From IMG/VR virus record IMGVR_UViG_3300050014_000310, positions 62,001-126,000 of that record: a stretch of 64,000 nt of DNA. The stretch is one strand, 5' to 3'. The translations under genes and the position numbers were made by a program. This DNA comes from a virus. Within the stretch, counting starts at the first letter, position 1; the number at the start of each line of letters is the position of its first letter. The notes beneath the pieces were generated by a model that did not search any database, was not told where the DNA came from, and saw only the letters and a program-made list of their open reading frames with translations. Below, in pieces: positions 1-64,000 of this stretch.

Positions 1-24
1 AAAAGCACCCCGAAAGGCGCTAAT
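1..24 (-). terminator. Intrinsic terminator after the hub-lysozyme gene
   Basis: On the minus strand the arms AGCGCC and GGTGCT (one G-U pair) enclose a six-base loop and are followed by a T run at the window edge. It lies just downstream of the baseplate hub gene. The stem is short, and the T run may continue outside the window. Confidence 0.5.
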
Positions 25-44
25 ATTTGATTTGATTTTAGTCG

Positions 45-1556
45 TTAGTATGGACTTTGCGCGCTACTTGTGATCATCGAAGGCTGAACCCCTGCTTGAG
101 TGCATGTTTCTACGGTCGTGTACCATGCTTGACCGCGCGAGTCTGCTTCAATATTGTATTGGATTACGCGATATAACCCCGACTGATCAAGCTGGTAGAT
201 CGCGGAACCCTGATTGTATTCTTGATTTGCAATCAAACTATTGTCCACATGCACTATACTACCTATCTTAATTGCAGGATTCAGCAACATTTTGATGGTT
301 GCCCCATAATTGTTCTGCGCTGGCACCCCGATCAATCCGGTATTCGGCGTAAGATCGACAACCTCGTCTGTCGGCAGATCAGTCATCTTAATGAAATTAA
401 CCTGCCCATTCTCCAGATAGTAAGCAGCATTCTCACTTTGAGCAAGTTGCCTCAAGTATTTGTTTGCTTTGCCGAAATACGACTTGCCACGGGTCAACTG
501 CGTCTGGGAGAAGTCAGAAGTAAGCTTCCCTAACTGAGTCGGAACCGAATTAGCAGAAGCTATGTAACCGATCTGCGACCGGGCATTCTGCCCCCTGGTT
601 AATGTGCCGATCAGAGCGCCGTAGGTCTGAAATTGCTGGGCATTCATGCAAACTAAGGTTAAAGTGTAAGTTGCTGCATCGGGCTTATCTCGAAGGCATT
701 GCACGATCTCACCCTGGTAAATTTGACCATATTGAGTTCCAATGTATCCGGCCTCAATTATTATGGTATAGCCTTCCTGGATAATCGTATTTTCTGTTTC
801 TGGCGATAAATTGTAAATTTTGACCGTTGACCATTGCGGAGCGGTGATCATTGTCACAGTTAGAGAAAATTGGCAATGAAGCTGGCTTACGTCCAGGGCA
901 GTTGTCGGGGTCAGGGGATTCACCAAACTTTGCCCCTGGGTAGCCGTATCCTCGCCTGCCACGCCTGTGATCGGAACACCGCCTATTGTGCCTGTTATGA
1001 ACGGGTTTGGATCTCCCTGTCTTGTTACCAGGATTCTGTATCTGCGGCCATATAAAACGTTGCCCTGCGCCTGTGTGCCAGCGACAACTTCAAAATTTGT
1101 GGCCGGGATTATAAGGTTCGAATATGGACTCGCGAAGGCAGTTGGACTAGTGGGACTTGAAATCCCTGTCAGCGGGACCCCTGAAAGAGCATTATGGGCA
1201 TCCGTCGTATAGTTCAGGTATGCCCCGGAATTATATGTTGACCAGGCTCGGAAGCCTTGCCGATTATAGATTGCCAAGGCAACTTGGGCATTGTTTGCCG
1301 GAACGAATAGCCACTGCTCCCAAGTATCGGGGCTAGTCGATCCTGTAAACTGAATCAACAGATCAGAGTTCGCATTATGTATCTGCCACAATCCCCAGCT
1401 TGTAGCGCCATCCCCACTAGTAGGGCCACCTAGACCGAAATCCCCCGGGCAATTATTGACCCAGGATGATTCAGCACCGGCGATGGCGACCATTGTAGAT
1501 ATAATAGACGAGGGAAAGGTTGCTGCCGCGGCTGTAGCTGCATCTTGGATCGACAT
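45..1556 (-). CDS. Baseplate hub protein with N-terminal lysozyme-like domain
   Basis: 503 residues. The first 130 or so look like a lysozyme/transglycosylase domain: AGAESSW carries a plausible catalytic Glu and SWGLWQIH resembles the SLT-type substrate-cleft motif. From about residue 165 the protein resembles phage hub proteins of the gp27/XkdQ type, with 'VKIYNLS' and 'AGYIGTQYGQIYQGEI' as in the beta-barrel domains that cap the tail tube. It would sit at the tube tip and locally digest peptidoglycan, much as T4 gp5 and gp27 do as two proteins. ATG follows GAGGTGATTTCCC. It lies directly after the baseplate plug gene in a late baseplate cluster. The architecture is seen directly; the role follows from the families. 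Confidence 0.82.
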   Translation of the reverse strand: MSIQDAATAAAATFPSSIISTMVAIAGAESSWVNNCPGDFGLGGPTSGDGATSWGLWQIHNANSDLLIQFTGSTSPDTWEQWLFVPANNAQVALAIYNRQGFRAWSTYNSGAYLNYTTDAHNALSGVPLTGISSPTSPTAFASPYSNLIIPATNFEVVAGTQAQGNVLYGRRYRILVTRQGDPNPFITGTIGGVPITGVAGEDTATQGQSLVNPLTPTTALDVSQLHCQFSLTVTMITAPQWSTVKIYNLSPETENTIIQEGYTIIIEAGYIGTQYGQIYQGEIVQCLRDKPDAATYTLTLVCMNAQQFQTYGALIGTLTRGQNARSQIGYIASANSVPTQLGKLTSDFSQTQLTRGKSYFGKANKYLRQLAQSENAAYYLENGQVNFIKMTDLPTDEVVDLTPNTGLIGVPAQNNYGATIKMLLNPAIKIGSIVHVDNSLIANQEYNQGSAIYQLDQSGLYRVIQYNIEADSRGQAWYTTVETCTQAGVQPSMITSSAQSPY

Positions 1557-1568
1557 GGGAAATCACCT

Positions 1569-1934
1569 CTACGTAAGCGAGTCGCCCCAAACCAAAATGA
1601 ATTCTTGACCTAATACCCCTGCCTGGTCGTTTGGCGAATCTAGCATCGAATTGCCAACATTCATGATAAAGCACGATCCAATGCCGAGATATTGGTATTG
1701 CCCTAAAAGATCCTGCGCGGGTGGTTGCCCACAGAGTAAAGGTATAGAGTCAAGGATCATGTTATTTGATTGATCAAGAATAGTCATGACCCAGTATTGT
1801 GCTTGTTGATTATATGAAAACTTGAGATTAAGGGTAATATTAGAACCGTTGATCGAAATCGTAGCTGTTAAACTTTGATTTGGCAAACTGCTTAAAGGAA
1901 TCACTGAATAAGTTGCCGTAAGATCATCCCCCAA
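1569..1934 (-). CDS. Baseplate plug-like protein
   Basis: 121 residues, beta-rich, resembling the phage baseplate plug family: a short 'YSVIPLS' start, 'YWVMTILDQSNN' in the middle, then a 'LGIGSCFI...GQEFILVWG' ending. Plug proteins close the tube channel next to the hub. The start is odd: the frame opens at a TTG with no ribosome binding site, immediately after the T tract of a terminator. No better Met lies nearby. Insertion of the upstream accessory gene and terminator may have removed the original initiation region, or the start may be further in. Confidence 0.65.
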   Translation of the reverse strand: MGDDLTATYSVIPLSSLPNQSLTATISINGSNITLNLKFSYNQQAQYWVMTILDQSNNMILDSIPLLCGQPPAQDLLGQYQYLGIGSCFIMNVGNSMLDSPNDQAGVLGQEFILVWGDSLT

Positions 1935-1936
1935 AA

Positions 1937-1961
1937 TAAAAAGAAGCCCCGAAAGGCTTCT
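1937..1961 (-). terminator. Intrinsic terminator downstream of the accessory lipid/OB-fold gene
   Basis: Minus-strand arms AGAAGCC and GGCTTCT (1942-1961) pair perfectly around a six-base loop and are followed by TTTTTATTTT. It ends transcription of the gene at 2008-3078 and stands directly in front of the plug gene. Confidence 0.75.
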
Positions 1962-2007
1962 AAATATTCATTTTTATTTACTTTTAAGATTTATTGAATT
2001 TTAAGTT

Positions 2008-3078
2008 TTATGACAATGCTTTGACATAAATCAGTTTTTCGGCTCCATAAATATTAGTTGGTGGCGACCCAGACGATGTAAAATTCGTTCCATTCCAAGT
2101 ATATGCTATATTAACATCCGGTAAAGACGGAGTAGATATTGGATCATTTTCTGCATAATGAGTATAACTTACCACGATATAACCAGGTTTAGCATACAAG
2201 ATATTAGAATGGCTTGATTCGTATGCCGCATCGCAGCCAATAAACTGTTCATTATGCCAGAAAAATATCAGTTGTCCATATCCATCCGCTGAAGGGTTCC
2301 TCGTACCATGAACCGATGTAATCCATCCACCATTTCCGTCTGAACTCGTAATAGTTTCATCTGACGTAAAACTAATTGGTGGATTGTTCACTTCAACCGT
2401 TCCACTCAATTCTGCATTTATTTCACCTTGAGAAGGCACAATTTGCCCTAATGGTGCTTGCACTACTGAAGCAGTTGATACCTGGGTTTCTGGAATGGAT
2501 TCCTGGACAGTCGAAGTTTGCAATGTTTCCTGCGTATTTTGTTGGTTAGTTTGAATTTGTGCTGATACTTGATTATTAGGGATAATGCTGCAGTTTTCCA
2601 TGTCAACTTCAGTACCTGTTTTGCCCTTGCATGTTCCTTGAATGGTTACCTGCTCACCGGCGCTAATGTTAGCCAGGGATGCGGTATCGGTGGCGTTATT
2701 GGTAAAATGAAAAACAGTATCTTCTATGAATTGGCTATTACTGAGCGACACATAAGGATTTCCCATTACGTCTCGATCGACAGCGGCAACGGTTCCGCTC
2801 ACATCCAAAACCTGATTTTTGTATTTCTCGTCTGCAGAAAATTGGTTATTGACATATTCGTTGGTGAGCGCTTCATCGGATACCTTAATAGGCGGCGGCG
2901 CTGGCGATGGTGCTGGCGTACTTGGCTGCTGAGAACTGGCCGAACTAGAATCCGTTGTAGCCGTCGAAGAAGTGTCCTTGCTGCTTAGGTTGCTGATGAC
3001 GGTAAGCACGATTATTCCAATAATAACCCAAAGCCAGATCGGTAAACCTTTGCGCTTAGAATTTTGTTCCCCACTCAT
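2008..3078 (-). CDS. Membrane-anchored protein with tRNA_anti-like OB fold; probable moron
   Basis: 356 residues from the chosen ATG (3078); an ATG three bases upstream also fits GGGGAGGGATT. Residues about 9-32 (LPIWLWVIIGIIVLTVIS) form one transmembrane helix, followed by a Ser/Thr/Pro-rich linker. A domain with VSGTVAAVDRD...GEQVTIQGTC resembles the tRNA_anti-like OB fold of exported proteins. The C-terminal 120 residues (NEQFIGCDAAYESSHSNILY) are unrecognised. This is not a tail protein: it sits between Dit-like and plug genes, has its own terminator and looks like an inserted cargo gene, possibly altering the lysogen surface. Function unknown. Confidence 0.7.
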   Translation of the reverse strand: MSGEQNSKRKGLPIWLWVIIGIIVLTVISNLSSKDTSSTATTDSSSASSQQPSTPAPSPAPPPIKVSDEALTNEYVNNQFSADEKYKNQVLDVSGTVAAVDRDVMGNPYVSLSNSQFIEDTVFHFTNNATDTASLANISAGEQVTIQGTCKGKTGTEVDMENCSIIPNNQVSAQIQTNQQNTQETLQTSTVQESIPETQVSTASVVQAPLGQIVPSQGEINAELSGTVEVNNPPISFTSDETITSSDGNGGWITSVHGTRNPSADGYGQLIFFWHNEQFIGCDAAYESSHSNILYAKPGYIVVSYTHYAENDPISTPSLPDVNIAYTWNGTNFTSSGSPPTNIYGAEKLIYVKALS

Positions 3079-3144
3079 CATAATCCCTCCCCTTATAGCA
3101 ACAGTATATACCACAAAGGGATCGTTTTTCCTGCAAATATTTGC

Positions 3145-3774
3145 TTATTTCCCAAGTAATTTTTCTCCCTGCACAAGCCAACTCTCTATTTGTGCCGCCT
3201 GTGCCGGTGCCGGTGTGCTTGGAATCACAGTCCCGACAGTATTTGAATCTGTCACCTGCGGATTCGCGCTAACCTTGATCTGCACTGTCTGCACAGTAGC
3301 GATAAAAACTTCTTGCAGCGTACAAGTACCCCGCAACCCATGGCAAGTCGTGTTGTCTTCTGTCGGCAGCAATGACGTGATTAACATATTCTGGTAAACA
3401 TTCAACCGCGTTGTAACTTGAACAGGAACCCTTTGAAGTTGAATCTGCCTCAATGCTTGGAAAGCAGAAACGGATCGAGACGACCAATCCCCGAACTGCC
3501 CAGGGATGATCGAAGTGGCGCAATCAGACATGAGAAAACTGATCTGCAACTGGGCCGGCTCAATGTAGCTGTGATCCGAAATGTTCGCGCCTGTTTCGAC
3601 CGGATGCTGAGTGACGGTTAGATTCAAAGTATGAACAATTTTGAGAAATGCATCCAGGAAAAGCCCGCCAATATTGTATTTTATGTATAATAACTGCTGG
3701 CCAAGGGGAGGCAAAACAACCCCCGAGGCCAGTTGCTGGCTGCCAGAAAAAAGATTTGATTGAGAGATCGACAT
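3145..3774 (-). CDS. Dit-like baseplate protein
   Basis: 209 residues. The motif 'VTQHPVETGANISDHSYIEP' is the hallmark of the Dit-like N-terminal domain of contractile and siphovirus baseplates, which docks on the end of the tail tube. The rest (FQALRQIQLQRVPVQVTT) continues the fold, and the C-terminal 60 residues are a flexible Pro/Ala-rich region. ATG follows GGCAGGTGATCTATCA. It lies between the tape measure and the baseplate plug, as in other myoviruses. Confidence 0.75.
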   Translation of the reverse strand: MSISQSNLFSGSQQLASGVVLPPLGQQLLYIKYNIGGLFLDAFLKIVHTLNLTVTQHPVETGANISDHSYIEPAQLQISFLMSDCATSIIPGQFGDWSSRSVSAFQALRQIQLQRVPVQVTTRLNVYQNMLITSLLPTEDNTTCHGLRGTCTLQEVFIATVQTVQIKVSANPQVTDSNTVGTVIPSTPAPAQAAQIESWLVQGEKLLGK

Positions 3775-3794
3775 TGATAGATCACCTGCCTAAG

Positions 3795-5378
3795 TTAACC
3801 CATAATTCCCTGCTGAACTCGCATGATCAGACTCAAATTGTTTCCCTGAATAGCATCGGCAGTCTGCTGCGGGCTACCGGCTCCGCTGATGTAGTAAACC
3901 GGGCTTAAGGTTATCGTATTGGTCTTATTGCTTGCTCGAGGTGCTCCGAGATTCTTGAAAGCAGACAGCATATTCGTGAGCACAGAGTTGCTAAATATCT
4001 GGCTTCCACCAGGTAGGTTGAGAATCTCCGGTCCCTTTTCGCCTACCAGGGTGGGGCCGGATGCAAGGCCACCGGATGCTTTGCCGGGCGGATCGGGAGG
4101 ACCGAAAACAGGACTGCCGGGAGCACCCGGTTGATCCGGCGCAATCCACGTATCATAAAGTCCCTGCTCCCCCGTCTTGATATCGGCTTCTCCCTGAGCA
4201 ATCATTTGAGGATTGTTCTCGTGCATCCCCAAAAGTTTTTCCGCTTCACCCGCGACAATTGAAATACCATCGGCAATAGAAGACACTCCCATTACTACTG
4301 CGGTTATAACAGTCAGCACCGCTTTAAAGGCATCTGCTATCACAGTTCCCCAATTGACAAGCTTCCCCTGTCCACCGATCAGTTGCGCTATTGCGTTGAT
4401 CATATCCAGCAAGGCTGTTCCTAATCCCTTAAAGGCATCCCATAAGGCTTTGATATCCGGGGTAATGGCCTTCCAAACTCCTGATAATGCACTCTGGCCA
4501 CCTTTTGAGTAGGTTATATAGTCCTGCACCAACAGAATAATCGCAAGAATGGCCGCCGAAATCACCAATAGGGGGAGGTTCGCGTCCGCCAATCCCGCCA
4601 AGATTCCCATGGTAATCTCGATTGCTTTGCCTATTGCCAGAATTGCAATTATTAACCCGGCCGAGATCTCGATGACGTGTTGCCACTTCGTTCCGAGGTT
4701 GTCCCACCAATTAACGAAATCTTTGCCCGCATCGTATACTTTTTCAAATAAAGTTACTATCCTGGCGATGAGGTCAGCGATCTTGGCTTCCCATTTAGGG
4801 GCATTCTCGACAATCCAGTTGTTCATCTTCTGCAAGCCATCCTGGAAGTTTCCCAAGGGGCCGGATAAGTCTTTTGCTAAATCATAGCCGATATTCATGA
4901 TCCCCATTGTCATTTCAAGTTTTAGCTGGCGAAATTGAAGGGTGATCCCAAATAAATTATTCATCACAGATTGATAATCTGCCGGAGGCTCCATTTCTTG
5001 AGCTACCTGGCGAAACTTAATAAAAGCGTCCATCAACTGCGGGCTTAAATACAAATCTTGAATAGAAACGCCTAACGCGTCTAAGCTAGACTTAAAAGCC
5101 ACGGCAGAATTAAAATTGAGCCACATCTGCCTTGCGAACATTTCATTCTGAATTGTAGCGTTGGCGACCCCAAGGGTGAACTGATTGATAACATCAGCCA
5201 GGGCGCCTATTCCTGCTATCGCTCCGCCGGCTATGGCAATACCTTGCAGCGAACTGGAAAAACTTGAGATCGATTTTGCTATCTGGCCAAGGGAGTCTTG
5301 GGCCTTACTAAAAGAGGCAGCGTCGGTAGAAAACCCCAGCGAAACGAGATACGAACGTATGATCCCTAATTCAGACAT
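3795..5378 (-). CDS. Tail tape measure protein
   Basis: 527 residues, Gly/Ala/Ile-rich. Hydrophobic stretches occur near residues 40-65 and 235-290 (ISAGLIIAILAIG, LLVISAAILAIILLV), with helical segments between. The C terminus has the 'SGGLASGPTLVGEKGPEIL' motif found near the end of many tape measure proteins. It would fill the tail tube, set tail length and help DNA pass the membrane. It is short for the family, implying a fairly short tail. ATG follows GGGGTGGCGTTAA, and it is immediately downstream of the frameshifted tail-assembly chaperone, the standard order. Confidence 0.85.
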   Translation of the reverse strand: MSELGIIRSYLVSLGFSTDAASFSKAQDSLGQIAKSISSFSSSLQGIAIAGGAIAGIGALADVINQFTLGVANATIQNEMFARQMWLNFNSAVAFKSSLDALGVSIQDLYLSPQLMDAFIKFRQVAQEMEPPADYQSVMNNLFGITLQFRQLKLEMTMGIMNIGYDLAKDLSGPLGNFQDGLQKMNNWIVENAPKWEAKIADLIARIVTLFEKVYDAGKDFVNWWDNLGTKWQHVIEISAGLIIAILAIGKAIEITMGILAGLADANLPLLVISAAILAIILLVQDYITYSKGGQSALSGVWKAITPDIKALWDAFKGLGTALLDMINAIAQLIGGQGKLVNWGTVIADAFKAVLTVITAVVMGVSSIADGISIVAGEAEKLLGMHENNPQMIAQGEADIKTGEQGLYDTWIAPDQPGAPGSPVFGPPDPPGKASGGLASGPTLVGEKGPEILNLPGGSQIFSNSVLTNMLSAFKNLGAPRASNKTNTITLSPVYYISGAGSPQQTADAIQGNNLSLIMRVQQGIMG

Positions 5379-5434
5379 TTAACGCCACCCCGCTTATCAA
5401 TAAGCAAAGGACACCGCATGGCTTTTCAAAGTAA

Positions 5435-6057
5435 CTAAGCCATCCCAGCGCCCTTTGCCGCATCGATTCCCCGTGCCTCATTCTCGCTTTGCACGGTCAT
5501 GACTTCCAGGATATCCAGCAGATCATCTAGATCGTATGTGCCGTCAGACAATTCCTTCTGTCTCCAGTGCCCGGCGATAACCGGCGCAAACATCCATGCT
5601 GCTACGTTTGGACACTCGGCGACTTCGTAAGTAACCCCTCGGGGAGTAAAGCTGAGAGGGCGCCTGGCGAAAAACCCGACAGGTTGAAAACGAGCGCCTG
5701 CACCATTAGCGCCAGGCAGGTCATGGCATCATCGTCCAGGCCAATGACGCCAAGATGCCCCTCGGGATTTAACACCTGTATTTCGCCGCCAGACAGGATC
5801 TCGAAGCAAACCCTCAGAGATTTGTTCTGGATGTCAACGAAATCAGCCTCTGACAACTTCGACAAAGCCCCTAAAACTGGTGATATGATTTGGCTGATCT
5901 CAATCCCCTGGTTCGTTGCAAGCATGTCAAACACTGGGGCCAGGATCCCTGCCACCTTGATCGCGATGAAACCGCCTGTCTGGGCAGGAAACTTTCTGAG
6001 ACGGAACTGCCTGCCGCCTAGTCCAATATCTTTGAATTTTGGTCGTATATCTTCCAT
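5435..6057 (-). CDS. Tail assembly chaperone, -1 frameshift product (GT type)
   Basis: The zero-frame chaperone contains the heptamer GGGTTTT at 5677-5671, in the correct X-XXY-YYZ phase. Slipping -1 there bypasses the stop at 5602 and continues through an open frame to TAG at 5435, giving about 207 residues. The added part reads 'LSFTPRGVTYEVAECPNVAA' then 'WMFAPVIAGHWRQ' and 'GTYDLDDLLDILE', which looks like real protein. Programmed frameshifting between these two genes, just upstream of the tape measure, is conserved in tailed phages (lambda G/GT). The T part recruits tail tube subunits to the tape measure. Confidence 0.8.
5602..6057 (-). CDS. Tail assembly chaperone, short form (G type)
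   Basis: 151 residues from ATG 6057, chosen because GGAGG lies eight bases upstream; the frame is open to 6084. It contains 'KDIGLGGRQFRLRKFP' and 'GLDDDAMTCLALM'. The short form ends at TAG 5602 and should be the major product; a minority of ribosomes shift at 5677-5671. Both forms act in the cytoplasm to keep the tape measure in solution and are normally absent from virions. Confidence 0.82.
   Translation of the reverse strand: MEDIRPKFKDIGLGGRQFRLRKFPAQTGGFIAIKVAGILAPVFDMLATNQGIEISQIISPVLGALSKLSEADFVDIQNKSLRVCFEILSGGEIQVLNPEGHLGVIGLDDDAMTCLALMVQALVFNLSGFSPGALSALLPEGLLTKSPSVQT
5671..5677 (-). promoter_or_regulatory. -1 frameshift slippery site GGGTTTT
   Basis: The zero frame reads TCG GGT TTT TCG, so tRNAs on GGT and TTT can re-pair on GGG and TTT after slipping back one base. 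The position, about 25 codons before the zero-frame stop and upstream of the tape measure, is typical of tail chaperone genes. I did not identify a definite downstream pseudoknot. Confidence 0.75.
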
Positions 6058-6092
6058 CGTTTTAAGCCTCCGCTTTGAATACAATTTAATTG

Positions 6093-6737
6093 TTATGCTT
6101 GTTTCCCATGACCTTCTTGAATTGGCTGTGCAATTGCTTTTTCAAATGGCCAGCCATTGCTAACGCGATAATACAATTGCGTAAAAGTTAAGCCATACTG
6201 TATTGCCCATTCTATCAAACATTTTGTTTGCCCATTATGTGTAATAAGGTGATTAGCGCTCGTATTTCTGGCTTGTTCTTGCATCGTTGCCCATCGACAA
6301 TTTTCTGGAGAATAACCTTTATCGTTATTTTTTCTATCAATAGTTAAGTCATCTCTATAGCCATGAGAAAGTGCCCAAGAAACAAACGCTTCTGCATCGT
6401 GAAACCATTCTTGACAAATTGTTATTCCTCGACCACCATAACGATCATAGCTTTTATGCTTTGTATTGCAGCATCTTCCTTTTAAATCTGCCCAAATTCT
6501 ATAAACACGTAAATAAGATAATCTATGTTTTATGCATTTAACTTGGTCAACTTCTTTTTTGTAACAACCACAACTCTTAGACTTTCCTCTTCTAAGATCA
6601 ACGGAAACAACAACAGTTGCATTTCCACAATCACAGTTGCATAGCCATTTAAAGTTATTGTTAATATCCTTACCTTCTGGCCTTATTGCAGTTAATCTGC
6701 CAAACCTTTGCCCTGTAATGTCAATAAATTTCCCCAT
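6093..6737 (-). CDS. Free-standing HNH homing endonuclease (copy 1)
   Basis: 214 residues. The N terminus 'MGKFIDITGQRFGRLTA' followed by Cys residues (CNCDCGN, SCGCYK) is a small zinc-binding domain shared with the genes at 12528 and 22243. The core has 'YDRYGGRGITICQEW' and 'TIDRKNNDKGYSPENCRWAT', the HNH beta-beta-alpha metal nuclease motif of phage homing enzymes. The C terminus is probably a DNA-binding module. It is inserted between tail tube and tail chaperone genes in the same direction and contributes nothing obvious to the virion. AT-rich relative to its neighbours, supporting recent arrival. ATG follows ACGGAGGTGTCTTTCT. Confidence 0.9.
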   Translation of the reverse strand: MGKFIDITGQRFGRLTAIRPEGKDINNNFKWLCNCDCGNATVVVSVDLRRGKSKSCGCYKKEVDQVKCIKHRLSYLRVYRIWADLKGRCCNTKHKSYDRYGGRGITICQEWFHDAEAFVSWALSHGYRDDLTIDRKNNDKGYSPENCRWATMQEQARNTSANHLITHNGQTKCLIEWAIQYGLTFTQLYYRVSNGWPFEKAIAQPIQEGHGKQA

Positions 6738-6839
6738 AGAAAGACACCTCCGTAGTGTTTAATGCTGTTCCGATTAAATAAAATTTGCGGGAAACAGATT
6801 CGGAATGTCTGCTTTCGGGTGGCCGCCCTATCCCGCAAA
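6738..6839 (-). ncRNA. Candidate structured RNA leader of HNH gene, copy 1
   Basis: On the minus strand a 9-bp outer stem (6831-6839 with 6784-6792) encloses 38 bases that start TAGGGC and contain a smaller hairpin. It is followed by AAACACTAC and the HNH ribosome binding site. The same arrangement precedes the HNH gene at 22243, where a C-G pair of the outer stem is replaced by T-A. It starts about six bases after the tail tube stop codon. Function unknown: perhaps translational control, or part of the homing unit. Confidence 0.55.
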
Positions 6840-6844
6840 AATGG

Positions 6845-7264
6845 TTATGATTGGAACATATTTTCCGCGAGTACCGTCCAAGTTACAAGTTGTCCCTGGG
6901 CCTGGTACGGCAAATCCGCCCTCTTCTGAAAGGCGCACCCCGTGCATTGGTTATTGTCACCCATGACCGCGCTGTCCGCCGTAATGGTCAACTGGTTCCA
7001 TTCCGCAGGGTTACCTTTGAGGTAGTTGTATAGGCCCTGCAACCATTTATGAAACGCCGATGTCTGCTGAATCGCTATGGCAATCGAACCGTTCTCGCCT
7101 TCAACATCACTTGTCATAACACGGCCATCCGCCGCCACGTCCTGTACTGTACGATCCGTCGCCATACTGAAGGTGATCGTTCCAAGGCCGGAACCGGTAG
7201 CAATGTACTGCCCATAAGCTGGATGCGAAAACACGGTCTGGAGATCCTTGAAGCTATAGATCAT
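6845..7264 (-). CDS. Tail tube protein (DUF3277-like)
   Basis: 139 residues, full length for the family. 'YSFKDLQTVFSHP', 'TDRTVQDVAADGRVMTSD' and 'CTGCAFQKRADLPYQAQG' match the DUF3277 phage protein pattern, a beta-rich tube protein of contractile tails. It lies between sheath and tail chaperone, where the tube gene belongs. It would polymerise into the inner tube ejecting DNA. ATG follows AAAGGAGTATATAACCA, a strong site fitting a highly expressed structural gene. Confidence 0.8.
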   Translation of the reverse strand: MIYSFKDLQTVFSHPAYGQYIATGSGLGTITFSMATDRTVQDVAADGRVMTSDVEGENGSIAIAIQQTSAFHKWLQGLYNYLKGNPAEWNQLTITADSAVMGDNNQCTGCAFQKRADLPYQAQGQLVTWTVLAENMFQS

Positions 7265-7287
7265 TGGTTATATACTCCTTTCCCAGA

Positions 7288-7312
7288 ATTGAAAAAGCCC
7301 TGACCGAAACTG
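7288..7312 (-). terminator. Hairpin with T run between sheath and tube genes
   Basis: Minus-strand arms GCTCTG and CAGGGC pair (one G-U) and are followed by TTTTT. It probably attenuates rather than blocks late transcription, since the tube gene downstream needs the same mRNA unless a promoter lies between. Confidence 0.55.
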
Positions 7313-7364
7313 CCAGAGCCACAACCCTAATTTGTTCCCAATAGGGGATGCCGCTAATTTGTTC

Positions 7365-8882
7365 CTACATCGGCACCTGGACCGCGATCACGATCCCCTG
7401 AATGGCCCCGGCCAGACAAGGTATCACGTAGATCGGCGGAGATATCCGGGCGCCCTTATTCGCGGAGCTCTGTGAAGCAATCGTCGCCGACAGTACCAGA
7501 TATCCCTCGCTCAGCGTATCGCCGGTGTTCAGCGTCGTAGCTCCAATGGTCAAAGGCGGCCCATCCCAGGTGCCTGGAGCCAGGAACCCAGTCGTGACAG
7601 CGCTCTCCAGCGGGACCTTGATCCCGTTCCTCAATAGCGTCATGCCGCCTTCAGTGTAGGGAATCTTCTGGCTACCAGTTTTCAAATTCATCACGGCAGT
7701 GGCAATCTGGCTCACCAGTTGATCCAGCCCCAAAACTTCGTCAAACCACATGCCGTTGGCCATCGTGCCGTTTTCAAAAACGGTATAGGTGTTGTTGTAG
7801 GTAGCCACGAAGTTGACGTTATCGCCGCCAACGCCATCTACACCAACGAAAATGGCCGCCTGAGCCTCAGTCAACGGCTCCGGGGTCACCCCGGTTATCA
7901 CCTTGTCAGCCAGGGCAAAGGAGCTATTGGCTGTGCCCGTGTTGGACCCCATAGCGTAGCCCATAGCCCCGACTACGGCGTTTGGCGTCTGGGTGCTGTA
8001 CTGCGTCAAGGTACGCATATAATTGGCATCCATTAAGGCCAGGGCAACAGAACCTACGCCATCGGTGTTAGTCGCTCCATTGGCCGCCCCCAGTTTCAGC
8101 GCAGCCGCCAGGTCATTAGTCGCGCCGTTGACAATCCTGATTCTTGACAATGGTCCGGATGTTGCCGAGGTGACGAGGTAGACCCCACCGGTGAATGCCA
8201 CAGTCACGGCAGCATAGGCGCCACCCAGCGCTTGAATAGCAGCCTGCAGCGCAGAGGCAACCAATGCCCCAGTGTTGAGCCCGGTAACGCTCGTCAGGGT
8301 AACAGCGTGGTAGGTCGGAGTCAGGCCGTAGACATCGGCGTCAACAGCAATCTGCAGCGTAGTCTGGCTGCCAGCAGAGATGTTCGTACTTGGTGATGCC
8401 GCGCCGATCTGATACCCGGCTGCCAGGGCTGTGCTGGCGAGTACCGCGGCATCGGCGGTCGTGACAAAATGCTGCGCCGCCGGCTGGCAACTGTTCACGT
8501 AGGCGGAGATCATCAAGATATCCTGAGCGGATGCGCCGCACACGGACACCAGATACCAGTTGGGGTTTAGCGATCGGCAGGCCTGGACCGCGGCCAGCGC
8601 AGTTTCCGTTGAGCTGTTCCACCGGCCAATGACTACCTGAGTGGGCTGCGGAGTCTGCCCGAAGTAGATCTCAGCCGCTAGGTATTCCGGGCTGGTCAAA
8701 GAGAACCCATCGGCGGTCATGCCGTTGGTGCTCGAATAGGCGCGGGTGCGATCAAGCGACGTTCCGGCAATAATTGAAGATGTGCCGACGATCAAGCCCT
8801 GGTTGAAGCTTGGCCCGACTGCCGAGGACGGAGAGATGACTACTGAAATCTGGATGATGTCGTTCAGGTTTAATGTACTCAC
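7365..8882 (-). CDS. Contractile tail sheath protein (DUF3383-like)
   Basis: 505 residues. The N terminus 'IIQISVVISPSSAVGPSFNQ' with 'GTSSIIAGTSLDRTRAYSS' and the C-terminal half ('DGVGGDNVNFVATYNN', 'GMWFDEVLGLDQLVSQI') fit the DUF3383 sheath family of myoviruses. Residues about 150-262 look inserted: this Ala/Thr-rich beta module recurs in the virion protein at 20335-21138. GTG start after GAGGTGAATATTTAAC. The sheath surrounds the tube and contracts at infection. Confidence 0.85.
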   Translation of the reverse strand: MSTLNLNDIIQISVVISPSSAVGPSFNQGLIVGTSSIIAGTSLDRTRAYSSTNGMTADGFSLTSPEYLAAEIYFGQTPQPTQVVIGRWNSSTETALAAVQACRSLNPNWYLVSVCGASAQDILMISAYVNSCQPAAQHFVTTADAAVLASTALAAGYQIGAASPSTNISAGSQTTLQIAVDADVYGLTPTYHAVTLTSVTGLNTGALVASALQAAIQALGGAYAAVTVAFTGGVYLVTSATSGPLSRIRIVNGATNDLAAALKLGAANGATNTDGVGSVALALMDANYMRTLTQYSTQTPNAVVGAMGYAMGSNTGTANSSFALADKVITGVTPEPLTEAQAAIFVGVDGVGGDNVNFVATYNNTYTVFENGTMANGMWFDEVLGLDQLVSQIATAVMNLKTGSQKIPYTEGGMTLLRNGIKVPLESAVTTGFLAPGTWDGPPLTIGATTLNTGDTLSEGYLVLSATIASQSSANKGARISPPIYVIPCLAGAIQGIVIAVQVPM

Positions 8883-8920
8883 GTTAAATATTCACCTCGC
8901 TTTCTGGAAATTCAGGGCAA

Positions 8921-8943
8921 CAAAAAAGCCGCCTGATGACGGC
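8921..8943 (-). terminator. Hairpin with T run upstream of the sheath gene
   Basis: Minus strand GCCG-TCATCAGG-CGGC followed by six Ts, between the tail terminator gene and the sheath start. It is probably a partial terminator setting relative expression within the late operon. Confidence 0.5.
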
Positions 8944-8995
8944 CATTCTTTGGCGATTCGAGTTAATCCAGACTACTTGACTATTCGGGAATGTG

Positions 8996-9823
8996 TTACG
9001 TGTCAATCGTATCAAACACTCCCCGGTCGGTTTCCACGATGATCTGGGTCGATGCCAGCCAGGGGATCTGGGTATACAGTTTGACTTCCTCGTTGAATCG
9101 CAATCGCAGATGACCGACCGGCCACCACTGCCCCTCGAAATTCTCCGGCTCCCAGACAGTGCTGTAGGGATCCAGGATCAGGGCAACATTGGCTTCAGCC
9201 AAAGTCGTAGAGGTATCGTCAAGGAAACCGTTGTGCAGTTTTTCGGCGTTCTCTTCGGAGTGGGGGCCGTAGACATCGAAGTCCACCGCATGAACCCTGA
9301 CATAGGTGGTAGTAACCTGCTGATTGACTCCATCGCCTACGTCGTCGCCATATTCGGTATCGCGTTGCTGAGTGATCTGATCTGGATCGAAGTATGCCTT
9401 CAGGAATACCTGATCATTGCCGATTGACCAGGCGGGAGCGCCGTCCTGCGGCCAACTGATTCTCACCCCGGAATTGGGATCTAACCCGGTGAAGGATGCA
9501 GCCATCTTCTGAATGAGATCCCCGAATTGTAGCCGGGTGAGGATCTGATTTGCCGGACCCGTTTCCACGTAGGAAAACTGATCAGATGCGCTGGTAGCGC
9601 TGGCGCCTGATGGAGTCACAACTGTGACGTCTATGGTTCCGATGTCAGATGGAGGAGCGATTACTTCAAGATACCGGTCAGATGCCAGAATAGGATTTGT
9701 TCCTGGGGTTGAGCCAAAGTAGACAGTGGTCATGCCGGTGAATCCGCTGCCCATCACGCCTACCGTAGTACCCCCGGATAGGGGCCCGTATGAAGTTGTC
9801 AGCCTGGCCACTGTGAGGGCCAT
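8996..9823 (-). CDS. Tail terminator/neck protein with N-terminal IPT/TIG domain
   Basis: 275 residues. Residues 1-88 form an IPT/TIG immunoglobulin-like domain ('GPLSGGTTVGVMGSGFTG', 'VYFGSTPGT', 'DVTVVTPSGASATS'). The rest ('VRVHAVDFDVYGPHSEENAE', 'PENFEGQWWPVGHLRLRFNE') resembles the phage neck terminator family that ends tail polymerisation. The Ig-like domain is an addition and probably decorates the neck; a related domain starts the DGR target protein at 18735. Clear AGGTGATCTCAA before ATG. Confidence 0.72.
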   Translation of the reverse strand: MALTVARLTTSYGPLSGGTTVGVMGSGFTGMTTVYFGSTPGTNPILASDRYLEVIAPPSDIGTIDVTVVTPSGASATSASDQFSYVETGPANQILTRLQFGDLIQKMAASFTGLDPNSGVRISWPQDGAPAWSIGNDQVFLKAYFDPDQITQQRDTEYGDDVGDGVNQQVTTTYVRVHAVDFDVYGPHSEENAEKLHNGFLDDTSTTLAEANVALILDPYSTVWEPENFEGQWWPVGHLRLRFNEEVKLYTQIPWLASTQIIVETDRGVFDTIDT

Positions 9824-9897
9824 TTGAGATCACCTACTATCGGAAAAACGAGACTTCTGCGCTGTCGGGAAGCAAGGCCTCTTGTCGAAATCGCGAC

Positions 9898-10284
9898 TTA
9901 ATCACCCTGCATATATACAGCGAAGGCGATAAACCACTGATCACCACTAGAAGAGATCCAAGGATTCACCTGAGACACCCTGTACCGGTCACCGCGATAG
10001 CAGATCTCATCTGACGTTCCGGTATTGCCGGATCCATCGTTTTTGTGAGTGACGAAAATCTGCTGCCCGGGGGAATAAAACTTGGTCATGCTGGTTACAC
10101 GGTCAGCATCGGGTGTCTGCTGGATTTCCTTGCCTGAAGCCGGCATCACCGGACCACCAAAGGAAAGAGGCTGTTCAGTCTCGATCAGACGGCCCGCGGA
10201 GTATGTGCCTGTTTTGCGGTAAACCGTGTAGGGTTGCCAAAACTCGGAGTCGTTGAGAATTTCAGAGAGATCCGTGGGGATCAC
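9898..10284 (-). CDS. Head-tail connector protein, probable head closure
   Basis: 128 residues, beta-rich. The sequence 'QTPDADRVTSMTKFYSPGQQ' and the ending 'DQWFIAFAVYMQGD' resemble small phage neck proteins of the stopper/closure type. GTG start, overlapping the end of the gene at 10281 by four bases, which implies translational coupling. It lies between the gp10-like protein and the tail terminator, the usual place for a closure protein. Exact family not certain. Confidence 0.55.
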   Translation of the reverse strand: MIPTDLSEILNDSEFWQPYTVYRKTGTYSAGRLIETEQPLSFGGPVMPASGKEIQQTPDADRVTSMTKFYSPGQQIFVTHKNDGSGNTGTSDEICYRGDRYRVSQVNPWISSSGDQWFIAFAVYMQGD

Positions 10285-10991
10285 TTCCCTACTTTATAGG
10301 TGAAATCCTTAGTTGCATTGGATTTGCCCATCTGCTTGCCCATGGTGAGATTCTGGGATGATCCCTTCTTGCGAACGACAAATACTATGGCTCTCCGGAG
10401 CTGGCCAGTATCCACCAAGGGGCGCGAGCTTCCTTTAGCCCTGATCGTACTTTCTGCATTCTTCGGCCAATGATTTTTTGGATTCACGAACCAATTTCTG
10501 CAAAGATTCTGCGCGTCCATGCCAGCCCGCTTCAGCGCATTCTCAGCCCCAGACAGATTCCCATCCAGGGCCAGCCCCGCGGCCTTGGCCAGATCCTCAG
10601 ATAACATCTTCGCGTTCTGCGGGTCCCGGATCGCCGGTTCGATGATCGGTCTGGGCGGGATGCGCCAGTCGGCCTTGCCATGCGCTTTGGTATAAAGTGA
10701 TAGGGCTTGCGAATATGGCATCCCCTTGTCCAGGTTGTCCATCAGGCGGTCATAGTCCAGTGTGTGCGGCAATCCATTGGGGCCGATCATGGCCTGGGCC
10801 ATTTCCTGTTGCATATTTTTGGAGCGTACCCCGTGAGTGTGGATGTAGCAGAGTTGGGCATTGGTGATCTTGCCGGACCTGCCGGCATATTGCTCCGGGA
10901 TGCCGACCAGGACTTCGGCTCTGGTTAGATCGGCAAGGGACTGGAACATCTGCTGAGATTGATCCTTGACGGTGACTTTAGCCTTCAGCAT
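10281..10991 (-). CDS. Neck protein, HK97 gp10-like
   Basis: 236 residues. 'VLVGIPEQYAGR' near the start, 'IPPRPIIEPAI' in the middle and 'RPLVDTGQLRRAI' near the end are characteristic of the gp10/tail-completion family. It is longer than the usual 120-150 residues because of a central helical segment. It would link the connector to the tail. The start overlaps the end of the preceding small gene. Confidence 0.7.
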   Translation of the reverse strand: MLKAKVTVKDQSQQMFQSLADLTRAEVLVGIPEQYAGRSGKITNAQLCYIHTHGVRSKNMQQEMAQAMIGPNGLPHTLDYDRLMDNLDKGMPYSQALSLYTKAHGKADWRIPPRPIIEPAIRDPQNAKMLSEDLAKAAGLALDGNLSGAENALKRAGMDAQNLCRNWFVNPKNHWPKNAESTIRAKGSSRPLVDTGQLRRAIVFVVRKKGSSQNLTMGKQMGKSNATKDFTYKVGK

Positions 10992-11160
10992 GGCCGCCAG
11001 ACACTTTTAAATGCATGGTTTCTACGAGCACCTTCTGGGCTTCTATCAGGGTTAGAATCTCACTGACGCTCGTCGTGTTATCAATTACTGATTCAACCCG
11101 AGCAGCCAGTTTAATGAATTGTCCATTTAGTTTTTCGCCAGCATTAATCAACTCTGCCAC
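10978..11160 (-). CDS. Small helical protein of the head-tail cluster
   Basis: 60 residues, predicted mostly helical, from a GTG preceded by AGAAAAGGGGTGAAAAACG. It overlaps the next gene by 14 bases. No family recognised. Its position between the head-completion and gp10-like genes suggests a morphogenesis role. Confidence 0.55.
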   Translation of the reverse strand: MAELINAGEKLNGQFIKLAARVESVIDNTTSVSEILTLIEAQKVLVETMHLKVSGGHAEG

Positions 11161-11177
11161 CGTTTTTCACCCCTTTT

Positions 11178-11903
11178 CTAGCGAACATACATTCCACCCA
11201 TACCCGCGAGTTTCCCAATCGATGCGAACATTTGCCCAGCTAAAGTCAAATGGTACGCGCCCCACCCATCGATCCCTTTAGCCACAGTCGAGAAGTCCAC
11301 GCTAACTGAAACATCTCCGGCCGACTTCCCCGTTTTCAGTCCCCGGGCTTCCCCGGCCACCATGACCTGCTGCGCCGATGCCCCGGCCGGCGTCATGCTC
11401 ATCATGTAAATCGTGACGAAATGGGCGACGAAGAAGCCGATAGCAGCCTGCCAGAAGCTTTTATACCGGATCTGAAGGATCACGGCGTTGCCCAGGCTTA
11501 GGTACGTCTGCAGAATAAACAGCGGCACCATGAGCGGATAGCATGTCAGATTCACAGATCCTGACGCAGTGGTCGGAGCCGACAGCGTAACCGTAGTGGC
11601 GCCTACGGTGGTCACTGTAGCGCCATCAGGGATATAGCCAATACCGACGGCCAGCATCCCCGGGGTGATCCCTGTGGTGCTGGACAGGGTTAATACGTTG
11701 CTGCCGATCGCGGCCGTCCCGGCTGCAGATATTGCGGATCCCCCGAACTGAGGGCAAGCGGCCAGGAAATCAGACAGCAGATAGGGCGAATTCGTGCCTT
11801 GCAGAATGCCGGACGCAACAGCCGTAACCTGTTCGACCATTGCTTCCACGTTCTGCCCATAGGGAGAGATGGCTCCTCCGATGCCTATCGGATCGTCAAA
11901 CAT
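11178..11903 (-). CDS. Head completion/adaptor protein, DUF4054-like, with inserted beta domain
   Basis: 241 residues from ATG 11903 (GGAGGTGATTCCC just upstream). The ends, 'YLLSDFLAACPQFG' and 'ARGLKTGKSAGDVSVSVDFS', 'GWGAYHLTLAGQMF', match the DUF4054 family of head adaptors. Between them, about residues 55-120, is an extra Thr/Val-rich stretch with repeated strands ('GITPGMLAVGIGYIPDGATV') absent from typical members, probably an Ig-like surface insertion. Confidence 0.68.
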   Translation of the reverse strand: MFDDPIGIGGAISPYGQNVEAMVEQVTAVASGILQGTNSPYLLSDFLAACPQFGGSAISAAGTAAIGSNVLTLSSTTGITPGMLAVGIGYIPDGATVTTVGATTVTLSAPTTASGSVNLTCYPLMVPLFILQTYLSLGNAVILQIRYKSFWQAAIGFFVAHFVTIYMMSMTPAGASAQQVMVAGEARGLKTGKSAGDVSVSVDFSTVAKGIDGWGAYHLTLAGQMFASIGKLAGMGGMYVR

Positions 11904-11977
11904 GGGAATCACCTCCGCAGGGGGAATGCTGATTTAAGGCGGCCGGTCATATTACTACAGCAATACCGTCGCATGCC

Positions 11978-12418
11978 TTATGTAGGCTTCTTGACGCCCC
12001 TGACTTCCTCTTTCCGGGCCTCGAGTTCGGCATCAATTGACTCGATCTTCTCGACATCCTTGGCATCGATCTTCTCTGCTAGAGTTTCGGCCATGACCGG
12101 AGCGGAAACGGTTGCAGTCGAGGCCGGAGCAGTTGCAGCCGGAGCGACCAGGGACTCCTTTTTTTCTTCCAGCGCCTTGATCTCCTCTTTCAAAGCTGCC
12201 AGTCTCTGCTGTGCCTTCAGGACGTTTTCGTCGTCGGCAGAAGCGGTGAAGGACGTGATCGAGCCATCACTGATTGCCAGCTTGTAATAATCATCTTGTT
12301 CTACCCAGTCGGGCAGCGTGCAGAAACCAACTTTTGTTTTCACCTTGATCAGCCGGCCTTTGGCGTCTTTCTCGCCCTGGGTAAAGGCAAGGACCTTATT
12401 TGCCATTAGTTTGAGCAT
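11978..12418 (-). CDS. Hypothetical late protein with coiled coil
   Basis: 146 residues. The first 70 are compact ('VGFCTLPDWVEQDDYYKLAI'), followed by a charged helix (residues about 65-90), an Ala/Pro/Thr linker and a second charged helix. No catalytic motif. It lies between capsid and head-completion genes, so a head-associated role is plausible. ATG follows GGAGACCTGTTTTT. Confidence 0.6.
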   Translation of the reverse strand: MLKLMANKVLAFTQGEKDAKGRLIKVKTKVGFCTLPDWVEQDDYYKLAISDGSITSFTASADDENVLKAQQRLAALKEEIKALEEKKESLVAPAATAPASTATVSAPVMAETLAEKIDAKDVEKIESIDAELEARKEEVRGVKKPT

Positions 12419-12473
12419 AAAAACAGGTCTCCTCTCATTTTGAAACGTAGAAAAAATCAGATATTTTGAAAAT

Positions 12474-12500
12474 GGAAAAGAGCCTCTTTGCGGGAGGCTC
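12474..12500 (-). terminator. Terminator downstream of HNH copy 2
   Basis: Minus-strand GAGCCTC and GAGGCTC (12494-12500 and 12480-12486) pair perfectly over a seven-base loop and are followed by TTTTCC. It follows the HNH stop by about 27 bases. Confidence 0.65.
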
Positions 12501-12527
12501 CCTGGCTACAGACGCTTTGAGTTTATT

Positions 12528-13178
12528 TTACTGCTTGGGCTTCGATGGATGTCTTATGCCCCTTGGCGGCATAGTAATAGCTTCTTCGAAATCCCAGCCA
12601 CGTTGATAGACCCGCTGTCGAAGCTGCTTATAGGACACGCCTTTGATCTTAGCCCAGTCGTTTAGGGTATGCGATTCACCCTGGTATTCATGGAATCTTG
12701 AACGCCTCTGATTATCTGTCTGCATCTTTTGAGTGGCCCAACGGCAATTACCTAGTTCGTAGTCCCCATTGTTATCCTTACGATCAAGGGATATGCGTTC
12801 TGCCCCTTCTGCTGGATCACCCATATCTGCATAAAAGTTTTCAAAAACCAGCCAGCGTTCGCATACTGTTATACCGCGACCCCCATAATCCTTATAAAAC
12901 TTGGACTTGGGGTTAAAACAACGATCTCTCATATGAACCCAGGTATTAAAAACTTTGGATCCACTTTTGCCATGAGTCAAATGAGCCTCACGCGCAAGTT
13001 GGCTTTTTAGGCAACCGCAACTTCTCGTATTGCCCCTCGTCAAGGCAGAAGAAAATATCCATTTTTTTCTGCCACATTCGCAGAGACAGAGCCATCTGCA
13101 TATTTTTGAATCATATTCCAGCGCTGTTAATCGACCAAACGTCTGACCAGTTAAGTCCACCCATTGTCCTTTTCCCAT
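12528..13178 (-). CDS. Free-standing HNH homing endonuclease (copy 2)
   Basis: 216 residues, a paralogue of the gene at 6093: same N terminus ('WVDLTGQTFGRLTALEYD'), Cys pairs (CLCECG, SCGC), 'YKDYGGRGITVCERW' and 'ISLDRKDNNGDYELGNCRW' HNH core, then a C-terminal DNA-binding segment. It separates the major capsid gene from the downstream head genes. The putative ribosome binding site is buried in a 12-bp stem (13188-13227). Confidence 0.9.
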   Translation of the reverse strand: MGKGQWVDLTGQTFGRLTALEYDSKICRWLCLCECGRKKWIFSSALTRGNTRSCGCLKSQLAREAHLTHGKSGSKVFNTWVHMRDRCFNPKSKFYKDYGGRGITVCERWLVFENFYADMGDPAEGAERISLDRKDNNGDYELGNCRWATQKMQTDNQRRSRFHEYQGESHTLNDWAKIKGVSYKQLRQRVYQRGWDFEEAITMPPRGIRHPSKPKQ

Positions 13179-13187
13179 TGGCTCCGC

Positions 13188-13227
13188 ATCCTCTCTTTTT
13201 CTTACATTTTACAACAAAAGAGAGGAT
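13188..13227 (-). promoter_or_regulatory. Hairpin sequestering the HNH ribosome binding site
   Basis: Arms 13188-13199 and 13216-13227 are perfectly complementary over 12 bases with a 16-base loop. The downstream arm contains GAGAGGAT, the best Shine-Dalgarno match for the ATG at 13178. Phage T4 homing endonucleases use similar hairpins to stay silent on long late transcripts; a similar role here is inferred. Confidence 0.65.
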
Positions 13228-13261
13228 TTGTCTAGCATTATTTCATAGCATGCCTCATAGT

Positions 13262-14332
13262 TTAAATCTGATCAGCGTACTGGATCGGCTGATAGTAGAG
13301 AATTTTCACTTGTGAAAATTGACTGGCGAAGATGGTTTCGTATGACAAACTTGACGTATTCGGCGCTGTCATCACTCTGCTCAGAGGCACGGTCAGGTCG
13401 ATGTTGAGCCGGTTCTTGGCCTTGACGTAGGCGACCAACCGCTGCGTTCCACCGACACCGGCTCCGATGCACCACCGGGATGGATAGATCTCCAACTGAC
13501 GGCCCTGGTTGACAGCGATGTTGTTTCGCAGGAAGTACGTCAAGATTGACTCCGAGCCTGCCAGCGTGACCGGTGTCATGGAGATATAGGTATAATTTGC
13601 CGGATCGATCAAGATCCGGTTCGCCATACCGGAAAGATCGTACTGGGAAGCCGCCCAGGTGTCATCGATCAGCACATTCATGTCATTCATGATCTCGACC
13701 GGAGTCTTCTGCGACCACAGTGTCGATCCGCCAGCGCCGGCCATTGCCAGGGAAGAAGTGACCAGCGGATTGTTGATCAGCCCGTAGGTGCCGGACTTGG
13801 TGATGCCGTAGTAGACATTGCGGTCGAGCAGTTTAGCGTGGTTCAGTCTCACGCCGTCGTCGTAGATCTGCGTCAATGACTTACCCACCTGCTGCAGTTT
13901 CAACTCGTCGAACAGCGGCGCCTTCAGGATCTCGGAGAACGTATGCACGATGAATACGTCTTTGCTGATGTTGGCCTGAGACGTGGGGATGTTGGTAGTC
14001 TCGGAACCAACGATGCTGTCCTCTTCATTGCCGGTGGTGCTGTAATCCACAAACACGTTGCTGGTGATACTCGTCCAACCACCACCGGGGATCATATCGA
14101 TGTCCCGGGGGGCGGTCAGGGATGTCAACGGCTCCAGGAGACGGGGATCCTGCTTCTCCAGCTGACCGACCAGGAAAACCAGGCCGGTGGCCGACCCGGT
14201 ATCCATACCAGGGCCGTAGGCAACACCAGAAATTTGAGGCATGACGGATCCAAGTCTGCCCGATGCCATCAGGGAGTCCATCGCGGCCTTGTAGTCCTTG
14301 CCGGTAGGCACAAACAAATCTTTGATATCCAT
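13262..14332 (-). CDS. Major capsid protein (DUF2184-like)
   Basis: 356 residues. 'FLVGQLEKQDPRLLEPLTS', 'RDIDMIPGGGWTS', 'LLDRNVYYGI' and the C-terminal 'LVAYVKAKNRLNIDLTVPLS' fit the DUF2184 HK97-fold capsid family. It lies downstream of the cement protein and protease/scaffold genes. ATG follows AAAGGAGCAAG. It should be the most abundant virion protein. Confidence 0.85.
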   Translation of the reverse strand: MDIKDLFVPTGKDYKAAMDSLMASGRLGSVMPQISGVAYGPGMDTGSATGLVFLVGQLEKQDPRLLEPLTSLTAPRDIDMIPGGGWTSITSNVFVDYSTTGNEEDSIVGSETTNIPTSQANISKDVFIVHTFSEILKAPLFDELKLQQVGKSLTQIYDDGVRLNHAKLLDRNVYYGITKSGTYGLINNPLVTSSLAMAGAGGSTLWSQKTPVEIMNDMNVLIDDTWAASQYDLSGMANRILIDPANYTYISMTPVTLAGSESILTYFLRNNIAVNQGRQLEIYPSRWCIGAGVGGTQRLVAYVKAKNRLNIDLTVPLSRVMTAPNTSSLSYETIFASQFSQVKILYYQPIQYADQI

Positions 14333-14382
14333 TTCTTATTCTTGCTCCTTTCGATTAGCGGTTTGGGTAAAACTGACCACAA

Positions 14383-14410
14383 ATAAAAAAACCGCCATAC
14401 AAGTGGCGAT
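14383..14410 (-). terminator. Hairpin with T run between cement and capsid genes
   Basis: Minus-strand CGCCA and TGGCG with a six-base loop, followed by seven Ts. Lying upstream of the major capsid gene, it either attenuates transcription or separates it from a capsid-specific promoter that I could not identify. Confidence 0.55.
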
Positions 14411-14467
14411 CCCGGTCAGTGCAATTGATCATCATGCCTAATGTTTCCTAAGGCGTTTCTGCCCAGA

Positions 14468-15037
14468 TTAAGCAGCAACCTGCGTCAACAGCGTGATCTC
14501 AGTGATGCCATTACCGTCCACCTTGCCGGTAGTGAACCGGGCATTGGTCAACTGAATTGAGGTGCCACCGGCAGGAGTAGCTGTGGCGACGATGGACCCC
14601 ACAGGACTGACGGTGCCGGCCACAGTGACGATGTAGACCAGGCCATTGGCGGTCGGCGTGCCCTCGGCGACAAACACGGTGCAACTGCCAACCTGCAGCG
14701 CATCACAGGGAGGCCCAAGCGGCTCAAATTGGCCGCTACCGCCTGCATTTTGCCCGATGCCGTAGGTCAGCGACTGCTTGACCTCAGACACGGCGATCCC
14801 GCCGAAGTTAGCCAGCACGGCAGACGATACGCCGACACCGGATGCGCCCCACAGGGAATAGGAGTTGTCGGCGTTGACGACCACCGCAGATCCAAACGGA
14901 ATTACGGGCTGCGTCTGCACGCCGCTACCGTTCAGGATCGATTTGACAAATCTTGAATTGATCTTGTTGAGCGGGTTGCGGGATACTTTGCCCGCATAAC
15001 CCAGGTTGAGATCCATTCCAATTGCTGTTCCAGACAT
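14468..15037 (-). CDS. Capsid cement/decoration protein
   Basis: 189 residues, Gly/Ala/Val-rich, beta-structured. 'GYAGKVSRNPLNKINSRFV' and 'PIPFG'-like 'PVIPFGSAVVVNADNSYSLW' resemble structural cement proteins that coat HK97-fold capsids. It directly precedes the major capsid gene in transcription, the usual order. Very strong AAAGGAGGACAAACAA before ATG. Confidence 0.72.
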   Translation of the reverse strand: MSGTAIGMDLNLGYAGKVSRNPLNKINSRFVKSILNGSGVQTQPVIPFGSAVVVNADNSYSLWGASGVGVSSAVLANFGGIAVSEVKQSLTYGIGQNAGGSGQFEPLGPPCDALQVGSCTVFVAEGTPTANGLVYIVTVAGTVSPVGSIVATATPAGGTSIQLTNARFTTGKVDGNGITEITLLTQVAA

Positions 15038-15092
15038 TTGTTTGTCCTCCTTTGGTTTGGGTTGACGTTGTGCTCAATTTAACTGATATTGC

Positions 15093-15878
15093 TTAAAGCT
15101 TCTTCATGGCCTCGCCGGCCTTGTTCCAGTTGTCGCAGGCAACCTCTGCCCGCTCCTCCATGGACGCCTGTTTCGTCTGGAAGGCATCCATGGCCGCTTT
15201 CTTGTTGCCGGCCACGACATCCAGGATGTCAGCATAGCCATTTGCAGCGGCGCGGCCCCGAATGTCCTGGATGCCCTGGCGGAACTTCCTGGTTGCTTCC
15301 AGCCGGGCGGCCTCGTCGGGAATCGCCAAGATCAAGGGGGCCATATCCTGGACGATCTTGCGGATGAAAGCATCGGCAGCGGTTTTCTTGGGCGCATCGG
15401 GGTCAGAAGCAGTCAGGGCATCCTTGGTTGCTTTATCCGCGGCCTCTTTCGCTTCGCGCTCCTTCTTCTCTTCCTCGGTCTCGTCCTTTTCCAGATCCTC
15501 TTTCAGGGCATCCAGAACGGAGTCGGCGGTTTCTTTCTTAGGTTCTTCTTTCTTCTCCGCGTCCTTGAGCGCTTCTACTTTGGATATGAGATCCTTCAAC
15601 GTGGCGCCGGATTCCTCGTCCCTGGCCGCCTTATCTTTGGCCGCCCTGTCCTGCTCCTCTTTGTAAGCCTTGAACCAGGCAGGCGGCTCCTCGTCCTTGA
15701 CCTCTTCTTTCTTCGGAGCATCCGGGGGCGCCTCGTCCTTGGCCTTCTTGTCCTTGCAGTCCTTGGCGTCATCCTCTTTCATGGCCTCGATCGCCTGGGC
15801 GATATCTTCCGGTTCCGCATCCTGCGCCATCTGCTTGAATCCGATAGCCTGCAGAATATCCTTAGTGAATTTTTTCAT
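15093..15878 (-). CDS. Nested scaffold protein by internal initiation
   Basis: An in-frame ATG at 15878 (residue 196 of the longer product) is preceded by AGGAAGGAGA seven bases away, one of the best ribosome sites in the region. Initiation there would give a 261-residue, highly charged, Lys/Glu/Asp/Ala-rich coiled-coil protein typical of capsid scaffolds. This resembles lambda C/Nu3, in which protease and scaffold share a reading frame. The nested start is inferred from sequence only. Confidence 0.65.
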   Translation of the reverse strand: MKKFTKDILQAIGFKQMAQDAEPEDIAQAIEAMKEDDAKDCKDKKAKDEAPPDAPKKEEVKDEEPPAWFKAYKEEQDRAAKDKAARDEESGATLKDLISKVEALKDAEKKEEPKKETADSVLDALKEDLEKDETEEEKKEREAKEAADKATKDALTASDPDAPKKTAADAFIRKIVQDMAPLILAIPDEAARLEATRKFRQGIQDIRGRAAANGYADILDVVAGNKKAAMDAFQTKQASMEERAEVACDNWNKAGEAMKKL

Positions 15879-16463
15879 CTTGGGTCTCCTTCCTATTGGT
15901 TTTTCTTCCGATTTCACTTTCACGTTTTCCGGTGTTTCTTCCGGCTCCGCGTCGTGGATCGCTACCTTATGCCCTGCGCGGCCGTTCTGCACCACGGCCA
16001 CGTGATTGCCCACTATCTCCCGCTGCTCGTAACCACCGTCAATCTTGTGCCATGAGCAGTCATACCCACTACTGACTTCACGTTTGAGATCGTTTTGGAT
16101 CTCGGAGATCAATCCGGCATCCCGGACATGTAGATCGCCAACCAGGAATTCACCCTGCGGACGCACATTCTGGACATGGCCCCGCTCGATCGCCGAAGCC
16201 GTGTTCACATCCAGGTTGGCCGTGGGGTGCAAATTGGTGATCGGCTTGCCCTCAAAGCTGGCGATAGTGGTCGGGGAGAACAGTTCCTCGGGGCTCCGGT
16301 AAACCCTGACTTTTTTACCCATTGGCTCATTGAAGGATGCCGGAATCTCCTGCCCCTGGTAGTCCATCCAGCCGGTGCGACCCAGCGGAGTATTCAGGCA
16401 TAAAAGATAGCCTTCCGGGGTTACCTGCATATTAGGACTGATCTTGTCACCGTAGTAGTTCAC
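15093..16463 (-). CDS. DUF2213-type head maturation protease fused to scaffold
   Basis: 456 residues from GTG 16463 (GAGGTGGTG upstream). Residues 1-175 match DUF2213 phage proteins, thought to be prohead proteases: 'TPEGYLLCLNTPLGRTGW', 'KPITNLHP', 'REVSSGYDCSW', 'GNHVAVVQNGRAG'. The His and Ser of the HP and SSGY motifs are candidate catalytic residues. The rest is a very acidic/basic helical tail like scaffold. It is placed upstream of the cement and capsid genes. Confidence 0.78.
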   Translation of the reverse strand: MNYYGDKISPNMQVTPEGYLLCLNTPLGRTGWMDYQGQEIPASFNEPMGKKVRVYRSPEELFSPTTIASFEGKPITNLHPTANLDVNTASAIERGHVQNVRPQGEFLVGDLHVRDAGLISEIQNDLKREVSSGYDCSWHKIDGGYEQREIVGNHVAVVQNGRAGHKVAIHDAEPEETPENVKVKSEEKPIGRRPKMKKFTKDILQAIGFKQMAQDAEPEDIAQAIEAMKEDDAKDCKDKKAKDEAPPDAPKKEEVKDEEPPAWFKAYKEEQDRAAKDKAARDEESGATLKDLISKVEALKDAEKKEEPKKETADSVLDALKEDLEKDETEEEKKEREAKEAADKATKDALTASDPDAPKKTAADAFIRKIVQDMAPLILAIPDEAARLEATRKFRQGIQDIRGRAAANGYADILDVVAGNKKAAMDAFQTKQASMEERAEVACDNWNKAGEAMKKL

Positions 16464-16505
16464 TGTTCACCACCTCGAATCAGAACAAAATTTCACGACA
16501 AAATG

Positions 16506-17231
16506 CTACATACCGGCAAGCCAATTCACTTTCAGTTTAGCGCCGGCTGCCGAGAACTCCAGGTTGTACGATGATCCGGCCATGATCGACAGATCCGATG
16601 TGAAGCTCGGGACATTGGCTGCCATGCTTGCCGCCAGTTTGATTGGGATGCCATCCTGCTTCAGCCACAAATCCCCTGCGGTATCGGACGTCACCATCAG
16701 GCGGGACCGCGTATTCATCGGGGAGACCCAGGGATTCTGCGCCCCTGCGGCTGTCTGCAGGATGCCCACGTCTGTGCCCTGGGCGGCAACGGCCCCTGCG
16801 GTCAGCTTCAGGGTAGACACAGCGATGTCCGTCGAAGTGCTTAATACCGTGGCGCCTGGCGTCACTACGACCTGGGATGCGCTGCTCTTGAGAGCGGATG
16901 TGATGACGTACTTGGAACTGGTGTAGGCGCAGGTAGCCGTCTTGTAGCTGGCCGGGACTCCGGTTAAAGCCTGCATCACGGACTGAATCTCACCGGCGAT
17001 GGCCGCTCCGGTGGCATCGGTGTTGGTGAGGACGATGTTTCGCGGGGTCGGGTCCCCGTCAAGCTGGATGTTGAAGTTCGGACCAGTAATGCCCGACAAG
17101 GTGGTGGCTGGGCTGGCCGCGGAAGTCAGAGTTCCAGCGGTAGCTGACCCTGAAGCAGTACCGACGACGAAGGTGCCATTGGCAATGGGAAAACCAACTT
17201 GCCTTACAATTTGAAGATTAGCGTCTGGCAA
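16506..17231 (-). CDS. Virion surface protein, Ala/Thr/Ser-rich
   Basis: 241 residues of predicted beta structure from a TTG start with AAAGGAGG eight bases upstream. The middle (about 35-150: 'FNIQLDGDPTPRNIVLTNTD', 'TGAAIAGEIQSVMQALTGVP') resembles the repeated module in the sheath and the 20335 protein, though more distantly. The C terminus ('AGDLWLKQDGIPIKLAASM', 'SIMAGSSYNLEFSAAGAKLK') resembles the end of that same protein. Probably a head or fibre decoration. Confidence 0.6.
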   Translation of the reverse strand: MPDANLQIVRQVGFPIANGTFVVGTASGSATAGTLTSAASPATTLSGITGPNFNIQLDGDPTPRNIVLTNTDATGAAIAGEIQSVMQALTGVPASYKTATCAYTSSKYVITSALKSSASQVVVTPGATVLSTSTDIAVSTLKLTAGAVAAQGTDVGILQTAAGAQNPWVSPMNTRSRLMVTSDTAGDLWLKQDGIPIKLAASMAANVPSFTSDLSIMAGSSYNLEFSAAGAKLKVNWLAGM

Positions 17232-17267
17232 AGCATTTAGCCTCCTTTGATTGGAAATTGATGTTGA

Positions 17268-17292
17268 AAAAACGCCCCACGAAAGGAGGCGC
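17268..17292 (-). terminator. Terminator downstream of 17351 gene
   Basis: Minus strand GCGCC...GGGCGT with an internal bulge followed by TTTTTT. It separates a small gene from the virion protein at 16506. Confidence 0.55.
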
Positions 17293-17350
17293 TGTGAAAC
17301 CTAGGGGGGGAAGATTGAATTATGAAACCTATAGGAAAAGCGACAAGGCC

Positions 17351-17554
17351 TTACTTGTTCGAGATCGGATGATTCAGGATCTCTTCCATGCCGGATAGGT
17401 GACCAGCATTGTTGAATGCATCATGGCTTGTCTGCCGGGCATTTTCCTCAGCGGCGGCCTTTGCTTGATCGGGCGGGTGGCCGCTCTTGATCATTTCGGC
17501 TATGTTGTGGGAAATAACGGATTGACCGCTTCCTTCTTCTAGGGGAATCTTCAT
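17351..17554 (-). CDS. Small phage-associated protein
   Basis: 67 residues. 'SVISHNIAEMIKSGHPPDQA' followed by 'AAAEENARQ' belongs to a short helical family common near head genes in phages (pattern: isxNI.emi.sG.p..qavAaAl..ar). Function unknown. ATG follows AAAGGGGGTG. Confidence 0.65.
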   Translation of the reverse strand: MKIPLEEGSGQSVISHNIAEMIKSGHPPDQAKAAAEENARQTSHDAFNNAGHLSGMEEILNHPISNK

Positions 17555-17575
17555 CACCCCCTTTCGCTGGGCATG

Positions 17576-17600
17576 AAAAAACCGCCCGGAGGCGGCGGTC
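17576..17600 (-). terminator. Terminator downstream of the 51-residue gene
   Basis: Minus-strand ACCGCC and GGCGGT with a seven-base loop followed by six Ts. Confidence 0.65.
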
Positions 17601-17648
17601 GATTCACTTAATTTTCTTGTGAAGCTCTCGCCCTTCTAAAGCGCGAGA

Positions 17649-17804
17649 TCAGGGCGTATCAGGCGGATCATTTTGCGGCGGTAAATCTACCACCTCAACC
17701 CCATAGTAGATATAATCACCCTCGTCAACCGGAGCTAACTGAATTACCATCTGAGTTTCCTGATCAAAATCAGGAATCGGAGCGTACACGTTTGGCCCTG
17801 GCAT
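17649..17804 (-). CDS. Small hypothetical protein (51 aa)
   Basis: Translation begins 'MPGPNVYAPIPDFDQETQM' and ends 'PPQNDPPDTP'. ATG 17804 is preceded by AGGTGGTGAGTAGAC. It is acidic and proline-rich, of unknown function. It lies on the same strand as the late genes and is followed by a terminator. Confidence 0.6.
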   Translation of the reverse strand: MPGPNVYAPIPDFDQETQMVIQLAPVDEGDYIYYGVEVVDLPPQNDPPDTP

Positions 17805-17828
17805 GTCTACTCACCACCTTTTTAGCTA

Positions 17829-17857
17829 TTGATTTTTTCTGTATTTTCCTCTATAAT
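17829..17857 (+). promoter_or_regulatory. Sigma-70-type promoter for the HNH gene at 17893
   Basis: TTGATT (17829-17834) and a perfect TATAAT (17852-17857) are separated by 17 bases, followed after 35 bases by the plus-strand HNH gene. It points against the late operon, so the endonuclease is likely expressed independently. Confidence 0.75.
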
Positions 17858-17892
17858 TGGAGTATAGTAAAAATTATATGAGGTGATTTTAA

Positions 17893-18528
17893 ATGGATAT
17901 GGCTTTTTGCTCCCACTGCAATACAGCGCATCCTGTGCCGCCCATAGGAACCCAAAATAAATATTGGCGTTGGCAAAGAAATAAATCCCTAAAAAACGGT
18001 GGTTATTTTGTATGCCAAAAATGGTATAAAAGTTATCAGCTAAACTATAAAAGAACAAAAGATGGATGGATAAGAATAACATATCTTACTCAAAGGAAAT
18101 CTTCCAAAGCCCGTAAACATCCTATGCCAAGTTATACATTTGAAGAGTTTAAGCAATGGGCATTTTCCCAATCTGAATTTGATACATTATTTGATGGCTG
18201 GATGAGCAACAATTACATTCAAGATTTAAGACCATCTGTAGATAGAATTAGTGATGATAAACCATATACCCTGGACAACATTCAGTTAATGACATTTAAA
18301 GAAAACCGCTTAGCTGGAGTGCGTGGGAGCAAAGCCCACAAAGCTTATGATAGAGTAAACTCCCTTCAAGGTCTTAAGGTGTATCAATATACACTGGACA
18401 ACAAACTTATTGCTTCTTACAAAAGTAGTCATGTTGCTTCTAAAATTACGGGGGTAGATTCTTCATCAATTAACAAATGTTGCAACGGCAAGCTTAAAAC
18501 TGCGGGTGGTTTCAAGTGGTGTCACTAA
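17893..18528 (+). CDS. HNH homing endonuclease with NUMOD1-type DNA-binding tail
   Basis: 211 residues. An N-terminal zinc-type pair (FCSHCN) precedes a central HNH-like nuclease region ('LRPSVDRISDDKPYTLDNIQ'). A C-terminal NUMOD1-like helix-turn-helix module follows ('VYQYTLDNKLIASYKSSHVA', 'ITGVDSSSINKCCNG', 'AGGFKWCH'). It is on the opposite strand to all surrounding late genes, is AT-rich, and has its own promoter and AGGTGA ribosome site. Its stop lies about 50 bases from the DGR template repeat, where a DGR reverse transcriptase would normally be, so the insertion may have displaced DGR genes. Confidence 0.85.
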   Translation: MDMAFCSHCNTAHPVPPIGTQNKYWRWQRNKSLKNGGYFVCQKWYKSYQLNYKRTKDGWIRITYLTQRKSSKARKHPMPSYTFEEFKQWAFSQSEFDTLFDGWMSNNYIQDLRPSVDRISDDKPYTLDNIQLMTFKENRLAGVRGSKAHKAYDRVNSLQGLKVYQYTLDNKLIASYKSSHVASKITGVDSSSINKCCNGKLKTAGGFKWCH

Positions 18529-18575
18529 TCAGCGGTGAGGAATATGGGGCGCAAAATCTATTTGTTTACGCTAAT

Positions 18576-18685
18576 AAGAGTCTGCCTGCCGATGTTGACG
18601 TTGGTGTTCCCTGACGAATTGTTCAGATTCCAGTACGAGAAACCTGCATTCGACCTGTTGTTCCAGTTACCACTGAGTAAGGCAA
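18576..18685 (-). repeat. DGR template repeat (TR)
   Basis: Non-coding copy of the 3' end of the 18735-20330 gene. With an offset of 174 bases, positions 18581-18685 align to 18755-18859 without gaps. Of 31 coding-strand adenines in this copy 27 differ in the gene; all 74 other bases are identical. Changes are 20 A to G, 6 A to T and 1 A to C. The TR translates as 'GNWNNRSNAGFSYWNLNNSS', rich in the AAC/AAT codons that mark DGR templates. The RNA from this repeat would be reverse-transcribed with adenine errors and copied into the VR. Confidence 0.95.
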
Positions 18686-18710
18686 GCCGCACCCCATATC
18701 CCTTGATATT

Positions 18711-18726
18711 GGGGGCTAACGCCCCC
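18711..18726 (-). repeat. GC-rich hairpin downstream of VR (DGR homing structure)
   Basis: GGGGGC (18711-18716) and GCCCCC (18721-18726) are perfect complements around a four-base loop, nine bases beyond the target gene's stop. Short GC-rich hairpins or cruciforms with four-base loops just 3' of the VR are known to stimulate DGR homing. No T run follows on the coding strand, so a terminator is less likely. Confidence 0.75.
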
Positions 18727-18734
18727 AAACCCCC

Positions 18735-20330
18735 CTAAAGAGCTTTTCTAAGAAGCCGCCCGCCGACGTAGACGACGGTGAACCCCGACGAACCGTACAG
18801 ACCCCAGCACGAGAAACCCGCACCCGACCCGACGCCCCAGTCACCACCGAGCAAGGCAATATACTGGCCGCTCGAATTCTGGTAATAGTAGTCCGAGTAG
18901 TACGTCGAACTGCTACCACCTCCTGTCACCGGGAATTCTGCTTCTGGGTTGGCAGGATCGTATCCCATCGCTGAAGCCCAGTCATTAATGCCGTAGTTGG
19001 CATACGCAAGCTTTAGGTATGGGCTAGCAAACACGTTGCTGGCATACGATGCCGCGTTTTGGCATATCCATGCCTGATCATTGTTGACGTTTAGCCCGTC
19101 TACAAACTGCCAGATATCACCCCAGGGCGATTCAATTCCACGATAACAGCACGGTTGCAATCCACTTAAATTACTAACAGGGCTGCCACTCGATGCTGCT
19201 ATGCCAGACGAGAATCCGTTTTTCCAGCCAACATTGTACAGCATGTTGCCGATAGCGATATTGACCGCCGCACCATCGAAAACGATTGCCTTATCCCCAG
19301 CATCATACGTATTAATAGCGGTGATTGTACGCCCGTAGCATACTTGATTTCCGCCCTGGGTTGTGCCGATACCGATAGGCTGACCTACCGCATATAACGC
19401 AGCGGTGGCGTTGGCGACGACTATCTGATTGCCATTTGTCGTGGCGAAGGTCGCCAGATGCGTTGCAGTGTATTGACCGTTTGCCCAGCCCTGCATAATC
19501 GCCTGACTATTCAGCGTGGCAAACTCGATGTAAAACAATGTTTGCAGCATGTCTACAACGTGTATATCTAGTTGCTGATACCCATTTGTCCCGGCAACCC
19601 CAGTATTGTTGGCCTTAGCAAATGTACGGAAGTTGACGATAGTATCGTTGATATACGGAAAACCGCCGGAGACAGACTGCAATTTGCCACCGCTGACTGA
19701 GGCTTTGTATTTGCCCACGTCGATGTAGGGCAATTCAGTGCCGGTAGTGAAGTTCCAAAAACATTGAGGCAGGTAATAGCCAGAATAATTGGTTTTCGAG
19801 ACCTGCCAGGTTTTATAGCCTACGCCATCAGTTTTCTTGATATAGAACTTGGGGATGCGGATAAATGTATTTCCATGGGTATCGGTTACCTGCGTAATTT
19901 CTCCAAATATCGGGAGGCTATCAAAGTTATTTGTAGGGGTAGATCCATCCACGCCAGCATTTGCGACTAGCCCGACCGCCGAATCGGTTCTCGTCATGGT
20001 TGGATTCGATCCCTTATTCCAGGACACGCCCCAGACACGCGGATCTGTAAACGTGAACTGATCCGCTAAACCAGTCGCGCTGGTAGTGATTACAGTAATG
20101 TCTACTTCCGTACTGGCTGTGCCCGCTGGTGCTACCGCGGTAATCGAAGTTGACGAATTGACTGTAAATGATGTTGCAGGAGTAGTACCAAAATAAACAT
20201 TCTCTACCCCGACAAAACCTGTTCCAGCGATAACGACTGATGTTCCTCCAGTAGAAATGCCACCTTCCGGACTTATGCCCGTCACCACCTGGGGAGCACT
20301 TGCTAATTTTGTGCCGCCGAAGAAGCCCAT
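18735..20330 (-). CDS. DGR-diversified fibre/adhesin protein, IPT/TIG plus C-type-lectin-like fold
   Basis: 531 residues from ATG 20330, chosen because AAGGAGGG precedes it; the frame is open further. Residues about 17-95 are an IPT/TIG Ig-like domain ('GGISTGGTSVVIAGTGFVG', 'NVYFGTTPAT'). A middle region follows ('IPKFYIKKTDGVGYKTW'), then a C-terminal formylglycine-enzyme/C-type-lectin-like domain ('CCYRGIESPWGDIWQFVDGL', 'YYYQNSSGQYIALLGGDWG', ending 'GGRLLRKAL'). This is the usual fold of DGR targets, which tolerates a variable binding face. The last 36 codons form the VR. Likely a receptor-binding or head-decorating adhesin; it sits among head genes rather than after the baseplate. Confidence 0.9.
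   Translation of the reverse strand: MGFFGGTKLASAPQVVTGISPEGGISTGGTSVVIAGTGFVGVENVYFGTTPATSFTVNSSTSITAVAPAGTASTEVDITVITTSATGLADQFTFTDPRVWGVSWNKGSNPTMTRTDSAVGLVANAGVDGSTPTNNFDSLPIFGEITQVTDTHGNTFIRIPKFYIKKTDGVGYKTWQVSKTNYSGYYLPQCFWNFTTGTELPYIDVGKYKASVSGGKLQSVSGGFPYINDTIVNFRTFAKANNTGVAGTNGYQQLDIHVVDMLQTLFYIEFATLNSQAIMQGWANGQYTATHLATFATTNGNQIVVANATAALYAVGQPIGIGTTQGGNQVCYGRTITAINTYDAGDKAIVFDGAAVNIAIGNMLYNVGWKNGFSSGIAASSGSPVSNLSGLQPCCYRGIESPWGDIWQFVDGLNVNNDQAWICQNAASYASNVFASPYLKLAYANYGINDWASAMGYDPANPEAEFPVTGGGSSSTYYSDYYYQNSSGQYIALLGGDWGVGSGAGFSCWGLYGSSGFTVVYVGGRLLRKAL
18750..18859 (-). repeat. DGR variable region (VR)
   Basis: Final segment of the adhesin gene, copy of the TR at 18576-18685 with changes only at template adenines. 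Template Asn codons have become Asp, Gly, Val, Tyr, Phe and others. Exact identity begins at TTGCC on the 5' side (18859). On the 3' side it ends near CGGCTTCTTA, where TR and VR diverge at non-adenine bases, as at initiation-of-mutagenic-homing sequences. Confidence 0.95.
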
Positions 20331-20334
20331 ATGG

Positions 20335-21138
20335 TTAGCCCTCCTTCGCTGTGAAGGTGTGCCCGGTAGTAGCAGCAATGACGGAAATTAACTCGGTTTC
20401 GACGTAATTTCCATCCATGACAAATCCATTTCCGGGGGTCAATTCTATTGACGGTTCTCCGACAACCGCGCCTGTTCCGAACCTGAACCAGAGCGATTCC
20501 GTAGCCGCCGATGGATTCTGTATCAGGAAATAGTTTCGGTTAGAATTGGCTGCTGCTAATTGCTGAGCCGCGCCCCCTGTTGTGATAGTTCCGCTTCTGT
20601 CGGTGAGGGCTCCTTTTACTGCTATACTCCCAGAGATCGCGACAGGCAGCCCCGAGATCTTCCCATCCGTATCAACGGCCCCGTTCGCCGCTCCAACCTT
20701 CAACGCCGCCGCCAGATCACTATACCCCGACGTTGCAGTCCCTGCCGTGATCCGTATTTTCGACCCCGGCCCAACCGCACCCGAAGTCGTGACATACACC
20801 CCGCCTACGTAGGCAAACGTAATGCCCGCATAGGTGACGCCACCAACCCTCTGGATCGCCGATTGAACCGCAGCCGCTATCAGCAAACCAGTGGTCAATC
20901 CGGCCACGTTGACAACGACATTATGAACATTCCCGTTAACTGCATCGGCATCGGCAGAAATGTTGAAGTTGACGATCCCGGTCAGAGCCGAAACGTTGGT
21001 GCTCGGTGAAGAAGCGCCGGTCTCATAGCCTGTAGAGCAGATCGATTCCAGGAAGTTGGCGATGTTAAATGTGCCGCCGTATTCGTCGAGAATGCGGCCG
21101 GTATTCGGGGGTATATTATTGACTGTGGGGTTTGGCAT
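20335..21138 (-). CDS. Virion surface protein with repeated beta module
   Basis: 267 residues from ATG 21138 (GAGGTGG eight bases upstream). Residues about 38-155 repeat a module also inserted in the tail sheath ('AADADAV'-like strand, 'GLTTGLLIAAAVQSAIQRVG', 'DLAAALKVGAANGAVDTDG'). The C-terminal 100 residues ('SNRNYFLIQNPSAATESLWF', 'SIELTPGNGFVMDG') match a common phage structural ending. The stop is four bases before the DGR target ATG, so the two are translationally coupled; it may be the mount or partner of that adhesin. Confidence 0.65.
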   Translation of the reverse strand: MPNPTVNNIPPNTGRILDEYGGTFNIANFLESICSTGYETGASSPSTNVSALTGIVNFNISADADAVNGNVHNVVVNVAGLTTGLLIAAAVQSAIQRVGGVTYAGITFAYVGGVYVTTSGAVGPGSKIRITAGTATSGYSDLAAALKVGAANGAVDTDGKISGLPVAISGSIAVKGALTDRSGTITTGGAAQQLAAANSNRNYFLIQNPSAATESLWFRFGTGAVVGEPSIELTPGNGFVMDGNYVETELISVIAATTGHTFTAKEG

Positions 21139-21298
21139 GGGGATAACCACCTCTCCTGTGCTTGTATTTGGCGTTCCAGCCCTTTTAACAAACTGTACCT
21201 AATGTTGAGGATATCATTTAAGGATAATGACAACCGACAACACCTCGATTAAGCTACTTGATGCGCGGATAATTTCAGGAAACCAGCCAGCATACAAA

Positions 21299-22159
21299 TT
21301 ACGCTGCAAGTCTTAAAAATTCGCTCTTTGCCATCATCATTACTCGATTGTTGTGCCAAACCCTATGCGGGAACACAATCCGGTTAATGTCAATAATTGG
21401 CTCGGCATAGCACCTACAATTCCATATGTTTCCAGCATGGTACGGCGCAGGAATCGTCTTGGGTGGCTTCCCCATCAGGGTTTCAGGCCGGGGTGGTTCA
21501 TTCCAGAAAACGATCACATCATCCATCTTCTTGTGGCCTTCTCTGACCCTCTCGTCTTCACTTGTCCGCCAGATATAGGCACTGATGCCCATATCCTCGG
21601 CCCGAGCCTGCGTCAGGCTTGCTCCGGTTTTGCTGCACTCTGTCCGAGCGATCAACCGCGCCTTCGCCCTACTATTAGCCGGAAACATCTTCACGATATC
21701 CCCTGCGATGTCCTCAGCCCTTCTGCCTGCAATCGTTTCTTTCCCAACATACTCGGTCACATGGCCCGCGATATCCAGGGGCAACGTTTTTATCAGTTCA
21801 GCATTACGCAAAATCTGGAAATTAAACACGCCACCAACTGATCCGTTCAACTCATGCCGTAAGGCCTCGTAGATTAAACGTCCCTTCGATGATTCCCTCG
21901 CGGCTTCCCGCCAACTGTGAGCGCCATCGTGCAGGAGCATCGTCACCATGTTTTTTGCTACCTGGTCGGCGAAATCGTTGACTCGGTAAAGTGAGGTGAA
22001 GGATCTCAGGTTTCGTACCATCTGGAGCGGATCTTTTTCGTCTTTGATGATGCCGTATAGGGCATTGACGAGTTTTTGAAGCTGGGCGAGAAAGTTCTTT
22101 TCGATTCTGGGTTTTGAACTCCAAAAGTCGTATTTGCGGAGTGCGGCATCCATTGGCAT
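21299..22159 (-). CDS. MuF-like minor head protein
   Basis: 286 residues. The helical N-terminal half is followed by the SPP1 gp7/Mu F signature: 'ARTECSKTGASLTQARAEDM', 'YIWRTSEDERVREGHKKMD', 'NIWNCRCYAEPI'. Such proteins sit near the portal inside the head, sometimes with ejection functions. It lies two genes after the portal, as expected. AGGTGATCCCCT precedes ATG. Confidence 0.85.
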   Translation of the reverse strand: MPMDAALRKYDFWSSKPRIEKNFLAQLQKLVNALYGIIKDEKDPLQMVRNLRSFTSLYRVNDFADQVAKNMVTMLLHDGAHSWREAARESSKGRLIYEALRHELNGSVGGVFNFQILRNAELIKTLPLDIAGHVTEYVGKETIAGRRAEDIAGDIVKMFPANSRAKARLIARTECSKTGASLTQARAEDMGISAYIWRTSEDERVREGHKKMDDVIVFWNEPPRPETLMGKPPKTIPAPYHAGNIWNCRCYAEPIIDINRIVFPHRVWHNNRVMMMAKSEFLRLAA

Positions 22160-22197
22160 AGGGGATCACCTTGATTCTTGTCTTTATTCACTTCAAA

Positions 22198-22220
22198 TAA
22201 AAAAGCACCCCGAAGGATGC
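22198..22220 (-). terminator. Terminator downstream of HNH copy 3
   Basis: Minus-strand GCATCC and GGGTGC with a TTCG loop (one U-G pair) followed by six Ts and A-rich sequence, 23 bases after the HNH stop. Its sequence resembles the hairpin at 1-24. Confidence 0.7.
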
Positions 22221-22242
22221 CCTATTTTACTTATTATTTTAA

Positions 22243-22920
22243 TTATATATCATTAAGTTTTGCGAATTCACCAAAGAGTTCTGTCGCTGCCTTGTTGTAT
22301 GCAAGAGCGGCTTCTTCTTCTGTCTCATAATAGCCTAAACTTCGATTCCTACCATCATGCTTTATATATGCGTTGTATCGCTTCTTTCCTCTTTTATAGC
22401 AATAAACACCCTTATATTTACTAATGGTATTTTTGCGTTTATTAGTATTATGAAGATTTTCAGCATTTGTGCAAATTCTTAAGTTTTCTCTTCTATTATC
22501 ACAAGTATCATGGTTAATGTGATCAACGTACTGACCTTCTTGTGCATCGGTAATTATCCTGTGCATTAATTTGATCTTTCTATTAAAACGCGTAGATGGA
22601 TAACCTTGAGAACCAATACACCATGTATAATTCTTTATGAATTCAAAATCAATTTTATCAAAATAAAACTTTTTACCTTTTTGCGTGATGCCTACCATAC
22701 ACCCATCTTGTTCATAAAAAATGTTTTTTGATAAATTGCATCCTTCGGTACCACACGTTGTGGTCGATCCACTCATCAAATTAAATGATAGGGGATGCGT
22801 TTCCATCCCACAATCACAAATACATTTCCATCTAAACCTACCTCTGGATCGCTTTTCACTAGGTTCAACAACAGTCAATTTCCCAAATCTTTGCCCAGTT
22901 AAATCGACAAACTTACCCAT
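22243..22920 (-). CDS. HNH homing endonuclease with AP2 domain (copy 3)
   Basis: 225 residues. It has the same N-terminal zinc domain as the genes at 6093 and 12528 ('VDLTGQRFGKLTVVEP', CICDCG). Its nuclease core is of the HNH_3 type ('YVDHINHDTCDNRRENLRIC'). The C terminus is an AP2/ERF DNA-binding domain ('SKYKGVYCYKRGKKRYNAYI', 'LGYYETEEEAALAYNKAA'). It lies between portal and MuF-like genes. AT-rich and preceded by the same type of RNA-like leader as copy 1. Confidence 0.9.
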   Translation of the reverse strand: MGKFVDLTGQRFGKLTVVEPSEKRSRGRFRWKCICDCGMETHPLSFNLMSGSTTTCGTEGCNLSKNIFYEQDGCMVGITQKGKKFYFDKIDFEFIKNYTWCIGSQGYPSTRFNRKIKLMHRIITDAQEGQYVDHINHDTCDNRRENLRICTNAENLHNTNKRKNTISKYKGVYCYKRGKKRYNAYIKHDGRNRSLGYYETEEEAALAYNKAATELFGEFAKLNDI

Positions 22921-23015
22921 AACAATAGCACCTCCTGTAGTGTTTTCCTGATTTTTATTTGTGGGAAAGGCGGTCAGGAAACCGCCCTTGTCAGGTGTAC
23001 AGCCCTATCCCACAA
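22921..23015 (-). ncRNA. Candidate structured RNA leader of HNH gene, copy 2
   Basis: Outer 8-bp stem TTGTGGGA/TCCCACAA (22959-22966 with 23008-23015), inner stem GGCGGT/ACCGCC (22969-22974 with 22981-22986), conserved GGGATAGGGC at the 5' end, and AAACACTACAGGAGGTG at the 3' end carrying the HNH ribosome site. The match to the leader at 6738 includes a compensatory base-pair change. It begins about 15 bases after the portal stop codon. Confidence 0.55.
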
Positions 23016-23030
23016 TGTAATTATACCATA

Positions 23031-24731
23031 TTACCCCTGCTTCATCATCAAAGTTAATTCGGCAAAATGTTGCTTTTCTTCGTTGAGAATTTCTTGCAAT
23101 TTTGCCTTATCCTTTTCTTCTATACTAGGAGACTGAAGAATTTGATCATAAAGATTGATAGCTTCAATTTCACCGTCTAAAGCCATTTGCAATAGTGCCA
23201 TTCTGGTCATCCCCTTAAAAACATCGTTGGAATCGGCCGCGCTGCCTTTTTTTTCGCCTAACATCTCTTTGCTTGATTGCTTCTCTTTTTCGTCCCCCAG
23301 CAGCCCCAGATCCGGCGTATCTTCCCCTGCGCCCCCAAAATCATCACTGGCCCGGGCAATATCCTTATCGCTTATACTTGTAAAGATATTTGTCGAGTAA
23401 CTTAATTCATGAAGTTCAGTCAAATAATGCTTCTGGCTTATCGCCCCGTCGTTCCAGGCCTTCGAGATCGACTCCACCTTTTTCGCAACCGTGTCCGATG
23501 CCTTATCCTCGGTAGGTGTCGAAACCGGATTAAACTTGATCCCCAGATCCTTCGGTATCTTCCCAAATTCGCTCATAAACAGCACCGGGTACAGTTTGTT
23601 CAGCTTCGGTCGCAGATCCTTATTCTGCTGCTGCCCGATCATGTCTGTGTACATTTGGATGTCGGACTCACCGGTGGCGTTCATGCCGGCCGGACTTCTC
23701 CCAAACAGCCGCGTCATTGGTATGTCGCAGGCCCCGGAAATATCCATCATCTGAGACTCGCTTATTTCTTCCAGCCCGGCAAAGGTGTAATTGATCGCCG
23801 AAATCGTCTCACCTTCGCCGACGATCATCATGCCATTATTCGACCTCATCTGGTTCTGAGCCGATTTAATATTATAAAAGTTTCTCTGCATCTCCGGATC
23901 AGAGGCTGCCTGCAACTGGTTGAATCCTTCAACCTGGTCAACCAGTAGATTGGCCTGGAACACTAGGGACGCGATATTCCAGGATGTGGAGTCTCTTTTC
24001 AGTAACTCCTCATAAACGTGCTCCATCACCGACGATCCCCAGTAGATCTCGGCCATCTCTTCCCAGAAGGGCAGTTTCTTGCCGGTAAACCGTAGGACCC
24101 TACTATGATGCACCTTGGAAATAATCGCCTCGGATACGGTGTCCCTGACCTCGTAGAACTCAGGCATCCCGAATTCAGGGTCCCGAATATCCTTGATCAG
24201 TTCCAGCCCCGGGTAAATGCCGGACCAGCGATCCACCACCATTAAGCCACAGAACGAGCCAGGCAGGATATCATCGTAATCTAACGGCTCATCGAGTTTA
24301 TCCTCGTGGCCGTCGATCATCATAATAGCGCCGGCGCCGCCATACAAACGGCCCCAGTAGAGTCCCTCGAGCAGCTTCTCTTTGACTAACGTGCGTTGCT
24401 CAAGCTTATTGATCCTGTCCGTCTCTTTGGGTTGGAGATCAGTGGTCAATGCCCAGCCGTTTTTCATCATGTCTTCGGGGACGGTGTTGACGATCTTATT
24501 GCAGATCCAGGAATTGCGATATAGAGAATTGAGGAGCTGGTAGTTGCGAGATAAGCGGGTTAACGGATAGGTGGCGGCAGAGATAATATTCTCTGACGCG
24601 CTGCCGAGACGAGCCAGGGAATTTTGGAAGGTGTCCATGACGGTGGAGCGAACCGGGCGGACGTTTCGCTGGGTAGTTAAATTTCCGGGACGCGAGTTGG
24701 GGCGATTGACGATACCTTTTTTGGTTGCCAT
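23031..24731 (-). CDS. Portal protein (DUF1073-like) with ferritin-like C terminus
   Basis: 566 residues from ATG 24731; an upstream in-frame TTG (24776) is less likely. 'YRNSWICNKIVNTVPEDMMK', 'GGAGAIMMIDG' and 'RLFGRSPAGMNATGESDIQM' fit the DUF1073 portal family. The last 65 residues are unusual: 'ALDGEIEAINLYDQIL' and 'EEKQHFAELTLMM' reproduce the metal-ligand Glu and ExxH helices of rubrerythrin/ferritin-like proteins. Only about half a four-helix bundle seems present, so subunits may pair. It lies after the terminase. Confidence 0.85.
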   Translation of the reverse strand: MATKKGIVNRPNSRPGNLTTQRNVRPVRSTVMDTFQNSLARLGSASENIISAATYPLTRLSRNYQLLNSLYRNSWICNKIVNTVPEDMMKNGWALTTDLQPKETDRINKLEQRTLVKEKLLEGLYWGRLYGGAGAIMMIDGHEDKLDEPLDYDDILPGSFCGLMVVDRWSGIYPGLELIKDIRDPEFGMPEFYEVRDTVSEAIISKVHHSRVLRFTGKKLPFWEEMAEIYWGSSVMEHVYEELLKRDSTSWNIASLVFQANLLVDQVEGFNQLQAASDPEMQRNFYNIKSAQNQMRSNNGMMIVGEGETISAINYTFAGLEEISESQMMDISGACDIPMTRLFGRSPAGMNATGESDIQMYTDMIGQQQNKDLRPKLNKLYPVLFMSEFGKIPKDLGIKFNPVSTPTEDKASDTVAKKVESISKAWNDGAISQKHYLTELHELSYSTNIFTSISDKDIARASDDFGGAGEDTPDLGLLGDEKEKQSSKEMLGEKKGSAADSNDVFKGMTRMALLQMALDGEIEAINLYDQILQSPSIEEKDKAKLQEILNEEKQHFAELTLMMKQG

Positions 24732-24772
24732 GTTGGTTGATCGCCCCCTTTGGTGGAAATACGAATATAAAA

Positions 24773-26086
24773 TCAAGCTGCTCGTTTGACGATAGTTTTG
24801 ACGAAGTAACGAATATCATCGAGGCAATGGTCAAATGCCTTCACAACTTCTTCCGATCCTCGCTCAGAAGCCTTCTCGTTCCACACATAAGCTGCAAACT
24901 CTTTCTTCAGGTTAGGGCATTTATCGACGTTAATTAATAGCCGACCTTGCCGCAATAATGATGATACTAACCTGATTCCTTCTATTACTTCATGTTTTGC
25001 GTTGATCACATCGTCTGTTCCCCTAGCCCTCAGTAACTTCTTCCTTAATGCCACCTTGAACGATGCCGCCGAAGGGTCAACGATGAGAGAAGAATATCGC
25101 TTTAATGCTCCGTTTTCGTCTTGGATGAATTTATAAACATCCTCGACATATTCAGAGTCATCTTTCTGCTGATTATGCTGCTTTGAATCGTAGTAATATT
25201 CATCTTCAACGTAGTAATATTTGATATTGGTCAATAAATCAGTCTGCTCAATGATTTCATGCATAGCAAAGGGATTTGTAGTCCCATAATCCACACTGTA
25301 CCAACGCAGGTAATATAAATCATAATCAGGGCCACCTTGGCCGGTGTGATACTGATTCTTGGGAGCAAACATATCGTAGACAATACCTTCTGCGGCACTA
25401 CGCTTCCCCAGGATATCCCGAAGATACCAGACTGAGTTTTTTGCGTAAGTTATTAACGTTGTTCGTATCTTTTCAGCAGTGAATGACAGATTATCGAATA
25501 TCGTAAAATGTTCATAGTTCAGTCCATAGTTTGGATATTGATCGTTGTTTTTCTGATGCATATCCAAAATTTCAGGGTAGAACCAATGCTGCGGAGGCTT
25601 CGGGTTGAGATCAAAAAAAAGTTTCCGATCCGAAGACGAGAGTGTCCGGTCGAAAATTTCTTTAACAAAAGGCTTGGCGCAATCATTGACTTCTGTTGCG
25701 TAAACGGTCCCATAAGTGTTGCCATGAATCGATTTTTCGTCGCCGTCCTTGCCTCCGCCGGAGATAAGGATTATCTTCTCTCCGGTCTTTGTGGAGACAT
25801 AGAGGCAATCCCGGTTTTGATACTTACCTGGATGCGAACGCCCCTCAAACCAATTGGCAACGCCAAAGCCATTGCAGTCAATTATGTTAAGTTTTGCTGA
25901 TGCCACAGAGAAGCCAGATGCCAGGTGGAGTTTGTCAGGATGTGTCTCCAGACATTCGCACCATGCTATGATGTTCAGGACATTTTTTCCCGCTCTTTTT
26001 CCACCTTCTGCTATATTTAACCAACTTTTGTATGATCTCTTCAGGTAATTAACTTGTTTCTGGCAGAACGCAGCATATTCTGGCAT
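24773..26086 (-). CDS. terL: Terminase large subunit
   Basis: 437 residues from ATG 26086. The N-terminal ATPase has a Walker A-like 'EGGKRAGKN' and 'YATEVNDCAKPF' near Walker B. The C-terminal RNase H-like nuclease has candidate acidic residues in 'YSVDYGTTNPFA', 'LIVDPSAASF' and 'KAFDHCLDDIRYF'. It resembles PBSX/Spp1-type terminases. The start lies just past the small subunit's stop. It packages DNA into proheads through the portal. Confidence 0.9.
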   Translation of the reverse strand: MPEYAAFCQKQVNYLKRSYKSWLNIAEGGKRAGKNVLNIIAWCECLETHPDKLHLASGFSVASAKLNIIDCNGFGVANWFEGRSHPGKYQNRDCLYVSTKTGEKIILISGGGKDGDEKSIHGNTYGTVYATEVNDCAKPFVKEIFDRTLSSSDRKLFFDLNPKPPQHWFYPEILDMHQKNNDQYPNYGLNYEHFTIFDNLSFTAEKIRTTLITYAKNSVWYLRDILGKRSAAEGIVYDMFAPKNQYHTGQGGPDYDLYYLRWYSVDYGTTNPFAMHEIIEQTDLLTNIKYYYVEDEYYYDSKQHNQQKDDSEYVEDVYKFIQDENGALKRYSSLIVDPSAASFKVALRKKLLRARGTDDVINAKHEVIEGIRLVSSLLRQGRLLINVDKCPNLKKEFAAYVWNEKASERGSEEVVKAFDHCLDDIRYFVKTIVKRAA

Positions 26087-26088
26087 GA

Positions 26089-27303
26089 TCAATCATCGCC
26101 GTTCTTGTCTTCTTCTTCTTCCTCGAAATCCTCAATACACCGATCCGGCTCCGGATGATTGATCAACTGAGCCAGCGTCGTCACCCGCTCGTTGTGAGCC
26201 GTTTCAGCCGCACCACTGTCACCCAGAGACTTTTTCTTTTCGATCTCCAGGCGCTCACGCTCAATAGCCATCTCCTGTTTCATCTTCTCAATCTTCAGTT
26301 TCTGCTCGTCGTTGGCCATTGCGTCGTACCTGGCGATCAATCTATCCAGAGTGACCATCGCCCTTGACTGAGCCGCCATGAATGTGGCTTGCCTGTCCCA
26401 AGAGAACTGGAACTCCCATTCCTCTTCCCGGAATACTTCGACCAAGGGTTCGCTGCCAGAAATTTCAGGATTATATTTTGAGTTGCCCTCTTTCTCGACT
26501 TTAACCTTTTTTATCTCCTTGATCATCTCATCCCGGTCACGCACGTACATGATCTTCTGCGCCCGGGCAATCTGAGCGTACTGGATGACGATCTGATCCC
26601 AAACTATGTCGATCGGGCTCTTGGCGTCGATGGCCTCGATGATTTCTTTCAATTCCGGATCGTCAGGCATGATCTTGGTGTAGAAGCCGTGCCGCATAGG
26701 GTTCCTGTTCCCTATCTGCCCACCGCTTCCGGGAGCTCCGCCATGCATCCAGCAAGTATTCTTGCCGCGCTCTACCGGGTTCTTACAGGGCTCACCACCA
26801 CGACGGTGGCCAGCGCATATCTTGTCCGGGTCCGGATTGCTGAGAATCGTCCGGCGCTCTCTGCGGAGCAACCCGAACTCCTTCTGCTCCTCTTTAGTCA
26901 ACTCGTCATAGTCACTGCTCAGTTCAGCCAGGCGAGATTCTATTTGAATTAAATAGTTATCAAGCTTCTCCTGTGGCCAGCCGGCAAACTGCTGCTTCAA
27001 GGAATTCCAGATCTTAGTCGGTTTATCTGTTAACCGTTGCTTTTTCTCTGTCGATCCCTGTCGTTTCTTTTCCTGTTTCTTTTCCTCTACTGATCTCTGT
27101 TGTTTCTTTTCCTGTTGCTTGTCTGTTGCCGACAGTGCCTCACGCATCAACTTTGACCGGCTGCCATTAAGTCTGCGGAACTCGTCCCGGACCTGGTTGG
27201 AATTTAAATTCTTCTTCCGGGCAAACTCGGCAATGCTTTTATATCGTCCCTGGCAATATTCCAGGTAAAGGCTTCGCCAGTCGTGTGTCGCAGTGCGCCC
27301 CAT
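26089..27303 (-). CDS. terS: Terminase small subunit (PBSX-type, extended)
   Basis: 404 residues, longer than the usual 150-250. An N-terminal helix-turn-helix ('YKSIAEFARKKNLNSNQVRD') is followed by a charged linker with KKQ repeats. A zinc-like segment follows ('CAGHRRGGEPCKNP', 'CWMHGGAPGSGG', 'NPMRHGFYTK') as in several small terminases, then long helices that would form the oligomer core. It should recognise the packaging site. It starts the late structural cluster behind a terminator. Confidence 0.8.
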   Translation of the reverse strand: MGRTATHDWRSLYLEYCQGRYKSIAEFARKKNLNSNQVRDEFRRLNGSRSKLMREALSATDKQQEKKQQRSVEEKKQEKKRQGSTEKKQRLTDKPTKIWNSLKQQFAGWPQEKLDNYLIQIESRLAELSSDYDELTKEEQKEFGLLRRERRTILSNPDPDKICAGHRRGGEPCKNPVERGKNTCWMHGGAPGSGGQIGNRNPMRHGFYTKIMPDDPELKEIIEAIDAKSPIDIVWDQIVIQYAQIARAQKIMYVRDRDEMIKEIKKVKVEKEGNSKYNPEISGSEPLVEVFREEEWEFQFSWDRQATFMAAQSRAMVTLDRLIARYDAMANDEQKLKIEKMKQEMAIERERLEIEKKKSLGDSGAAETAHNERVTTLAQLINHPEPDRCIEDFEEEEEDKNGDD

Positions 27304-27341
27304 CGCTCCTCAACTCCAGTTTTGCGGGTGAATCTCGGAAA

Positions 27342-27371
27342 CAAAAAAGCCGCCCACGTTTTGGAGCGGCT
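27342..27371 (-). terminator. Terminator before the terminase genes
   Basis: Minus-strand AGCCGC and GCGGCT arms with a 12-base loop followed by six Ts. It separates the early region from terS; late transcription must start after it or read through. Confidence 0.7.
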
Positions 27372-27435
27372 CTCGCTATTTTATAGACTATCACTGATTT
27401 TTAATGCTGCGGTGTATCACAGTAAAATATCTTTA

Positions 27436-27609
27436 TCATCGCAGATCTGGCTCATAGGACAAAGGCGATCTACCCCAGCGAGTGACTATAATTTTACCGC
27501 ACCTGGTACATTTCCACTTTTCATCACCAAGAAATTCTTCTCGTGGCCCGTCGATCCAATGATGCTTGCGCCAAGTGTGCGGGCAAAATAACTGTTTGAA
27601 CCGGTTCAT
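27436..27609 (-). CDS. Small zinc-ribbon-like protein
   Basis: 57 residues from ATG 27609. 'FCPHTWRKHHW' and 'KWKCTRCGKII' give a Cys/His set suited to one zinc. ATG overlaps the stop of the upstream gene (ATGA). No specific function recognised. Confidence 0.6.
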   Translation of the reverse strand: MNRFKQLFCPHTWRKHHWIDGPREEFLGDEKWKCTRCGKIIVTRWGRSPLSYEPDLR

Positions 27610-28145
27610 AGCAGCCCCCTCTTTGAAGCCAAAATCACGGTATACTCCACAATCCTGGACCACCACTGGCTAAAAGTGAACCTTGATTCGACCCATGTTT
27701 GCTCCGGCTTCTTGCCAAGCTTCTCGGCGACCTGCCTAGCGTAATGATACTGCACATAAGCTACCCATCCCCTACGGCCGACATGGTGCCGACATTCTCG
27801 CCGCAGCATCAGAAAGATTCTCATTTTCCAGGGAATACGCTTTTCAATCTCCCGGACCAGCGCAATCCACTTTTCTACTTCCCCCAGATCGGCCAGGGCC
27901 GCCCCCCTGCTTCCTGTCGAATCACTGCTCGGTGTCGTTTTGATATATGGCATCTGCCAATGTCCCACCCCGGCCCTCTGTCCTTTGCCGATCACAGTTA
28001 TCCCCGCCGCGTTAATTGCCCCTGATGAGGCATCGATGATTTCCTCACGATGCTGCTGCATATCAACTTCCCGCTCATCCACCCATAATAGCCAACCTGA
28101 AGCGATACGATTGTCCCTCGACACCTCTTGCTCCAGTTCAACCAA
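27606..28145 (-). CDS. Putative late transcription regulator (ArpU/RinA position)
   Basis: 179 residues from TTG 28145 with GGGGGTGG upstream. Basic and helical, with 'IPWKMRIFLMLRREC' and 'YARQVAEKLGKKPEQTWVES' suggesting a DNA-binding helix-turn-helix in the C-terminal half. Phages of Bacillota commonly carry an ArpU/RinA-type activator immediately before the terminase genes. The assignment rests mainly on position. Confidence 0.5.
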   Translation of the reverse strand: MVELEQEVSRDNRIASGWLLWVDEREVDMQQHREEIIDASSGAINAAGITVIGKGQRAGVGHWQMPYIKTTPSSDSTGSRGAALADLGEVEKWIALVREIEKRIPWKMRIFLMLRRECRHHVGRRGWVAYVQYHYARQVAEKLGKKPEQTWVESRFTFSQWWSRIVEYTVILASKRGLL

Positions 28146-28288
28146 CTTGCCACCCCCGGAAAATATGTTGTAATGTTATCTGCTTGGTTTATTGCTACAA
28201 AAAGAGAGTGTTTGTTGTGATATTTTCAGTTTTTGGTGCATTTTGCCTAGTTAAATTTCAGCAGACAACTTGGCTTCATCCTTCCCTG

Positions 28289-28654
28289 CTACTGCTGTTT
28301 TGCTGCATTTACCCTGATCTGTTCCTGCTTAATTTTCTGCTGTAATTGGGGATCTCCTATCTTAACCCAACCTTCTTCTTCAGATACCAATAGGGCCAAC
28401 GCCAACCTTTTTTCAAAAACAGCGTAGGCTTCATCTGTGCATCTGACAATTCCCAAGTGTTTACATAATCTATCAAATTGCTCTGTTGCTTTCTCCGTTT
28501 CTATCACAAAATGCATCCTGCTTGCATCCTGCATTCGTTTCTTGAAATACTCCTCTCGCCTAATTTGAGCCAACACCGGATCGCGCCATAATCGTAGTCG
28601 CAAGTTTTGTTCCCATACTGGAGCATTTGACGAATCCCATATCATATGTTTCAT
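28289..28654 (-). CDS. Hypothetical helical protein
   Basis: 121 residues, charged and helical. The C-terminal 'IKQEQIRVNAAKQQ' is almost identical to the end of the next gene upstream (28663-28926), suggesting a local duplication of 3' ends. Function unknown. The 143 bases between this gene's upstream neighbour at 28145 and its stop hold no clear feature beyond AT-rich sequence. Confidence 0.6.
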   Translation of the reverse strand: MKHMIWDSSNAPVWEQNLRLRLWRDPVLAQIRREEYFKKRMQDASRMHFVIETEKATEQFDRLCKHLGIVRCTDEAYAVFEKRLALALLVSEEEGWVKIGDPQLQQKIKQEQIRVNAAKQQ

Positions 28655-28662
28655 CTCCTTTT

Positions 28663-28926
28663 TTATTGTTTTGCTGCGTTTACCTTGATCTGTTCCTGCT
28701 TAATTCGATTGTTCATGTCAACGATGATCCTAGCCGCTTCTACTTCTTTTGCGGTAAAACCGACCATAAGCAGTAATTGGTCAATCAAATCAAGCCTGTA
28801 ATTAATTTTGTCCATCGCCGTTTTGATGCCTGAGAGTATTTCAGGCAGGTTATCCTGGATCTGTTGTTTTAGTGCACGGCGCTGCTGGGCAGGATCGAAG
28901 TTGGGATTTAGTATTATTTGCGGCAT
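28663..28926 (-). CDS. Hypothetical helical protein, paralogue of 31592 gene
   Basis: 87 residues from ATG 28926, selected for the GAGAGGAGC site. It shares 'LPEILSGIKTAMDKINYRLD' and the following pattern with 'LPKVIEKLQQQIDSCNYNMD' in the gene at 31592. Short helical bundle; role unknown. Confidence 0.6.
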   Translation of the reverse strand: MPQIILNPNFDPAQQRRALKQQIQDNLPEILSGIKTAMDKINYRLDLIDQLLLMVGFTAKEVEAARIIVDMNNRIKQEQIKVNAAKQ

Positions 28927-28948
28927 TGGGGTTGCTCCTCTCTCTAAT

Positions 28949-29167
28949 TCAACTTTCGATTTCACCTACATATGGTTTTGTAGTATCCTCAGACAATACT
29001 TGTACGTCGAGATTGTCCCAATAACAACTTGAATACTTGCCTTCTCGCCCTCGTTTCTCATATTTTTCTCTTGCCACTTCCAATGCTTTTTCTTTTGTCT
29101 CCACAATCACATATATTCGCAAATAGCTATCTGCCATAAAATCGTTAGTAACCTCAGCTAGTATCAT
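28949..29167 (-). CDS. Small hypothetical protein
   Basis: 72 residues, alpha/beta pattern: 'YLRIYVIVETKEKALEVARE' gives a strand then helix as in ferredoxin-like folds. Follows GAGAGGCGTAACTAA. No family recognised. Confidence 0.55.
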   Translation of the reverse strand: MILAEVTNDFMADSYLRIYVIVETKEKALEVAREKYEKRGREGKYSSCYWDNLDVQVLSEDTTKPYVGEIES

Positions 29168-29195
29168 TTAGTTACGCCTCTCTACTTAGTCAAAA

Positions 29196-29498
29196 TTATA
29201 GGTCGTATCTCGCCCTACACTCAAACTTTACCAGTTCATCAACAAGTCTCTTATGATCCTCAGAATAATACTTGATCGCTTCAAGCAGAACTTCGATGGG
29301 ATCATGACCATTCAAAATAAGCTGCGTCATCTGATAGAAAGCCGAATCGTCGTTTGCCAGCGGCATTTTTGCAAGGAACTCTACCAGTAAGAGCCTTGTC
29401 TTAGCGTCCATTTCCGGCCAGGGGGTAAGTTCTTTGCAATGTTTCTGCATATTTGTTTCTAACTGTGCTCGGCAATAATCTGTTTCAAAATCAGGCAT
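29196..29498 (-). CDS. Hypothetical protein
   Basis: 100 residues, acidic and helical, ATG after GAGAGGAGCAAACGATA. No motif recognised. Part of a run of small minus-strand genes with short gaps, presumably one transcript. Confidence 0.55.
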   Translation of the reverse strand: MPDFETDYCRAQLETNMQKHCKELTPWPEMDAKTRLLLVEFLAKMPLANDDSAFYQMTQLILNGHDPIEVLLEAIKYYSEDHKRLVDELVKFECRARYDL

Positions 29499-29518
29499 TA
29501 TCGTTTGCTCCTCTCACC

Positions 29519-30121
29519 TTAATCTAGTGGATGCAGTTCCTGATACTTTTCAAACCATGGAGCCAGCAAATCGTGTTCCTTTAGTGAAATAACCGCGGGC
29601 GCTCCGAACATTCCCGCACTTCTCATCACGTTCATAGCTGCGCCCCTCACTTCACATGGAACATCATTTTCGTAAAGCATCCAAGCGCCAAAACCCATAA
29701 CATAGTGCTGGTATATAGACTGCAACATTCGCTCTTTTTGCTTTTCTGGGTTATTCCATTCGTCGTTAAAGTTTTTGATCATCTCGTCGAATTTCTCCGC
29801 GGTCAGCACATCTCCAGATTCACAGGTGCTCCAATTTGTACTTGTTGCATTGGAAGATTGGCCGCGTATAGCTTCGTAGATCTCTTTATCTAGTTTGTCG
29901 CTTGCTACTTTCTTTAATTGATAATTTTCCAAATTTCCTCTAAAATAACAACAAATCCGCTCCGTTCTGTAGTCCATTAAGCATTCGCAGACTTGTTCTG
30001 GATTAATTCCTTTCGACAACAATTTGTCTTTAATGAGCAATATCAGTTGTTCTTTACTTAGCCCACGGCCTGCTACTTGACTCATATAACCAGAAAACTC
30101 AATCGCTAGCATATTCTCCAA
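29519..30121 (-). CDS. Hypothetical protein
   Basis: 200 residues from a TTG (an ATG nine bases further in is an alternative). Helical, with 'LSKEQLILLIKDKLLSKGIN' and 'QHYVMGFGAWMLYENDVPC'. No catalytic motif recognised. Confidence 0.55.
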   Translation of the reverse strand: MENMLAIEFSGYMSQVAGRGLSKEQLILLIKDKLLSKGINPEQVCECLMDYRTERICCYFRGNLENYQLKKVASDKLDKEIYEAIRGQSSNATSTNWSTCESGDVLTAEKFDEMIKNFNDEWNNPEKQKERMLQSIYQHYVMGFGAWMLYENDVPCEVRGAAMNVMRSAGMFGAPAVISLKEHDLLAPWFEKYQELHPLD

Positions 30122-30135
30122 CTTACCACCACTCC

Positions 30136-30969
30136 CTATTTCAGATTTCCCCTAAATAACTCTGCATTCTTCTCCGCGTCGATAAACTTCCTGAACCGCC
30201 AATCCTCACGATAAAGCCTCAATAGAAACTTGGAATCATTCACGGTTGCCTCTGTTAACTTATTTAGCAGCGCACTTGCCTTAGCATCCGGCAATGCCGG
30301 TTTCCCTGCCTCTGTTATCATAGCTTCGTTGATCTGCTTTATCTCTTCCTGCATCAATTCCCTTGAGTATTGTTTGCCGATCTCATCAAGGAACTCGCCA
30401 GGAGTGAGGTTATATTTCTCATAGAACGACCTCTCTGCGGACGACATCCTGCCATCAGGAGTCGCTATAATCTCGTCCATTGTCGGCTTCGAAATAACTT
30501 TCTCCCAGATAACTTTCGGCTCAACAACATCAAAATCACTCGAAGAATACACCCTTAATTGCCCCCAAATAGCAATGGTTACATTTTCTCCATTGACTTC
30601 AACGACAGTTCCAACCCACTTTTCAGCTTTATGTCGAACATGCTGATTGACAGAAAAATTCACGATATTTTCTTTTTCTAGCTCTCTTTCTGCCTTCTCC
30701 AACTTTTCCATTTGCTTGAATATTGGAAACGCTTTCTCTATCGGACTCCGACCATAACCGATAGATACATCCCTTGTCTGATCTTTCAATTTCTCAATGA
30801 TTTCCGGATCAAAAATCTTGCACTCGAAGCTTGTAGGCTCACCACTCAGACTAATCGTAACTTTAATAACCTTACCCACAATGTTTCCTTTTTCATCATG
30901 AACGGGAGAACCGACAGCGGATATTGGGATTTGCACAGTTAGATTATCACCTTTCATAATTTCACTCAT
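30136..30969 (-). CDS. Hypothetical protein with small beta-barrel segment
   Basis: 277 residues. Two beta-rich parts ('IPISAVGSPVHDEKGNIVGK', 'VNQHVRHKAEKWVGTVVEVN' like an SH3/KOW fold) flank a helix, and the C-terminal half is charged and helical. It overlaps the next gene by eight bases. Function unknown. Confidence 0.55.
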   Translation of the reverse strand: MSEIMKGDNLTVQIPISAVGSPVHDEKGNIVGKVIKVTISLSGEPTSFECKIFDPEIIEKLKDQTRDVSIGYGRSPIEKAFPIFKQMEKLEKAERELEKENIVNFSVNQHVRHKAEKWVGTVVEVNGENVTIAIWGQLRVYSSSDFDVVEPKVIWEKVISKPTMDEIIATPDGRMSSAERSFYEKYNLTPGEFLDEIGKQYSRELMQEEIKQINEAMITEAGKPALPDAKASALLNKLTEATVNDSKFLLRLYREDWRFRKFIDAEKNAELFRGNLK

Positions 30970-31273
30970 TGGTGTCTCCTTTCTTCCTGTTAAAATTCAA
31001 TGGGCAATCAACATCATCCGGCCCAACATACTTTAAGTATTCACCATGTCCATCCAAGTTCTTAATTTCATAATCACGAGGATCGTAATCATCCCAATGA
31101 TAACCATCTTCCAAAAACAATTCCCTAACCCGCTGTTCATGCTCTGCTGTTTGCCGATAACACCATTTAGCGTAATCAATAGCCTTCTGGCAACCTATAA
31201 AACATTTTGGCTTGTTGCGCTCAAATTGAACATCTGGACAATCAATACAAGGATCGACGAGCATAACTTTCAT
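30962..31273 (-). CDS. Cys-rich small protein
   Basis: 103 residues from ATG 31273 (AAGGAGACACCAACC). 'DPCIDCPDVQFERNKPKCFI' plus a further Cys suggest a zinc site; the acidic C terminus contains 'YHWDDYDPRDYEI'. ATG overlaps the stop of the upstream gene by four bases. Confidence 0.55.
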   Translation of the reverse strand: MKVMLVDPCIDCPDVQFERNKPKCFIGCQKAIDYAKWCYRQTAEHEQRVRELFLEDGYHWDDYDPRDYEIKNLDGHGEYLKYVGPDDVDCPLNFNRKKGDTNE

Positions 31274-31590
31274 GGTTGGTGTCTCCTTTCCCATTCGTCA
31301 ATCTCTGCCTGGTTAACTGCCTTGGGACATTCATCCTTGAGATACCGGATAGGCGGCGGATCGAGTGGCAGTGGCCCAATATGGCAGGTATCTCCCAGGT
31401 TCTCCATCGTGACTTCCCTTCCGCATGCCCGGCAGATCACTCTACGCTCCAGCGCTTTTTGCACTGCCTTTACAAACTCACCAGCAAGATATTCCTGCTG
31501 TGACGCATCGCGTGGCGCATCAGTCAACTTCGTCGGTTTCCGCCCCGGGCTGCCAATCGATCTGGCTGCCTTCTTCCCCCATGGCCACAT
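31270..31590 (-). CDS. Small protein with zinc-knuckle-like motif
   Basis: 106 residues. Basic N terminus and 'VICRACGREVTMENLGDTCH', a CxxC...CH pattern. Unknown role; coupled to the neighbouring gene by an ATGA overlap. Confidence 0.55.
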   Translation of the reverse strand: MWPWGKKAARSIGSPGRKPTKLTDAPRDASQQEYLAGEFVKAVQKALERRVICRACGREVTMENLGDTCHIGPLPLDPPPIRYLKDECPKAVNQAEIDEWERRHQP

Positions 31591-31591
31591 A

Positions 31592-31816
31592 TCACGCCAT
31601 CCCCTTTTTCGCTTTCACGATTTCATTTGCCTTATCAATTTCCGATTTACCAATTCCGGTAGACATTCTTAAGCACTCAAAAAGAACGTCCATGTTGTAA
31701 TTACAGGAATCTATTTGCTGCTGCAATTTTTCAATAACCTTCGGCAGATCACCTTTGGCTGACTCCATGCTAGGGTTTAAGTCAAAATCTCTATCATAAA
31801 TAATATATCCTATCAC
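31592..31816 (-). CDS. Hypothetical helical protein, paralogue of 28663 gene
   Basis: 74 residues from GTG; the start is uncertain, with an ATG at 31768 as an alternative. 'KLQQQIDSCNYNMDVLFECL' and 'SEIDKANEIVKAKKG' parallel the 28663 protein. Confidence 0.5.
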   Translation of the reverse strand: MIGYIIYDRDFDLNPSMESAKGDLPKVIEKLQQQIDSCNYNMDVLFECLRMSTGIGKSEIDKANEIVKAKKGMA

Positions 31817-31822
31817 CCAACT

Positions 31823-32095
31823 TTATTTTTCATATTGCGCAGACATAATTTTCGTATTGTGCATATAATCTTCTATTTTGAACCCCCTAAAATCAATCAT
31901 GATGCTTTTAAAACGATTGACAAATTCAATATTCTCTAACTCATCTAAAGTATCAAACTGCTTTATTGCATTTTCAGGCCCAGTAACCATGCTAGGAATA
32001 TGTTGATAAATACAATATTTTTTGTTGAATGCTTTTCCCCCACACACTCTATTATACTGTGGGCATTTCAAGCATAAACTACTGATTTCATTCAT
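31823..32095 (-). CDS. Cys-rich small protein
   Basis: 90 residues. 'SLCLKCPQYNRVCGG' and 'KKYCIYQH' suggest a zinc or iron-sulfur site. AAGGTGGTAGTAA precedes ATG. Unknown role. Confidence 0.55.
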   Translation of the reverse strand: MNEISSLCLKCPQYNRVCGGKAFNKKYCIYQHIPSMVTGPENAIKQFDTLDELENIEFVNRFKSIMIDFRGFKIEDYMHNTKIMSAQYEK

Positions 32096-32183
32096 TTACT
32101 ACCACCTTACCTTTCCTTGCCGATATTTCTCGAAAATATCCAACGTAAACCAAAATTAATTATAATCAACATAGTTACTGCAC

Positions 32184-32402
32184 CTAATCCAACCTATCGA
32201 CTACACTTTCCAGCTTCGGCAACGGCAAATACCCGTCCTCACAATACTGCGTGACCTCGTATCCATCCCAGGGAGAGAGAATCATCTTGCCATCGCCTCT
32301 TAACGGACCAAACCTGGTATGCTCCCTAACGGCCTCCTGCTCCTGATATTCAGATAGGGAAGCGACAATAGCACGGTCATCGGCTAGAAAAAGTATGAAC
32401 AT
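32184..32402 (-). CDS. Hypothetical protein
   Basis: 72 residues from ATG 32402 (AGGATGGTG upstream). Acidic, mixed alpha/beta, no motif recognised. The 88 bases between this gene and 32095 hold no clear feature. Confidence 0.5.
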   Translation of the reverse strand: MFILFLADDRAIVASLSEYQEQEAVREHTRFGPLRGDGKMILSPWDGYEVTQYCEDGYLPLPKLESVVDRLD

Positions 32403-32571
32403 CTTGAGCACCATCCTTTTTTTTAATCTTCATATCCCCAAAACCCAAAATCTTTACTACCAAGCAGATTCACATCATTGTCCACCAATAAATATTCATG
32501 CCTCTTTTTTCACCCTGGAACCATTCCTATCCCCCCGGTAAGCCCACTGACACGTCAACATCCCCCAACTA

Positions 32572-32796
32572 TCAACCTACCCCCCGAATTTCAACACCTA
32601 TCCCCATTGCCGTATCATCCTCATCGGTAACTTTCTTCTCACACACAGGACATGTCCAACCTTCCTCCTCGTCAAACGTCCACCCCCGCTCATGGGCGAT
32701 CTTTTTGCAGGTAACCAGGTCGAAACATTGATACAGGTGCTCCCACTTATCGCAGACAGAGCAATGCATCGCATAATGAGTACGATCGTCGGGCAT
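32572..32796 (-). CDS. Small zinc-ribbon protein
   Basis: 74 residues. 'MHCSVCDKWEH' and 'WTCPVCEKKV' form a two-knuckle zinc ribbon. Its ATG follows directly the TAG of the upstream mini-gene. Between 32415 and 32571 only very short frames are present and none is supported. Confidence 0.6.
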   Translation of the reverse strand: MPDDRTHYAMHCSVCDKWEHLYQCFDLVTCKKIAHERGWTFDEEEGWTCPVCEKKVTDEDDTAMGIGVEIRGVG

Positions 32797-32883
32797 CTAC
32801 GCCACCCCCTTCCGCGGCCGTCCCCGCTTCTTCTTCACCACCGCATCGATCACCACCGGCGGCCCATCTCCCACGAACGACAC
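32797..32883 (-). CDS. Possible AT-hook micropeptide
   Basis: 28 residues from a GTG with GAGGGG nine bases upstream, ending 'KKKRGRPRKGVA'. The RGRP core is a perfect AT-hook, which binds the minor groove of AT-rich DNA. The start is uncertain; it may be a remnant of a longer protein. Confidence 0.35.
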   Translation of the reverse strand: MSFVGDGPPVVIDAVVKKKRGRPRKGVA

Positions 32884-32931
32884 CCCGATATTCCCCTCTT
32901 CGCAATAATCCTGATTGACGTTTCCCCTTAC

Positions 32932-33570
32932 TCAGGTCTTCTCAGGGCAATTAGGATTGTCGCCGCAACTGTTAGCGCCACAACCGAGGCTTGAAGAATT
33001 GTAGGGGCACCGCTCCTTTTGCTTATCACCCTTGAATCCCAGCAACTCAGCCGGCACACCTAATTCGGTCAACACTCTATCCTGAAATCCCTCGGCATCA
33101 AGCATTGGCGCCACTGTATCAAGCGGAACTGATTTAAAATCCAACGCCTTCACCTCGAACCCTTGGACCCCCTCGCACCGGCAGACTCGTTTGAGTCCCG
33201 GGCAATACACCCCGGTAGGAGCCTGCGCCGACTTATGGGAAAATGGTTTCCCACGCCGCGCCCTCTTGGCAAATACGGCACCCCCGTGATCGTCCTCGCC
33301 GATCACCATGTCAGGTATAACCCTATGACGCACAGTATCTGGTAGTTCCCCCAGCACGATCCCCTCAAACTCTCTCTTCATCCGACCGTCGAAACCCTGG
33401 GTCACCGAGATCTCCCACTTCCAGTCAGTCAAACAATACCCTTCCCAGGACGAAACGAAACCAGAAGACAGAGGCAGCCTTGATCCCGCGTGGATGATGC
33501 AGTCGGTAACGACTTGATCCGGGATCGGGGAGACGATCACGCGGTCAGGGGCAACGATTAGGGCTAACAT
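32932..33570 (-). CDS. Hypothetical protein with Cys-rich C terminus
   Basis: 212 residues. The C terminus ('CPYNSSSLGCGANSCGDNPN') has several Cys, with others in 'VYCPGLKRVCRCEG'. ATG overlaps the preceding TAA (TAATG), implying coupling to the BRO gene. Function unknown. Confidence 0.55.
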   Translation of the reverse strand: MLALIVAPDRVIVSPIPDQVVTDCIIHAGSRLPLSSGFVSSWEGYCLTDWKWEISVTQGFDGRMKREFEGIVLGELPDTVRHRVIPDMVIGEDDHGGAVFAKRARRGKPFSHKSAQAPTGVYCPGLKRVCRCEGVQGFEVKALDFKSVPLDTVAPMLDAEGFQDRVLTELGVPAELLGFKGDKQKERCPYNSSSLGCGANSCGDNPNCPEKT

Positions 33571-34346
33571 TAGGCTTCACCGCCCTTCTCTGCTATTCGC
33601 ACTCCAATGCCACGCCGGGCCACCCGGCCAGTCCCTGTACGCTCCTTTTCAAAACCTTTTTGCGCTAATGTGCGCCCAAATTTTGTCCGTGTTCGAACCG
33701 GCTCACCGTTCTTCTGCGCCCATTTCACATATTCATCGTATAGCGCCGATGTTTCGCATATTAGCTTCTCGCTTAGAATGCAACAGTCGTTTAAGAAGGC
33801 CGTGAAGTCGATCATCCAACCAGCATCCATCATTGCTATTTTAGGCATGCGCTGAACTTGGCGAGGTTGGGCATTCCCCATTATGCTGCTAGCAAGGGAA
33901 ACCAGTTCTGAAGACGACAGCCTGTCCTTTACGCTGTCAAGAAAAGACAACCGCATCGTTTCGGCTTCAATTTGCAGCTTTTTGGTGTCAAGCTGAACCC
34001 GGCGCAGATACAGTTTCTGATCGCCATACTGACCAGTTTTGCGGATAGATGGAAGAATTTCATGGTATACCAACCGCTTAAATTGCTTGGCCTCTGGTTT
34101 ACGGCTAGCAAAAATCAATGAGTAAAGACCCGGCTCGTTAACAGTTAGCATCTCCTGCTGCCCACCAAGGGTACGAATTGAACTCGTACCCTTTTCATCG
34201 TCATCAAGACGACCAACCGCCCTAGACACATCACCGAGATCCAAAATATCGCAGACATCTTTAGCGACAAACAGGGGTTCACCGTTCTCAATAATAGTAC
34301 GTACCTGGTTTCCTTGGTAATTAAATACAGGAAAAAGATCGTTCAT
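33570..34346 (-). CDS. BRO-N antirepressor fused to primase-type C-terminal domain
   Basis: 258 residues from ATG 34346. The N terminus is a BRO domain ('LFVAKDVCDILDLGDVSRAV', 'LTVNEPGLYSLIFASRKPEA', 'KRLVYHEILPSIRKTGQYG'). The C-terminal 55 residues ('LYDEYVKWAQKNGEPVRTRT', 'KFGRTLAQKGFEKERT') closely match the end of the Prim-Pol/helicase at 36390 ('LYDEYVKWADKSGERIKSQK'), a winged-helix-like DNA-binding module. BRO proteins act as phage antirepressors or DNA-binding regulators; this fusion may direct it to the same DNA as the primase. Confidence 0.78.
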   Translation of the reverse strand: MNDLFPVFNYQGNQVRTIIENGEPLFVAKDVCDILDLGDVSRAVGRLDDDEKGTSSIRTLGGQQEMLTVNEPGLYSLIFASRKPEAKQFKRLVYHEILPSIRKTGQYGDQKLYLRRVQLDTKKLQIEAETMRLSFLDSVKDRLSSSELVSLASSIMGNAQPRQVQRMPKIAMMDAGWMIDFTAFLNDCCILSEKLICETSALYDEYVKWAQKNGEPVRTRTKFGRTLAQKGFEKERTGTGRVARRGIGVRIAEKGGEA

Positions 34347-34372
34347 ATTTTCCATCTCCCTTTATTTATAAG

Positions 34373-34654
34373 TTAAACCGGGATACCGTTACGCTGAGCA
34401 AACTTCTTAAACTTGTATTCATCTAAGGAATTGCTAGCATTTTTAACGATATCCGTAACGCTAAACAGCACTTTTTCGTCCGGCAACTCAAGCATTTTTT
34501 GCGCCATTCCAGACATTTCCCATGCCGTTCTTAAATCAAAAGACTCTGGATATGTCTTTTCTACTCCATCGATCTTAAACATAACTAGATATTTACCATT
34601 GTTCGTCCCTTTAACTAGAATCCATACCCCTGAATTGGTATCAACTTCATCCAT
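34373..34654 (-). CDS. Hypothetical protein
   Basis: 93 residues, strand-rich start ('VWILVKGTNNGKYLVMFKID') and helical end. Located between the BRO gene and a Phage-ABA-sandwich gene. No family recognised. Confidence 0.55.
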   Translation of the reverse strand: MDEVDTNSGVWILVKGTNNGKYLVMFKIDGVEKTYPESFDLRTAWEMSGMAQKMLELPDEKVLFSVTDIVKNASNSLDEYKFKKFAQRNGIPV

Positions 34655-34693
34655 TCAGCACCTACATCCCCTTTTTAATGTGTCATAAAACCG

Positions 34694-35467
34694 TCAGCTC
34701 CGTTCAATCTGACCACTACTGGATTTTCCCTCGCCAACACACCCCAGCGCCCCCCTGCAGATCGCCAACGGCAGTGAAAATGCATCGTGGCCGTGGCCGT
34801 CAATGACCTCGTGCCAGGCAGGGCCATCACCTTCTATGTGGCAGAAATCAACGGTTTTGCCTAGCCCCTGTAGGCCTACCGTTATCCTGGTATAGCCCCT
34901 TTGTTGTAGCTGCTCTACGACCTGCCACGCCGCTGCAATGTCTGACGAAAAATGGGGCAGATTATCGATCAGATACGATTTCGTTGGCCCTTCCCACCAG
35001 TAGGTAGGGCTATCAACGTGAGGATGCTTCGCCCACCCCATAACCCGTTCAGCGATTAGGGAATCCATCTCCTTGCCAGCCGGCATCTGGGCAACCTCGA
35101 TTAATGCCCCGGCAACGCCAATAGGCGGAGCATCAATGTTTTTTGACCCGCACAGATCTCGCTCGACCGTCCTCGCCTTGATCTCCCCTTTAACTTTCGC
35201 CAGGTTCACCGCGGCAGAAATAGGGGACTCAGCATACGGCGGCCAGTGCTCCGATAGCGGCGCCCGGGCATGAATCAGATCCTCGACGTAGCCGGCAACG
35301 TCCTTATCGTCTTCGGGGGTCAGGGCATGGAGCGAGATACCTGGCGGCAGTGTTGCGCCTTTTATTGGCAGCGTTTCACTCTGGGCAGCGGCGGTAAGAT
35401 CATCAGTGAAATTAGCCCCTTTAACGCCGGAATCTGGCTTCCTCTGGCAATTATCTCCATTTTTCAT
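34694..35467 (-). CDS. Protein with C-terminal phage ABA sandwich domain
   Basis: 257 residues. The C-terminal half ('LIAERVMGWAKHPHVDSPTY', 'SSDIAAAWQVVEQLQQRGY', 'DGHGHDAFSLPLAICRGALG') matches the small ABA-sandwich domain common in phage early regions. The N-terminal half is unrecognised. Function unknown. Confidence 0.65.
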   Translation of the reverse strand: MKNGDNCQRKPDSGVKGANFTDDLTAAAQSETLPIKGATLPPGISLHALTPEDDKDVAGYVEDLIHARAPLSEHWPPYAESPISAAVNLAKVKGEIKARTVERDLCGSKNIDAPPIGVAGALIEVAQMPAGKEMDSLIAERVMGWAKHPHVDSPTYWWEGPTKSYLIDNLPHFSSDIAAAWQVVEQLQQRGYTRITVGLQGLGKTVDFCHIEGDGPAWHEVIDGHGHDAFSLPLAICRGALGCVGEGKSSSGQIERS

Positions 35468-35475
35468 GGACTCGC

Positions 35476-35808
35476 TCAGGCTCCCCTCTCTACGCTTAAA
35501 TACTCACTGTATGCCACGATTCCCTGGCGATAAGCCTTGTACCATGCCACCAGCGCCGCCTTAACCTGCTCCACATTTTTTACCCCATTCAGGCAATCGA
35601 GCCATGTCTGATTCGCCTGGTTATTGGCCTGGCTGATCTGCCGTTCAATGTCCGGCCTGTTGATTTCGATCCATGGGATGCACCCGGGATTACCGTTGCC
35701 ATCAGCGCCCTGGTATACCGCGGCCAGTTGGTCAACCACTTTGCAATACATCCCAGCCAAGGTTATTTCAAGCGCCATTTGCTTTTCCTGCAGAAAAGTA
35801 TTTTCCAT
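35476..35808 (-). CDS. Hypothetical protein
   Basis: 110 residues from ATG 35808, chosen for AAAGGGGAG; the frame is open upstream only through a 15-base tandem repeat. Helical, 'ALEITLAGMYCKVVDQLAAV'. First gene after the origin-like region. Confidence 0.55.
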   Translation of the reverse strand: MENTFLQEKQMALEITLAGMYCKVVDQLAAVYQGADGNGNPGCIPWIEINRPDIERQISQANNQANQTWLDCLNGVKNVEQVKAALVAWYKAYRQGIVAYSEYLSVERGA

Positions 35809-35821
35809 ATCTCTCCCCTTT

Positions 35822-35866
35822 GCTGTCAGCCTCTTCGCTGTCAACCTCTTCGCTGTCAACCCTTTA
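35822..35866 (-). repeat. Three 15-bp tandem repeats with -35-like TTGACA
   Basis: Plus-strand units GCTGTCAGCCTCTTC, GCTGTCAACCTCTTC and GCTGTCAACCCTTTA. On the minus strand two copies contain TTGACA, suggesting overlapping -35 boxes or regulator sites upstream of the 35476 gene, but no good -10 is evident. Confidence 0.55.
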
Positions 35867-35879
35867 GCGCTCGGCGCTT

Positions 35880-36389
35880 AAAGAGTTGTCTATGATATGC
35901 GCAATATCTAGGATTTCTTGTAAGCCAGTTGCAACCAGGGTATTTGCACCTATGCTTTTTTATCTTGACTATGCTTTTAAATCTCTTCGTCTCAAGCATC
36001 CTCCCTGTTTTTTCCTGCTCCGAAGGATCAAATAGTCAGAATAGTCAATCCTTCGGAATGAAGACTGTTGCCCCCCAACGGATTCATCCATAGGACTTGC
36101 CTTCGTCGAAGGATCCGAACCTTTGACCCCCATTGCACACATATAGCGATCACGATCACATATAATTGTGATCCGCTATACACGGTAATAGAGATTAATC
36201 ATTCGTATCATTCGGATGATCCCTGTAGTCTGTATCCCCTATGGAATTGACGCTCCGAATGATCGGGATTTAATCCTTCGACAATCCTTCGGATCCTTCG
36301 GATGCATATTTATGCATAATCGCTCCGTAGTTCCATGATCGCCCCATAATCCCTGCGCCAACTGGTGTGACATCCGTTTTGCATCCACC
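35880..36389. other. Iteron-rich region, candidate replication origin
   Basis: This 510-base non-coding, AT-rich gap holds at least six copies of ATCCTTCGGA or close variants in both orientations: 36019-36028 (reverse), 36048-36057, 36106-36114 (reverse), 36273-36281, 36284-36293 and 36293-36302. The first two form a 10-bp inverted repeat spaced by 19 bases. It also has an imperfect palindrome 36142-36180 (TATAGCG...CGCTATA enclosing GATCACA/TGTGATC around TATAAT) and an ATGCATATTTATGCAT palindrome near 36303. It lies downstream of the Prim-Pol/helicase gene, as origins often do. Function inferred. Confidence 0.6.
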
Positions 36390-38582
36390 CTATTCGTTCC
36401 AGCGTTCTTGCATGTTCATAGGGATCACTCTGCCTCGTTCATGGTTTCCCCGATCGCCAAAGGCCGGTTTCGCATTTTCGTCATATCTTAATCCGATCCC
36501 CATCCACCGGATCCGTCCATTCCCGGGGCGATCTCTTTCATATCCCTTTTCCGCCAGAGCTGCCCCGAACTTCTTTTGCGACTTGATCCGCTCTCCGCTC
36601 TTGTCCGCCCATTTTACATATTCGTCATAGAGTTCAGTTGAACCGCAGCTCATCTGATTGTTAACCATGCAGTACTCATCAAGGAAGCCGGCCAGCCAAT
36701 CCATCTCCGTTTTGTATTCCTCAGTCGCCGCCCTCACTTCGTCCGGCATTTCTAGCCCTAATCGCTGCCACTTCAGGCATCCTGTGAGTAGCCAGATCAG
36801 AATTCCCTGCTGCTCAGCCCGCAGTTTCTCGGCCAGTTTGCGGTCCTGCTTCTCTTCTGGAATAGAAACGTCGAATGGAACAAGGCAGACCCGGCGCCAG
36901 ATACCCAGGTCGGTGCCTGAGATGTATGGCTTTTTATTGGTTGAGATGAACACTTTAAATTGTGGCGTGTATTCAAAGAATTCCTTGAACAGAAACCGGC
37001 AGGCAATGGTATCGCCACCGGTGACCGATTTGACCAGCGACTCTGCCAGCCGGTGCGTTTCCTCTGCCTCCGTGGCGCTGACCATTCTCGATCCCTTGAG
37101 CCCGGCCAGGTCATTCGAGGCGGAATCATTATTGTTTTTAAGCGTGAACGTGGTAATCGGCGTCTGCTTGGCATAGTCACCCATGACATTTTTGACCGCT
37201 TCCATCAGCGTCGATTTTCCATTGGCGCCGTTGCCGTAGAGGAAAAATATCTTATGTTCGGAGATGTCACCGGTTAGAGAATAACCGAATGCCTTCTGCA
37301 GAAATTCCGTCAAGTTGGTGTTGCATGCCATGATCGTATTGAGAAAGTTTTCAAAAGTAGGGCACTTGGCGCCCTGGTCATAGTCCACCGGCGCTAGCTT
37401 CGTAAGCAACTTGTCCTTATCGTGAGGCATCAGTTCGCCGTTTCTAAGATCCACGATGCCATTCTTGCAATTGAGCAGCCAGGTATCGCCGTCAAGTTGG
37501 TCCGGGGTGACCGGGATTCCTGGTTCCGATTGGGCGAGGTTGATCATGGATTTTAGCCGGGATTCGCTTTCAGATCTTTTGGCATGGCTGTAGATAGCTT
37601 CAACTTCCTTGTTATCGAGCGCTGTTTTAGTCTCTTCCGGGATCCGCTTCACTGTATCTTTGGCAAACTCGAAGATCGTCCCGTTTTCATCCCGTTCCCA
37701 CTGAGCCGCGTTCCAGATCAGCCACGATTTCCAGGCATGGCAGTAACGAATATTTTCACCATGACATTTAATCAATCGTTTTGCATTGCCCATGTCGGTC
37801 AAGCCTAAAGCTTCTGAGCTAGATCTGCTTATTGGTTTGGCTGCTTCTTTCGAGGCAATAGATTCGACAGTCGTCTGTACTTCGGCATCGTCCAATGGTG
37901 GCTTGCAGCGCCGACGGTTCCAGGCCAGCAGCATGGGAAGGGCTTCAGACGCGGGCATCTTAGTTAAAAGAGACCCGGCCCGTTTTGCCAGCGCATCGTT
38001 GCGGCCACCCGACACAATGTCCTGCTCCCAGTCAATGGATGAGGCTTCTGGCGATGGAGCAGGTTCTTTTACTAACGCGATCAGCCACTCTGGCATGTCC
38101 GCCAGAGGTACATCGTCAAGAGATAACCCGTCGCACCATGTATAAGTATTTCCATTGGCGTGTATGCTTGGAGGGGCTATGACGTAGCCGCCGTCTCCGC
38201 GCAGATCCAGGCCCGGCGCTTTGCGTACAAAGTTTCTGATTTCAAATCCCGGATGCTTGAAGTAGTAGTGAAAGCCTTTGCCCGTGCTGGCACAGGGCGT
38301 TATGGGCAAGTGTTTCTGCTTGATAGTTTCGATGCCTTCCGGACCGTCTACGTCAAGGACTACTAAACCGGAGACGGCACCGGCGATAATAGCCACGTTG
38401 TAGACCGGATACGCTTGTGCCCAGGCCATTATTTCCTGCTCTGAGGCAGGAGTTTTCTGCAGGTGCTGCCAAGCTTTAAGCAAAGGTTTCTTGGTCATGA
38501 AATCGCAGGGAATGACCGAGAAGCCACGGCTTCGGTAACCCAGGGCAGATTGCAATATAATATCGTTTTGGGAATCGCTCAA
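36390..38582 (-). CDS. Prim-Pol/SF3 helicase replication protein
   Basis: 730 residues from TTG 38582 (GGGAG eight bases upstream). The N-terminal archaeo-eukaryotic primase-polymerase has DVDG (77-80), STGKGFHYYFK (99-109) and DLRGDGGYVIAPPS (126-139). After a linker, a D5-type SF3 helicase has Walker A GNGANGKST (450-458), a Walker B-like region near 500 and FKVFISTNK (542-550). The C-terminal winged helix is shared with the BRO protein at 33570. It would prime and unwind at the adjacent origin and is the main replication protein of element A. Confidence 0.92.
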   Translation of the reverse strand: MSDSQNDIILQSALGYRSRGFSVIPCDFMTKKPLLKAWQHLQKTPASEQEIMAWAQAYPVYNVAIIAGAVSGLVVLDVDGPEGIETIKQKHLPITPCASTGKGFHYYFKHPGFEIRNFVRKAPGLDLRGDGGYVIAPPSIHANGNTYTWCDGLSLDDVPLADMPEWLIALVKEPAPSPEASSIDWEQDIVSGGRNDALAKRAGSLLTKMPASEALPMLLAWNRRRCKPPLDDAEVQTTVESIASKEAAKPISRSSSEALGLTDMGNAKRLIKCHGENIRYCHAWKSWLIWNAAQWERDENGTIFEFAKDTVKRIPEETKTALDNKEVEAIYSHAKRSESESRLKSMINLAQSEPGIPVTPDQLDGDTWLLNCKNGIVDLRNGELMPHDKDKLLTKLAPVDYDQGAKCPTFENFLNTIMACNTNLTEFLQKAFGYSLTGDISEHKIFFLYGNGANGKSTLMEAVKNVMGDYAKQTPITTFTLKNNNDSASNDLAGLKGSRMVSATEAEETHRLAESLVKSVTGGDTIACRFLFKEFFEYTPQFKVFISTNKKPYISGTDLGIWRRVCLVPFDVSIPEEKQDRKLAEKLRAEQQGILIWLLTGCLKWQRLGLEMPDEVRAATEEYKTEMDWLAGFLDEYCMVNNQMSCGSTELYDEYVKWADKSGERIKSQKKFGAALAEKGYERDRPGNGRIRWMGIGLRYDENAKPAFGDRGNHERGRVIPMNMQERWNE

Positions 38583-38673
38583 GTCTCCATCTCCCAGTGT
38601 TGCTCCATTACTAACTACCGAGTGCCGTTTTGGTCACTGCAACGTAATTTCCGTTGAGATGATTCACGCTGTC

Positions 38674-39468
38674 TCAGGCATGTTTGACTTCCCCGTATCT
38701 CGCGATTATTTCTTTGATCGAATCCTTCCACCGCACTTTAGGCTCGTCTTTCAGCGCAGCCACCAGTTTTAGAATCTCGCTGTCCTTTTGGTATTCTTCT
38801 ATCCAGCCAATCGCCATCAGGTTCGCCGGTGTCTGCTCGATCCTCTCCCGCATCCGGTTCATTTTGCCGATCCACACTGTCTCCGTGACATACGGCTCAA
38901 CAGCCCTGTAGGTATCAATGGCCATGCCAGTGCCTGCTAACATCGGTTCCATGGATACGGAAGTCTGATAACCCATGAATGCGGCATGTTTAAGCGCCTC
39001 AATTCTATCCCCCGGCAAAGGCGCTCCTGGTTCCCAAAAAATTGACGTATCAATGTCGGTTGTGCCGATGGTGAACCGGAAAAGGATCTGATCCCTGTAC
39101 TTTTTGAAGCTACTGCAGATATCCGCGATGCAAACAGGGTCGGGCTTGCTCACGATAAGCACCTTATTGCCCGGCGCCAGGAGGTTGTCCAGGAATTCCA
39201 ATACCGATGGAAGATTGTTCTGTGTTATGTCATGGGCCGTCGGGAACATGGTCACGCCTTTCCTTTTTCTGGCAGGCTTTCTTACCGCTTTCCAGTTGAT
39301 CTTTTCCTGCGTCCATTCCTCACTTAATTTGATTTTCCCGAATCTGAGGGCGTTGGCGTTGGCATAACAATAAAGGCAAGCGTTGCTGCAACCCTGCTGG
39401 ATGTTGGCGTTGATTTCCGCCCACTCCTGGGTGCCGTGGCCTGTGCGGTCTTGGGTGAAATCATTCAT
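38674..39468 (-). CDS. Radical SAM protein, phage Gp37/Gp68-like
   Basis: 264 residues from ATG 39468, which overlaps the preceding stop. 'NIQQGCSNACLYCYANA' gives the CxxxCxxC cluster motif of radical SAM enzymes, and the remainder ('MFPTAHDITQNNLPSVLEFL', 'RFTIGTTDIDTSIFWEPGAP') resembles spore-photoproduct-lyase-like phage proteins. The substrate is unknown; DNA or nucleotide modification is a reasonable guess. Confidence 0.75.
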   Translation of the reverse strand: MNDFTQDRTGHGTQEWAEINANIQQGCSNACLYCYANANALRFGKIKLSEEWTQEKINWKAVRKPARKRKGVTMFPTAHDITQNNLPSVLEFLDNLLAPGNKVLIVSKPDPVCIADICSSFKKYRDQILFRFTIGTTDIDTSIFWEPGAPLPGDRIEALKHAAFMGYQTSVSMEPMLAGTGMAIDTYRAVEPYVTETVWIGKMNRMRERIEQTPANLMAIGWIEEYQKDSEILKLVAALKDEPKVRWKDSIKEIIARYGEVKHA

Positions 39469-39910
39469 TGTGGTCACCGTCCTTTGTGCATGTTGCACAA
39501 TCTGCGTCCAAATCTGCTACGGCAGCGTCCAAATTATCCTCAGCGGACGAAAATGCCTGTTGTACCTTTTGAAACGCTGCAAGGCTCTTGTCTCCGCTAA
39601 GGGCATGTTGCGTATAGGCATTTCGGGCACGCTGTTGTTCTTTTGCGGCGGTGATTACCCGGAGCATCGCGGTGCCGGCAGTTGAAGTCTCCGCTAACTT
39701 TTCTAGCTTTCCAACGGCACGAAAGATATCTTGGGTTGGGTAGTCCAACTCTTCAACGGCAATAGCGGCATCCCTGATGGCTTCCCGCATCTCCGCCAGG
39801 AGCGCGTTGGTCTGCTCTAATTGCCGTGACAACCGGGAGATCTCGGCTGTTAGCTGGCGTGTCAGGCTACCATCAGCGTCCATGATTCCGTTTTTGGGGT
39901 CTCGCATCAC
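39461..39910 (-). CDS. Coiled-coil hypothetical protein
   Basis: 149 residues with a strong coiled coil at about 18-60 and a CxxC near the end (DCATCTKDGDHNE). Coupled by overlap to the radical SAM gene. Function unknown. Confidence 0.6.
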   Translation of the reverse strand: MMRDPKNGIMDADGSLTRQLTAEISRLSRQLEQTNALLAEMREAIRDAAIAVEELDYPTQDIFRAVGKLEKLAETSTAGTAMLRVITAAKEQQRARNAYTQHALSGDKSLAAFQKVQQAFSSAEDNLDAAVADLDADCATCTKDGDHNE

Positions 39911-40569
39911 TTATCACCTTCCAGTTCCGCTATCTCAATAAGCACAATACCTTTTGTAAAGCCGCCTTTACGAGCATGTTTACTTAGACCAACATCAAGA
40001 ACCTCACCTTTATCCCAGTTGTTGAAAGCCAGGACACCATTGATTACCTCGCACAGGTCGGCCAATTCCTCGATCTCCCCGCTGGCCAAGTATTCATGCA
40101 TTTCCTCAATGAGCTTATCCCGAAGGAGACAGGGCATCTCTTCCGTGGTGGCAACACGATAGACGTTTTTAGGAAACAGCGTCGGACATTTGTCACGTAC
40201 TAATTTAGGAAGCATGGGCCTTCTATTCAGGGCATGTTCCGCTATCACCGCTATCTGTGCCAGCAGATCGCCATCGGGTTTGATCACGGCGCGGGTGTGA
40301 ATTTTGTCCAGCGCCTCTATTAGTTGGGCATTCTCAGCGCGCAGGGTATCACGCTCGGCTATTCTCTGCTTGATGGTATCGCCTGCATTGTCCAGCCAAG
40401 CCTTCTGCTCTACTACCAGGCGCCGCAGCCCCTTATTTTCGGCACGCAGGGAATCGGAGTAACGTGTCTTCAACGGGCACTGATCAAACGGGTCTCGGCA
40501 GATCTCAATGTTTGTGACCACGGCGTTGTCTATCTTGCAGTGGCCTTTATCTAGGCATGGGCAATACAT
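39907..40569 (-). CDS. MazG-like nucleotide pyrophosphohydrolase with coiled-coil N terminus
   Basis: 220 residues. The N-terminal third has several Cys and a coiled coil. The C terminus ('KLVRDKCPTLF', 'LLRDKLIEEMHEYLASGEIE', 'ELADLCEVINGVLAF') is an all-alpha NTP pyrophosphatase of the phosphoribosyl-ATP/MazG type, with the ExxE...ExxD metal ligands present as EEMHE and EELAD. Probably clears or edits nucleotide pools during infection. Confidence 0.72.
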   Translation of the reverse strand: MYCPCLDKGHCKIDNAVVTNIEICRDPFDQCPLKTRYSDSLRAENKGLRRLVVEQKAWLDNAGDTIKQRIAERDTLRAENAQLIEALDKIHTRAVIKPDGDLLAQIAVIAEHALNRRPMLPKLVRDKCPTLFPKNVYRVATTEEMPCLLRDKLIEEMHEYLASGEIEELADLCEVINGVLAFNNWDKGEVLDVGLSKHARKGGFTKGIVLIEIAELEGDK

Positions 40570-40571
40570 TT

Positions 40572-41798
40572 TTAGTCACCGCCTTTCAACATCTCAATAA
40601 CCTGGGAGCACATATCGCAAGCACATCCACCGCCGCATTTCAGACGCCGCTCTCTGGCATGCCTTAGCGCCGTCATTTCCCTGTCAGTGAAGGGAAGAGG
40701 CAGATCATCGTTGCGATGTTCAGCAGCCAGGGATGTTTGCAGCCGGGCGATCTCTTCTTCCTCGGCGATAAGCATGACGTTCAATTCATGTGCAAAGTTA
40801 TTTGCTTTTTCAAAGTTGTTCTGTGAAAAACGGAGTTCTTCTTTGATTTCCGCGATCTCGGTTTCTTTAGCGGCGATCGCGGCTACCATCGGATCAACCG
40901 GTTCCACGTATTCCGGAAATTCCACTGACAGGCGTCTCACAGGCTTGCCATGAGCCACGGCGTAGTCGATTTCTGAGCGGGTAGAGTCTCCGATGTAGCC
41001 ATTCACGTCAAGCACCCATACCCAGTCGCACAAGTCAATTTTGCGCTTATGCAGGGCGTCCAGAAATGCCTTGGTTGCTTCGTCCGGATATTGCCTCTCA
41101 TGATGCCCCCATAAGCCGACAGCCAGGACGATGTTACCCTCACCTGTTAGCCGGGCGTTCTCGGCTATCCATGTCTGCTTGAACCTGGTAGAACCGCATA
41201 GGCAGACGATAGGCGCAACGAAGCGGGCATCCTTGGCGGCGATCTCTTCTCGCTGCACCTGGATCAGCCCGATGGCCTGGCGGTACTGCTCGCTCCGGCA
41301 TGTGAGATCTTGCTGCAACTTGCGATTCTCGTTCTCCACTTTCTGATAGTCACACAGGGCCGGCATAATTGCCTTGACTTCTGCACTATGCCCCTCGAAT
41401 TGCTCAAATAGTTGATGCTTTAGGTCTGCAACGTGTGATACGGCTTGCAGTTTGCCGCTTTTCGCCTCCCTTAAAACTCTACATCCCTGGCATCCCTGAC
41501 TCTCTTGCCTTGAGCAGCTATCCAGGTCGCTGCCAAACTCCTTGTAGCAACTTTCCGGGACAGTCACGGCCAATTTATACTGTGGCAGCAGAATAGGGCG
41601 GAACGCGTTGCCATCCTTGTCGGCGACGGTGGTAATCTCATAAGCGCACGGATCAACATTCTTGCAGTCGTCAGGATTGGTACAATCCGGGTTGGCTCTT
41701 GCTGCTTCTTTGGCATCTTCTTTGGTTTCAGCGGCCACATGACAAGCGCATTCCAACTCACAATACCTACTTGTGCAGCAGATATGCCATAATTTCAT
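40572..41798 (-). CDS. Multidomain protein with nucleoside-deoxyribosyltransferase-like core
   Basis: 408 residues. A Cys-rich N-terminal part (CCTSRYCELECACH, CTNPDDCKNVDPC) and coiled coil lead into 'VCLCGSTRFKQTWIAENARL', 'LDALHKRKIDLCDWVWVLDV' and 'GDSTRSEIDYAVAHGKPVRR', the Rossmann-like fold of nucleoside 2-deoxyribosyltransferases and DUF4406 relatives. It ends with a Cys-rich tail (CGGGCACDMC). Possibly alters nucleotides; specificity unknown. Confidence 0.65.
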   Translation of the reverse strand: MKLWHICCTSRYCELECACHVAAETKEDAKEAARANPDCTNPDDCKNVDPCAYEITTVADKDGNAFRPILLPQYKLAVTVPESCYKEFGSDLDSCSRQESQGCQGCRVLREAKSGKLQAVSHVADLKHQLFEQFEGHSAEVKAIMPALCDYQKVENENRKLQQDLTCRSEQYRQAIGLIQVQREEIAAKDARFVAPIVCLCGSTRFKQTWIAENARLTGEGNIVLAVGLWGHHERQYPDEATKAFLDALHKRKIDLCDWVWVLDVNGYIGDSTRSEIDYAVAHGKPVRRLSVEFPEYVEPVDPMVAAIAAKETEIAEIKEELRFSQNNFEKANNFAHELNVMLIAEEEEIARLQTSLAAEHRNDDLPLPFTDREMTALRHARERRLKCGGGCACDMCSQVIEMLKGGD

Positions 41799-41826
41799 CG
41801 TTTTTCGCTCCCCTCAGAATGCATAG

Positions 41827-42027
41827 TTATTCATCCTCAAACATATTTACTTGCCTAGTTGCCTTCCCTTTCGGCGTCAATGTCACGATCCACGCCTTCC
41901 CATCGCCATCCTTGACCTCGGACACCTCTTGGACGAGTCTGCCTGCCTGCCACGCATCCTTGGCGTTTTGAGCCGCATAGGGGGTGATGTCGAGGGCGAT
42001 GCCCGGGGTGGTAAAATAGAGTTTCAT
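41827..42027 (-). CDS. Small hypothetical protein
   Basis: 66 residues from ATG 42027, overlapping the preceding stop. 'MKLYFTTPGIALDITPYAAQ' and 'WIVTLTPKGKATRQV' look like a compact alpha/beta domain. Function unknown. Confidence 0.5.
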   Translation of the reverse strand: MKLYFTTPGIALDITPYAAQNAKDAWQAGRLVQEVSEVKDGDGKAWIVTLTPKGKATRQVNMFEDE

Positions 42028-42278
42028 CCTGCCAAGTCCCCCCAATATTCCAGAATGATCATCTGCAACTTTGCTATGTACTCCTTCAACTGCCCATAGG
42101 ACGTCCTGTTTGCCTCTCTGACCCTGGGATCATCGTACTTGGGGCATTCCCTCACCAAGACCATTTGCATCCCTTGAACCTTCCTGTGCAGTCTCACGGG
42201 CATATTTTTTGGCTTGGTGGTGAGGTCGTAGAATCCCGGCGTTGGCGTGTAGGGAATATTTGGTCTCACTATTTTCAT
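42024..42278 (-). CDS. Small hypothetical protein
   Basis: 84 residues from ATG 42278, overlapping the stop of the preceding gene; a longer frame is open but out of context. 'IVRPNIPYTPTPGFYDLTTK' then a basic helical part. Function unknown. Confidence 0.5.
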   Translation of the reverse strand: MKIVRPNIPYTPTPGFYDLTTKPKNMPVRLHRKVQGMQMVLVRECPKYDDPRVREANRTSYGQLKEYIAKLQMIILEYWGDLAG

Positions 42279-42472
42279 GCCTCTGCCGCCCCCTTTGTGC
42301 ATATTGCACTGTCGCTCTCCGTCGCATAGTACTCGTAAATCCCTCGCTGCTCGATCTCGGATACCTTCAGCCTGATCAGCCCCGGGTGCTTCTTTTCGAT
42401 CTGCTCGACCGCCGTCTCCCTGCTGGCTGCGACTACGCGCCCCATGTGGCAGATGACGTATTCTTGGTTCAT
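42275..42472 (-). CDS. Small hypothetical protein
   Basis: 65 residues from ATG 42472, supported by GGAG eight bases upstream. 'MNQEYVICHMGRVVAASRET' resembles short phage beta-hairpin proteins. Overlaps neighbours by a few bases. Confidence 0.5.
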   Translation of the reverse strand: MNQEYVICHMGRVVAASRETAVEQIEKKHPGLIRLKVSEIEQRGIYEYYATESDSAICTKGAAEA

Positions 42473-42486
42473 ATTGCCACACTCCA

Positions 42487-43185
42487 TCATACGAACATCC
42501 TTTGCTGTGCCGTTTCTTGGGCTATACGCTTTTGCGCTAGGGCCGCGTATTCGGGAGATATTTCTATGCCGATGTAATTCCTGCCTGTGCTTGCAGCCGC
42601 TATTGCCGTTGACCCACTTCCAAGGAATGGATCGCAAATCGTTTGACCTTTTACGCTAACATCACGGATCAACTTTTCCATAAGAGGAACGGGCTTTTCG
42701 TTTGGGTGCTGGAGTTTTTCTGCATCTACCCTTGGCGAACGAACGATTGATTGTGGTCTATGATTCGGAAACTTGAACAGTCCTTTTGTGGCGAACCATA
42801 CAACGTCATGCTGTAGAGCGTATGCGCCCTCTAAATCCCCTAAGCCGTGTACTGCCCTATCCCATATCACCTGAGACTTGATCGTGAATCCTGCCCATTC
42901 TATTGCTTGCTTGAAGGCATCCTGTACATCCCACCGGCAGAAACAAAGCAATGATCCGGTTAGTTTTGTAATGCGATAAGCATCATAGAGCCACCAGATA
43001 AACGGGAGTTTGTCGTTGGCGATCTTAGGCTTCAATTGCGTTTTATCAATCCGCCAGGCGGATTGATAATCTATTCCATATGGAGGATCGGTCACAAAAG
43101 AATCGATACTGTTGTCTGGCATCTCCCGCATGACTTCCAGGCAATCTCCGCATATTACTTTGTTCAGCCAGCGATCCATGTTCAT
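42487..43185 (-). CDS. DNA methyltransferase (N4/N6 amino)
   Basis: 232 residues. Catalytic motif IV TDPPYG at 33-38 precedes 'FLGSGSTAIAAASTGRNYIG' (motif I, SAM binding), a beta-class permuted order, and 'RPQSIVRSPRVDAEKLQHPN' lies between. No restriction partner is nearby, so it is an orphan enzyme, likely protecting phage DNA or regulating genes. Confidence 0.88.
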   Translation of the reverse strand: MNMDRWLNKVICGDCLEVMREMPDNSIDSFVTDPPYGIDYQSAWRIDKTQLKPKIANDKLPFIWWLYDAYRITKLTGSLLCFCRWDVQDAFKQAIEWAGFTIKSQVIWDRAVHGLGDLEGAYALQHDVVWFATKGLFKFPNHRPQSIVRSPRVDAEKLQHPNEKPVPLMEKLIRDVSVKGQTICDPFLGSGSTAIAAASTGRNYIGIEISPEYAALAQKRIAQETAQQRMFV

Positions 43186-43418
43186 GCCTCACACTCCCTC
43201 AGTTCAATTGTGCCGCCCCACAGATCCCAGCAGGCGCCACCGTCAGGCGGCGGTTGATACTCGATCCCGTGATTCTCGCAGGTTTTGGCGACCATTCGTT
43301 CGTTGATCACCATGCCATAGGGGATATCGTTGATTTCGCAAAAACGTTTGATCATTGATTCGCTCGGTTCTTCATCATATCGGTTTTTGATGAACTCTTT
43401 GTATTCATTGACTGTCAT
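43182..43418 (-). CDS. Hypothetical protein
   Basis: 78 residues from ATG with GGAGTATATCT upstream. Mostly helical, 'EEPSESMIKRFCEINDIPYG'. Overlaps the methyltransferase start by four bases and the HNH end by 14. Confidence 0.5.
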   Translation of the reverse strand: MTVNEYKEFIKNRYDEEPSESMIKRFCEINDIPYGMVINERMVAKTCENHGIEYQPPPDGGACWDLWGGTIELRECEA

Positions 43419-43914
43419 AGATATACTCCTGCATATGCTTTATGCTTTTTATCTTGCCATCATATTTAGAATGGCAGGATCGGCACATTCGCTTATAATC
43501 AGCGGGATCTTCATAATTACCGGTGAGATTTGCCCAATCATATCCTTTGCTTGGATCTGTTGTTCCGCATATTTCGCATTTTTGCGGTTTGCCATAAAGC
43601 GCATATAGCCTCTTGTGCAAAGCAACATAACAAGAATTTGAACCTTTCCATGATTTTTTACGACCAATATCTCTTTTAATCTCTATTCTTGGCTTGTATT
43701 GATTGCGCCGAAATGTTTTGAGTATAACCGTTTGCGTTGTTCCCAGGGCTGCACCAACTTCTGATTGAGTCATGCCTGATTCGTATAGCCTCTTAACGTC
43801 TTCAAAAGAAATCGGGTACATTCGCGCTTTTACAGTGCATTGCCTTGAGCAGCATTTTGCTTTCGAATTATAGCTAATAAATTGCTTACCGCATTGCTGG
43901 CAGATATGATTCAT
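43405..43914 (-). CDS. HNH endonuclease with N-terminal zinc and HTH (copy 5)
   Basis: 169 residues. 'ICQQCGKQF' and 'CCSRQC' form a zinc finger, followed by a helix-turn-helix ('YESGMTQSEVGAALGTTQTV') and an HNH region with CEICG, 'YDWANLTGNYEDPADYKRMC' and RSCHSKYDG. The first 29 bases of coding sequence overlap the 3' end of a mini-gene in another frame, suggesting insertion into an existing gene. Confidence 0.82.
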   Translation of the reverse strand: MNHICQQCGKQFISYNSKAKCCSRQCTVKARMYPISFEDVKRLYESGMTQSEVGAALGTTQTVILKTFRRNQYKPRIEIKRDIGRKKSWKGSNSCYVALHKRLYALYGKPQKCEICGTTDPSKGYDWANLTGNYEDPADYKRMCRSCHSKYDGKIKSIKHMQEYIYDSQ

Positions 43915-44002
43915 GTGGACTTACTCCCTTCTCGGCAAAGAACGATCTAACCTCGGCGCAGGATGTAAAGCGGGCGCGGACGGTGGTGGTGGTGTCGGTC
44001 AT
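43886..44002 (-). CDS. Small peptide gene, possibly truncated by HNH insertion
   Basis: 38 residues beginning 'MTDTTTTVRARFTSCAEVRS' from an ATG that overlaps the upstream stop (ATGA), then running into the HNH coding sequence in another frame. It may be the N terminus of a gene interrupted by the endonuclease. Confidence 0.4.
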   Translation of the reverse strand: MTDTTTTVRARFTSCAEVRSFFAEKGVSPHESYLPAMR

Positions 44003-44319
44003 GATGCAGCACCCCTCTTGCAATAAACTGGGAGCGCGTTACCATCTCCATTGCAACTGCAACAGGGGACCGGCTTCTGATCTTTTAATGCCCTGGCGAT
44101 TGTCCATGTATGAACGGTAAAATGTTTGCCGCATGTTTCACAGCGCACAACCACCTCTGAATTGCGAATCTCAAAGGCGTGCAGTCGCTTCTCCACCGCA
44201 TGGCCATAGTCGCTGTATTTGAGGTCGTTTGTTTCCGTGCCATCTGGGAAAATTCGTTCAAACAGAAGCGCAAACTTTTGTTTTCCTTGTGTTTCTAATC
44301 GTCTCGATGTTGTAATCAT
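43999..44319 (-). CDS. Zinc-finger-like small protein
   Basis: 106 residues. 'VVRCETCGKHF' and 'PCCSCNGD' suggest a zinc site. It overlaps the gene upstream by 62 bases, so its start may be wrong, but no other ATG is available. Confidence 0.5.
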   Translation of the reverse strand: MITTSRRLETQGKQKFALLFERIFPDGTETNDLKYSDYGHAVEKRLHAFEIRNSEVVVRCETCGKHFTVHTWTIARALKDQKPVPCCSCNGDGNALPVYCKRGAAS

Positions 44320-44479
44320 CTTTAACGCTCAACTCCTTCACTCTGGCCGCCAACTCTGCATTCTCGGCCATGTAGATCCTCAATTTTTTGAGGTAACGCC
44401 CCTCTCTCGCCAGGGACATGTAGTAGAGGCGCTGGTAATCCGTCGGTTTCGCTATGATGGGACGGTGAGCGGTCAGCAT
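44258..44479 (-). CDS. Small helical protein
   Basis: 73 residues from an ATG with AAGGAGATCACGACA upstream. Basic and helical, 'QRLYYMSLAREGRYLKKLRI'. Overlaps the next gene. Confidence 0.5.
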   Translation of the reverse strand: MLTAHRPIIAKPTDYQRLYYMSLAREGRYLKKLRIYMAENAELAARVKELSVKDDYNIETIRNTRKTKVCASV

Positions 44480-44583
44480 TGTCGTGATCTCCTTGCATAA
44501 TCCTGGTTGTCATTGGATACACTAGACTGGGGTATTATGTGCTTTCCCGTGAGACGATAAAAAATTATTCCTTCTGTGCAGTT

Positions 44584-44781
44584 TCAGCAGAGATCCCCTG
44601 AATTACATCGCTGGCACAGAACCGGCTCCTTTCCCTTCAGGGCATCCTCTCCCCCGCCGGGTACCCAGCATAACCGTTTGCACTTCGGACAGGGCACCTG
44701 CTGCGTCCAGTGGGCTTGATGACCCCGTGAGTTCACTGGGTATCGCTCTACGAGGGGAAGCACGACGGGATAGGCGGTCAT
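44584..44781 (-). CDS. Small zinc-ribbon protein
   Basis: 65 residues from ATG 44781, overlapping the upstream stop. 'VPCPKCKRLCWV' and 'VLCQRCNSGDLC' form a zinc ribbon. The gap 44520-44583 holds nothing clear. Confidence 0.55.
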   Translation of the reverse strand: MTAYPVVLPLVERYPVNSRGHQAHWTQQVPCPKCKRLCWVPGGGEDALKGKEPVLCQRCNSGDLC

Positions 44782-45068
44782 GGCGTGACCTCGGTGATGT
44801 CTTCCGGCTGCACCCTGACGATTTGCCCGTAGGATACGGCTACCAAGTAGACATCGACGTGCTTCGTGCAGATCCATCCGTATGCCTGATCCGGGGCGCC
44901 CCCATCCGTATAACCTGACTGCAGTTGTCTAACTCCGGCAATGATGCCCTCGCCCTTGCAATCGACTCTAATGACATCTTTATCTCGCCAGGAATTGTGT
45001 TTGCATTGGCGTTCTGATATTGCCGTGAAGCTCACTTGCTGGCCCATGGGGAGCTTATCTTTGATCAT
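44778..45068 (-). CDS. Hypothetical beta-rich protein
   Basis: 96 residues with several predicted strands and 'AYGWICTKHVDVYLVAVSYG'. ATG overlaps the upstream stop. Could be an SH3-like or OB-like small domain. Unknown role. Confidence 0.5.
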   Translation of the reverse strand: MIKDKLPMGQQVSFTAISERQCKHNSWRDKDVIRVDCKGEGIIAGVRQLQSGYTDGGAPDQAYGWICTKHVDVYLVAVSYGQIVRVQPEDITEVTP

Positions 45069-45349
45069 GGCGTGGGCTCGGCAACTTCGGGCGCATTCTC
45101 CTCGGCTAGTTGTTTCTCAATTTCCGTGCCGCATTTCTGGCAAACTACCTTGTTCCCTTTGATGGTGAACATCAACCCCATGCGTTCCCCATCCTCGAAC
45201 TTCTTGTGGCATAGAAAACAGTCGAATCCTTTGTAGCGCATATTGCCTCTGATCCGTCGCCAAGCGTTATTGAACGCACAAAAATCAACTATAACGTGCG
45301 TAATCTTATATGTGGTTGTGGTGGTTCGTGTCTTGGTAATCTCGGGCAT
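45065..45349 (-). CDS. Zinc-binding hypothetical protein
   Basis: 94 residues from ATG 45349 (GAGGAGAGACGGAG). 'FDCFLCHKKFEDGERMGLMF' and 'VVCQKCGTEIEKQ' resemble a double zinc knuckle. Just downstream of the recombination ATPase. Confidence 0.55.
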   Translation of the reverse strand: MPEITKTRTTTTTYKITHVIVDFCAFNNAWRRIRGNMRYKGFDCFLCHKKFEDGERMGLMFTIKGNKVVCQKCGTEIEKQLAEENAPEVAEPTP

Positions 45350-45413
45350 CTCCGTCTCTCCTCTCGATGAAAGTATCCCGGCAGCCCCCGAAGAGGCCAC
45401 CGGGTTAGCAGGT

Positions 45414-46493
45414 CTATTCGTTGAAGCCCAGGTCGTCCTCGCCTGGCTGGCGTTCGCCTGGCAGCGGCATATCGCCGTTAAGAATCTCCTCGTCTGTCAA
45501 GGTATCCGGATGCAGACAGGCTAAGTCGTCAGTAATCAACGCCTGGAACTGCAGCAGGAACTCCGGTTTTTGCAGTTGCTCCCAGAAGCCGGCCTTGCTG
45601 CGCTTGGGGTTGGCATCAATGCGCTTCTTGACGCACACATCGACCTCGCCCCAGGCGTAGCCGTGGATCAGGGACCAGTCGCACATTTGCTTGTAGAACG
45701 CTGCCTGCTGTGGGTTGGCACCGTTGGTTGCCGGGGCGGTCTGCGTTGGTGGTGCTGGCGGAGATACGAGCGGGGGCGCAAGCGCCAGGGGAGGCTTAGC
45801 GGGGGGAACCGCTCCACCATCCAGCCATGTCTTGATCATGGTTGCGACTTCGGCAGTGGGCTTGTTGACGATGAAGCCGTCCATCGAGGCGCAGCGGGTC
45901 TTGCTGACGATGAAGTTATGCTCGGTGTCCATGTCGGCCACGATATCGAACTCGTACTCTAAGCCGTCACGCTGGACCGGCTGCATACCGACTTTCTTGA
46001 CAACCTTTTTGCCGTTCTCCTCTGTCTGGATGTACTCCATCTTGGAGCGAATCGTCACGATGACGTGGCAGGGGCTGGTCAGCATGGCCTCAATGAGGCG
46101 GTTCTGCAACGGAGTGATGTCACCCCAGGCAGCGAACTTGTTGCCGCTGTGCTTCGCTTTGAGTTTCTCGACCATCTCCAGAGCGCCACCGGTACCCGCC
46201 CAGGCGTGAGATAGGCTGTCAATGATCAGGTTGTCGTATCCTGCGGCGCCGGCGGTGTGGATCGCCTCGATGTAGACCTCAGGGCTGAATGTGGTAAGCT
46301 CCAGGGTGTCGAAGGTGAACAGGTCGGCGTACTTGCTGGCGCTGCCGTGCTCCGTGTCGATCAAGGCGGTCGTCCCGCCCAGGCCGGCTGCCAGCACCAG
46401 GGCGGTGAATGTCTTGCCGGACCCGCTGGGCCCGATGAGGCCGATGCGGCCTTTAGCCTGAGACTTGACGGCTTTCGTAAACTGCATAGCCAT
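45414..46493 (-). CDS. RecA-like ATPase, Sak4/AAA_24-type recombination protein
   Basis: 359 residues (an ATG six bases inside has better ribosome spacing). 'IGLIGPSGSGKTFTALVLAA' contains Walker A at 21-28; 'DNLIIDSLSHAW' supplies Walker B. The fold follows Sak4 phage recombinases, with a Pro/Ala linker (residues 235-255) and an acidic C-terminal tail ('GERQPGEDDLGFNE') typical of single-strand-binding-protein partners. Probably anneals or pairs strands during phage recombination. Confidence 0.8.
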   Translation of the reverse strand: MAMQFTKAVKSQAKGRIGLIGPSGSGKTFTALVLAAGLGGTTALIDTEHGSASKYADLFTFDTLELTTFSPEVYIEAIHTAGAAGYDNLIIDSLSHAWAGTGGALEMVEKLKAKHSGNKFAAWGDITPLQNRLIEAMLTSPCHVIVTIRSKMEYIQTEENGKKVVKKVGMQPVQRDGLEYEFDIVADMDTEHNFIVSKTRCASMDGFIVNKPTAEVATMIKTWLDGGAVPPAKPPLALAPPLVSPPAPPTQTAPATNGANPQQAAFYKQMCDWSLIHGYAWGEVDVCVKKRIDANPKRSKAGFWEQLQKPEFLLQFQALITDDLACLHPDTLTDEEILNGDMPLPGERQPGEDDLGFNE

Positions 46494-47072
46494 CTACTCC
46501 ACCCCCGCCATGAGTCTCATATCTCTGCTCACCGTGTTTACGCCTATACATAGCGTTTTTGCTATTGCCTCATATGTCAGTCCCCAATTACGCAAGTTCA
46601 AGATCGCTGGCATCCGTTTTTCCCTCCTTAGTTGACCATGCAGGCGTGTGTGCTCACCTTGCGTTGTTATAAGTAAGTTTTCAGGACGGTTGTCGTAGGT
46701 ATCTCCGTTGATGTGATGCACTACTTCCGTTGGTAAGAGTTTACGGCCAAGCATCTTTTCAGCAACAATTCGATGTTGGAATATGCGCCTTCTTCCTATG
46801 GCATAGTAACCTTTGAATTTGAAATATCCTCGCTTAAACCCAGGTGGATTTTTTAACATTCGCTGTAGCAGTTTTTCCCTTGCATTGGGTAGGGCAGCAG
46901 CTTCTTTCGGAGATCTTCTGGGAATATCAAGTTGTCGCAGACCCCGGAAAATGGTATCTTTGCTGCACCCACATAAGGCAGCAATTTCAGCGGCGGTCAT
47001 TTTTTCCTCGAGGTACTTGTGCTGAAGCCAGTTAGGATCAAGGTTAATTTTATTGCTGCCACCGCTTCCCAT
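46494..47072 (-). CDS. HNH endonuclease with HTH domains (copy 6)
   Basis: 192 residues. N-terminal HTH ('AEIAALCGCSKDTIFRGLRQ'), central HNH_3 core ('VVHHINGDTYDNRPENLLI', 'GEHTRLHGQ') and a C-terminal HTH ('YEAIAKTLCIGVNTVSRDMR'). It separates the Sak4-like gene from a coiled-coil gene. The ATG overlaps the upstream stop (TAATG). Confidence 0.85.
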   Translation of the reverse strand: MGSGGSNKINLDPNWLQHKYLEEKMTAAEIAALCGCSKDTIFRGLRQLDIPRRSPKEAAALPNAREKLLQRMLKNPPGFKRGYFKFKGYYAIGRRRIFQHRIVAEKMLGRKLLPTEVVHHINGDTYDNRPENLLITTQGEHTRLHGQLRREKRMPAILNLRNWGLTYEAIAKTLCIGVNTVSRDMRLMAGVE

Positions 47073-47410
47073 TAATCATCATCCTTCGATAGAATCCGTG
47101 CCACGTTGCGATAGGCTGCGAATTCGTTCTGCGCCCGGTTCAACAGTTTGCGGTAATCCGGCAGTGCAGCCTCATAATTACTGACGGTGTCCCGCAATCC
47201 GTGGGTCATCTGATGCAGTTGTGCTGTTCTGATCTCAACGTTCTTGCCGTCGATGGTACCGCTGGACAATAGTTCTCCTTCCGCAACCTTGAGATCGTCT
47301 TGGGCGTTGATAAGGTTCTGCTGTACCCTGATCAGATCAGATTCTGCAGATTCGATCTCCTTCGGAAGTGCCAACAGCCGGTTAATCACTTGCTCGCGTG
47401 TCGATGTCAT
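47072..47410 (-). CDS. Coiled-coil protein of recombination cluster
   Basis: 112 residues, almost entirely coiled coil ('KEIESAESDLIRVQQNLINA'). ATG 47410 has AAGGGAGCGATACCGA upstream, part of a 41-base repeat also found at 48186. Function unknown, perhaps assisting the ATPase. Confidence 0.6.
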   Translation of the reverse strand: MTSTREQVINRLLALPKEIESAESDLIRVQQNLINAQDDLKVAEGELLSSGTIDGKNVEIRTAQLHQMTHGLRDTVSNYEAALPDYRKLLNRAQNEFAAYRNVARILSKDDD

Positions 47411-47448
47411 TCGGTATCGCTCCCTTCAATTTGCCGCCCTGAGGCGGT
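47408..47448 (-). repeat. Repeated translation initiation segment (copy 1; copy 2 at 48186-48226)
   Basis: 41 bases, identical at 40 positions in the two copies, covering an ATG, its GAAGGGAGC ribosome site and upstream GC-rich inverted repeat (CCGCCTCAGGGCGGC on the coding strand). They lead into two different genes, so the initiation unit was duplicated. Confidence 0.65.
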
Positions 47449-47452
47449 CTTT

Positions 47453-47710
47453 CTATTCCTCTTCCTCTGGCTCCTCTGATGGGGGCGCCGTAATGCTGAT
47501 CCTGCTGTACTTGCCAACTGCGCCATCCCTAAACGTGACGAGGACGGCATCAGGGTACGACTGGCTCGGGATGTTGAAAGCGCCCTGGGGGATAGTGACC
47601 GAATTGAAACGCTGCGGTATTTGATGGGTACCCTCACATTCCCTTACCCTGGATTCATCCTCATTTTCAAAACCGCAGTCGTCGCAGATGTAAATGAACT
47701 TGCTATTCAT
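47453..47710 (-). CDS. Zinc-binding acidic small protein
   Basis: 85 residues. 'YICDDCGFENEDESRVRECE' then a beta region and an acidic end (PPSEEPEEEE). Overlaps the preceding gene by eight bases. Confidence 0.55.
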   Translation of the reverse strand: MNSKFIYICDDCGFENEDESRVRECEGTHQIPQRFNSVTIPQGAFNIPSQSYPDAVLVTFRDGAVGKYSRISITAPPSEEPEEEE

Positions 47711-48188
47711 CCTTGCTGCCCCCTTCTATCGCCTCGCTCAGCGCCTCTTGGAGTCTCGCTAATTCCTTGCCCGGGAAGGCCACAAGGTCGTGGCAGCTCA
47801 GATCCAAATAGATAGGTTCTTCCGGGTCTATCCTGGTGGCAGGACGGTATCCAGTGGGAATATCCTGCCTACCGTTGCTCTCAAGAAATGTGAGGAGGGC
47901 TTTAGCGGCGACGAGGACGGGATCGGGCTGCGGCGGTTCCGCCAGATGCCTGACCTCGTAGCCTGCTGCCCAAGTCCAGGGCTGCGGCGGTTCCGCCAGA
48001 TGCCTGACCTCGTAGCCTGCTGCCCAAGTCCAGTGGCCGTTGTCGTACTGAATCCTAAACAAAGCATCCGTGTCATAATCCGAAATGGTGCCTACCGTTC
48101 CCTGGTTCTCCGAGTCACTACGTTTCCAGTGAGGGTTAACCATTTCTACTCTGTCGCCAACCTTGAACCCGTTCATATCCGCGCTCAT
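47703..48188 (-). CDS. SH3-like phage protein with 18-residue internal duplication
   Basis: 161 residues from ATG 48188 (GAAGGGAGCGATACCGA). 'FKVGDRVEMVNPHW' and 'GTVGTISDYDTDALFRIQYD' form an SH3/KOW-like barrel. 'WTWAAGYEVRHLAEPPQP' occurs twice in direct succession. C-terminal half is helical. Likely an early protein interacting with nucleic acid. Confidence 0.6.
   Translation of the reverse strand: MSADMNGFKVGDRVEMVNPHWKRSDSENQGTVGTISDYDTDALFRIQYDNGHWTWAAGYEVRHLAEPPQPWTWAAGYEVRHLAEPPQPDPVLVAAKALLTFLESNGRQDIPTGYRPATRIDPEEPIYLDLSCHDLVAFPGKELARLQEALSEAIEGGSKDE
47925..48032 (-). repeat. Perfect 54-bp in-frame tandem duplication
   Basis: The two 54-base copies are identical and encode WTWAAGYEVRHLAEPPQP twice. 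Perfect identity at all codon positions implies a very recent duplication or assembly artefact. Confidence 0.85.
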
Positions 48189-48487
48189 TCGGTATCGCTC
48201 CCTTCGATTTGCCGCCCTGAGGCGGTGAATGCGCCGCCAAAGTATGTCCAGGGCACTGCATCTGCCGCCTGCCGCCAAAATGGTTTGCGGGCTCCTCTCT
48301 GGTGGAGGGCGCTGAGCGATCCGCAGGCTGCACAGGGTTGCCGCTGGAAGTCGTACTGCCCGGCCAGCGGCTTCATGCCGTCCTCGTTGGGTCTGTCTAG
48401 CAGAGCGTTCAGGTTGTGCCGGTCGAGGTGCTTGTGTTCGCACTGTCCGCACATGCCGACGATACAGCAGTCGGTGAATCGGTACAT
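48185..48487 (-). CDS. Cys-rich small protein
   Basis: 100 residues from ATG 48487. 'CCIVGMCGQCEHKH' and 'QPCAACGSLSALH' form two zinc-like motifs. The last codons, QIEGSDTE, lie within the 41-base repeat, so this protein has gained its C terminus from the repeated segment. Confidence 0.55.
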   Translation of the reverse strand: MYRFTDCCIVGMCGQCEHKHLDRHNLNALLDRPNEDGMKPLAGQYDFQRQPCAACGSLSALHQRGARKPFWRQAADAVPWTYFGGAFTASGRQIEGSDTE

Positions 48488-48488
48488 C

Positions 48489-48800
48489 TCAGGCAAGTGA
48501 AGCCCTCCTCTCAAACACGATGCAGTTTTTCCATCTTGCGATCGCACCCTGCCGCCCAAAGTCATTCTGAATCTCCGGGTGATGGCATGACACGCTATCC
48601 AGGATGCTCGGCAGGTCGATGTCGATCTCCGTGCGATCCTCGCCCCTGAAGCGGCACATGCAGCACAGCAGAGGATAAGGTGTCTCATCCATCGGGTCAT
48701 CCTCGTGCACGTCGGTCGGGCAATCCGGGTACAGCCGGCAGCCCTCACATTGTGAATTGCAGTAACTGTGGCGAGGCGGTGCGATTAATCCTTCAGGCAT
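48489..48800 (-). CDS. Cys-rich small protein
   Basis: 103 residues. 'SYCNSQCEGCRLYPDCPTD' and 'LLCCMCRF' provide seven Cys. Unknown role; overlaps the upstream gene by eight bases. Confidence 0.55.
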   Translation of the reverse strand: MPEGLIAPPRHSYCNSQCEGCRLYPDCPTDVHEDDPMDETPYPLLCCMCRFRGEDRTEIDIDLPSILDSVSCHHPEIQNDFGRQGAIARWKNCIVFERRASLA

Positions 48801-49071
48801 TCAGTTCCGCCTCGTTTCTGGCCTCTTCTAATTCGGACAGGTCGAATCCGTGCTTGCTAATTAGCCGAACCATCATGTCCCGGTCAAACTTGGGATGAAA
48901 CTTGGTATCCAGGTCAACAATCACTTCCTCAGGATCTGGCCCGTATTGATCCTGGGCATTGCGTTCCTTCGGATCGGTCGGGCGCTGCCATATCATCAAA
49001 AACTCTCCGCAAGCATGGTCATTGCCAAACGCCAATCCTCTATCCTCATGTTTAACTTCGTATCTACTCAC
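48793..49071 (-). CDS. Hypothetical protein
   Basis: 92 residues from GTG 49071, chosen for AGGAGG nine bases upstream and overlap with the previous stop. Acidic middle ('QYGPDPEEVIVDLDTKFHPK') and helical end. Unknown role. Confidence 0.5.
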   Translation of the reverse strand: MSRYEVKHEDRGLAFGNDHACGEFLMIWQRPTDPKERNAQDQYGPDPEEVIVDLDTKFHPKFDRDMMVRLISKHGFDLSELEEARNEAELNA

Positions 49072-49300
49072 CAGAAATCGCCTCCTGTGCGCTCTTAATG
49101 CGCCTGTTGTGATACGCTCGTAAAGCACTGGTTAACCCATCCATGCCTAACCGCCGATTCCCTGGCACCAACGATGCAACCGGGACGGTGATCGATATTG
49201 GCAACTTCTCGCTGCCGATGTGGACCCTGGCGCGATCGCCGTCGATCTTGACGACGATGGCCGGGATGAGAACGCTGTCGCCGATTTTGAATACGTGCAT
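49064..49300 (-). CDS. Small beta-barrel-like protein
   Basis: 78 residues. 'FKIGDSVLIPAIVVKIDGDR' is KOW/SH3-like. ATG follows GATAGGAGGAGTAGGG, a strong site. Possibly nucleic-acid binding. Confidence 0.55.
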   Translation of the reverse strand: MHVFKIGDSVLIPAIVVKIDGDRARVHIGSEKLPISITVPVASLVPGNRRLGMDGLTSALRAYHNRRIKSAQEAISGE

Positions 49301-49311
49301 CCCTACTCCTC

Positions 49312-49434
49312 CTATCTCACTAACTTGTTTGCCCGAATCAGTTTAGTCTCCAACGATTCTTTCTCTTCGGGTAGCAGGATAAATCCCACGACCAAAAACA
49401 GCGCCAGTATTGCCATGACTACGTAACCGTTCAA
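49312..49434 (-). CDS. Single-span membrane micropeptide
   Basis: 40 residues from TTG with GGGAGGCG seven bases upstream, or 34 from ATG 49416. 'VMAILALFLVVGFILLP' is a transmembrane helix followed by a charged tail. The TTG overlaps the upstream stop. Could be a small holin-like or host-interaction peptide. Confidence 0.5.
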   Translation of the reverse strand: MNGYVVMAILALFLVVGFILLPEEKESLETKLIRANKLVR

Positions 49435-49898
49435 TCCATTCGCCTCCCTGACACCAGGCTGTCTCTGCCATTCCCAGACCGCAGCAGAGAACGGTCAGCA
49501 GGAACTCCAGTGCTCTTCTCACGGTTGTCCTCCCACCTCGCAAATATGGCGCAGCACAACATACAGCCCCATACTGGCAAATCCTGCTGAGCGCATTCCT
49601 TGGCCACCTGGATCAGCCGCAGTTTGTCATGCTTGAGCATCACCCCGCACTTGGGGCAGATGTTGCCAACTATCGTCTGCCGTGCCCTGACGTGGACATA
49701 GCCATCGCGGCCGGGGTAGATGATGTAGCCGGGGAATTTAATCTGCTGCAGCTTCTTGGCCGACAGGACGGCGCTGGCAACGGTGTGAAAGGTGTCCCGG
49801 TACTCGGCGCTCCCGTGCTTGATGAGGCTGTGCATTGTGGCATCCAGGATGTCCCTGGTCCAGTGCGCTTGCTCAAACTCGTAGACGTGACATGCCAT
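49431..49898 (-). CDS. Hypothetical protein with zinc motif
   Basis: 155 residues, helical N terminus, 'NICPKCGVMLKHDK' and 'GCMLCCAIF' form a zinc ribbon. C-terminal basic region. Unknown function. Confidence 0.55.
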   Translation of the reverse strand: MACHVYEFEQAHWTRDILDATMHSLIKHGSAEYRDTFHTVASAVLSAKKLQQIKFPGYIIYPGRDGYVHVRARQTIVGNICPKCGVMLKHDKLRLIQVAKECAQQDLPVWGCMLCCAIFARWEDNREKSTGVPADRSLLRSGNGRDSLVSGRRMD

Positions 49899-49926
49899 TG
49901 TGTGTTATCCTTTCTAGTGAGTGTTA

Positions 49927-50427
49927 CTATGAGCGCCTTTGCAGAGGCGCTTTTTCATTTGCCAGCATCGCTGTGACTGGCTCCGCGTACTGACTTTCTG
50001 ATTCCACCAAGAAGCTGAACAGTGCCCGCAGCAGTCTGATCATCTCCTGGTCAACATCTTCCAGGAGCGCCTTGTCATCCGGCGCCAGGTCACCAGCTCG
50101 CAACTTATCGACCAAGTGCTGCGGCAGAACCGCGAGCTCCCCCGCCAGACGTAGCACTTCCTGCTTCACCTTCTCCACCATCGCCAGCGGATGTCTGTCG
50201 CCAGCCAACGGCTCGAAGCAGACGTAGCCGGTGTCTTCCAGCGCCACGGCCAACCCCGCCAGCAGATGCATCGTCGATAATTTGCGCCGGGCCTGCCGCG
50301 GTATCGGGCGCTTCTCCTGGCAACATGAGTACAGCGCATCTGTGCTGACGCCGCATTCGATTGCCCACGCCTTCACCGGTGTATCGCTCCGCTCGATTGC
50401 CTCACGCACCATCGTACCTATCCCCAT
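49927..50427 (-). CDS. Phage regulatory protein CII-like
   Basis: 166 residues. 'TPVKAWAIECGVSTDALYSC' is a lambda-like helix-turn-helix followed by a long helical C terminus as in phage CII/Cox-type regulators. ATG after GAGAGGAGGGATTAACG. Third gene of the early leftward transcript after Cro. Confidence 0.6.
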   Translation of the reverse strand: MGIGTMVREAIERSDTPVKAWAIECGVSTDALYSCCQEKRPIPRQARRKLSTMHLLAGLAVALEDTGYVCFEPLAGDRHPLAMVEKVKQEVLRLAGELAVLPQHLVDKLRAGDLAPDDKALLEDVDQEMIRLLRALFSFLVESESQYAEPVTAMLANEKAPLQRRS

Positions 50428-50492
50428 CGTTAATCCCTCCTCTCTCGTCGTTTTTTGCCTGTTTAATCGGACACGGGAAATTGTTACTCTTG

Positions 50493-51227
50493 CTACATCG
50501 CCTGTTGACGGTTCAGCATTTTATCTGCTACTCGCAGGGCGTCTTCAATCAGACCGGCGGCTGTCAAATAGCCCGGCATCGAAAGGCGTTTGAGGTTGTG
50601 CTGTGCCATGTAATTCAGGCGGCGCGCTTCAAGGTTGGTATGGTAGGCGTTGTTGAAGGCGGTCCGGAAATTTTCCCAGCCCTTGGCATAGATGATGCCG
50701 TTGTCGTAGGCGTACTTTTTAACCATGGAGTTGAGGCGCTGTTGTGGAGTTCCGTCAATGTTGGTTGCATCCAGGCTGTCAACGCGGTGGTTGACGGTGG
50801 TCAGGGTTTCTTCTACGGCGACAAGGCGTTTTTCTTGAGCAACCAGAAGCTGGACGGTTTGCAGCAGCGCTTCGGTTGGGGAGACGGGCTGGGACGACTT
50901 GATCTGGTAATAATCATCAACCAACTTCTCATAGGCTTCCCATGCCCGATCGGTGTTCAGAGACTTTGCGTGATGCCAAGCACCCTTTTCAGTCCAGAGG
51001 TAGAGAATAGAAGTAAACTTGAGGCTTTCCGCAATTTGCGGATACCCTTCCTTGAAAGCCTTGAGCGATTCGCCAGACAAGGAATAGAAGTGCTTTCCCT
51101 CGGTATAGCGGCCCTCATTGCGGTTGAAGTTCTCGGAGATGCGCTTCTCGTCCGTACCGTAGGCTTCTGCCAACTGCGCCGTGGTCAAGATTCTTTGGTT
51201 CCGGTACTCAATCGGTTGAATGTTCAT
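50493..51227 (-). CDS. ORF6N/ORF6C antirepressor
   Basis: 244 residues. 'RILTTAQLAEAYGTDEKRIS' and 'EGKHFYSLSGESLKAF' are the ORF6N domain; the C terminus ('QQRLNSMVKKYAYDNGI', 'AFNNAYHTNLEARRLNYM') is the ORF6C/phage-antirepressor domain. Probably helps induction by acting on the repressor. AAACGGAGGAAGCACA before ATG. An antisense frame of 433 codons across this gene is a shadow. Confidence 0.82.
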   Translation of the reverse strand: MNIQPIEYRNQRILTTAQLAEAYGTDEKRISENFNRNEGRYTEGKHFYSLSGESLKAFKEGYPQIAESLKFTSILYLWTEKGAWHHAKSLNTDRAWEAYEKLVDDYYQIKSSQPVSPTEALLQTVQLLVAQEKRLVAVEETLTTVNHRVDSLDATNIDGTPQQRLNSMVKKYAYDNGIIYAKGWENFRTAFNNAYHTNLEARRLNYMAQHNLKRLSMPGYLTAAGLIEDALRVADKMLNRQQAM

Positions 51228-51263
51228 TGTGCTTCCTCCGTTTCGTTTCTCGTTCCACCGAAG

Positions 51264-51593
51264 TTACTCTGTTACCGGGTTGAACATCTCCTGATCCCTC
51301 GCCCACTCGATCAGGTCGCTGGTGAGAAATCGCTTGTGCTCACCGACCATGAAGAAAGGGATCTTGTGCTGCTTCATCAGGTCGTAGATCTTCCACTCGC
51401 TGATGTGGAAGAAGGCGCAGACGCCCTTCACCGTGAGAACGGCGTCCGTCTGCTTGATGACGAGCTGGTCATCGATGGCCGGCTGCATCTTCGGTTTGGG
51501 GATGCGCTTCCCGCAGGCCGGGCAGAATCTAGAACCTTCGGGCGCCGGAATGTTGCAGTGCTTGCAGGTAAACTGTTGAAGCTCGATTGCCAT
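51264..51593 (-). CDS. Zinc-ribbon plus excisionase-type HTH protein
   Basis: 109 residues. An N-terminal zinc ribbon ('FTCKHCNIPAPEGSRFCPAC') is fused to a MerR/excisionase-like helix ('LTVKGVCAFFHISEWKIYDL', 'LIEWARDQEMF'). It may serve as excisionase for the integrase or as early regulator. Very strong AAAGGAGG. Confidence 0.68.
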   Translation of the reverse strand: MAIELQQFTCKHCNIPAPEGSRFCPACGKRIPKPKMQPAIDDQLVIKQTDAVLTVKGVCAFFHISEWKIYDLMKQHKIPFFMVGEHKRFLTSDLIEWARDQEMFNPVTE

Positions 51594-51615
51594 GTGGGTC
51601 CTCCTTTCCCAGGGG

Positions 51616-51813
51616 TTAAGAAACCTTCTGACGGAGAAAGACTTCTGCCGGATGTCCGGTGAGCCCGACTAATTTGAGAATCAGTTGTTTGCCTGGCTGC
51701 TTCTTGCCGTTTTCGAGATCGGAGTAGAAACCCGGAACAACTCCGAGGATTGCGGCCATGTCCTTTTTCTTTCTGTCACCACGCCAAATCTTAAGGATTT
51801 CGCTGGTAGTCAT
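51616..51813 (-). CDS. Cro-like HTH protein
   Basis: 65 residues from ATG 51813. 'DMAAILGVVPGFYSDLENGK' is an XRE-type helix-turn-helix. First gene of the leftward early transcript, opposite the repressor, the normal Cro position. Confidence 0.72.
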   Translation of the reverse strand: MTTSEILKIWRGDRKKKDMAAILGVVPGFYSDLENGKKQPGKQLILKLVGLTGHPAEVFLRQKVS

Positions 51814-51850
51814 TTGGTGCACCTTCTCTCTGAGTAAAGCCTATAGTCAC

Positions 51851-51879
51851 ATATTACACCCTCAGTAAAGTTGTGTCAA
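51851..51879 (-). promoter_or_regulatory. Leftward early promoter with operator-like repeats
   Basis: On the minus strand TTGACA (51879-51874) and TAATAT (51856-51851) are spaced by 17 bases. NAGTAAA boxes occur at 51832-51838, 51863-51870 (inside the promoter) and inverted at 51908-51916, consistent with repressor/Cro operators. It drives cro and the early region. Confidence 0.75.
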
Positions 51880-51983
51880 CACTGTTGGCGAATATTTATT
51901 ATTGATGTTTACTTAGGGGAAAAAGGGGAACAATAGCCGCTATAGAAGTGTTTTAAATGATTAATTCGCTGGAGGTAAAGACG

Positions 51984-52381
51984 ATGGGATTCAAAGGAAT
52001 GGAGTTCCATGGCGGTAGGCTAAGCAGTAGAAGAAACTCTCTCGATATTAAAATAGAGGGCTTATCCAACGCGACAGGGATTAGCCCTGCCTACATATCA
52101 TCGCTTGAAAATGGCAAAAAAAATAACCCCAGCCTAGACGTCATAAACGGATTGGCCAGGGAGTAGACGTAGATGCTCTATTCTTCTTTATGGACGATGT
52201 GCCAATGGACATGATGCCGCCATTGCCGAATGATGCTCTTTGTTTCCTAATGCGCGAAGAAAAAGAAGATATTATTCACTGGATCCGTTTTGCAATAAAG
52301 CTCAAGGAACTGGGGAAAGATCCTTACGAGTACCTGAAGGCTCTTGAGTACGTTTCACCTGGATTCCCGCCCTTTGCATAA
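51984..52381 (+). pseudogene. CI-like repressor disrupted by a frameshift
   Basis: From ATG 51984 (GGAGGTAAAGACG) a HTH domain reads 'NATGISPAYISSLENGKKNN' and 'SLDVINGLAR' before TAG 52164. The next frame reads GVDVDALFFFMDDVPMDMM on through to 52381 without a sensible start or ribosome site. Joining the frames at the GGG run near 52059-52061 of the line (52159-52161) restores a normal XRE repressor with a helical C terminus. A one-base deletion, or a sequencing error, is the simplest reading. Confidence 0.75.
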
Positions 52382-52572
52382 ACTCAATAAACTCGGTCTC
52401 ACATTGCTTGTCCACGACGTACTTATCATTCTGACCTCGTGCCCATTTGAATGGGCCGCCTAAGTCAAAGACTTGATACTCCAAATTCCACCCCTCCCCC
52501 TTCTCTATCACAAACGTAGGTTCTTATGACCTGATTTTACTCTGCATCATAAATTTGTCCATAGCCCTTTTA

Positions 52573-52590
52573 TCCTAATTTTAATTAGGA
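52573..52590. repeat. 18-bp palindrome upstream of the integrase region
   Basis: TCCTAATT-TT-AATTAGGA. It lies between the repressor and the integrase in a 268-base gap without genes (52382-52649). Possible weak terminator or integrase/regulator binding site. Confidence 0.4.
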
Positions 52591-52649
52591 CTTTCTCGGT
52601 ATTTCGACTTTATTCGACCTTAACGATGGGATGTAGGCAAAGGAGAGGC

Positions 52650-52745
52650 ATGGAATCCTTCTTTATGGTGATCGGAATTGTCTGTGCTGTGTCATTTATC
52701 GTGATGTTGATAAGAAAGATATTTTGTAATGACGATGGCGAATGA
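52650..52745 (+). CDS. Single-span membrane micropeptide
   Basis: 31 residues with 'MVIGIVCAVSFIVMLI' as transmembrane helix and a short charged tail. ATG follows CAAAGGAGAGGC. Placed 30 bases before the integrase on the same strand. Function unknown. Confidence 0.5.
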   Translation: MESFFMVIGIVCAVSFIVMLIRKIFCNDDGE

Positions 52746-52775
52746 AGATCTGATCCCCTACCAAGGAGGCAACCC

Positions 52776-53951
52776 ATGCGCGGCAGCATCGCCAAAAAAG
52801 GTAATCGTTACTACGTCATCCTCGACCGGTACGTCAACGGCGCCCGCAAGCCGAAGTGGATCCCCGCCGGCGCATCCCAGGAAGAAGCCGACGCTAAACT
52901 GATCGAGATCAACCATGAGATATTGATCGGTGAGTTTATCGATCCATCCACCCTGACCATCGAAGAATACCTGAAGAAATGGTATGGCTACGCCCAGCCT
53001 GATTTGAGGGAGAAGACGCAAGTGGATTACGAGTGGGCGATCAAGCACATCAATGAGCACCTGGGTAGGGTGATGATCTCCAAGTTGCAACCGCTCGACA
53101 TCGAAGAGATGGAAAAGCGGCTTCGGAAACCAGAGGGAACGCTCGGGGGCACCTCGGCTAACAATCTTCATGGCGTGTTCCACATCGCGCTGCGGCAAGC
53201 CGTCAAGTGGAAGATAATCAAGACGAACCCCTGCGATGCCGTGGATGCGCCGAAGAGGGATAAATTCCGGCCTGTCGTGTTGGATGAAGAACAACTGGGG
53301 TTATTGCTGGATGAAGTGGCCGGCACGGAGATGGACCTGCCAGTGAATGAGGGGCTTCAATGCGGCATGCGCCGGGGGGAGATCTCCGGCCTCTGGTGGG
53401 AAGATGTCGATCTGGAGAAGAAGCAGATCCATATCTGGCGTGCCCTGGCGATGATCAGGGGTAAAGTCAAACCAAACGATGTCAAAACTGAGGACAGCGA
53501 ACGGACGATCATGCTGCCGGAGGACCTTGAGCAAATGCTCAGGTGCGAAGCGCGAAAGCAGGGATACGATGTTGATGATGATGTGGGGGATCTGATCCAG
53601 GAAGCAGAATTTCTGCTGGGGAAGCAGAAAAAGATAAACCGGCCGACCGGTTACGTCTGGCGCCGGGATGATGGGCTGCCGTACGGTCCGAATTACCTTT
53701 ATAAGCATTTCAAAAAGATCATGACCAAGCTGGGCCTTCCTGCCATGCGCGTGCACGATCTGCGGCATTCCTTTGCCACGTTTCTGCTGCTCAAAGGTGT
53801 TGATATAAAGATAGTAGCGGCTATTCTTGGACACAAGCGAGAGGACTTTACCCGGCACACATACGAGCATATATTGCCGGCAATGCAGCAGCAGGGAACA
53901 GACGCAGTGAATGGCCTGATTAAGAAAGCCAGGGAGAAAAAGGAGCGATAG
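52776..53951 (+). CDS. int: Tyrosine integrase
   Basis: 391 residues. Catalytic residues are visible: R199 (CGMRRGE), H327 and R330 (HDLRHSF), H353 (ILGH) and Y363 (RHTYEH). The N-terminal part (1-60) is an AP2-like arm-binding domain, then a SAM-like core-binding domain (60-160). ATG follows CCAAGGAGGCAACCC. It ends about 100 bases before the tRNA-derived attachment core, the classic arrangement for integration into a tRNA 3' end. Confidence 0.95.
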   Translation: MRGSIAKKGNRYYVILDRYVNGARKPKWIPAGASQEEADAKLIEINHEILIGEFIDPSTLTIEEYLKKWYGYAQPDLREKTQVDYEWAIKHINEHLGRVMISKLQPLDIEEMEKRLRKPEGTLGGTSANNLHGVFHIALRQAVKWKIIKTNPCDAVDAPKRDKFRPVVLDEEQLGLLLDEVAGTEMDLPVNEGLQCGMRRGEISGLWWEDVDLEKKQIHIWRALAMIRGKVKPNDVKTEDSERTIMLPEDLEQMLRCEARKQGYDVDDDVGDLIQEAEFLLGKQKKINRPTGYVWRRDDGLPYGPNYLYKHFKKIMTKLGLPAMRVHDLRHSFATFLLLKGVDIKIVAAILGHKREDFTRHTYEHILPAMQQQGTDAVNGLIKKAREKKER

Positions 53952-54052
53952 AATGTTCTATTCTGCTCTTGTCTTTGATGACCATGTTAGAAGAATGTTA
54001 GAATCCGGGGCGTTAGAAAAGGCTCCCGGAACCCCGGAAGCCTTGGCAATTC

Positions 54053-54105
54053 TGGTGGACGTGAGGGGACTCGAACCCCTGACCTCCTGGATGCGAACCA
54101 GGAGG
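54053..54105 (-). other. Attachment core: 3' half of a tRNA-Ala(CGC) gene
   Basis: On the minus strand it has a complete anticodon arm CCTGG-TTCGCAT-CCAGG (54102-54086, anticodon CGC), variable loop AGGTC, T arm AGGGG-TTCGAGT-CCCCT (54080-54064), acceptor strand CACGTCC, A and CCA. U70 in the acceptor would pair with G3, the Ala identity pair. No D arm or 5' acceptor strand follows beyond 54105, where coding sequence of a pcfK-like gene begins. This is an att site, not a functional tRNA. Confidence 0.85.
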
Positions 54106-54401
54106 ACGCAGCGAAGATCCTGGCCAAAGATAAGACCATCAAGGGCAGCCTGGATGAGATGCGGAAAGAGGCCCGAAAGCAATCATCCGGCGACTGCGCC
54201 GTGCTGTCCGATCCCGAAGGTTTTGCGATCGTGCTCAAATACTACGGCATCGAGGGCAGCGCTTCCCCGAGGCCTGCAGAATCGGTGACTCCGGCAGAAG
54301 CAGCTCCAGCACCGGTCCAGGAAGCTGCAGCTCCGGCGCCGCCGGTCCAGGAAGCAAAGAAGAGCGTCAGTTTCGACGTCAATCTGGATGACCTGTTGTA
54401 G
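54106..54401 (+). pseudogene. pcfK-like gene truncated at the attachment site
   Basis: The frame is open across the att sequence with no start codon. The PcfK-like part reads 'AKILAKDKTIKGSLDEMRKE' and 'SDPEGFAIVLKYYGIE', then a Pro/Ala linker with two PVQEA repeats and the family's C-terminal 'SVSFDVNLDDLL'. About 25 N-terminal residues are missing; the first ATG (54159) lacks a ribosome site. PcfK/PcfJ pairs are found on phages and conjugative elements. Confidence 0.72.
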
Positions 54402-54413
54402 GGGGTGGCGCCA

Positions 54414-55964
54414 ATGATATCAAGAGATAGAAAATGGCTGGAGCCATACAAGCCTTACGCTGCAGTAATCACTCCTGGCGCCGAGCAGTATGCCACCGAC
54501 GCCGCTCTGCTCGCAAGCCGGTACATATTCACTGAGCGGATGGGGAAGAAGCAGTGGGCATACTGCACTCACTGCCACGGGGGATTTACTCCCGATGAAA
54601 CCCTGAAGCACAACTCCGTGGCCATGTGCCCGCACTGCTTGAGCGCATGTATGGTCAAGGCATCCGGGCGCGGCCACTCGTACATGATCGACCAGACCTA
54701 CTTCCTCCACTATGATAAGGTGCCTGCCAACCCTGATGCCATCGTGGCCAGGGGGATCCATGCCATCCGGGACTACAGCAGAAACTACAGGAATGTTGAG
54801 ACCGAGTATATCGTGCTGGCATACTACGTGTTCGAGCCGGGCCATGCTGCCATGATCAGAAATCGGTATGGCGAATGGGAGGTGGCAGCTACGGTCTACA
54901 CGCTCCCTAAATACTATAGCGCCTTTCCAAGCTCCTACTCCCGGGATAGTGTCGAGGCCGCAGTGGCCGGGACTCCGTTCCGCTACAGCACATGGCAGAA
55001 ATACGACCTAGGCGACATGACCTCATTTTTCCACTTGGCTGCCAGGTACCCTTGCGTCGAATACCTCACGAAACTGGGGTTCAACCGCCTAGTTGAAGGC
55101 AAGATCTGCAATGATATGACCTACAACGCCATCAACTGGCGCGGCAAAAACGTCCTGAAAGTGCTCCGGATGACCAAGCAGGAACTGAACGAGATCCGGC
55201 GCCAGAAGGTCGATGTGGGCTATGGATTTCTCGAGGCTCTGAAATGCTGCAAGGCGGCCGGCTGGAACCTGACAGTCCAGGAAGCAGTCTCGCTGGCCAG
55301 TGACTTCGGTAATTCGTATGGATTCGAGCATTTCAAGAAATTCCTGGCGCATGACGTTATAAAGAAGATACCGGTCAAAAAGGTTCTGCGCTACCTGGAC
55401 AAACAATATGCCCGGGACAAAGAGCACTATTCATCAAAAAGCAACGTGACCATCACCTGGCGCGATTACCTCGAGGACGCCAAAAGGCTACGGATGGATC
55501 TGAAATCGGATAATGTGCTCTATCCCAAGAGCGTCTATACCATCCATCAGAACACGCTTACCCAGCTACGGATTAAGGCTGATGCAAAGCTCAACGAGCA
55601 GATTGCGAAGCAGCTTGAAGAGCTCAACAAGAGATACTTCTTCGAGCATGGTGGACTCAGTATCCGACCGGCGAAGGACACTCTGGAGATGATCAGCGAG
55701 GGAGAGGCGCTGAACCATTGTGTTGGCAGGTATGGCATTAACTATGCCAAAGGGCAGACCGTCATCCTCTTCGTGCGGAAGACTGACGAGCCGGACAAGC
55801 CCTATTACACAGTCGAGGTTCGCCCGGGTGACAAGGAAGTTTTCCAGATACATGGCAGGCATAACCGGCCACCCGGGCAGGATGTTGAAGAGTTTATCAA
55901 GGCCTTCACGGATGAGAGGCTGGCCAAGAAGAAGGAGCAGGAGCGCATCAGAATCCCGGCGTAG
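54414..55964 (+). CDS. PcfJ-like protein
   Basis: 516 residues from ATG 54414 (GGGGGTGG just upstream). N terminus with a zinc finger ('YCTHCHGGF', 'MCPHCLSACM'). The C-terminal PcfJ domain has 'EGEALNHCVGRYGINYAKGQ' and 'EVFQIHGRHNRPPGQDVEEF'. Full length for the family. Molecular function unknown; PcfJ proteins accompany PcfK in mobile elements. Confidence 0.82.
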   Translation: MISRDRKWLEPYKPYAAVITPGAEQYATDAALLASRYIFTERMGKKQWAYCTHCHGGFTPDETLKHNSVAMCPHCLSACMVKASGRGHSYMIDQTYFLHYDKVPANPDAIVARGIHAIRDYSRNYRNVETEYIVLAYYVFEPGHAAMIRNRYGEWEVAATVYTLPKYYSAFPSSYSRDSVEAAVAGTPFRYSTWQKYDLGDMTSFFHLAARYPCVEYLTKLGFNRLVEGKICNDMTYNAINWRGKNVLKVLRMTKQELNEIRRQKVDVGYGFLEALKCCKAAGWNLTVQEAVSLASDFGNSYGFEHFKKFLAHDVIKKIPVKKVLRYLDKQYARDKEHYSSKSNVTITWRDYLEDAKRLRMDLKSDNVLYPKSVYTIHQNTLTQLRIKADAKLNEQIAKQLEELNKRYFFEHGGLSIRPAKDTLEMISEGEALNHCVGRYGINYAKGQTVILFVRKTDEPDKPYYTVEVRPGDKEVFQIHGRHNRPPGQDVEEFIKAFTDERLAKKKEQERIRIPA

Positions 55965-55982
55965 CCGGAAGGAGGAATAAAC

Positions 55983-56966
55983 GTGAGCGTGATCGCCATA
56001 GAGAGAACCCCGAACCTTATAGCTGCGGAGATCAACGACATCAAGGGGCAGACCCGGACCATGATCCTCTATAGCAGCATCGAGATCGGCCGGCGCCTGG
56101 TCGAGGCCAAGGCGATGATCGACCACGGGGAGTGGGGCAACTGGCTGGAGCAATCGGTTGATTACTCCAAGAGCACGGCCAATAACCTGATGAAAATATT
56201 CGAGGAGTACGGCACCGATCGTACCAATCTCCTCGGCCATACTTCAAATCTCCAAGCGCTTGGAGATTTGAGTTACACGCAGGCGGTAGCACTCTTAGGC
56301 ATCCCCCGGGATGAGCGGGAGCATTTCGTCGAGGATCACGACCTTGAGAGCCTTTCCACCCGGGAGTTGCAGAAGGCCATCAAGGAAAAGCAGGAACTCG
56401 AGCGACAGTTGGCAGAGGCCGAGGCCGGCCTTCGGGAAAAGGTGAGGCAAGAGCAACTATTCGAGGAGAAGCTGACCGAGGCGGAACAGCAGACAAATTT
56501 GGCGGTCAAGCAAGCCCAGAGTGCCGATCGGGCAATCAAGGCCAAGGAGCATGACATCGACCTCTTGCACGAGAGGATCACAGGACTGACGGAGCGACTT
56601 GAAACCGCCCAGGCTGCCGGCAATGACGATGAGGTGGCCACACTCCGGGAGCAGCTCGCTGAAGCTAACAAGGACCTGACAACATCCGCTGATCGCATCG
56701 ATGAACTCGAGGCCCAACTCAAGGCGAAGCCGATCGAGACCACGGCCACGACGGTCGAGGAGCGGATCCCTGAGGACGTGCAAAAGGAGCTGGCCGAACT
56801 CCGGAAGCAGAGCCCGGCGGTCGTCAGATTCAGGGCACACTTCGATGCCCTAGTGAGCGGATTCCAGAAGCTGCTCGAGGACCTGGCCGAGATGCAGGGA
56901 TTAGATCATGACAAATATCGGGGCGCCGTGAGCGGACTGATCGGCAAGATGTCGGAGAGGCTGTAA
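55983..56966 (+). CDS. DUF3102 protein with long coiled coil
   Basis: 327 residues from GTG after GAAGGAGGAATAAAC. DUF3102 N terminus ('IEIGRRLVEAKAMIDHGEWG', 'VDYSKSTANNLMKIFEEYG') is followed by about 170 residues of coiled coil and an 'AVVRFRAHFDALVSGF' ending. Such proteins are common in Bacillota phages and ICEs, perhaps in replication or partition. Confidence 0.8.
   Translation: MSVIAIERTPNLIAAEINDIKGQTRTMILYSSIEIGRRLVEAKAMIDHGEWGNWLEQSVDYSKSTANNLMKIFEEYGTDRTNLLGHTSNLQALGDLSYTQAVALLGIPRDEREHFVEDHDLESLSTRELQKAIKEKQELERQLAEAEAGLREKVRQEQLFEEKLTEAEQQTNLAVKQAQSADRAIKAKEHDIDLLHERITGLTERLETAQAAGNDDEVATLREQLAEANKDLTTSADRIDELEAQLKAKPIETTATTVEERIPEDVQKELAELRKQSPAVVRFRAHFDALVSGFQKLLEDLAEMQGLDHDKYRGAVSGLIGKMSERL
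56244..56271. repeat. 28-bp perfect palindrome inside DUF3102 gene
   Basis: TCAAATCTCCAAGC (56244-56257) is followed immediately by its reverse complement. It encodes part of 'TSNLQALGDLSYT', a position where relatives also have a leucine-rich loop. It could be a protein-binding site or cruciform. Confidence 0.7.
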
Positions 56967-57020
56967 AAGGCGTGTGGTTAGGTGCCGCTGGAGCGACTAG
57001 AACCCACACGGGAGGAAGAT

Positions 57021-57416
57021 ATGAAACTCTACCACTTCACAGCGAATCATTTTGTGCCTGAGATAAAGCGTAGCGGGCTGACCCTGGGGATGTTCCCGAT
57101 ACTTGACGAGCATGGGAACCTGGTCCGGATGCTGGATAAATGGCAGTGGCTGACGGATGAGCGCCGGCCGGAGGAGCAGAGCTGGGCGACCAGCGAGGGC
57201 CTGGAGTACAGCCGGACGGAGACCAGGCTGACGATAGCTATCCCTAAGTCGCACCGGTACCAACTGCATAAGGCTCGGGACTTGCCTAAATATCGGTGGC
57301 CGTTCCCTAAATCGGCATGGACGATTATCACGGACTGGTCAGGAAGCGAACACTGGTATGTATACTTCGGGAATGTACCATCCGGATGGATCAGGGAGAT
57401 TGAAGCTACAGCTTAA
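57021..57416 (+). CDS. Hypothetical protein with ART-like start
   Basis: 131 residues from ATG 57021 (GGGAGGAAGAT). 'MKLYHFTANHFVPEIKRSGL' resembles the first strand-helix of ADP-ribosyltransferase-like proteins, and 'WTIITDWSGSEHWYVYFGNV' follows. Family not established; catalytic Glu not assigned. It could be a host-modifying enzyme or merely fold-related. Confidence 0.6.
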   Translation: MKLYHFTANHFVPEIKRSGLTLGMFPILDEHGNLVRMLDKWQWLTDERRPEEQSWATSEGLEYSRTETRLTIAIPKSHRYQLHKARDLPKYRWPFPKSAWTIITDWSGSEHWYVYFGNVPSGWIREIEATA

Positions 57417-57436
57417 GGCTATTGGGGGCAGGAGAA

Positions 57437-58261
57437 TTGGCGAGACAGCGCTTTATACATCCCGAACTATGGACAGATCCAACGGTAGGACAATTACCAC
57501 CGCTCGAGCGTCTTCTTTTCATCGGTTGCTTCTCAAACGCTGACGATGAGGGGCGACTCCTTGGCAACCCAGCCTATCTGAGATCGACGGTCTTTCCCTA
57601 TGACGATTTCACCATCGACCAGGTGCGGGAGATGCGGGATCACGTCATTGAGCACTGTAAAAACATCATTCTCTATGAGGCCGATGGTCTTGAATACCTG
57701 GCCTTTACCAAGTGGGAGAGATACCAAAAACCTAAATACGCCAAGTCTTCCAAGCTGCCTGTACCGCCCGAGAAAAATAATGGAGAAAGCTTTCTCCAAA
57801 ATGGGGGAAAAGATGGAGAACATTTGCCGGAAGACTTACTCCCTAGATTGGGTAGGGTTGGGTTGGGTTTGGATCTAGATAGGGTTGGGTTGGGTAGGGA
57901 TGAGATTCCGCCGCCCACCCCTGACGATGACCAGTTGTTTATAGCTGAACTGAAACAAATACTGGCCTACCCCTTCGACGAGCAGAAGGACTCAGAAAAC
58001 TTGAAACAATTAAGGGCGGATTTCCCAACGCTGAACCTACTGTCGGAGGTCAAGGCCTGGCGCACATACAAGCGGGACAAGCCGCTAAAGAAGGATTCCA
58101 ACCCACGCTTGCAGTTCAGAAAGTGGTGTCAGATATCCCTGGAGAAACTGGAGAAGGAGGCACAAGCTCATGAAACCCATGTCGGAACTGATACGAGACC
58201 TGCAGCAGGCTCAGCTCAATCGAAATACCCGATGCACTTCGAAACCGGAGACACAAGCTGA
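57437..58261 (+). CDS. Phage replication initiator-like protein
   Basis: 274 residues from TTG 57437 so that it starts (M)ARQRFIHPELW, typical of its relatives; TTG 57422 is an alternative. 'RLLFIGCFSNADDEGRLLGN' and 'LRSTVFPYDDFTIDQVREM' resemble phage DnaD-like replisome organisers. The middle contains a Gly/Leu/Arg-Asp low-complexity repeat (LGRVGLGLDLDRVGLGRDE). Precedes the DnaC-like gene, which overlaps its end. Confidence 0.68.
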   Translation: MARQRFIHPELWTDPTVGQLPPLERLLFIGCFSNADDEGRLLGNPAYLRSTVFPYDDFTIDQVREMRDHVIEHCKNIILYEADGLEYLAFTKWERYQKPKYAKSSKLPVPPEKNNGESFLQNGGKDGEHLPEDLLPRLGRVGLGLDLDRVGLGRDEIPPPTPDDDQLFIAELKQILAYPFDEQKDSENLKQLRADFPTLNLLSEVKAWRTYKRDKPLKKDSNPRLQFRKWCQISLEKLEKEAQAHETHVGTDTRPAAGSAQSKYPMHFETGDTS

Positions 58262-58769
58262 TTGCCCGTTCTGCGGCGACAAGGGCATGGTGCTCCGGGA
58301 GCGCAACGGGGAATGGTATGCCAGCCCCTGCCGATGCGTGGAGCAAAAGGCGATCGAGCGGATGATCGAGACCTCCGGCCTGGACGATAACGAGCGGGAA
58401 ATCCGGCTGGTGGACTTCAACGTGACGAAGAGCACGATTGCCATGTTCAAGGCGGTGCATAAATACCTCGAGGAGTTCCCGGAGCTTTACAAATCCCGGG
58501 CGATCGCAAAGGGGTTGGCCCTGGCCGGCTGGGTGGGCGTCGGTAAGACGATGTTGGTGCAGGCGATTGCAAACGAGTTCCTGGACCGGCGGATCCCAGT
58601 AGTCTTCGTAGTGACCCCGGCCCTGATCGGTGAGCTCCGGGCTTCACAGTTCGAGCCTGGCGGCCGTGCGCTTGAAGAAAAGATCGAGGCGCTCTCTGCT
58701 GTCGAGGTGGCCATTTTCGATGATGTGTCCAAGGAGAGCGTGACCGAGTGGGTGCAGACTTCTGGGTAG
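58170..58769 (+). CDS. DnaC-like helicase loader, C-terminally truncated
   Basis: 199 residues, where family members have about 270-300. Zinc-like Cys at 32, 35, 54 and 56; Walker A GWVGVGKT (120-127); Walker B VAIFDDV (180-186). The protein stops ten residues after Walker B, so sensor and arginine-finger parts are absent and it is unlikely to work. The next gene overlaps in another frame, suggesting a deletion that joined two genes. Confidence 0.75.
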   Translation: MKPMSELIRDLQQAQLNRNTRCTSKPETQADCPFCGDKGMVLRERNGEWYASPCRCVEQKAIERMIETSGLDDNEREIRLVDFNVTKSTIAMFKAVHKYLEEFPELYKSRAIAKGLALAGWVGVGKTMLVQAIANEFLDRRIPVVFVVTPALIGELRASQFEPGGRALEEKIEALSAVEVAIFDDVSKESVTEWVQTSG

Positions 58770-59527
58770 AGCCTGATCTGTGCAGTGCCTGTGTGACGCT
58801 ATATTGCAGTAAAGCCAAGAAATATGATACCTGCCCTGAGCAGCCGGACTGGAGCAGTTGCTGGAGAGAGGGAGAGCCCTGCAGCTATCTCAAGTGGAAG
58901 CCAAGTGGCCTGACTCCGGAAGAGCAGGAAGCGGATGACGCCGAGCACCAGGCGGCATATGAGCAGGAGATCGCTGAGCAGGGCGCTGCGGTCAAGGTTG
59001 GGCCGGACCAGGAAGTCGTTACCCAGAAATATTACTGTGATTACTCAAGCCCTCACCATAGACATTGTTTATGCCCACCTGAAGTAAGTCCAACAGACGA
59101 CCAATGCGCTACGTGCCCTTTCCTGAAACCTTGCTGGCCAGATAGCTGCGAAGTCTGCGATCCGACAGACGGATCCCCTATCGTTTGCGGTCCGAAGTGC
59201 CCACATTTCGAAGACAAGCCCAAGCCGGTCCAGGAAGAGGAACCGGTCCAGGAAGCCGCAGCTACTCCGGAGCCCGAGCAAGGCGAAACGCCGGTGGTCC
59301 AGGAGCCCAAACCAGAGAAGAAGACCAGGGCGAAGAAACCTGCACCGGAGAAGGTAGCACAACCGGTCCAGGAGACACCGGCAGCTCCGGCACCCCAGGT
59401 CCAGGAAGCCACCGGCGATCCGCTCACTGATGCGATCGCCAAAATCAAGGCTGAGATGGCCGAAAAGGTCAGCAGCTACACCAAGGTGATCGGTAACTTC
59501 CTGCTTGCGCACCTGGATGCGAATTAG
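58748..59527 (+). CDS. Cys-rich protein with Pro/Glu repeat linker; N terminus altered
   Basis: 259 residues from GTG 58748 within the truncated dnaC. 'DLCSACVTLYC', 'CATCPFLKPCWPDSCEVC' and similar motifs give over 15 Cys. The middle is rich in PVQE repeats also found in the pcfK-like gene. The helical C terminus ('AIAKIKAEMAEKVSSYTKVI') is compact. Missing ribosome site supports loss of its original 5' end. Confidence 0.55.
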   Translation: MGADFWVEPDLCSACVTLYCSKAKKYDTCPEQPDWSSCWREGEPCSYLKWKPSGLTPEEQEADDAEHQAAYEQEIAEQGAAVKVGPDQEVVTQKYYCDYSSPHHRHCLCPPEVSPTDDQCATCPFLKPCWPDSCEVCDPTDGSPIVCGPKCPHFEDKPKPVQEEEPVQEAAATPEPEQGETPVVQEPKPEKKTRAKKPAPEKVAQPVQETPAAPAPQVQEATGDPLTDAIAKIKAEMAEKVSSYTKVIGNFLLAHLDAN

Positions 59528-59669
59528 AATTTTGCGCTTTTACCGGATTTTATATGCCCTGAAAGGTTTGATAAATAAGGATTCATTGTTGGCCATCCAG
59601 GTTGCTCCACTCTGGAATGTGACGCTCATGTTAGAAGTTTGTTAGAAGCATGGATAGGAGATGGATTGG

Positions 59670-59810
59670 ATGCTCATCGTCGCCTTGGTACTCGTCGCAT
59701 TGGCATCACTGGCCACGCTCTATGAACTGCGCTATCGTCAGCAGAAGGAGAGGGAGATCGAGGACAAGAAGGCTATCGTCAGGATCGTCCGCCACTGGTT
59801 CAGCCGGTAA
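59670..59810 (+). CDS. Single-span membrane small protein
   Basis: 46 residues: 'MLIVALVLVALASLATLYEL' is a transmembrane helix followed by a basic tail. GGAG lies ten bases upstream. Overlaps the next mini-gene by one base (TAATG). Confidence 0.45.
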   Translation: MLIVALVLVALASLATLYELRYRQQKEREIEDKKAIVRIVRHWFSR

Positions 59811-59878
59811 TGGAAGCCATAGGCATCGTTGTAATCCTGGCGTTCCTTCTGTCCATCTTCAGCGATGATGATCCCTAA
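59810..59878 (+). CDS. Membrane micropeptide
   Basis: 22 residues, 'MEAIGIVVILAFLLSIFSDD', coupled to the preceding small gene. Its end overlaps the convergent gene at 59875. Too short to be certain. Confidence 0.3.
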   Translation: MEAIGIVVILAFLLSIFSDDDP

Positions 59879-60066
59879 TGCAGCTTCTTCAGCGTCTTGG
59901 CAAGGTTGGCCTGCTTCGCTGTTGTCGGGTTGCTGCTGTTGGCGGCTTTCTTCAAAAACGCCGGTTTGATTGTTCCAGCCTTGGTCAAGCCTCCGGCCAC
60001 CTTCGCTTTCTTGGCCAGAGCTCCAGGATGCTTTGAAACGGCCTTCTTAATCCAATTTCCTGCCAT
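59875..60066 (-). CDS. Small basic phage protein
   Basis: 63 residues, very Lys/Ala-rich: 'MAGNWIKKAVSKHPGALAKK'. Similar short basic proteins are common among virion-associated genes of podo- and siphoviruses. May bind DNA or act in packaging. Coding on the opposite strand to the preceding genes. Confidence 0.6.
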   Translation of the reverse strand: MAGNWIKKAVSKHPGALAKKAKVAGGLTKAGTIKPAFLKKAANSSNPTTAKQANLAKTLKKLH

Positions 60067-60079
60067 GCGCTTTTCCTCC

Positions 60080-61423
60080 TTATATGAGTTTGTATTGCCT
60101 TAATTTGTGATACCTGGTCAACGGCAGCCGGGGATCGTCCTCCTCGTCGATGTCATCCCGGGCGTACTTGGTGGCGCAATGGAATTGGAAGAACTTTTTC
60201 CGCAGCTCCGCAAAACTTCCTTCCGGGTTCTCGCCGGTCGCCGTGATGATCGCTATAGCATCGTCGCCGGTGGTCATCAGCTCCCCGCTTTTCATGTAGC
60301 AATCCCATAACCACACATCGGGCATCATCTCTGCCGGGAAGTCGATCATCTGGTCTGGTGTCTCTGAATCGTTGAACAGGCGCAGAGAGGTCGCTACCTG
60401 GTCTGTGGCGAATGCTTTTTCGGGATCGAGCTTGCCGTCCATGTAGCCAGCCAGGAACTGCCCTACGTCGATCTTCAGCAGGGCAAAGGTGGAGAATATC
60501 GCATTATAGCCGAAGCGCGAGCCGCAGACCTCCAGCGCCCAATACTTGTCCAGGGAGTGATCGTAAATCACCGATATATCCAGAAGCCCCGTGCCGATGT
60601 TCTTCGCTGCGTATGCGTCTAGCTTTGCGTTCGTGGCCATCCTCAGCGGAGAGTCCGGCGGCAGGATGGCGTCGATCGAGAAAGCGCAGCCCGTTTGAAC
60701 CTCGCACATCGGGTTGTACTTCAATTTATCCTCAAGGTTGAGGCAGCAGAGAACCGGTTTGCCTTCGTAATACCATGTTTCGATGGCGATCTCCTCGCCG
60801 GCCACCTTCTCCTGAAGCAGAAAGGGCTCCGCGTCGATCAGCTTCGCCTCGGCGGTAAGTTTCTGGATCAGTTCGTCGTTTGAATCGCTGGCCACCTGAG
60901 TAACCACAGCCGGGTTATCCGACTTCAGCACATACAGTTTATCGGCATTCTTCTGCAAGAACTCAATGGCTTTCTTGCTGCTTCCCTTGCCGAACTCCTG
61001 CTGCTCCGGGATATCAAGGCCGGACTTGCCCAGGACCCGCAGTGTGGCATCGCGGTCCTTCTCCAGCTCATAGCCTACCTTCGAGCCTCCAAGCACCAAG
61101 CAGCCCTTCTTACGCAGCGCTTCGGAGAACTGGCTGCCGTATATCTGATCGAAGATGTAATAGACCCCATCGCCCTTGTGCGCCTGCTTGACCACATCAG
61201 AGGCCCATACCTTATCCACCAGGCCGGTGCCGTTCTGGTCCAGGTATTTCATTCTCTTGGCCCATTCCTTGGATTGCTTCGCGTCCCTTGCTGCCACGAT
61301 CTTGCCGGTTTTCTCCCACGGTTTGATCATGGCCAGTTTAACCTTGTATCCTTCGTATTTCAGCCGTATTGCAATGGCCAGGCCTGAATGATCGGCGGTG
61401 AAGATGATGAACTGTTTTTTCAT
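60080..61423 (-). CDS. ATP-grasp protein, PurD-like
   Basis: 447 residues from ATG 61423 (AAGGAGCAACTG). N-terminal Rossmann-like strand ('FIIFTADHSGLAIAIRLKYE'), a central ATP-grasp region ('LYVLKSDNPAVVTQVASDSN', 'FLLQEKVAGEEIAIETWYYE') and 'YWALEVCGSRFGYNAIFSTF' near the metal site resemble phosphoribosylamine-glycine ligase. Phage homologues occur beside polyvalent proteins, as here. Substrate not established. Confidence 0.72.
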   Translation of the reverse strand: MKKQFIIFTADHSGLAIAIRLKYEGYKVKLAMIKPWEKTGKIVAARDAKQSKEWAKRMKYLDQNGTGLVDKVWASDVVKQAHKGDGVYYIFDQIYGSQFSEALRKKGCLVLGGSKVGYELEKDRDATLRVLGKSGLDIPEQQEFGKGSSKKAIEFLQKNADKLYVLKSDNPAVVTQVASDSNDELIQKLTAEAKLIDAEPFLLQEKVAGEEIAIETWYYEGKPVLCCLNLEDKLKYNPMCEVQTGCAFSIDAILPPDSPLRMATNAKLDAYAAKNIGTGLLDISVIYDHSLDKYWALEVCGSRFGYNAIFSTFALLKIDVGQFLAGYMDGKLDPEKAFATDQVATSLRLFNDSETPDQMIDFPAEMMPDVWLWDCYMKSGELMTTGDDAIAIITATGENPEGSFAELRKKFFQFHCATKYARDDIDEEDDPRLPLTRYHKLRQYKLI

Positions 61424-61533
61424 CAGTTGCTCCTTTCCACATCTCCCGGCTCCGTAATCACCGGATAATTGCATTCATCGCAGAAGTTATCGAAGGGATC
61501 GCAAATGAGGCAGACAATCGGGCATTTGGTCAC
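61423..61533 (-). CDS. Cys-rich micropeptide
   Basis: 36 residues from GTG 61533 whose first bases overlap the preceding stop (GTGA), with AGGGGG upstream. 'KCPIVCLICDPFDNFCDECN' forms a zinc-type site. It ends overlapping the ATP-grasp ATG. Confidence 0.55.
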   Translation of the reverse strand: MTKCPIVCLICDPFDNFCDECNYPVITEPGDVERSN

Positions 61534-64000
61534 TGCGACAATCCCCCTACCCGCTGTATTATCTGTTGCATGATCTGCTGCTGCCTCTGTTTCAGCGCAG
61601 TAGCAGTCTGATCCTTCTGGGCCTGGGATAGTGTCTTGCTGCCCTGCACATTCTGGATCGCCTTGGTGAGAGCTCCCATCTGTGTGGCCACCTTATCCAC
61701 CGATTTCGCCAGACCAGGGTTATAGTCTTTGGACTTGACACCCTTCTGCTTAAAATCGGCCACAGACTGGTCCAGCTTTGTTTTCAGGTTGTAGAAGTTG
61801 TTGTCCACATCATTCGCTTTGGATGGATCGGCAATCAGGTCTGTCTGCAATGTCTTAGCCGGGTTCAATACCTGAGTCAAGACACCGCCGTAAGACTGAG
61901 CTAAATAGTCTATGTTCTTCGGGGCAATAGCGCTGTAGCCCCGTAAAGGGGTTTTATTCAATTCCCCGCCGAGCCAATTAGCGGCAGCGGTGTCGCTCTT
62001 GTCTCCCTGAAGTCCCGGGGACAGAGAGGACAATTTCTGGGATACAATCGGGCCTCCTGAATAGGATTTGTTTGCCCACACCTGAAACAATGGATCGAAG
62101 ATGGTGCTCACGTCGAGCGGTAGGAGAACCTTGCCGATCTGCCCGTACCAGTCATCTAATTGCTTCGGGTCCTGCTTGTCTATCGCCGTTATGATGTGCT
62201 CAGGTATGGTCGAGAAAAGAAGGCCCCACGCCTTGGGCTTCTCGATCTTGATGAACTTATTAGGGATACCGTTTGCATCCCGAGAAGCATAATCGGGAAC
62301 ACAATAGTAATTATCCTTATCGCTCTGTGAGAGGCCGGGGATGTTTCTTTTGGGATCGCCAACATAGTAGGGGTTGTTCCTGTTCGCCCCATACGTCAGC
62401 ATTTGGCCTACGGTTAAAAGAGCAATCGCGCCGCCGATTGTTTGGGCAGGGCGCGAGATAAGCGATCTTGCCATCGCGTCCACACCTTGAATCCCGGCAT
62501 TGACGAACATCCCGCCGATGTTCCCAAACTGAAATTCTCCATGTCTTCCGAAGTTGATTCCTAATGCCTGAGTTTCAGCGAAAGCCTTTTCCGTTCCTGC
62601 GCCCGAAGCGAGCTGCCTTTTGAACTCAGCCAGCCGCGCCGTGTTGGTCAGGGTCGTATTTACCTTTGTTATGATCTGCTTTGCCGTGGTCGATACTTTT
62701 CCGCCCAGGGCTCTCTTCGCAGGGTTGAGGTCTTCAAACGTATCCTGGTTGCCTGAAAACCCTTGCTTGCCGCCGCCCAATGCTTTGAACTCGGCGAGGT
62801 CGTCGGTGTCGTTTCCGAAGTTCCCTTTCATCACTTCCCCGAAGGCTTTGACGAACTGGAAAGGATATCGCGCCCAATCCACCGGGTTTAGCTGATTAAT
62901 CGTCTTACTGGTCAGGAAATACCCAGGCTGTTCAATCGCCGGCTGTTTCAAAAGAGTAAAGAACGTGTTGAATCCGGCCTGGAGATTGGACGCCAGGTGC
63001 GTTCCCCTGGAGACTACCCTGAGGAAGCTGGGCACTTGCTCCGGCGCGAGATGTCTGACTGTGTTTCTCATTTCAGTGTTGTCAATCTTCATCGCTACGG
63101 CTTTACCGTTTACCCTGGTCGTCCATGTATTCCCGTGTTTTTGGATGAACTGGTCCTCTTCTTCCCGGTCTTTCTCGTCGGTCTCATCGCCCATCGCTTT
63201 GGCGGGGTCTTCGTGCATCTCGTCGGAATCCCTGATCGCTTTCGTTCCCGCTTCCCTTGCCGCCATCTCGTTTTTGGGATCGGACGCCAGCCGAATGCCT
63301 AGTTCGTTCACTTCTTTGGGATACTGCTGAAGGTCGTTGTAGACCGAGCCGGAGAGCTTATTGTCCATCGCCCTTCTGGTCGTTCTCAGGATTGAGTCCT
63401 GAATAGCGTAGAAGTGAGACTGCAAAGGTCGTTCCGATCCGGTAAATCTCATACCCAGGGCGTGGGTCTCGGTCTCTGCCGCTCCATGAACACGGTAGAA
63501 TGGAGTGTACGCGGGATCACCCTTTTCCATGTTTGCCCACGTTTTTTCCGAGACGAGTCCGGTATCTACCATCCAGGCCTTGCCCCATGTTCGGTTCCAT
63601 GAATAATACTGATCGGCTCTTGCTTTGAAATCGGGGTGTTGCTTTTCAAATTCATCGATTATTGCCTGGACCTTAGCAGAGGACGTCTTGTTGATCTCTT
63701 TCACGTTTTCCCTAGCCTTGTCGTAGGCGTCTTGGTATGTCTGGATAATAGCGGGGTCTTCTTTGTCATCCTTGACCTTATCCAATGCTTCCTTTGCGCT
63801 GTCCACTGAGGCGGTATCTTCTTCGTCTGCCGGAGCGAGACCGTAGCTTTTAGGATAGACCGCTTGCCCCTTTGCTACCTTATAGACGGCCCTCTTCGCC
63901 GTCAAATAATCTTCCCAATCCTTAACATCCTCTTTCGGCATATCCAGCACGGAAGCGAGGGAAGGGAGTGGGTTGCCACCTACATCGGATAGGATCTTTC
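61530..64000 (-). CDS. LPD38-type large polyvalent protein (5' end beyond window)
   Basis: At least 823 residues; the frame stays open to the window edge ('ILSDVGGNPLPSLASVLDMP'), so the start lies outside. 'NLQAGFNTFFTLLKQPAIEQ' and 'AMARSLISRPAQTIGGAIAL' fit the large polyvalent-protein-associated LPD38 domain, found in giant phage and ICE proteins delivered into hosts. A hydrophobic segment lies near the middle ('AQTIGGAIALLTVGQMLTYG') and coiled coils near both ends. Probably an ejected internal virion protein. Confidence 0.75.
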   Translation of the reverse strand, partial: KILSDVGGNPLPSLASVLDMPKEDVKDWEDYLTAKRAVYKVAKGQAVYPKSYGLAPADEEDTASVDSAKEALDKVKDDKEDPAIIQTYQDAYDKARENVKEINKTSSAKVQAIIDEFEKQHPDFKARADQYYSWNRTWGKAWMVDTGLVSEKTWANMEKGDPAYTPFYRVHGAAETETHALGMRFTGSERPLQSHFYAIQDSILRTTRRAMDNKLSGSVYNDLQQYPKEVNELGIRLASDPKNEMAAREAGTKAIRDSDEMHEDPAKAMGDETDEKDREEEDQFIQKHGNTWTTRVNGKAVAMKIDNTEMRNTVRHLAPEQVPSFLRVVSRGTHLASNLQAGFNTFFTLLKQPAIEQPGYFLTSKTINQLNPVDWARYPFQFVKAFGEVMKGNFGNDTDDLAEFKALGGGKQGFSGNQDTFEDLNPAKRALGGKVSTTAKQIITKVNTTLTNTARLAEFKRQLASGAGTEKAFAETQALGINFGRHGEFQFGNIGGMFVNAGIQGVDAMARSLISRPAQTIGGAIALLTVGQMLTYGANRNNPYYVGDPKRNIPGLSQSDKDNYYCVPDYASRDANGIPNKFIKIEKPKAWGLLFSTIPEHIITAIDKQDPKQLDDWYGQIGKVLLPLDVSTIFDPLFQVWANKSYSGGPIVSQKLSSLSPGLQGDKSDTAAANWLGGELNKTPLRGYSAIAPKNIDYLAQSYGGVLTQVLNPAKTLQTDLIADPSKANDVDNNFYNLKTKLDQSVADFKQKGVKSKDYNPGLAKSVDKVATQMGALTKAIQNVQGSKTLSQAQKDQTATALKQRQQQIMQQIIQRVGGLSQ

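Follow-up and report, generated by a model that had tools for sequence, protein, structure and literature searches.

The window analysed here is a stretch of 64,000 nucleotides of a viral contig of 128,693 bases (IMG/VR record IMGVR_UViG_3300050014_000310, positions 62,001 to 126,000 of that record). The locus of interest lies for the most part on its minus strand. It begins with a target gene (18735..20333, minus strand), whose 3' end is a variable repeat (VR; 18755..18859, minus strand) with the last 10 nt, GGCGGGCGGC, as its IMH-side end. A hairpin (18709..18728, minus strand), with an 8-bp GC-rich stem (TTGGGGGC/GCCCCCAA) and the 4-nt loop GTTA, stands 26 nt after the VR, and an intact, non-coding template repeat (TR; 18581..18685, minus strand), ending in the IMH* sequence GGCAGGCAGA, lies downstream of the target ORF. 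Beyond the TR come 51 nt of the 5' part of a spacer (18531..18581, minus strand), cut inside a conserved CACCNCTTGGTG hairpin (CACC/GGTG); then a homing-endonuclease-type gene on the strand opposite to the cassette (17893..18528, plus strand); and finally a small gene of 51 aa (17649..17804, minus strand).

A preliminary description of this DNA had presented the two repeats as those of a diversity-generating retroelement (DGR). Their coordinates, their gap-free alignment (offset 174 on the minus strand) and the distribution of differences were all reproduced exactly: VR and TR differ at 27 of 31 template adenines (20 G, 6 T, 1 C) and agree at each of the 74 other positions, and the chance that all 27 mismatches fall on A would be about 3.6e-21 if mismatches were random. 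Three of the 27 must nevertheless be reassigned. The last three A differences (GGCAGGCAGA in the TR, GGCGGGCGGC in the VR) are found again, fixed between TR and VR, in almost every relative, and they are therefore differences between IMH* and IMH and not the result of mutagenesis. Without the last 10 nt, 24 of 24 mismatches fall on 28 adenines (chance about 1e-18), with 18 changes to G, 6 to T, none to C and 4 adenines unchanged, in keeping with the earlier remark that the VR has gone mostly from A to G. In the family of related loci described below, the pooled spectrum of the other distinct pairs that come with a reverse transcriptase (RT) is 217 G, 145 T, 91 C and 242 unchanged, that is G 48%, T 32% and C 20%. 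The G share of the window (18:6:0) is above that of the family (Fisher p = 0.011, uncorrected for the singling out of the window locus); one relative, L048, has a similar lean (17:2:3), and the lean of the window to G is within the range of single loci. The TR had also been called rich in Asn codons and, read in the target frame, it has Asn at 10 of 34 codons; the VR encodes another residue than the TR at 16 of the 34. The contig holds this one TR and this one VR, with no second copy of either.

The target gene encodes a protein with an N-terminal IPT/TIG (Ig-like) domain, a conserved fibre-like middle and a C-terminal C-type-lectin-like domain that ends in the VR. Its ORF extends to 20378 if started at a TTG, and an ATG (...HMGFFGG...) is found at about 20330. 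The protein matches the tail-protein family phrog_5302. A first structure model, built from 10 sequences, was too poor for use (pLDDT 34); the model from 27 homologues reached pLDDT 67, with the lectin part weaker. TaqVP, the variable protein of a Thermus aquaticus DGR (PDB 5vf4), is the only significant solved match to this model (E 2e-6) and the best solved fold match to the target, while the match to its C-terminal sequence is weak. The VR is thus predicted to lie in a ligand-binding domain of the C-type-lectin type, modelled with low confidence, as the preliminary description had proposed. The Ig-like domain that it reported is the IPT/TIG domain, which is absent from the aligned target relatives and has been added N-terminally in the target of the window; in this, and in being a phage virion-type protein, the target differs from TaqVP.

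About 30 distinct related phage and prophage loci were found by searches with the target, with spacer motifs and in bacterial genomes. They share one order: target with VR, GC-rich hairpin, TR, a spacer of about 120 nt, RT and a 74-aa protein. In almost every relative whose locus is complete, the RT directly follows the TR; it has about 352 aa with the motifs YVDD and IGxxxSQ, and its best solved relative is the reverse transcriptase series of PDB 8ub7, which we take to be the BPP-1 bRT series. Close relatives in named genomes belong to Bacillota (L061-L065, from Salirhabdus, Alkalihalobacillus and Bacillus). Near relatives of the window phage itself were not found among viral contigs with a degenerate TR search (A as N). 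Active diversification is visible in two of the relatives, L047 and L054, which have an identical TR and 20 VR differences, all at template adenines, and RT-bearing relatives have 0-2 non-A mismatches between TR and VR. At one reversed locus (L085, about 1184) both RT and spacer are present, a gap-free alignment of TR and VR fails, with 21 mismatches outside adenines, and the target frame has a different end; an indel in the VR may be the cause.

The TR/VR pair of the window is genuinely DGR-made, and TR, VR, IMH and hairpin together show that the DGR was once active. In fact, the substitutions are confined to template adenines, the IMH GGCGGGCGGC at the VR end differs from the IMH* GGCAGGCAGA at the TR end as it does in the relatives, and the hairpin after the VR is intact and of the same kind as theirs; the DGR of phage BPP-1 requires a hairpin at this place (PMC3240598). 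The lectin target like TaqVP and the same plan in the related loci speak for the same origin.

The spacer is the first part that the window has kept incompletely. Twenty-eight spacers of the family (for example at L007:1858-1978) align on a structure of three helices, one of them closing (ACUCUUAUUAG/CUAAUAAGA) and one a CACC/GGUG hairpin. The RNA has 21 predicted pairs, of which 7 show changes on both sides, and 99.3% of cells are paired; the covariation measures were equalled in 0 of 500 shuffles, and slides of the register came nowhere near them. An Rfam scan, run on the window only, gave no match. The BPP-1 spacer is what recruits bRT-Avd, and the adenine that primes cDNA comes from it as well (PMC12875486); by analogy the family spacer would be the same functional part. 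Of the roughly 120 nt of this structured RNA the window retains no more than the first 51: homology begins at 18581 and breaks off at 18531 in one relative after another. A search of the contig with the spacer model found no full or second copy.

The second missing part is the RT. None was found in the window or in the whole contig, either with Pfam RVT_1 or with tblastn and HMM searches using the family's own RTs, and the same RVT_1 search found the RT in 7 of 8 relatives. A hidden or remnant RT was sought in six frames with BLAST and unfiltered HMM searches, which returned noise only. A DGR-clade RT, present in most relatives, is hence absent from this contig, which is linear, shows no terminal overlap as a sign of completeness and may be incomplete, so that sequence outside the contig, or the host, could hold an RT.

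What is found instead is the homing-endonuclease-type gene, which fills exactly the stretch where the relatives have the 3' part of the spacer and then the RT. The spacer hairpin borders it on one side and a 5'-truncated form of the small gene on the other; the small gene encodes a homologue of the 74-aa protein found immediately after the RT in the relatives and has lost about 23 N-terminal codons. The endonuclease gene has an open frame of 211 aa, intact over both an endonuclease VII-like nuclease domain and a NUMOD1 DNA-binding domain, and matches phrog_1035 (endonuclease VII); copies in named phages are about 29-41% identical. Its stop codon is 2 nt from the junction with spacer homology (18528/18531), a junction known from one assembled contig. 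Insertion beside a conserved site is consistent with homing, an activity that we infer from the sequence. No group I intron or other Rfam RNA was detected around the gene. A promoter-like site (TTGATT-17-TATAAT; 17829..17857, plus strand) stands upstream of it, and such sites are no commoner in this region than by chance. Relatives of the endonuclease were traced at four other loci, none of them beside the window's target or RT family. The gene is of the same type as the free-standing endonuclease-VII/NUMOD homing endonucleases of phages, such as F-CphI (PMC6083498). No report of a homing endonuclease in the place of the RT of a DGR appears in the titles and abstracts of the open-access papers searched.

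The preliminary description was therefore right in recognizing a DGR-made TR/VR pair, and its reading has to be amended in that the RT and most of the spacer RNA are absent, with a homing endonuclease gene in their place. Because two of the DGR requirements that we tested, the RT and a complete spacer RNA, are lacking, there are no grounds to call the element a working DGR, and we file it as a DGR-derived, RT-less variant. DGRscan and myDGR, recommended in that description as a check, look for the RT first and would probably miss it.

Three other members of the family are without an RT. In L087 (2689-2800) the TR is kept, spacer and RT are cleanly deleted, the small gene lies within about 60 nt of the TR, and TR and VR show 5 non-A mismatches in 75. 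L061 (7380-7460; a prophage-like locus in a Bacillota MAG) is a decayed DGR: its TR ends after about 68 nt, there is one non-A mismatch, the hairpin is damaged, and the RT was not found in its whole MAG. In L006 the VR and the hairpin are present, and TR and RT are absent from its 40.8-kb record. One common origin of all RT-less members was considered and rejected, since on the target tree the RT-less label needs three changes, with well-supported branches forcing at least two, and L006 is a near sister of an RT-bearing locus. As these three relatives have lost the RT in other ways than the window element, disarming recurs in the family.

The window element is, in our judgement, probably a recently disarmed DGR of a Bacillota-phage family, in which the RT and the 3' domain of the RNA were replaced by a homing endonuclease gene and which is left with one frozen receptor-binding variant. 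In the earlier state, TR RNA would have been copied into A-mutagenised cDNA and written into the VR. An invading homing endonuclease gene may then have cleaved the DNA at the conserved hairpin of the spacer or close to it, after which repair against a donor, or imprecise repair, may have replaced the RT-bearing segment. As the RT is gone and the spacer is needed in BPP-1 for RT recruitment and cDNA priming, mutagenic retrohoming should have stopped; the system would now be silent, with the binding protein left as its last variant. The loss of the RT would be recent, as TR and VR carry no ordinary mutations and too little time would have passed for them. The causal role of the endonuclease in the deletion is suggested by its position, and the RT may have gone first and the gene been inserted later.

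The absence of non-A mismatches, which sets a 95% upper bound of 4% on divergence, is a sign of either recent loss or continued action in trans, and active elements show the same. A working DGR in trans, in which the TR and VR of the window are still used with an RT, and possibly a full spacer RNA, provided by a co-infecting phage, a host prophage or an unassembled part of the genome, would agree with this lack of decay, with the intact hairpin and with a contig that may be incomplete. We regard it as unlikely, because the TR transcript of the window would lack the 3' domain of the spacer, on which BPP-1 depends for recruiting the RT complex and for priming cDNA (PMC12875486), the RT stands directly after the TR in nearly all complete relatives and the contig offers no second spacer copy. 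It seems very unlikely that the element is a non-autonomous DGR, still diversified with an RT that a prophage or a co-infecting phage provides, and that the endonuclease meanwhile propagates by taking the place of RT genes in this family.

An artefact of assembly, with two strains joined or the endonuclease gene mis-assembled and an RT in the real phage, deserves thought for a metagenome-type record known from one contig. The endonuclease gene is flanked by TR and spacer and, at its other end, by the small gene, all from one cassette, which makes a chimera unlikely; moreover, the frame of the gene is open, synteny with L021 and L034 extends past the cassette to the adjoining head genes, p241 and DUF2213, and three other members lack the RT by other routes, so that little probability remains for this explanation. 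The adenine-specific divergence might have arisen by chance or by another process, such as an adenine deaminase, and 18 of 24 mutagenised sites have indeed changed from A to G; but editing of the deaminase type was rejected on the six A-to-T changes and the family-wide spectrum, and the A-only pattern recurs in about 30 homologous loci with RT, next to a lectin target, IMH and hairpin that are all present here. We give such origins almost no credence.

Compared with known systems, the disarmed element resembles the BPP-1 DGR (bRT/Avd, TR, mtd VR) in its A-specific TR/VR differences, in a GC-rich hairpin with a 4-nt loop after the VR and in a lectin-type target. It differs in being without the RT and the spacer 3' part and in its hairpin loop (GTTA against GRNA in BPP-1), and its family has the order VR-TR-RT, where no avd was seen in the interval from VR to RT. 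The same target and RT families are found in Lactobacillus phage LBR48 and in Bacillaceae prophages (Salirhabdus L063, Alkalihalobacillus L064), whose DGRs keep the RT where the window has the homing endonuclease gene.

Surveys of DGRs usually start from the RT, and RT-less elements are therefore largely invisible to them. The family described here forms a graded series from active through freshly disarmed and decayed to erased elements, in which non-adenine TR/VR mismatches can serve as a clock of the time since inactivation. Whether and how often phages give up the hypermutation of a receptor-binding protein becomes testable in this way, and the family points towards homing endonucleases as one agent of DGR disarming. 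The covarying spacer RNA of 28 phage DGRs is also a second system, beside BPP-1, in which the engagement of DGR RNA with RT can be studied.

The genome around the cassette is that of a contractile-tailed phage, as had been stated, with a tail sheath gene at 7365-8882 (E 1e-69). The position of the target among head genes, which had been contrasted with a place beside the baseplate, is also correct and is normal for the family: the gene lies between those for a Mu F-like head protein and for DUF2213 and the major head protein, with the portal gene nearby, and in the relative L008 the target, RT and small gene are followed by connector-like genes. In the same slot L034 has no cargo and L021, which of the long phage records has the closest portal protein, has other cargo; there (5610-8910), judged by eye from translations, are a large secreted-hydrolase-like protein, an acyltransferase-like gene and a tyrosine-recombinase-like gene, and this looks like a variable cargo slot. 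The cassette region is flanked by p271 (20335-21150) and p241 (16506-17231), both on the minus strand, which are mutually similar and match the same L021 gene; these two neighbours of the cassette may be duplicates, coding for head or decoration proteins. A second endonuclease gene, of the HNH type (phrog_374, E 4e-68), lies at 6093-6737 on the minus strand, between the tape-measure-like and tail sheath genes.
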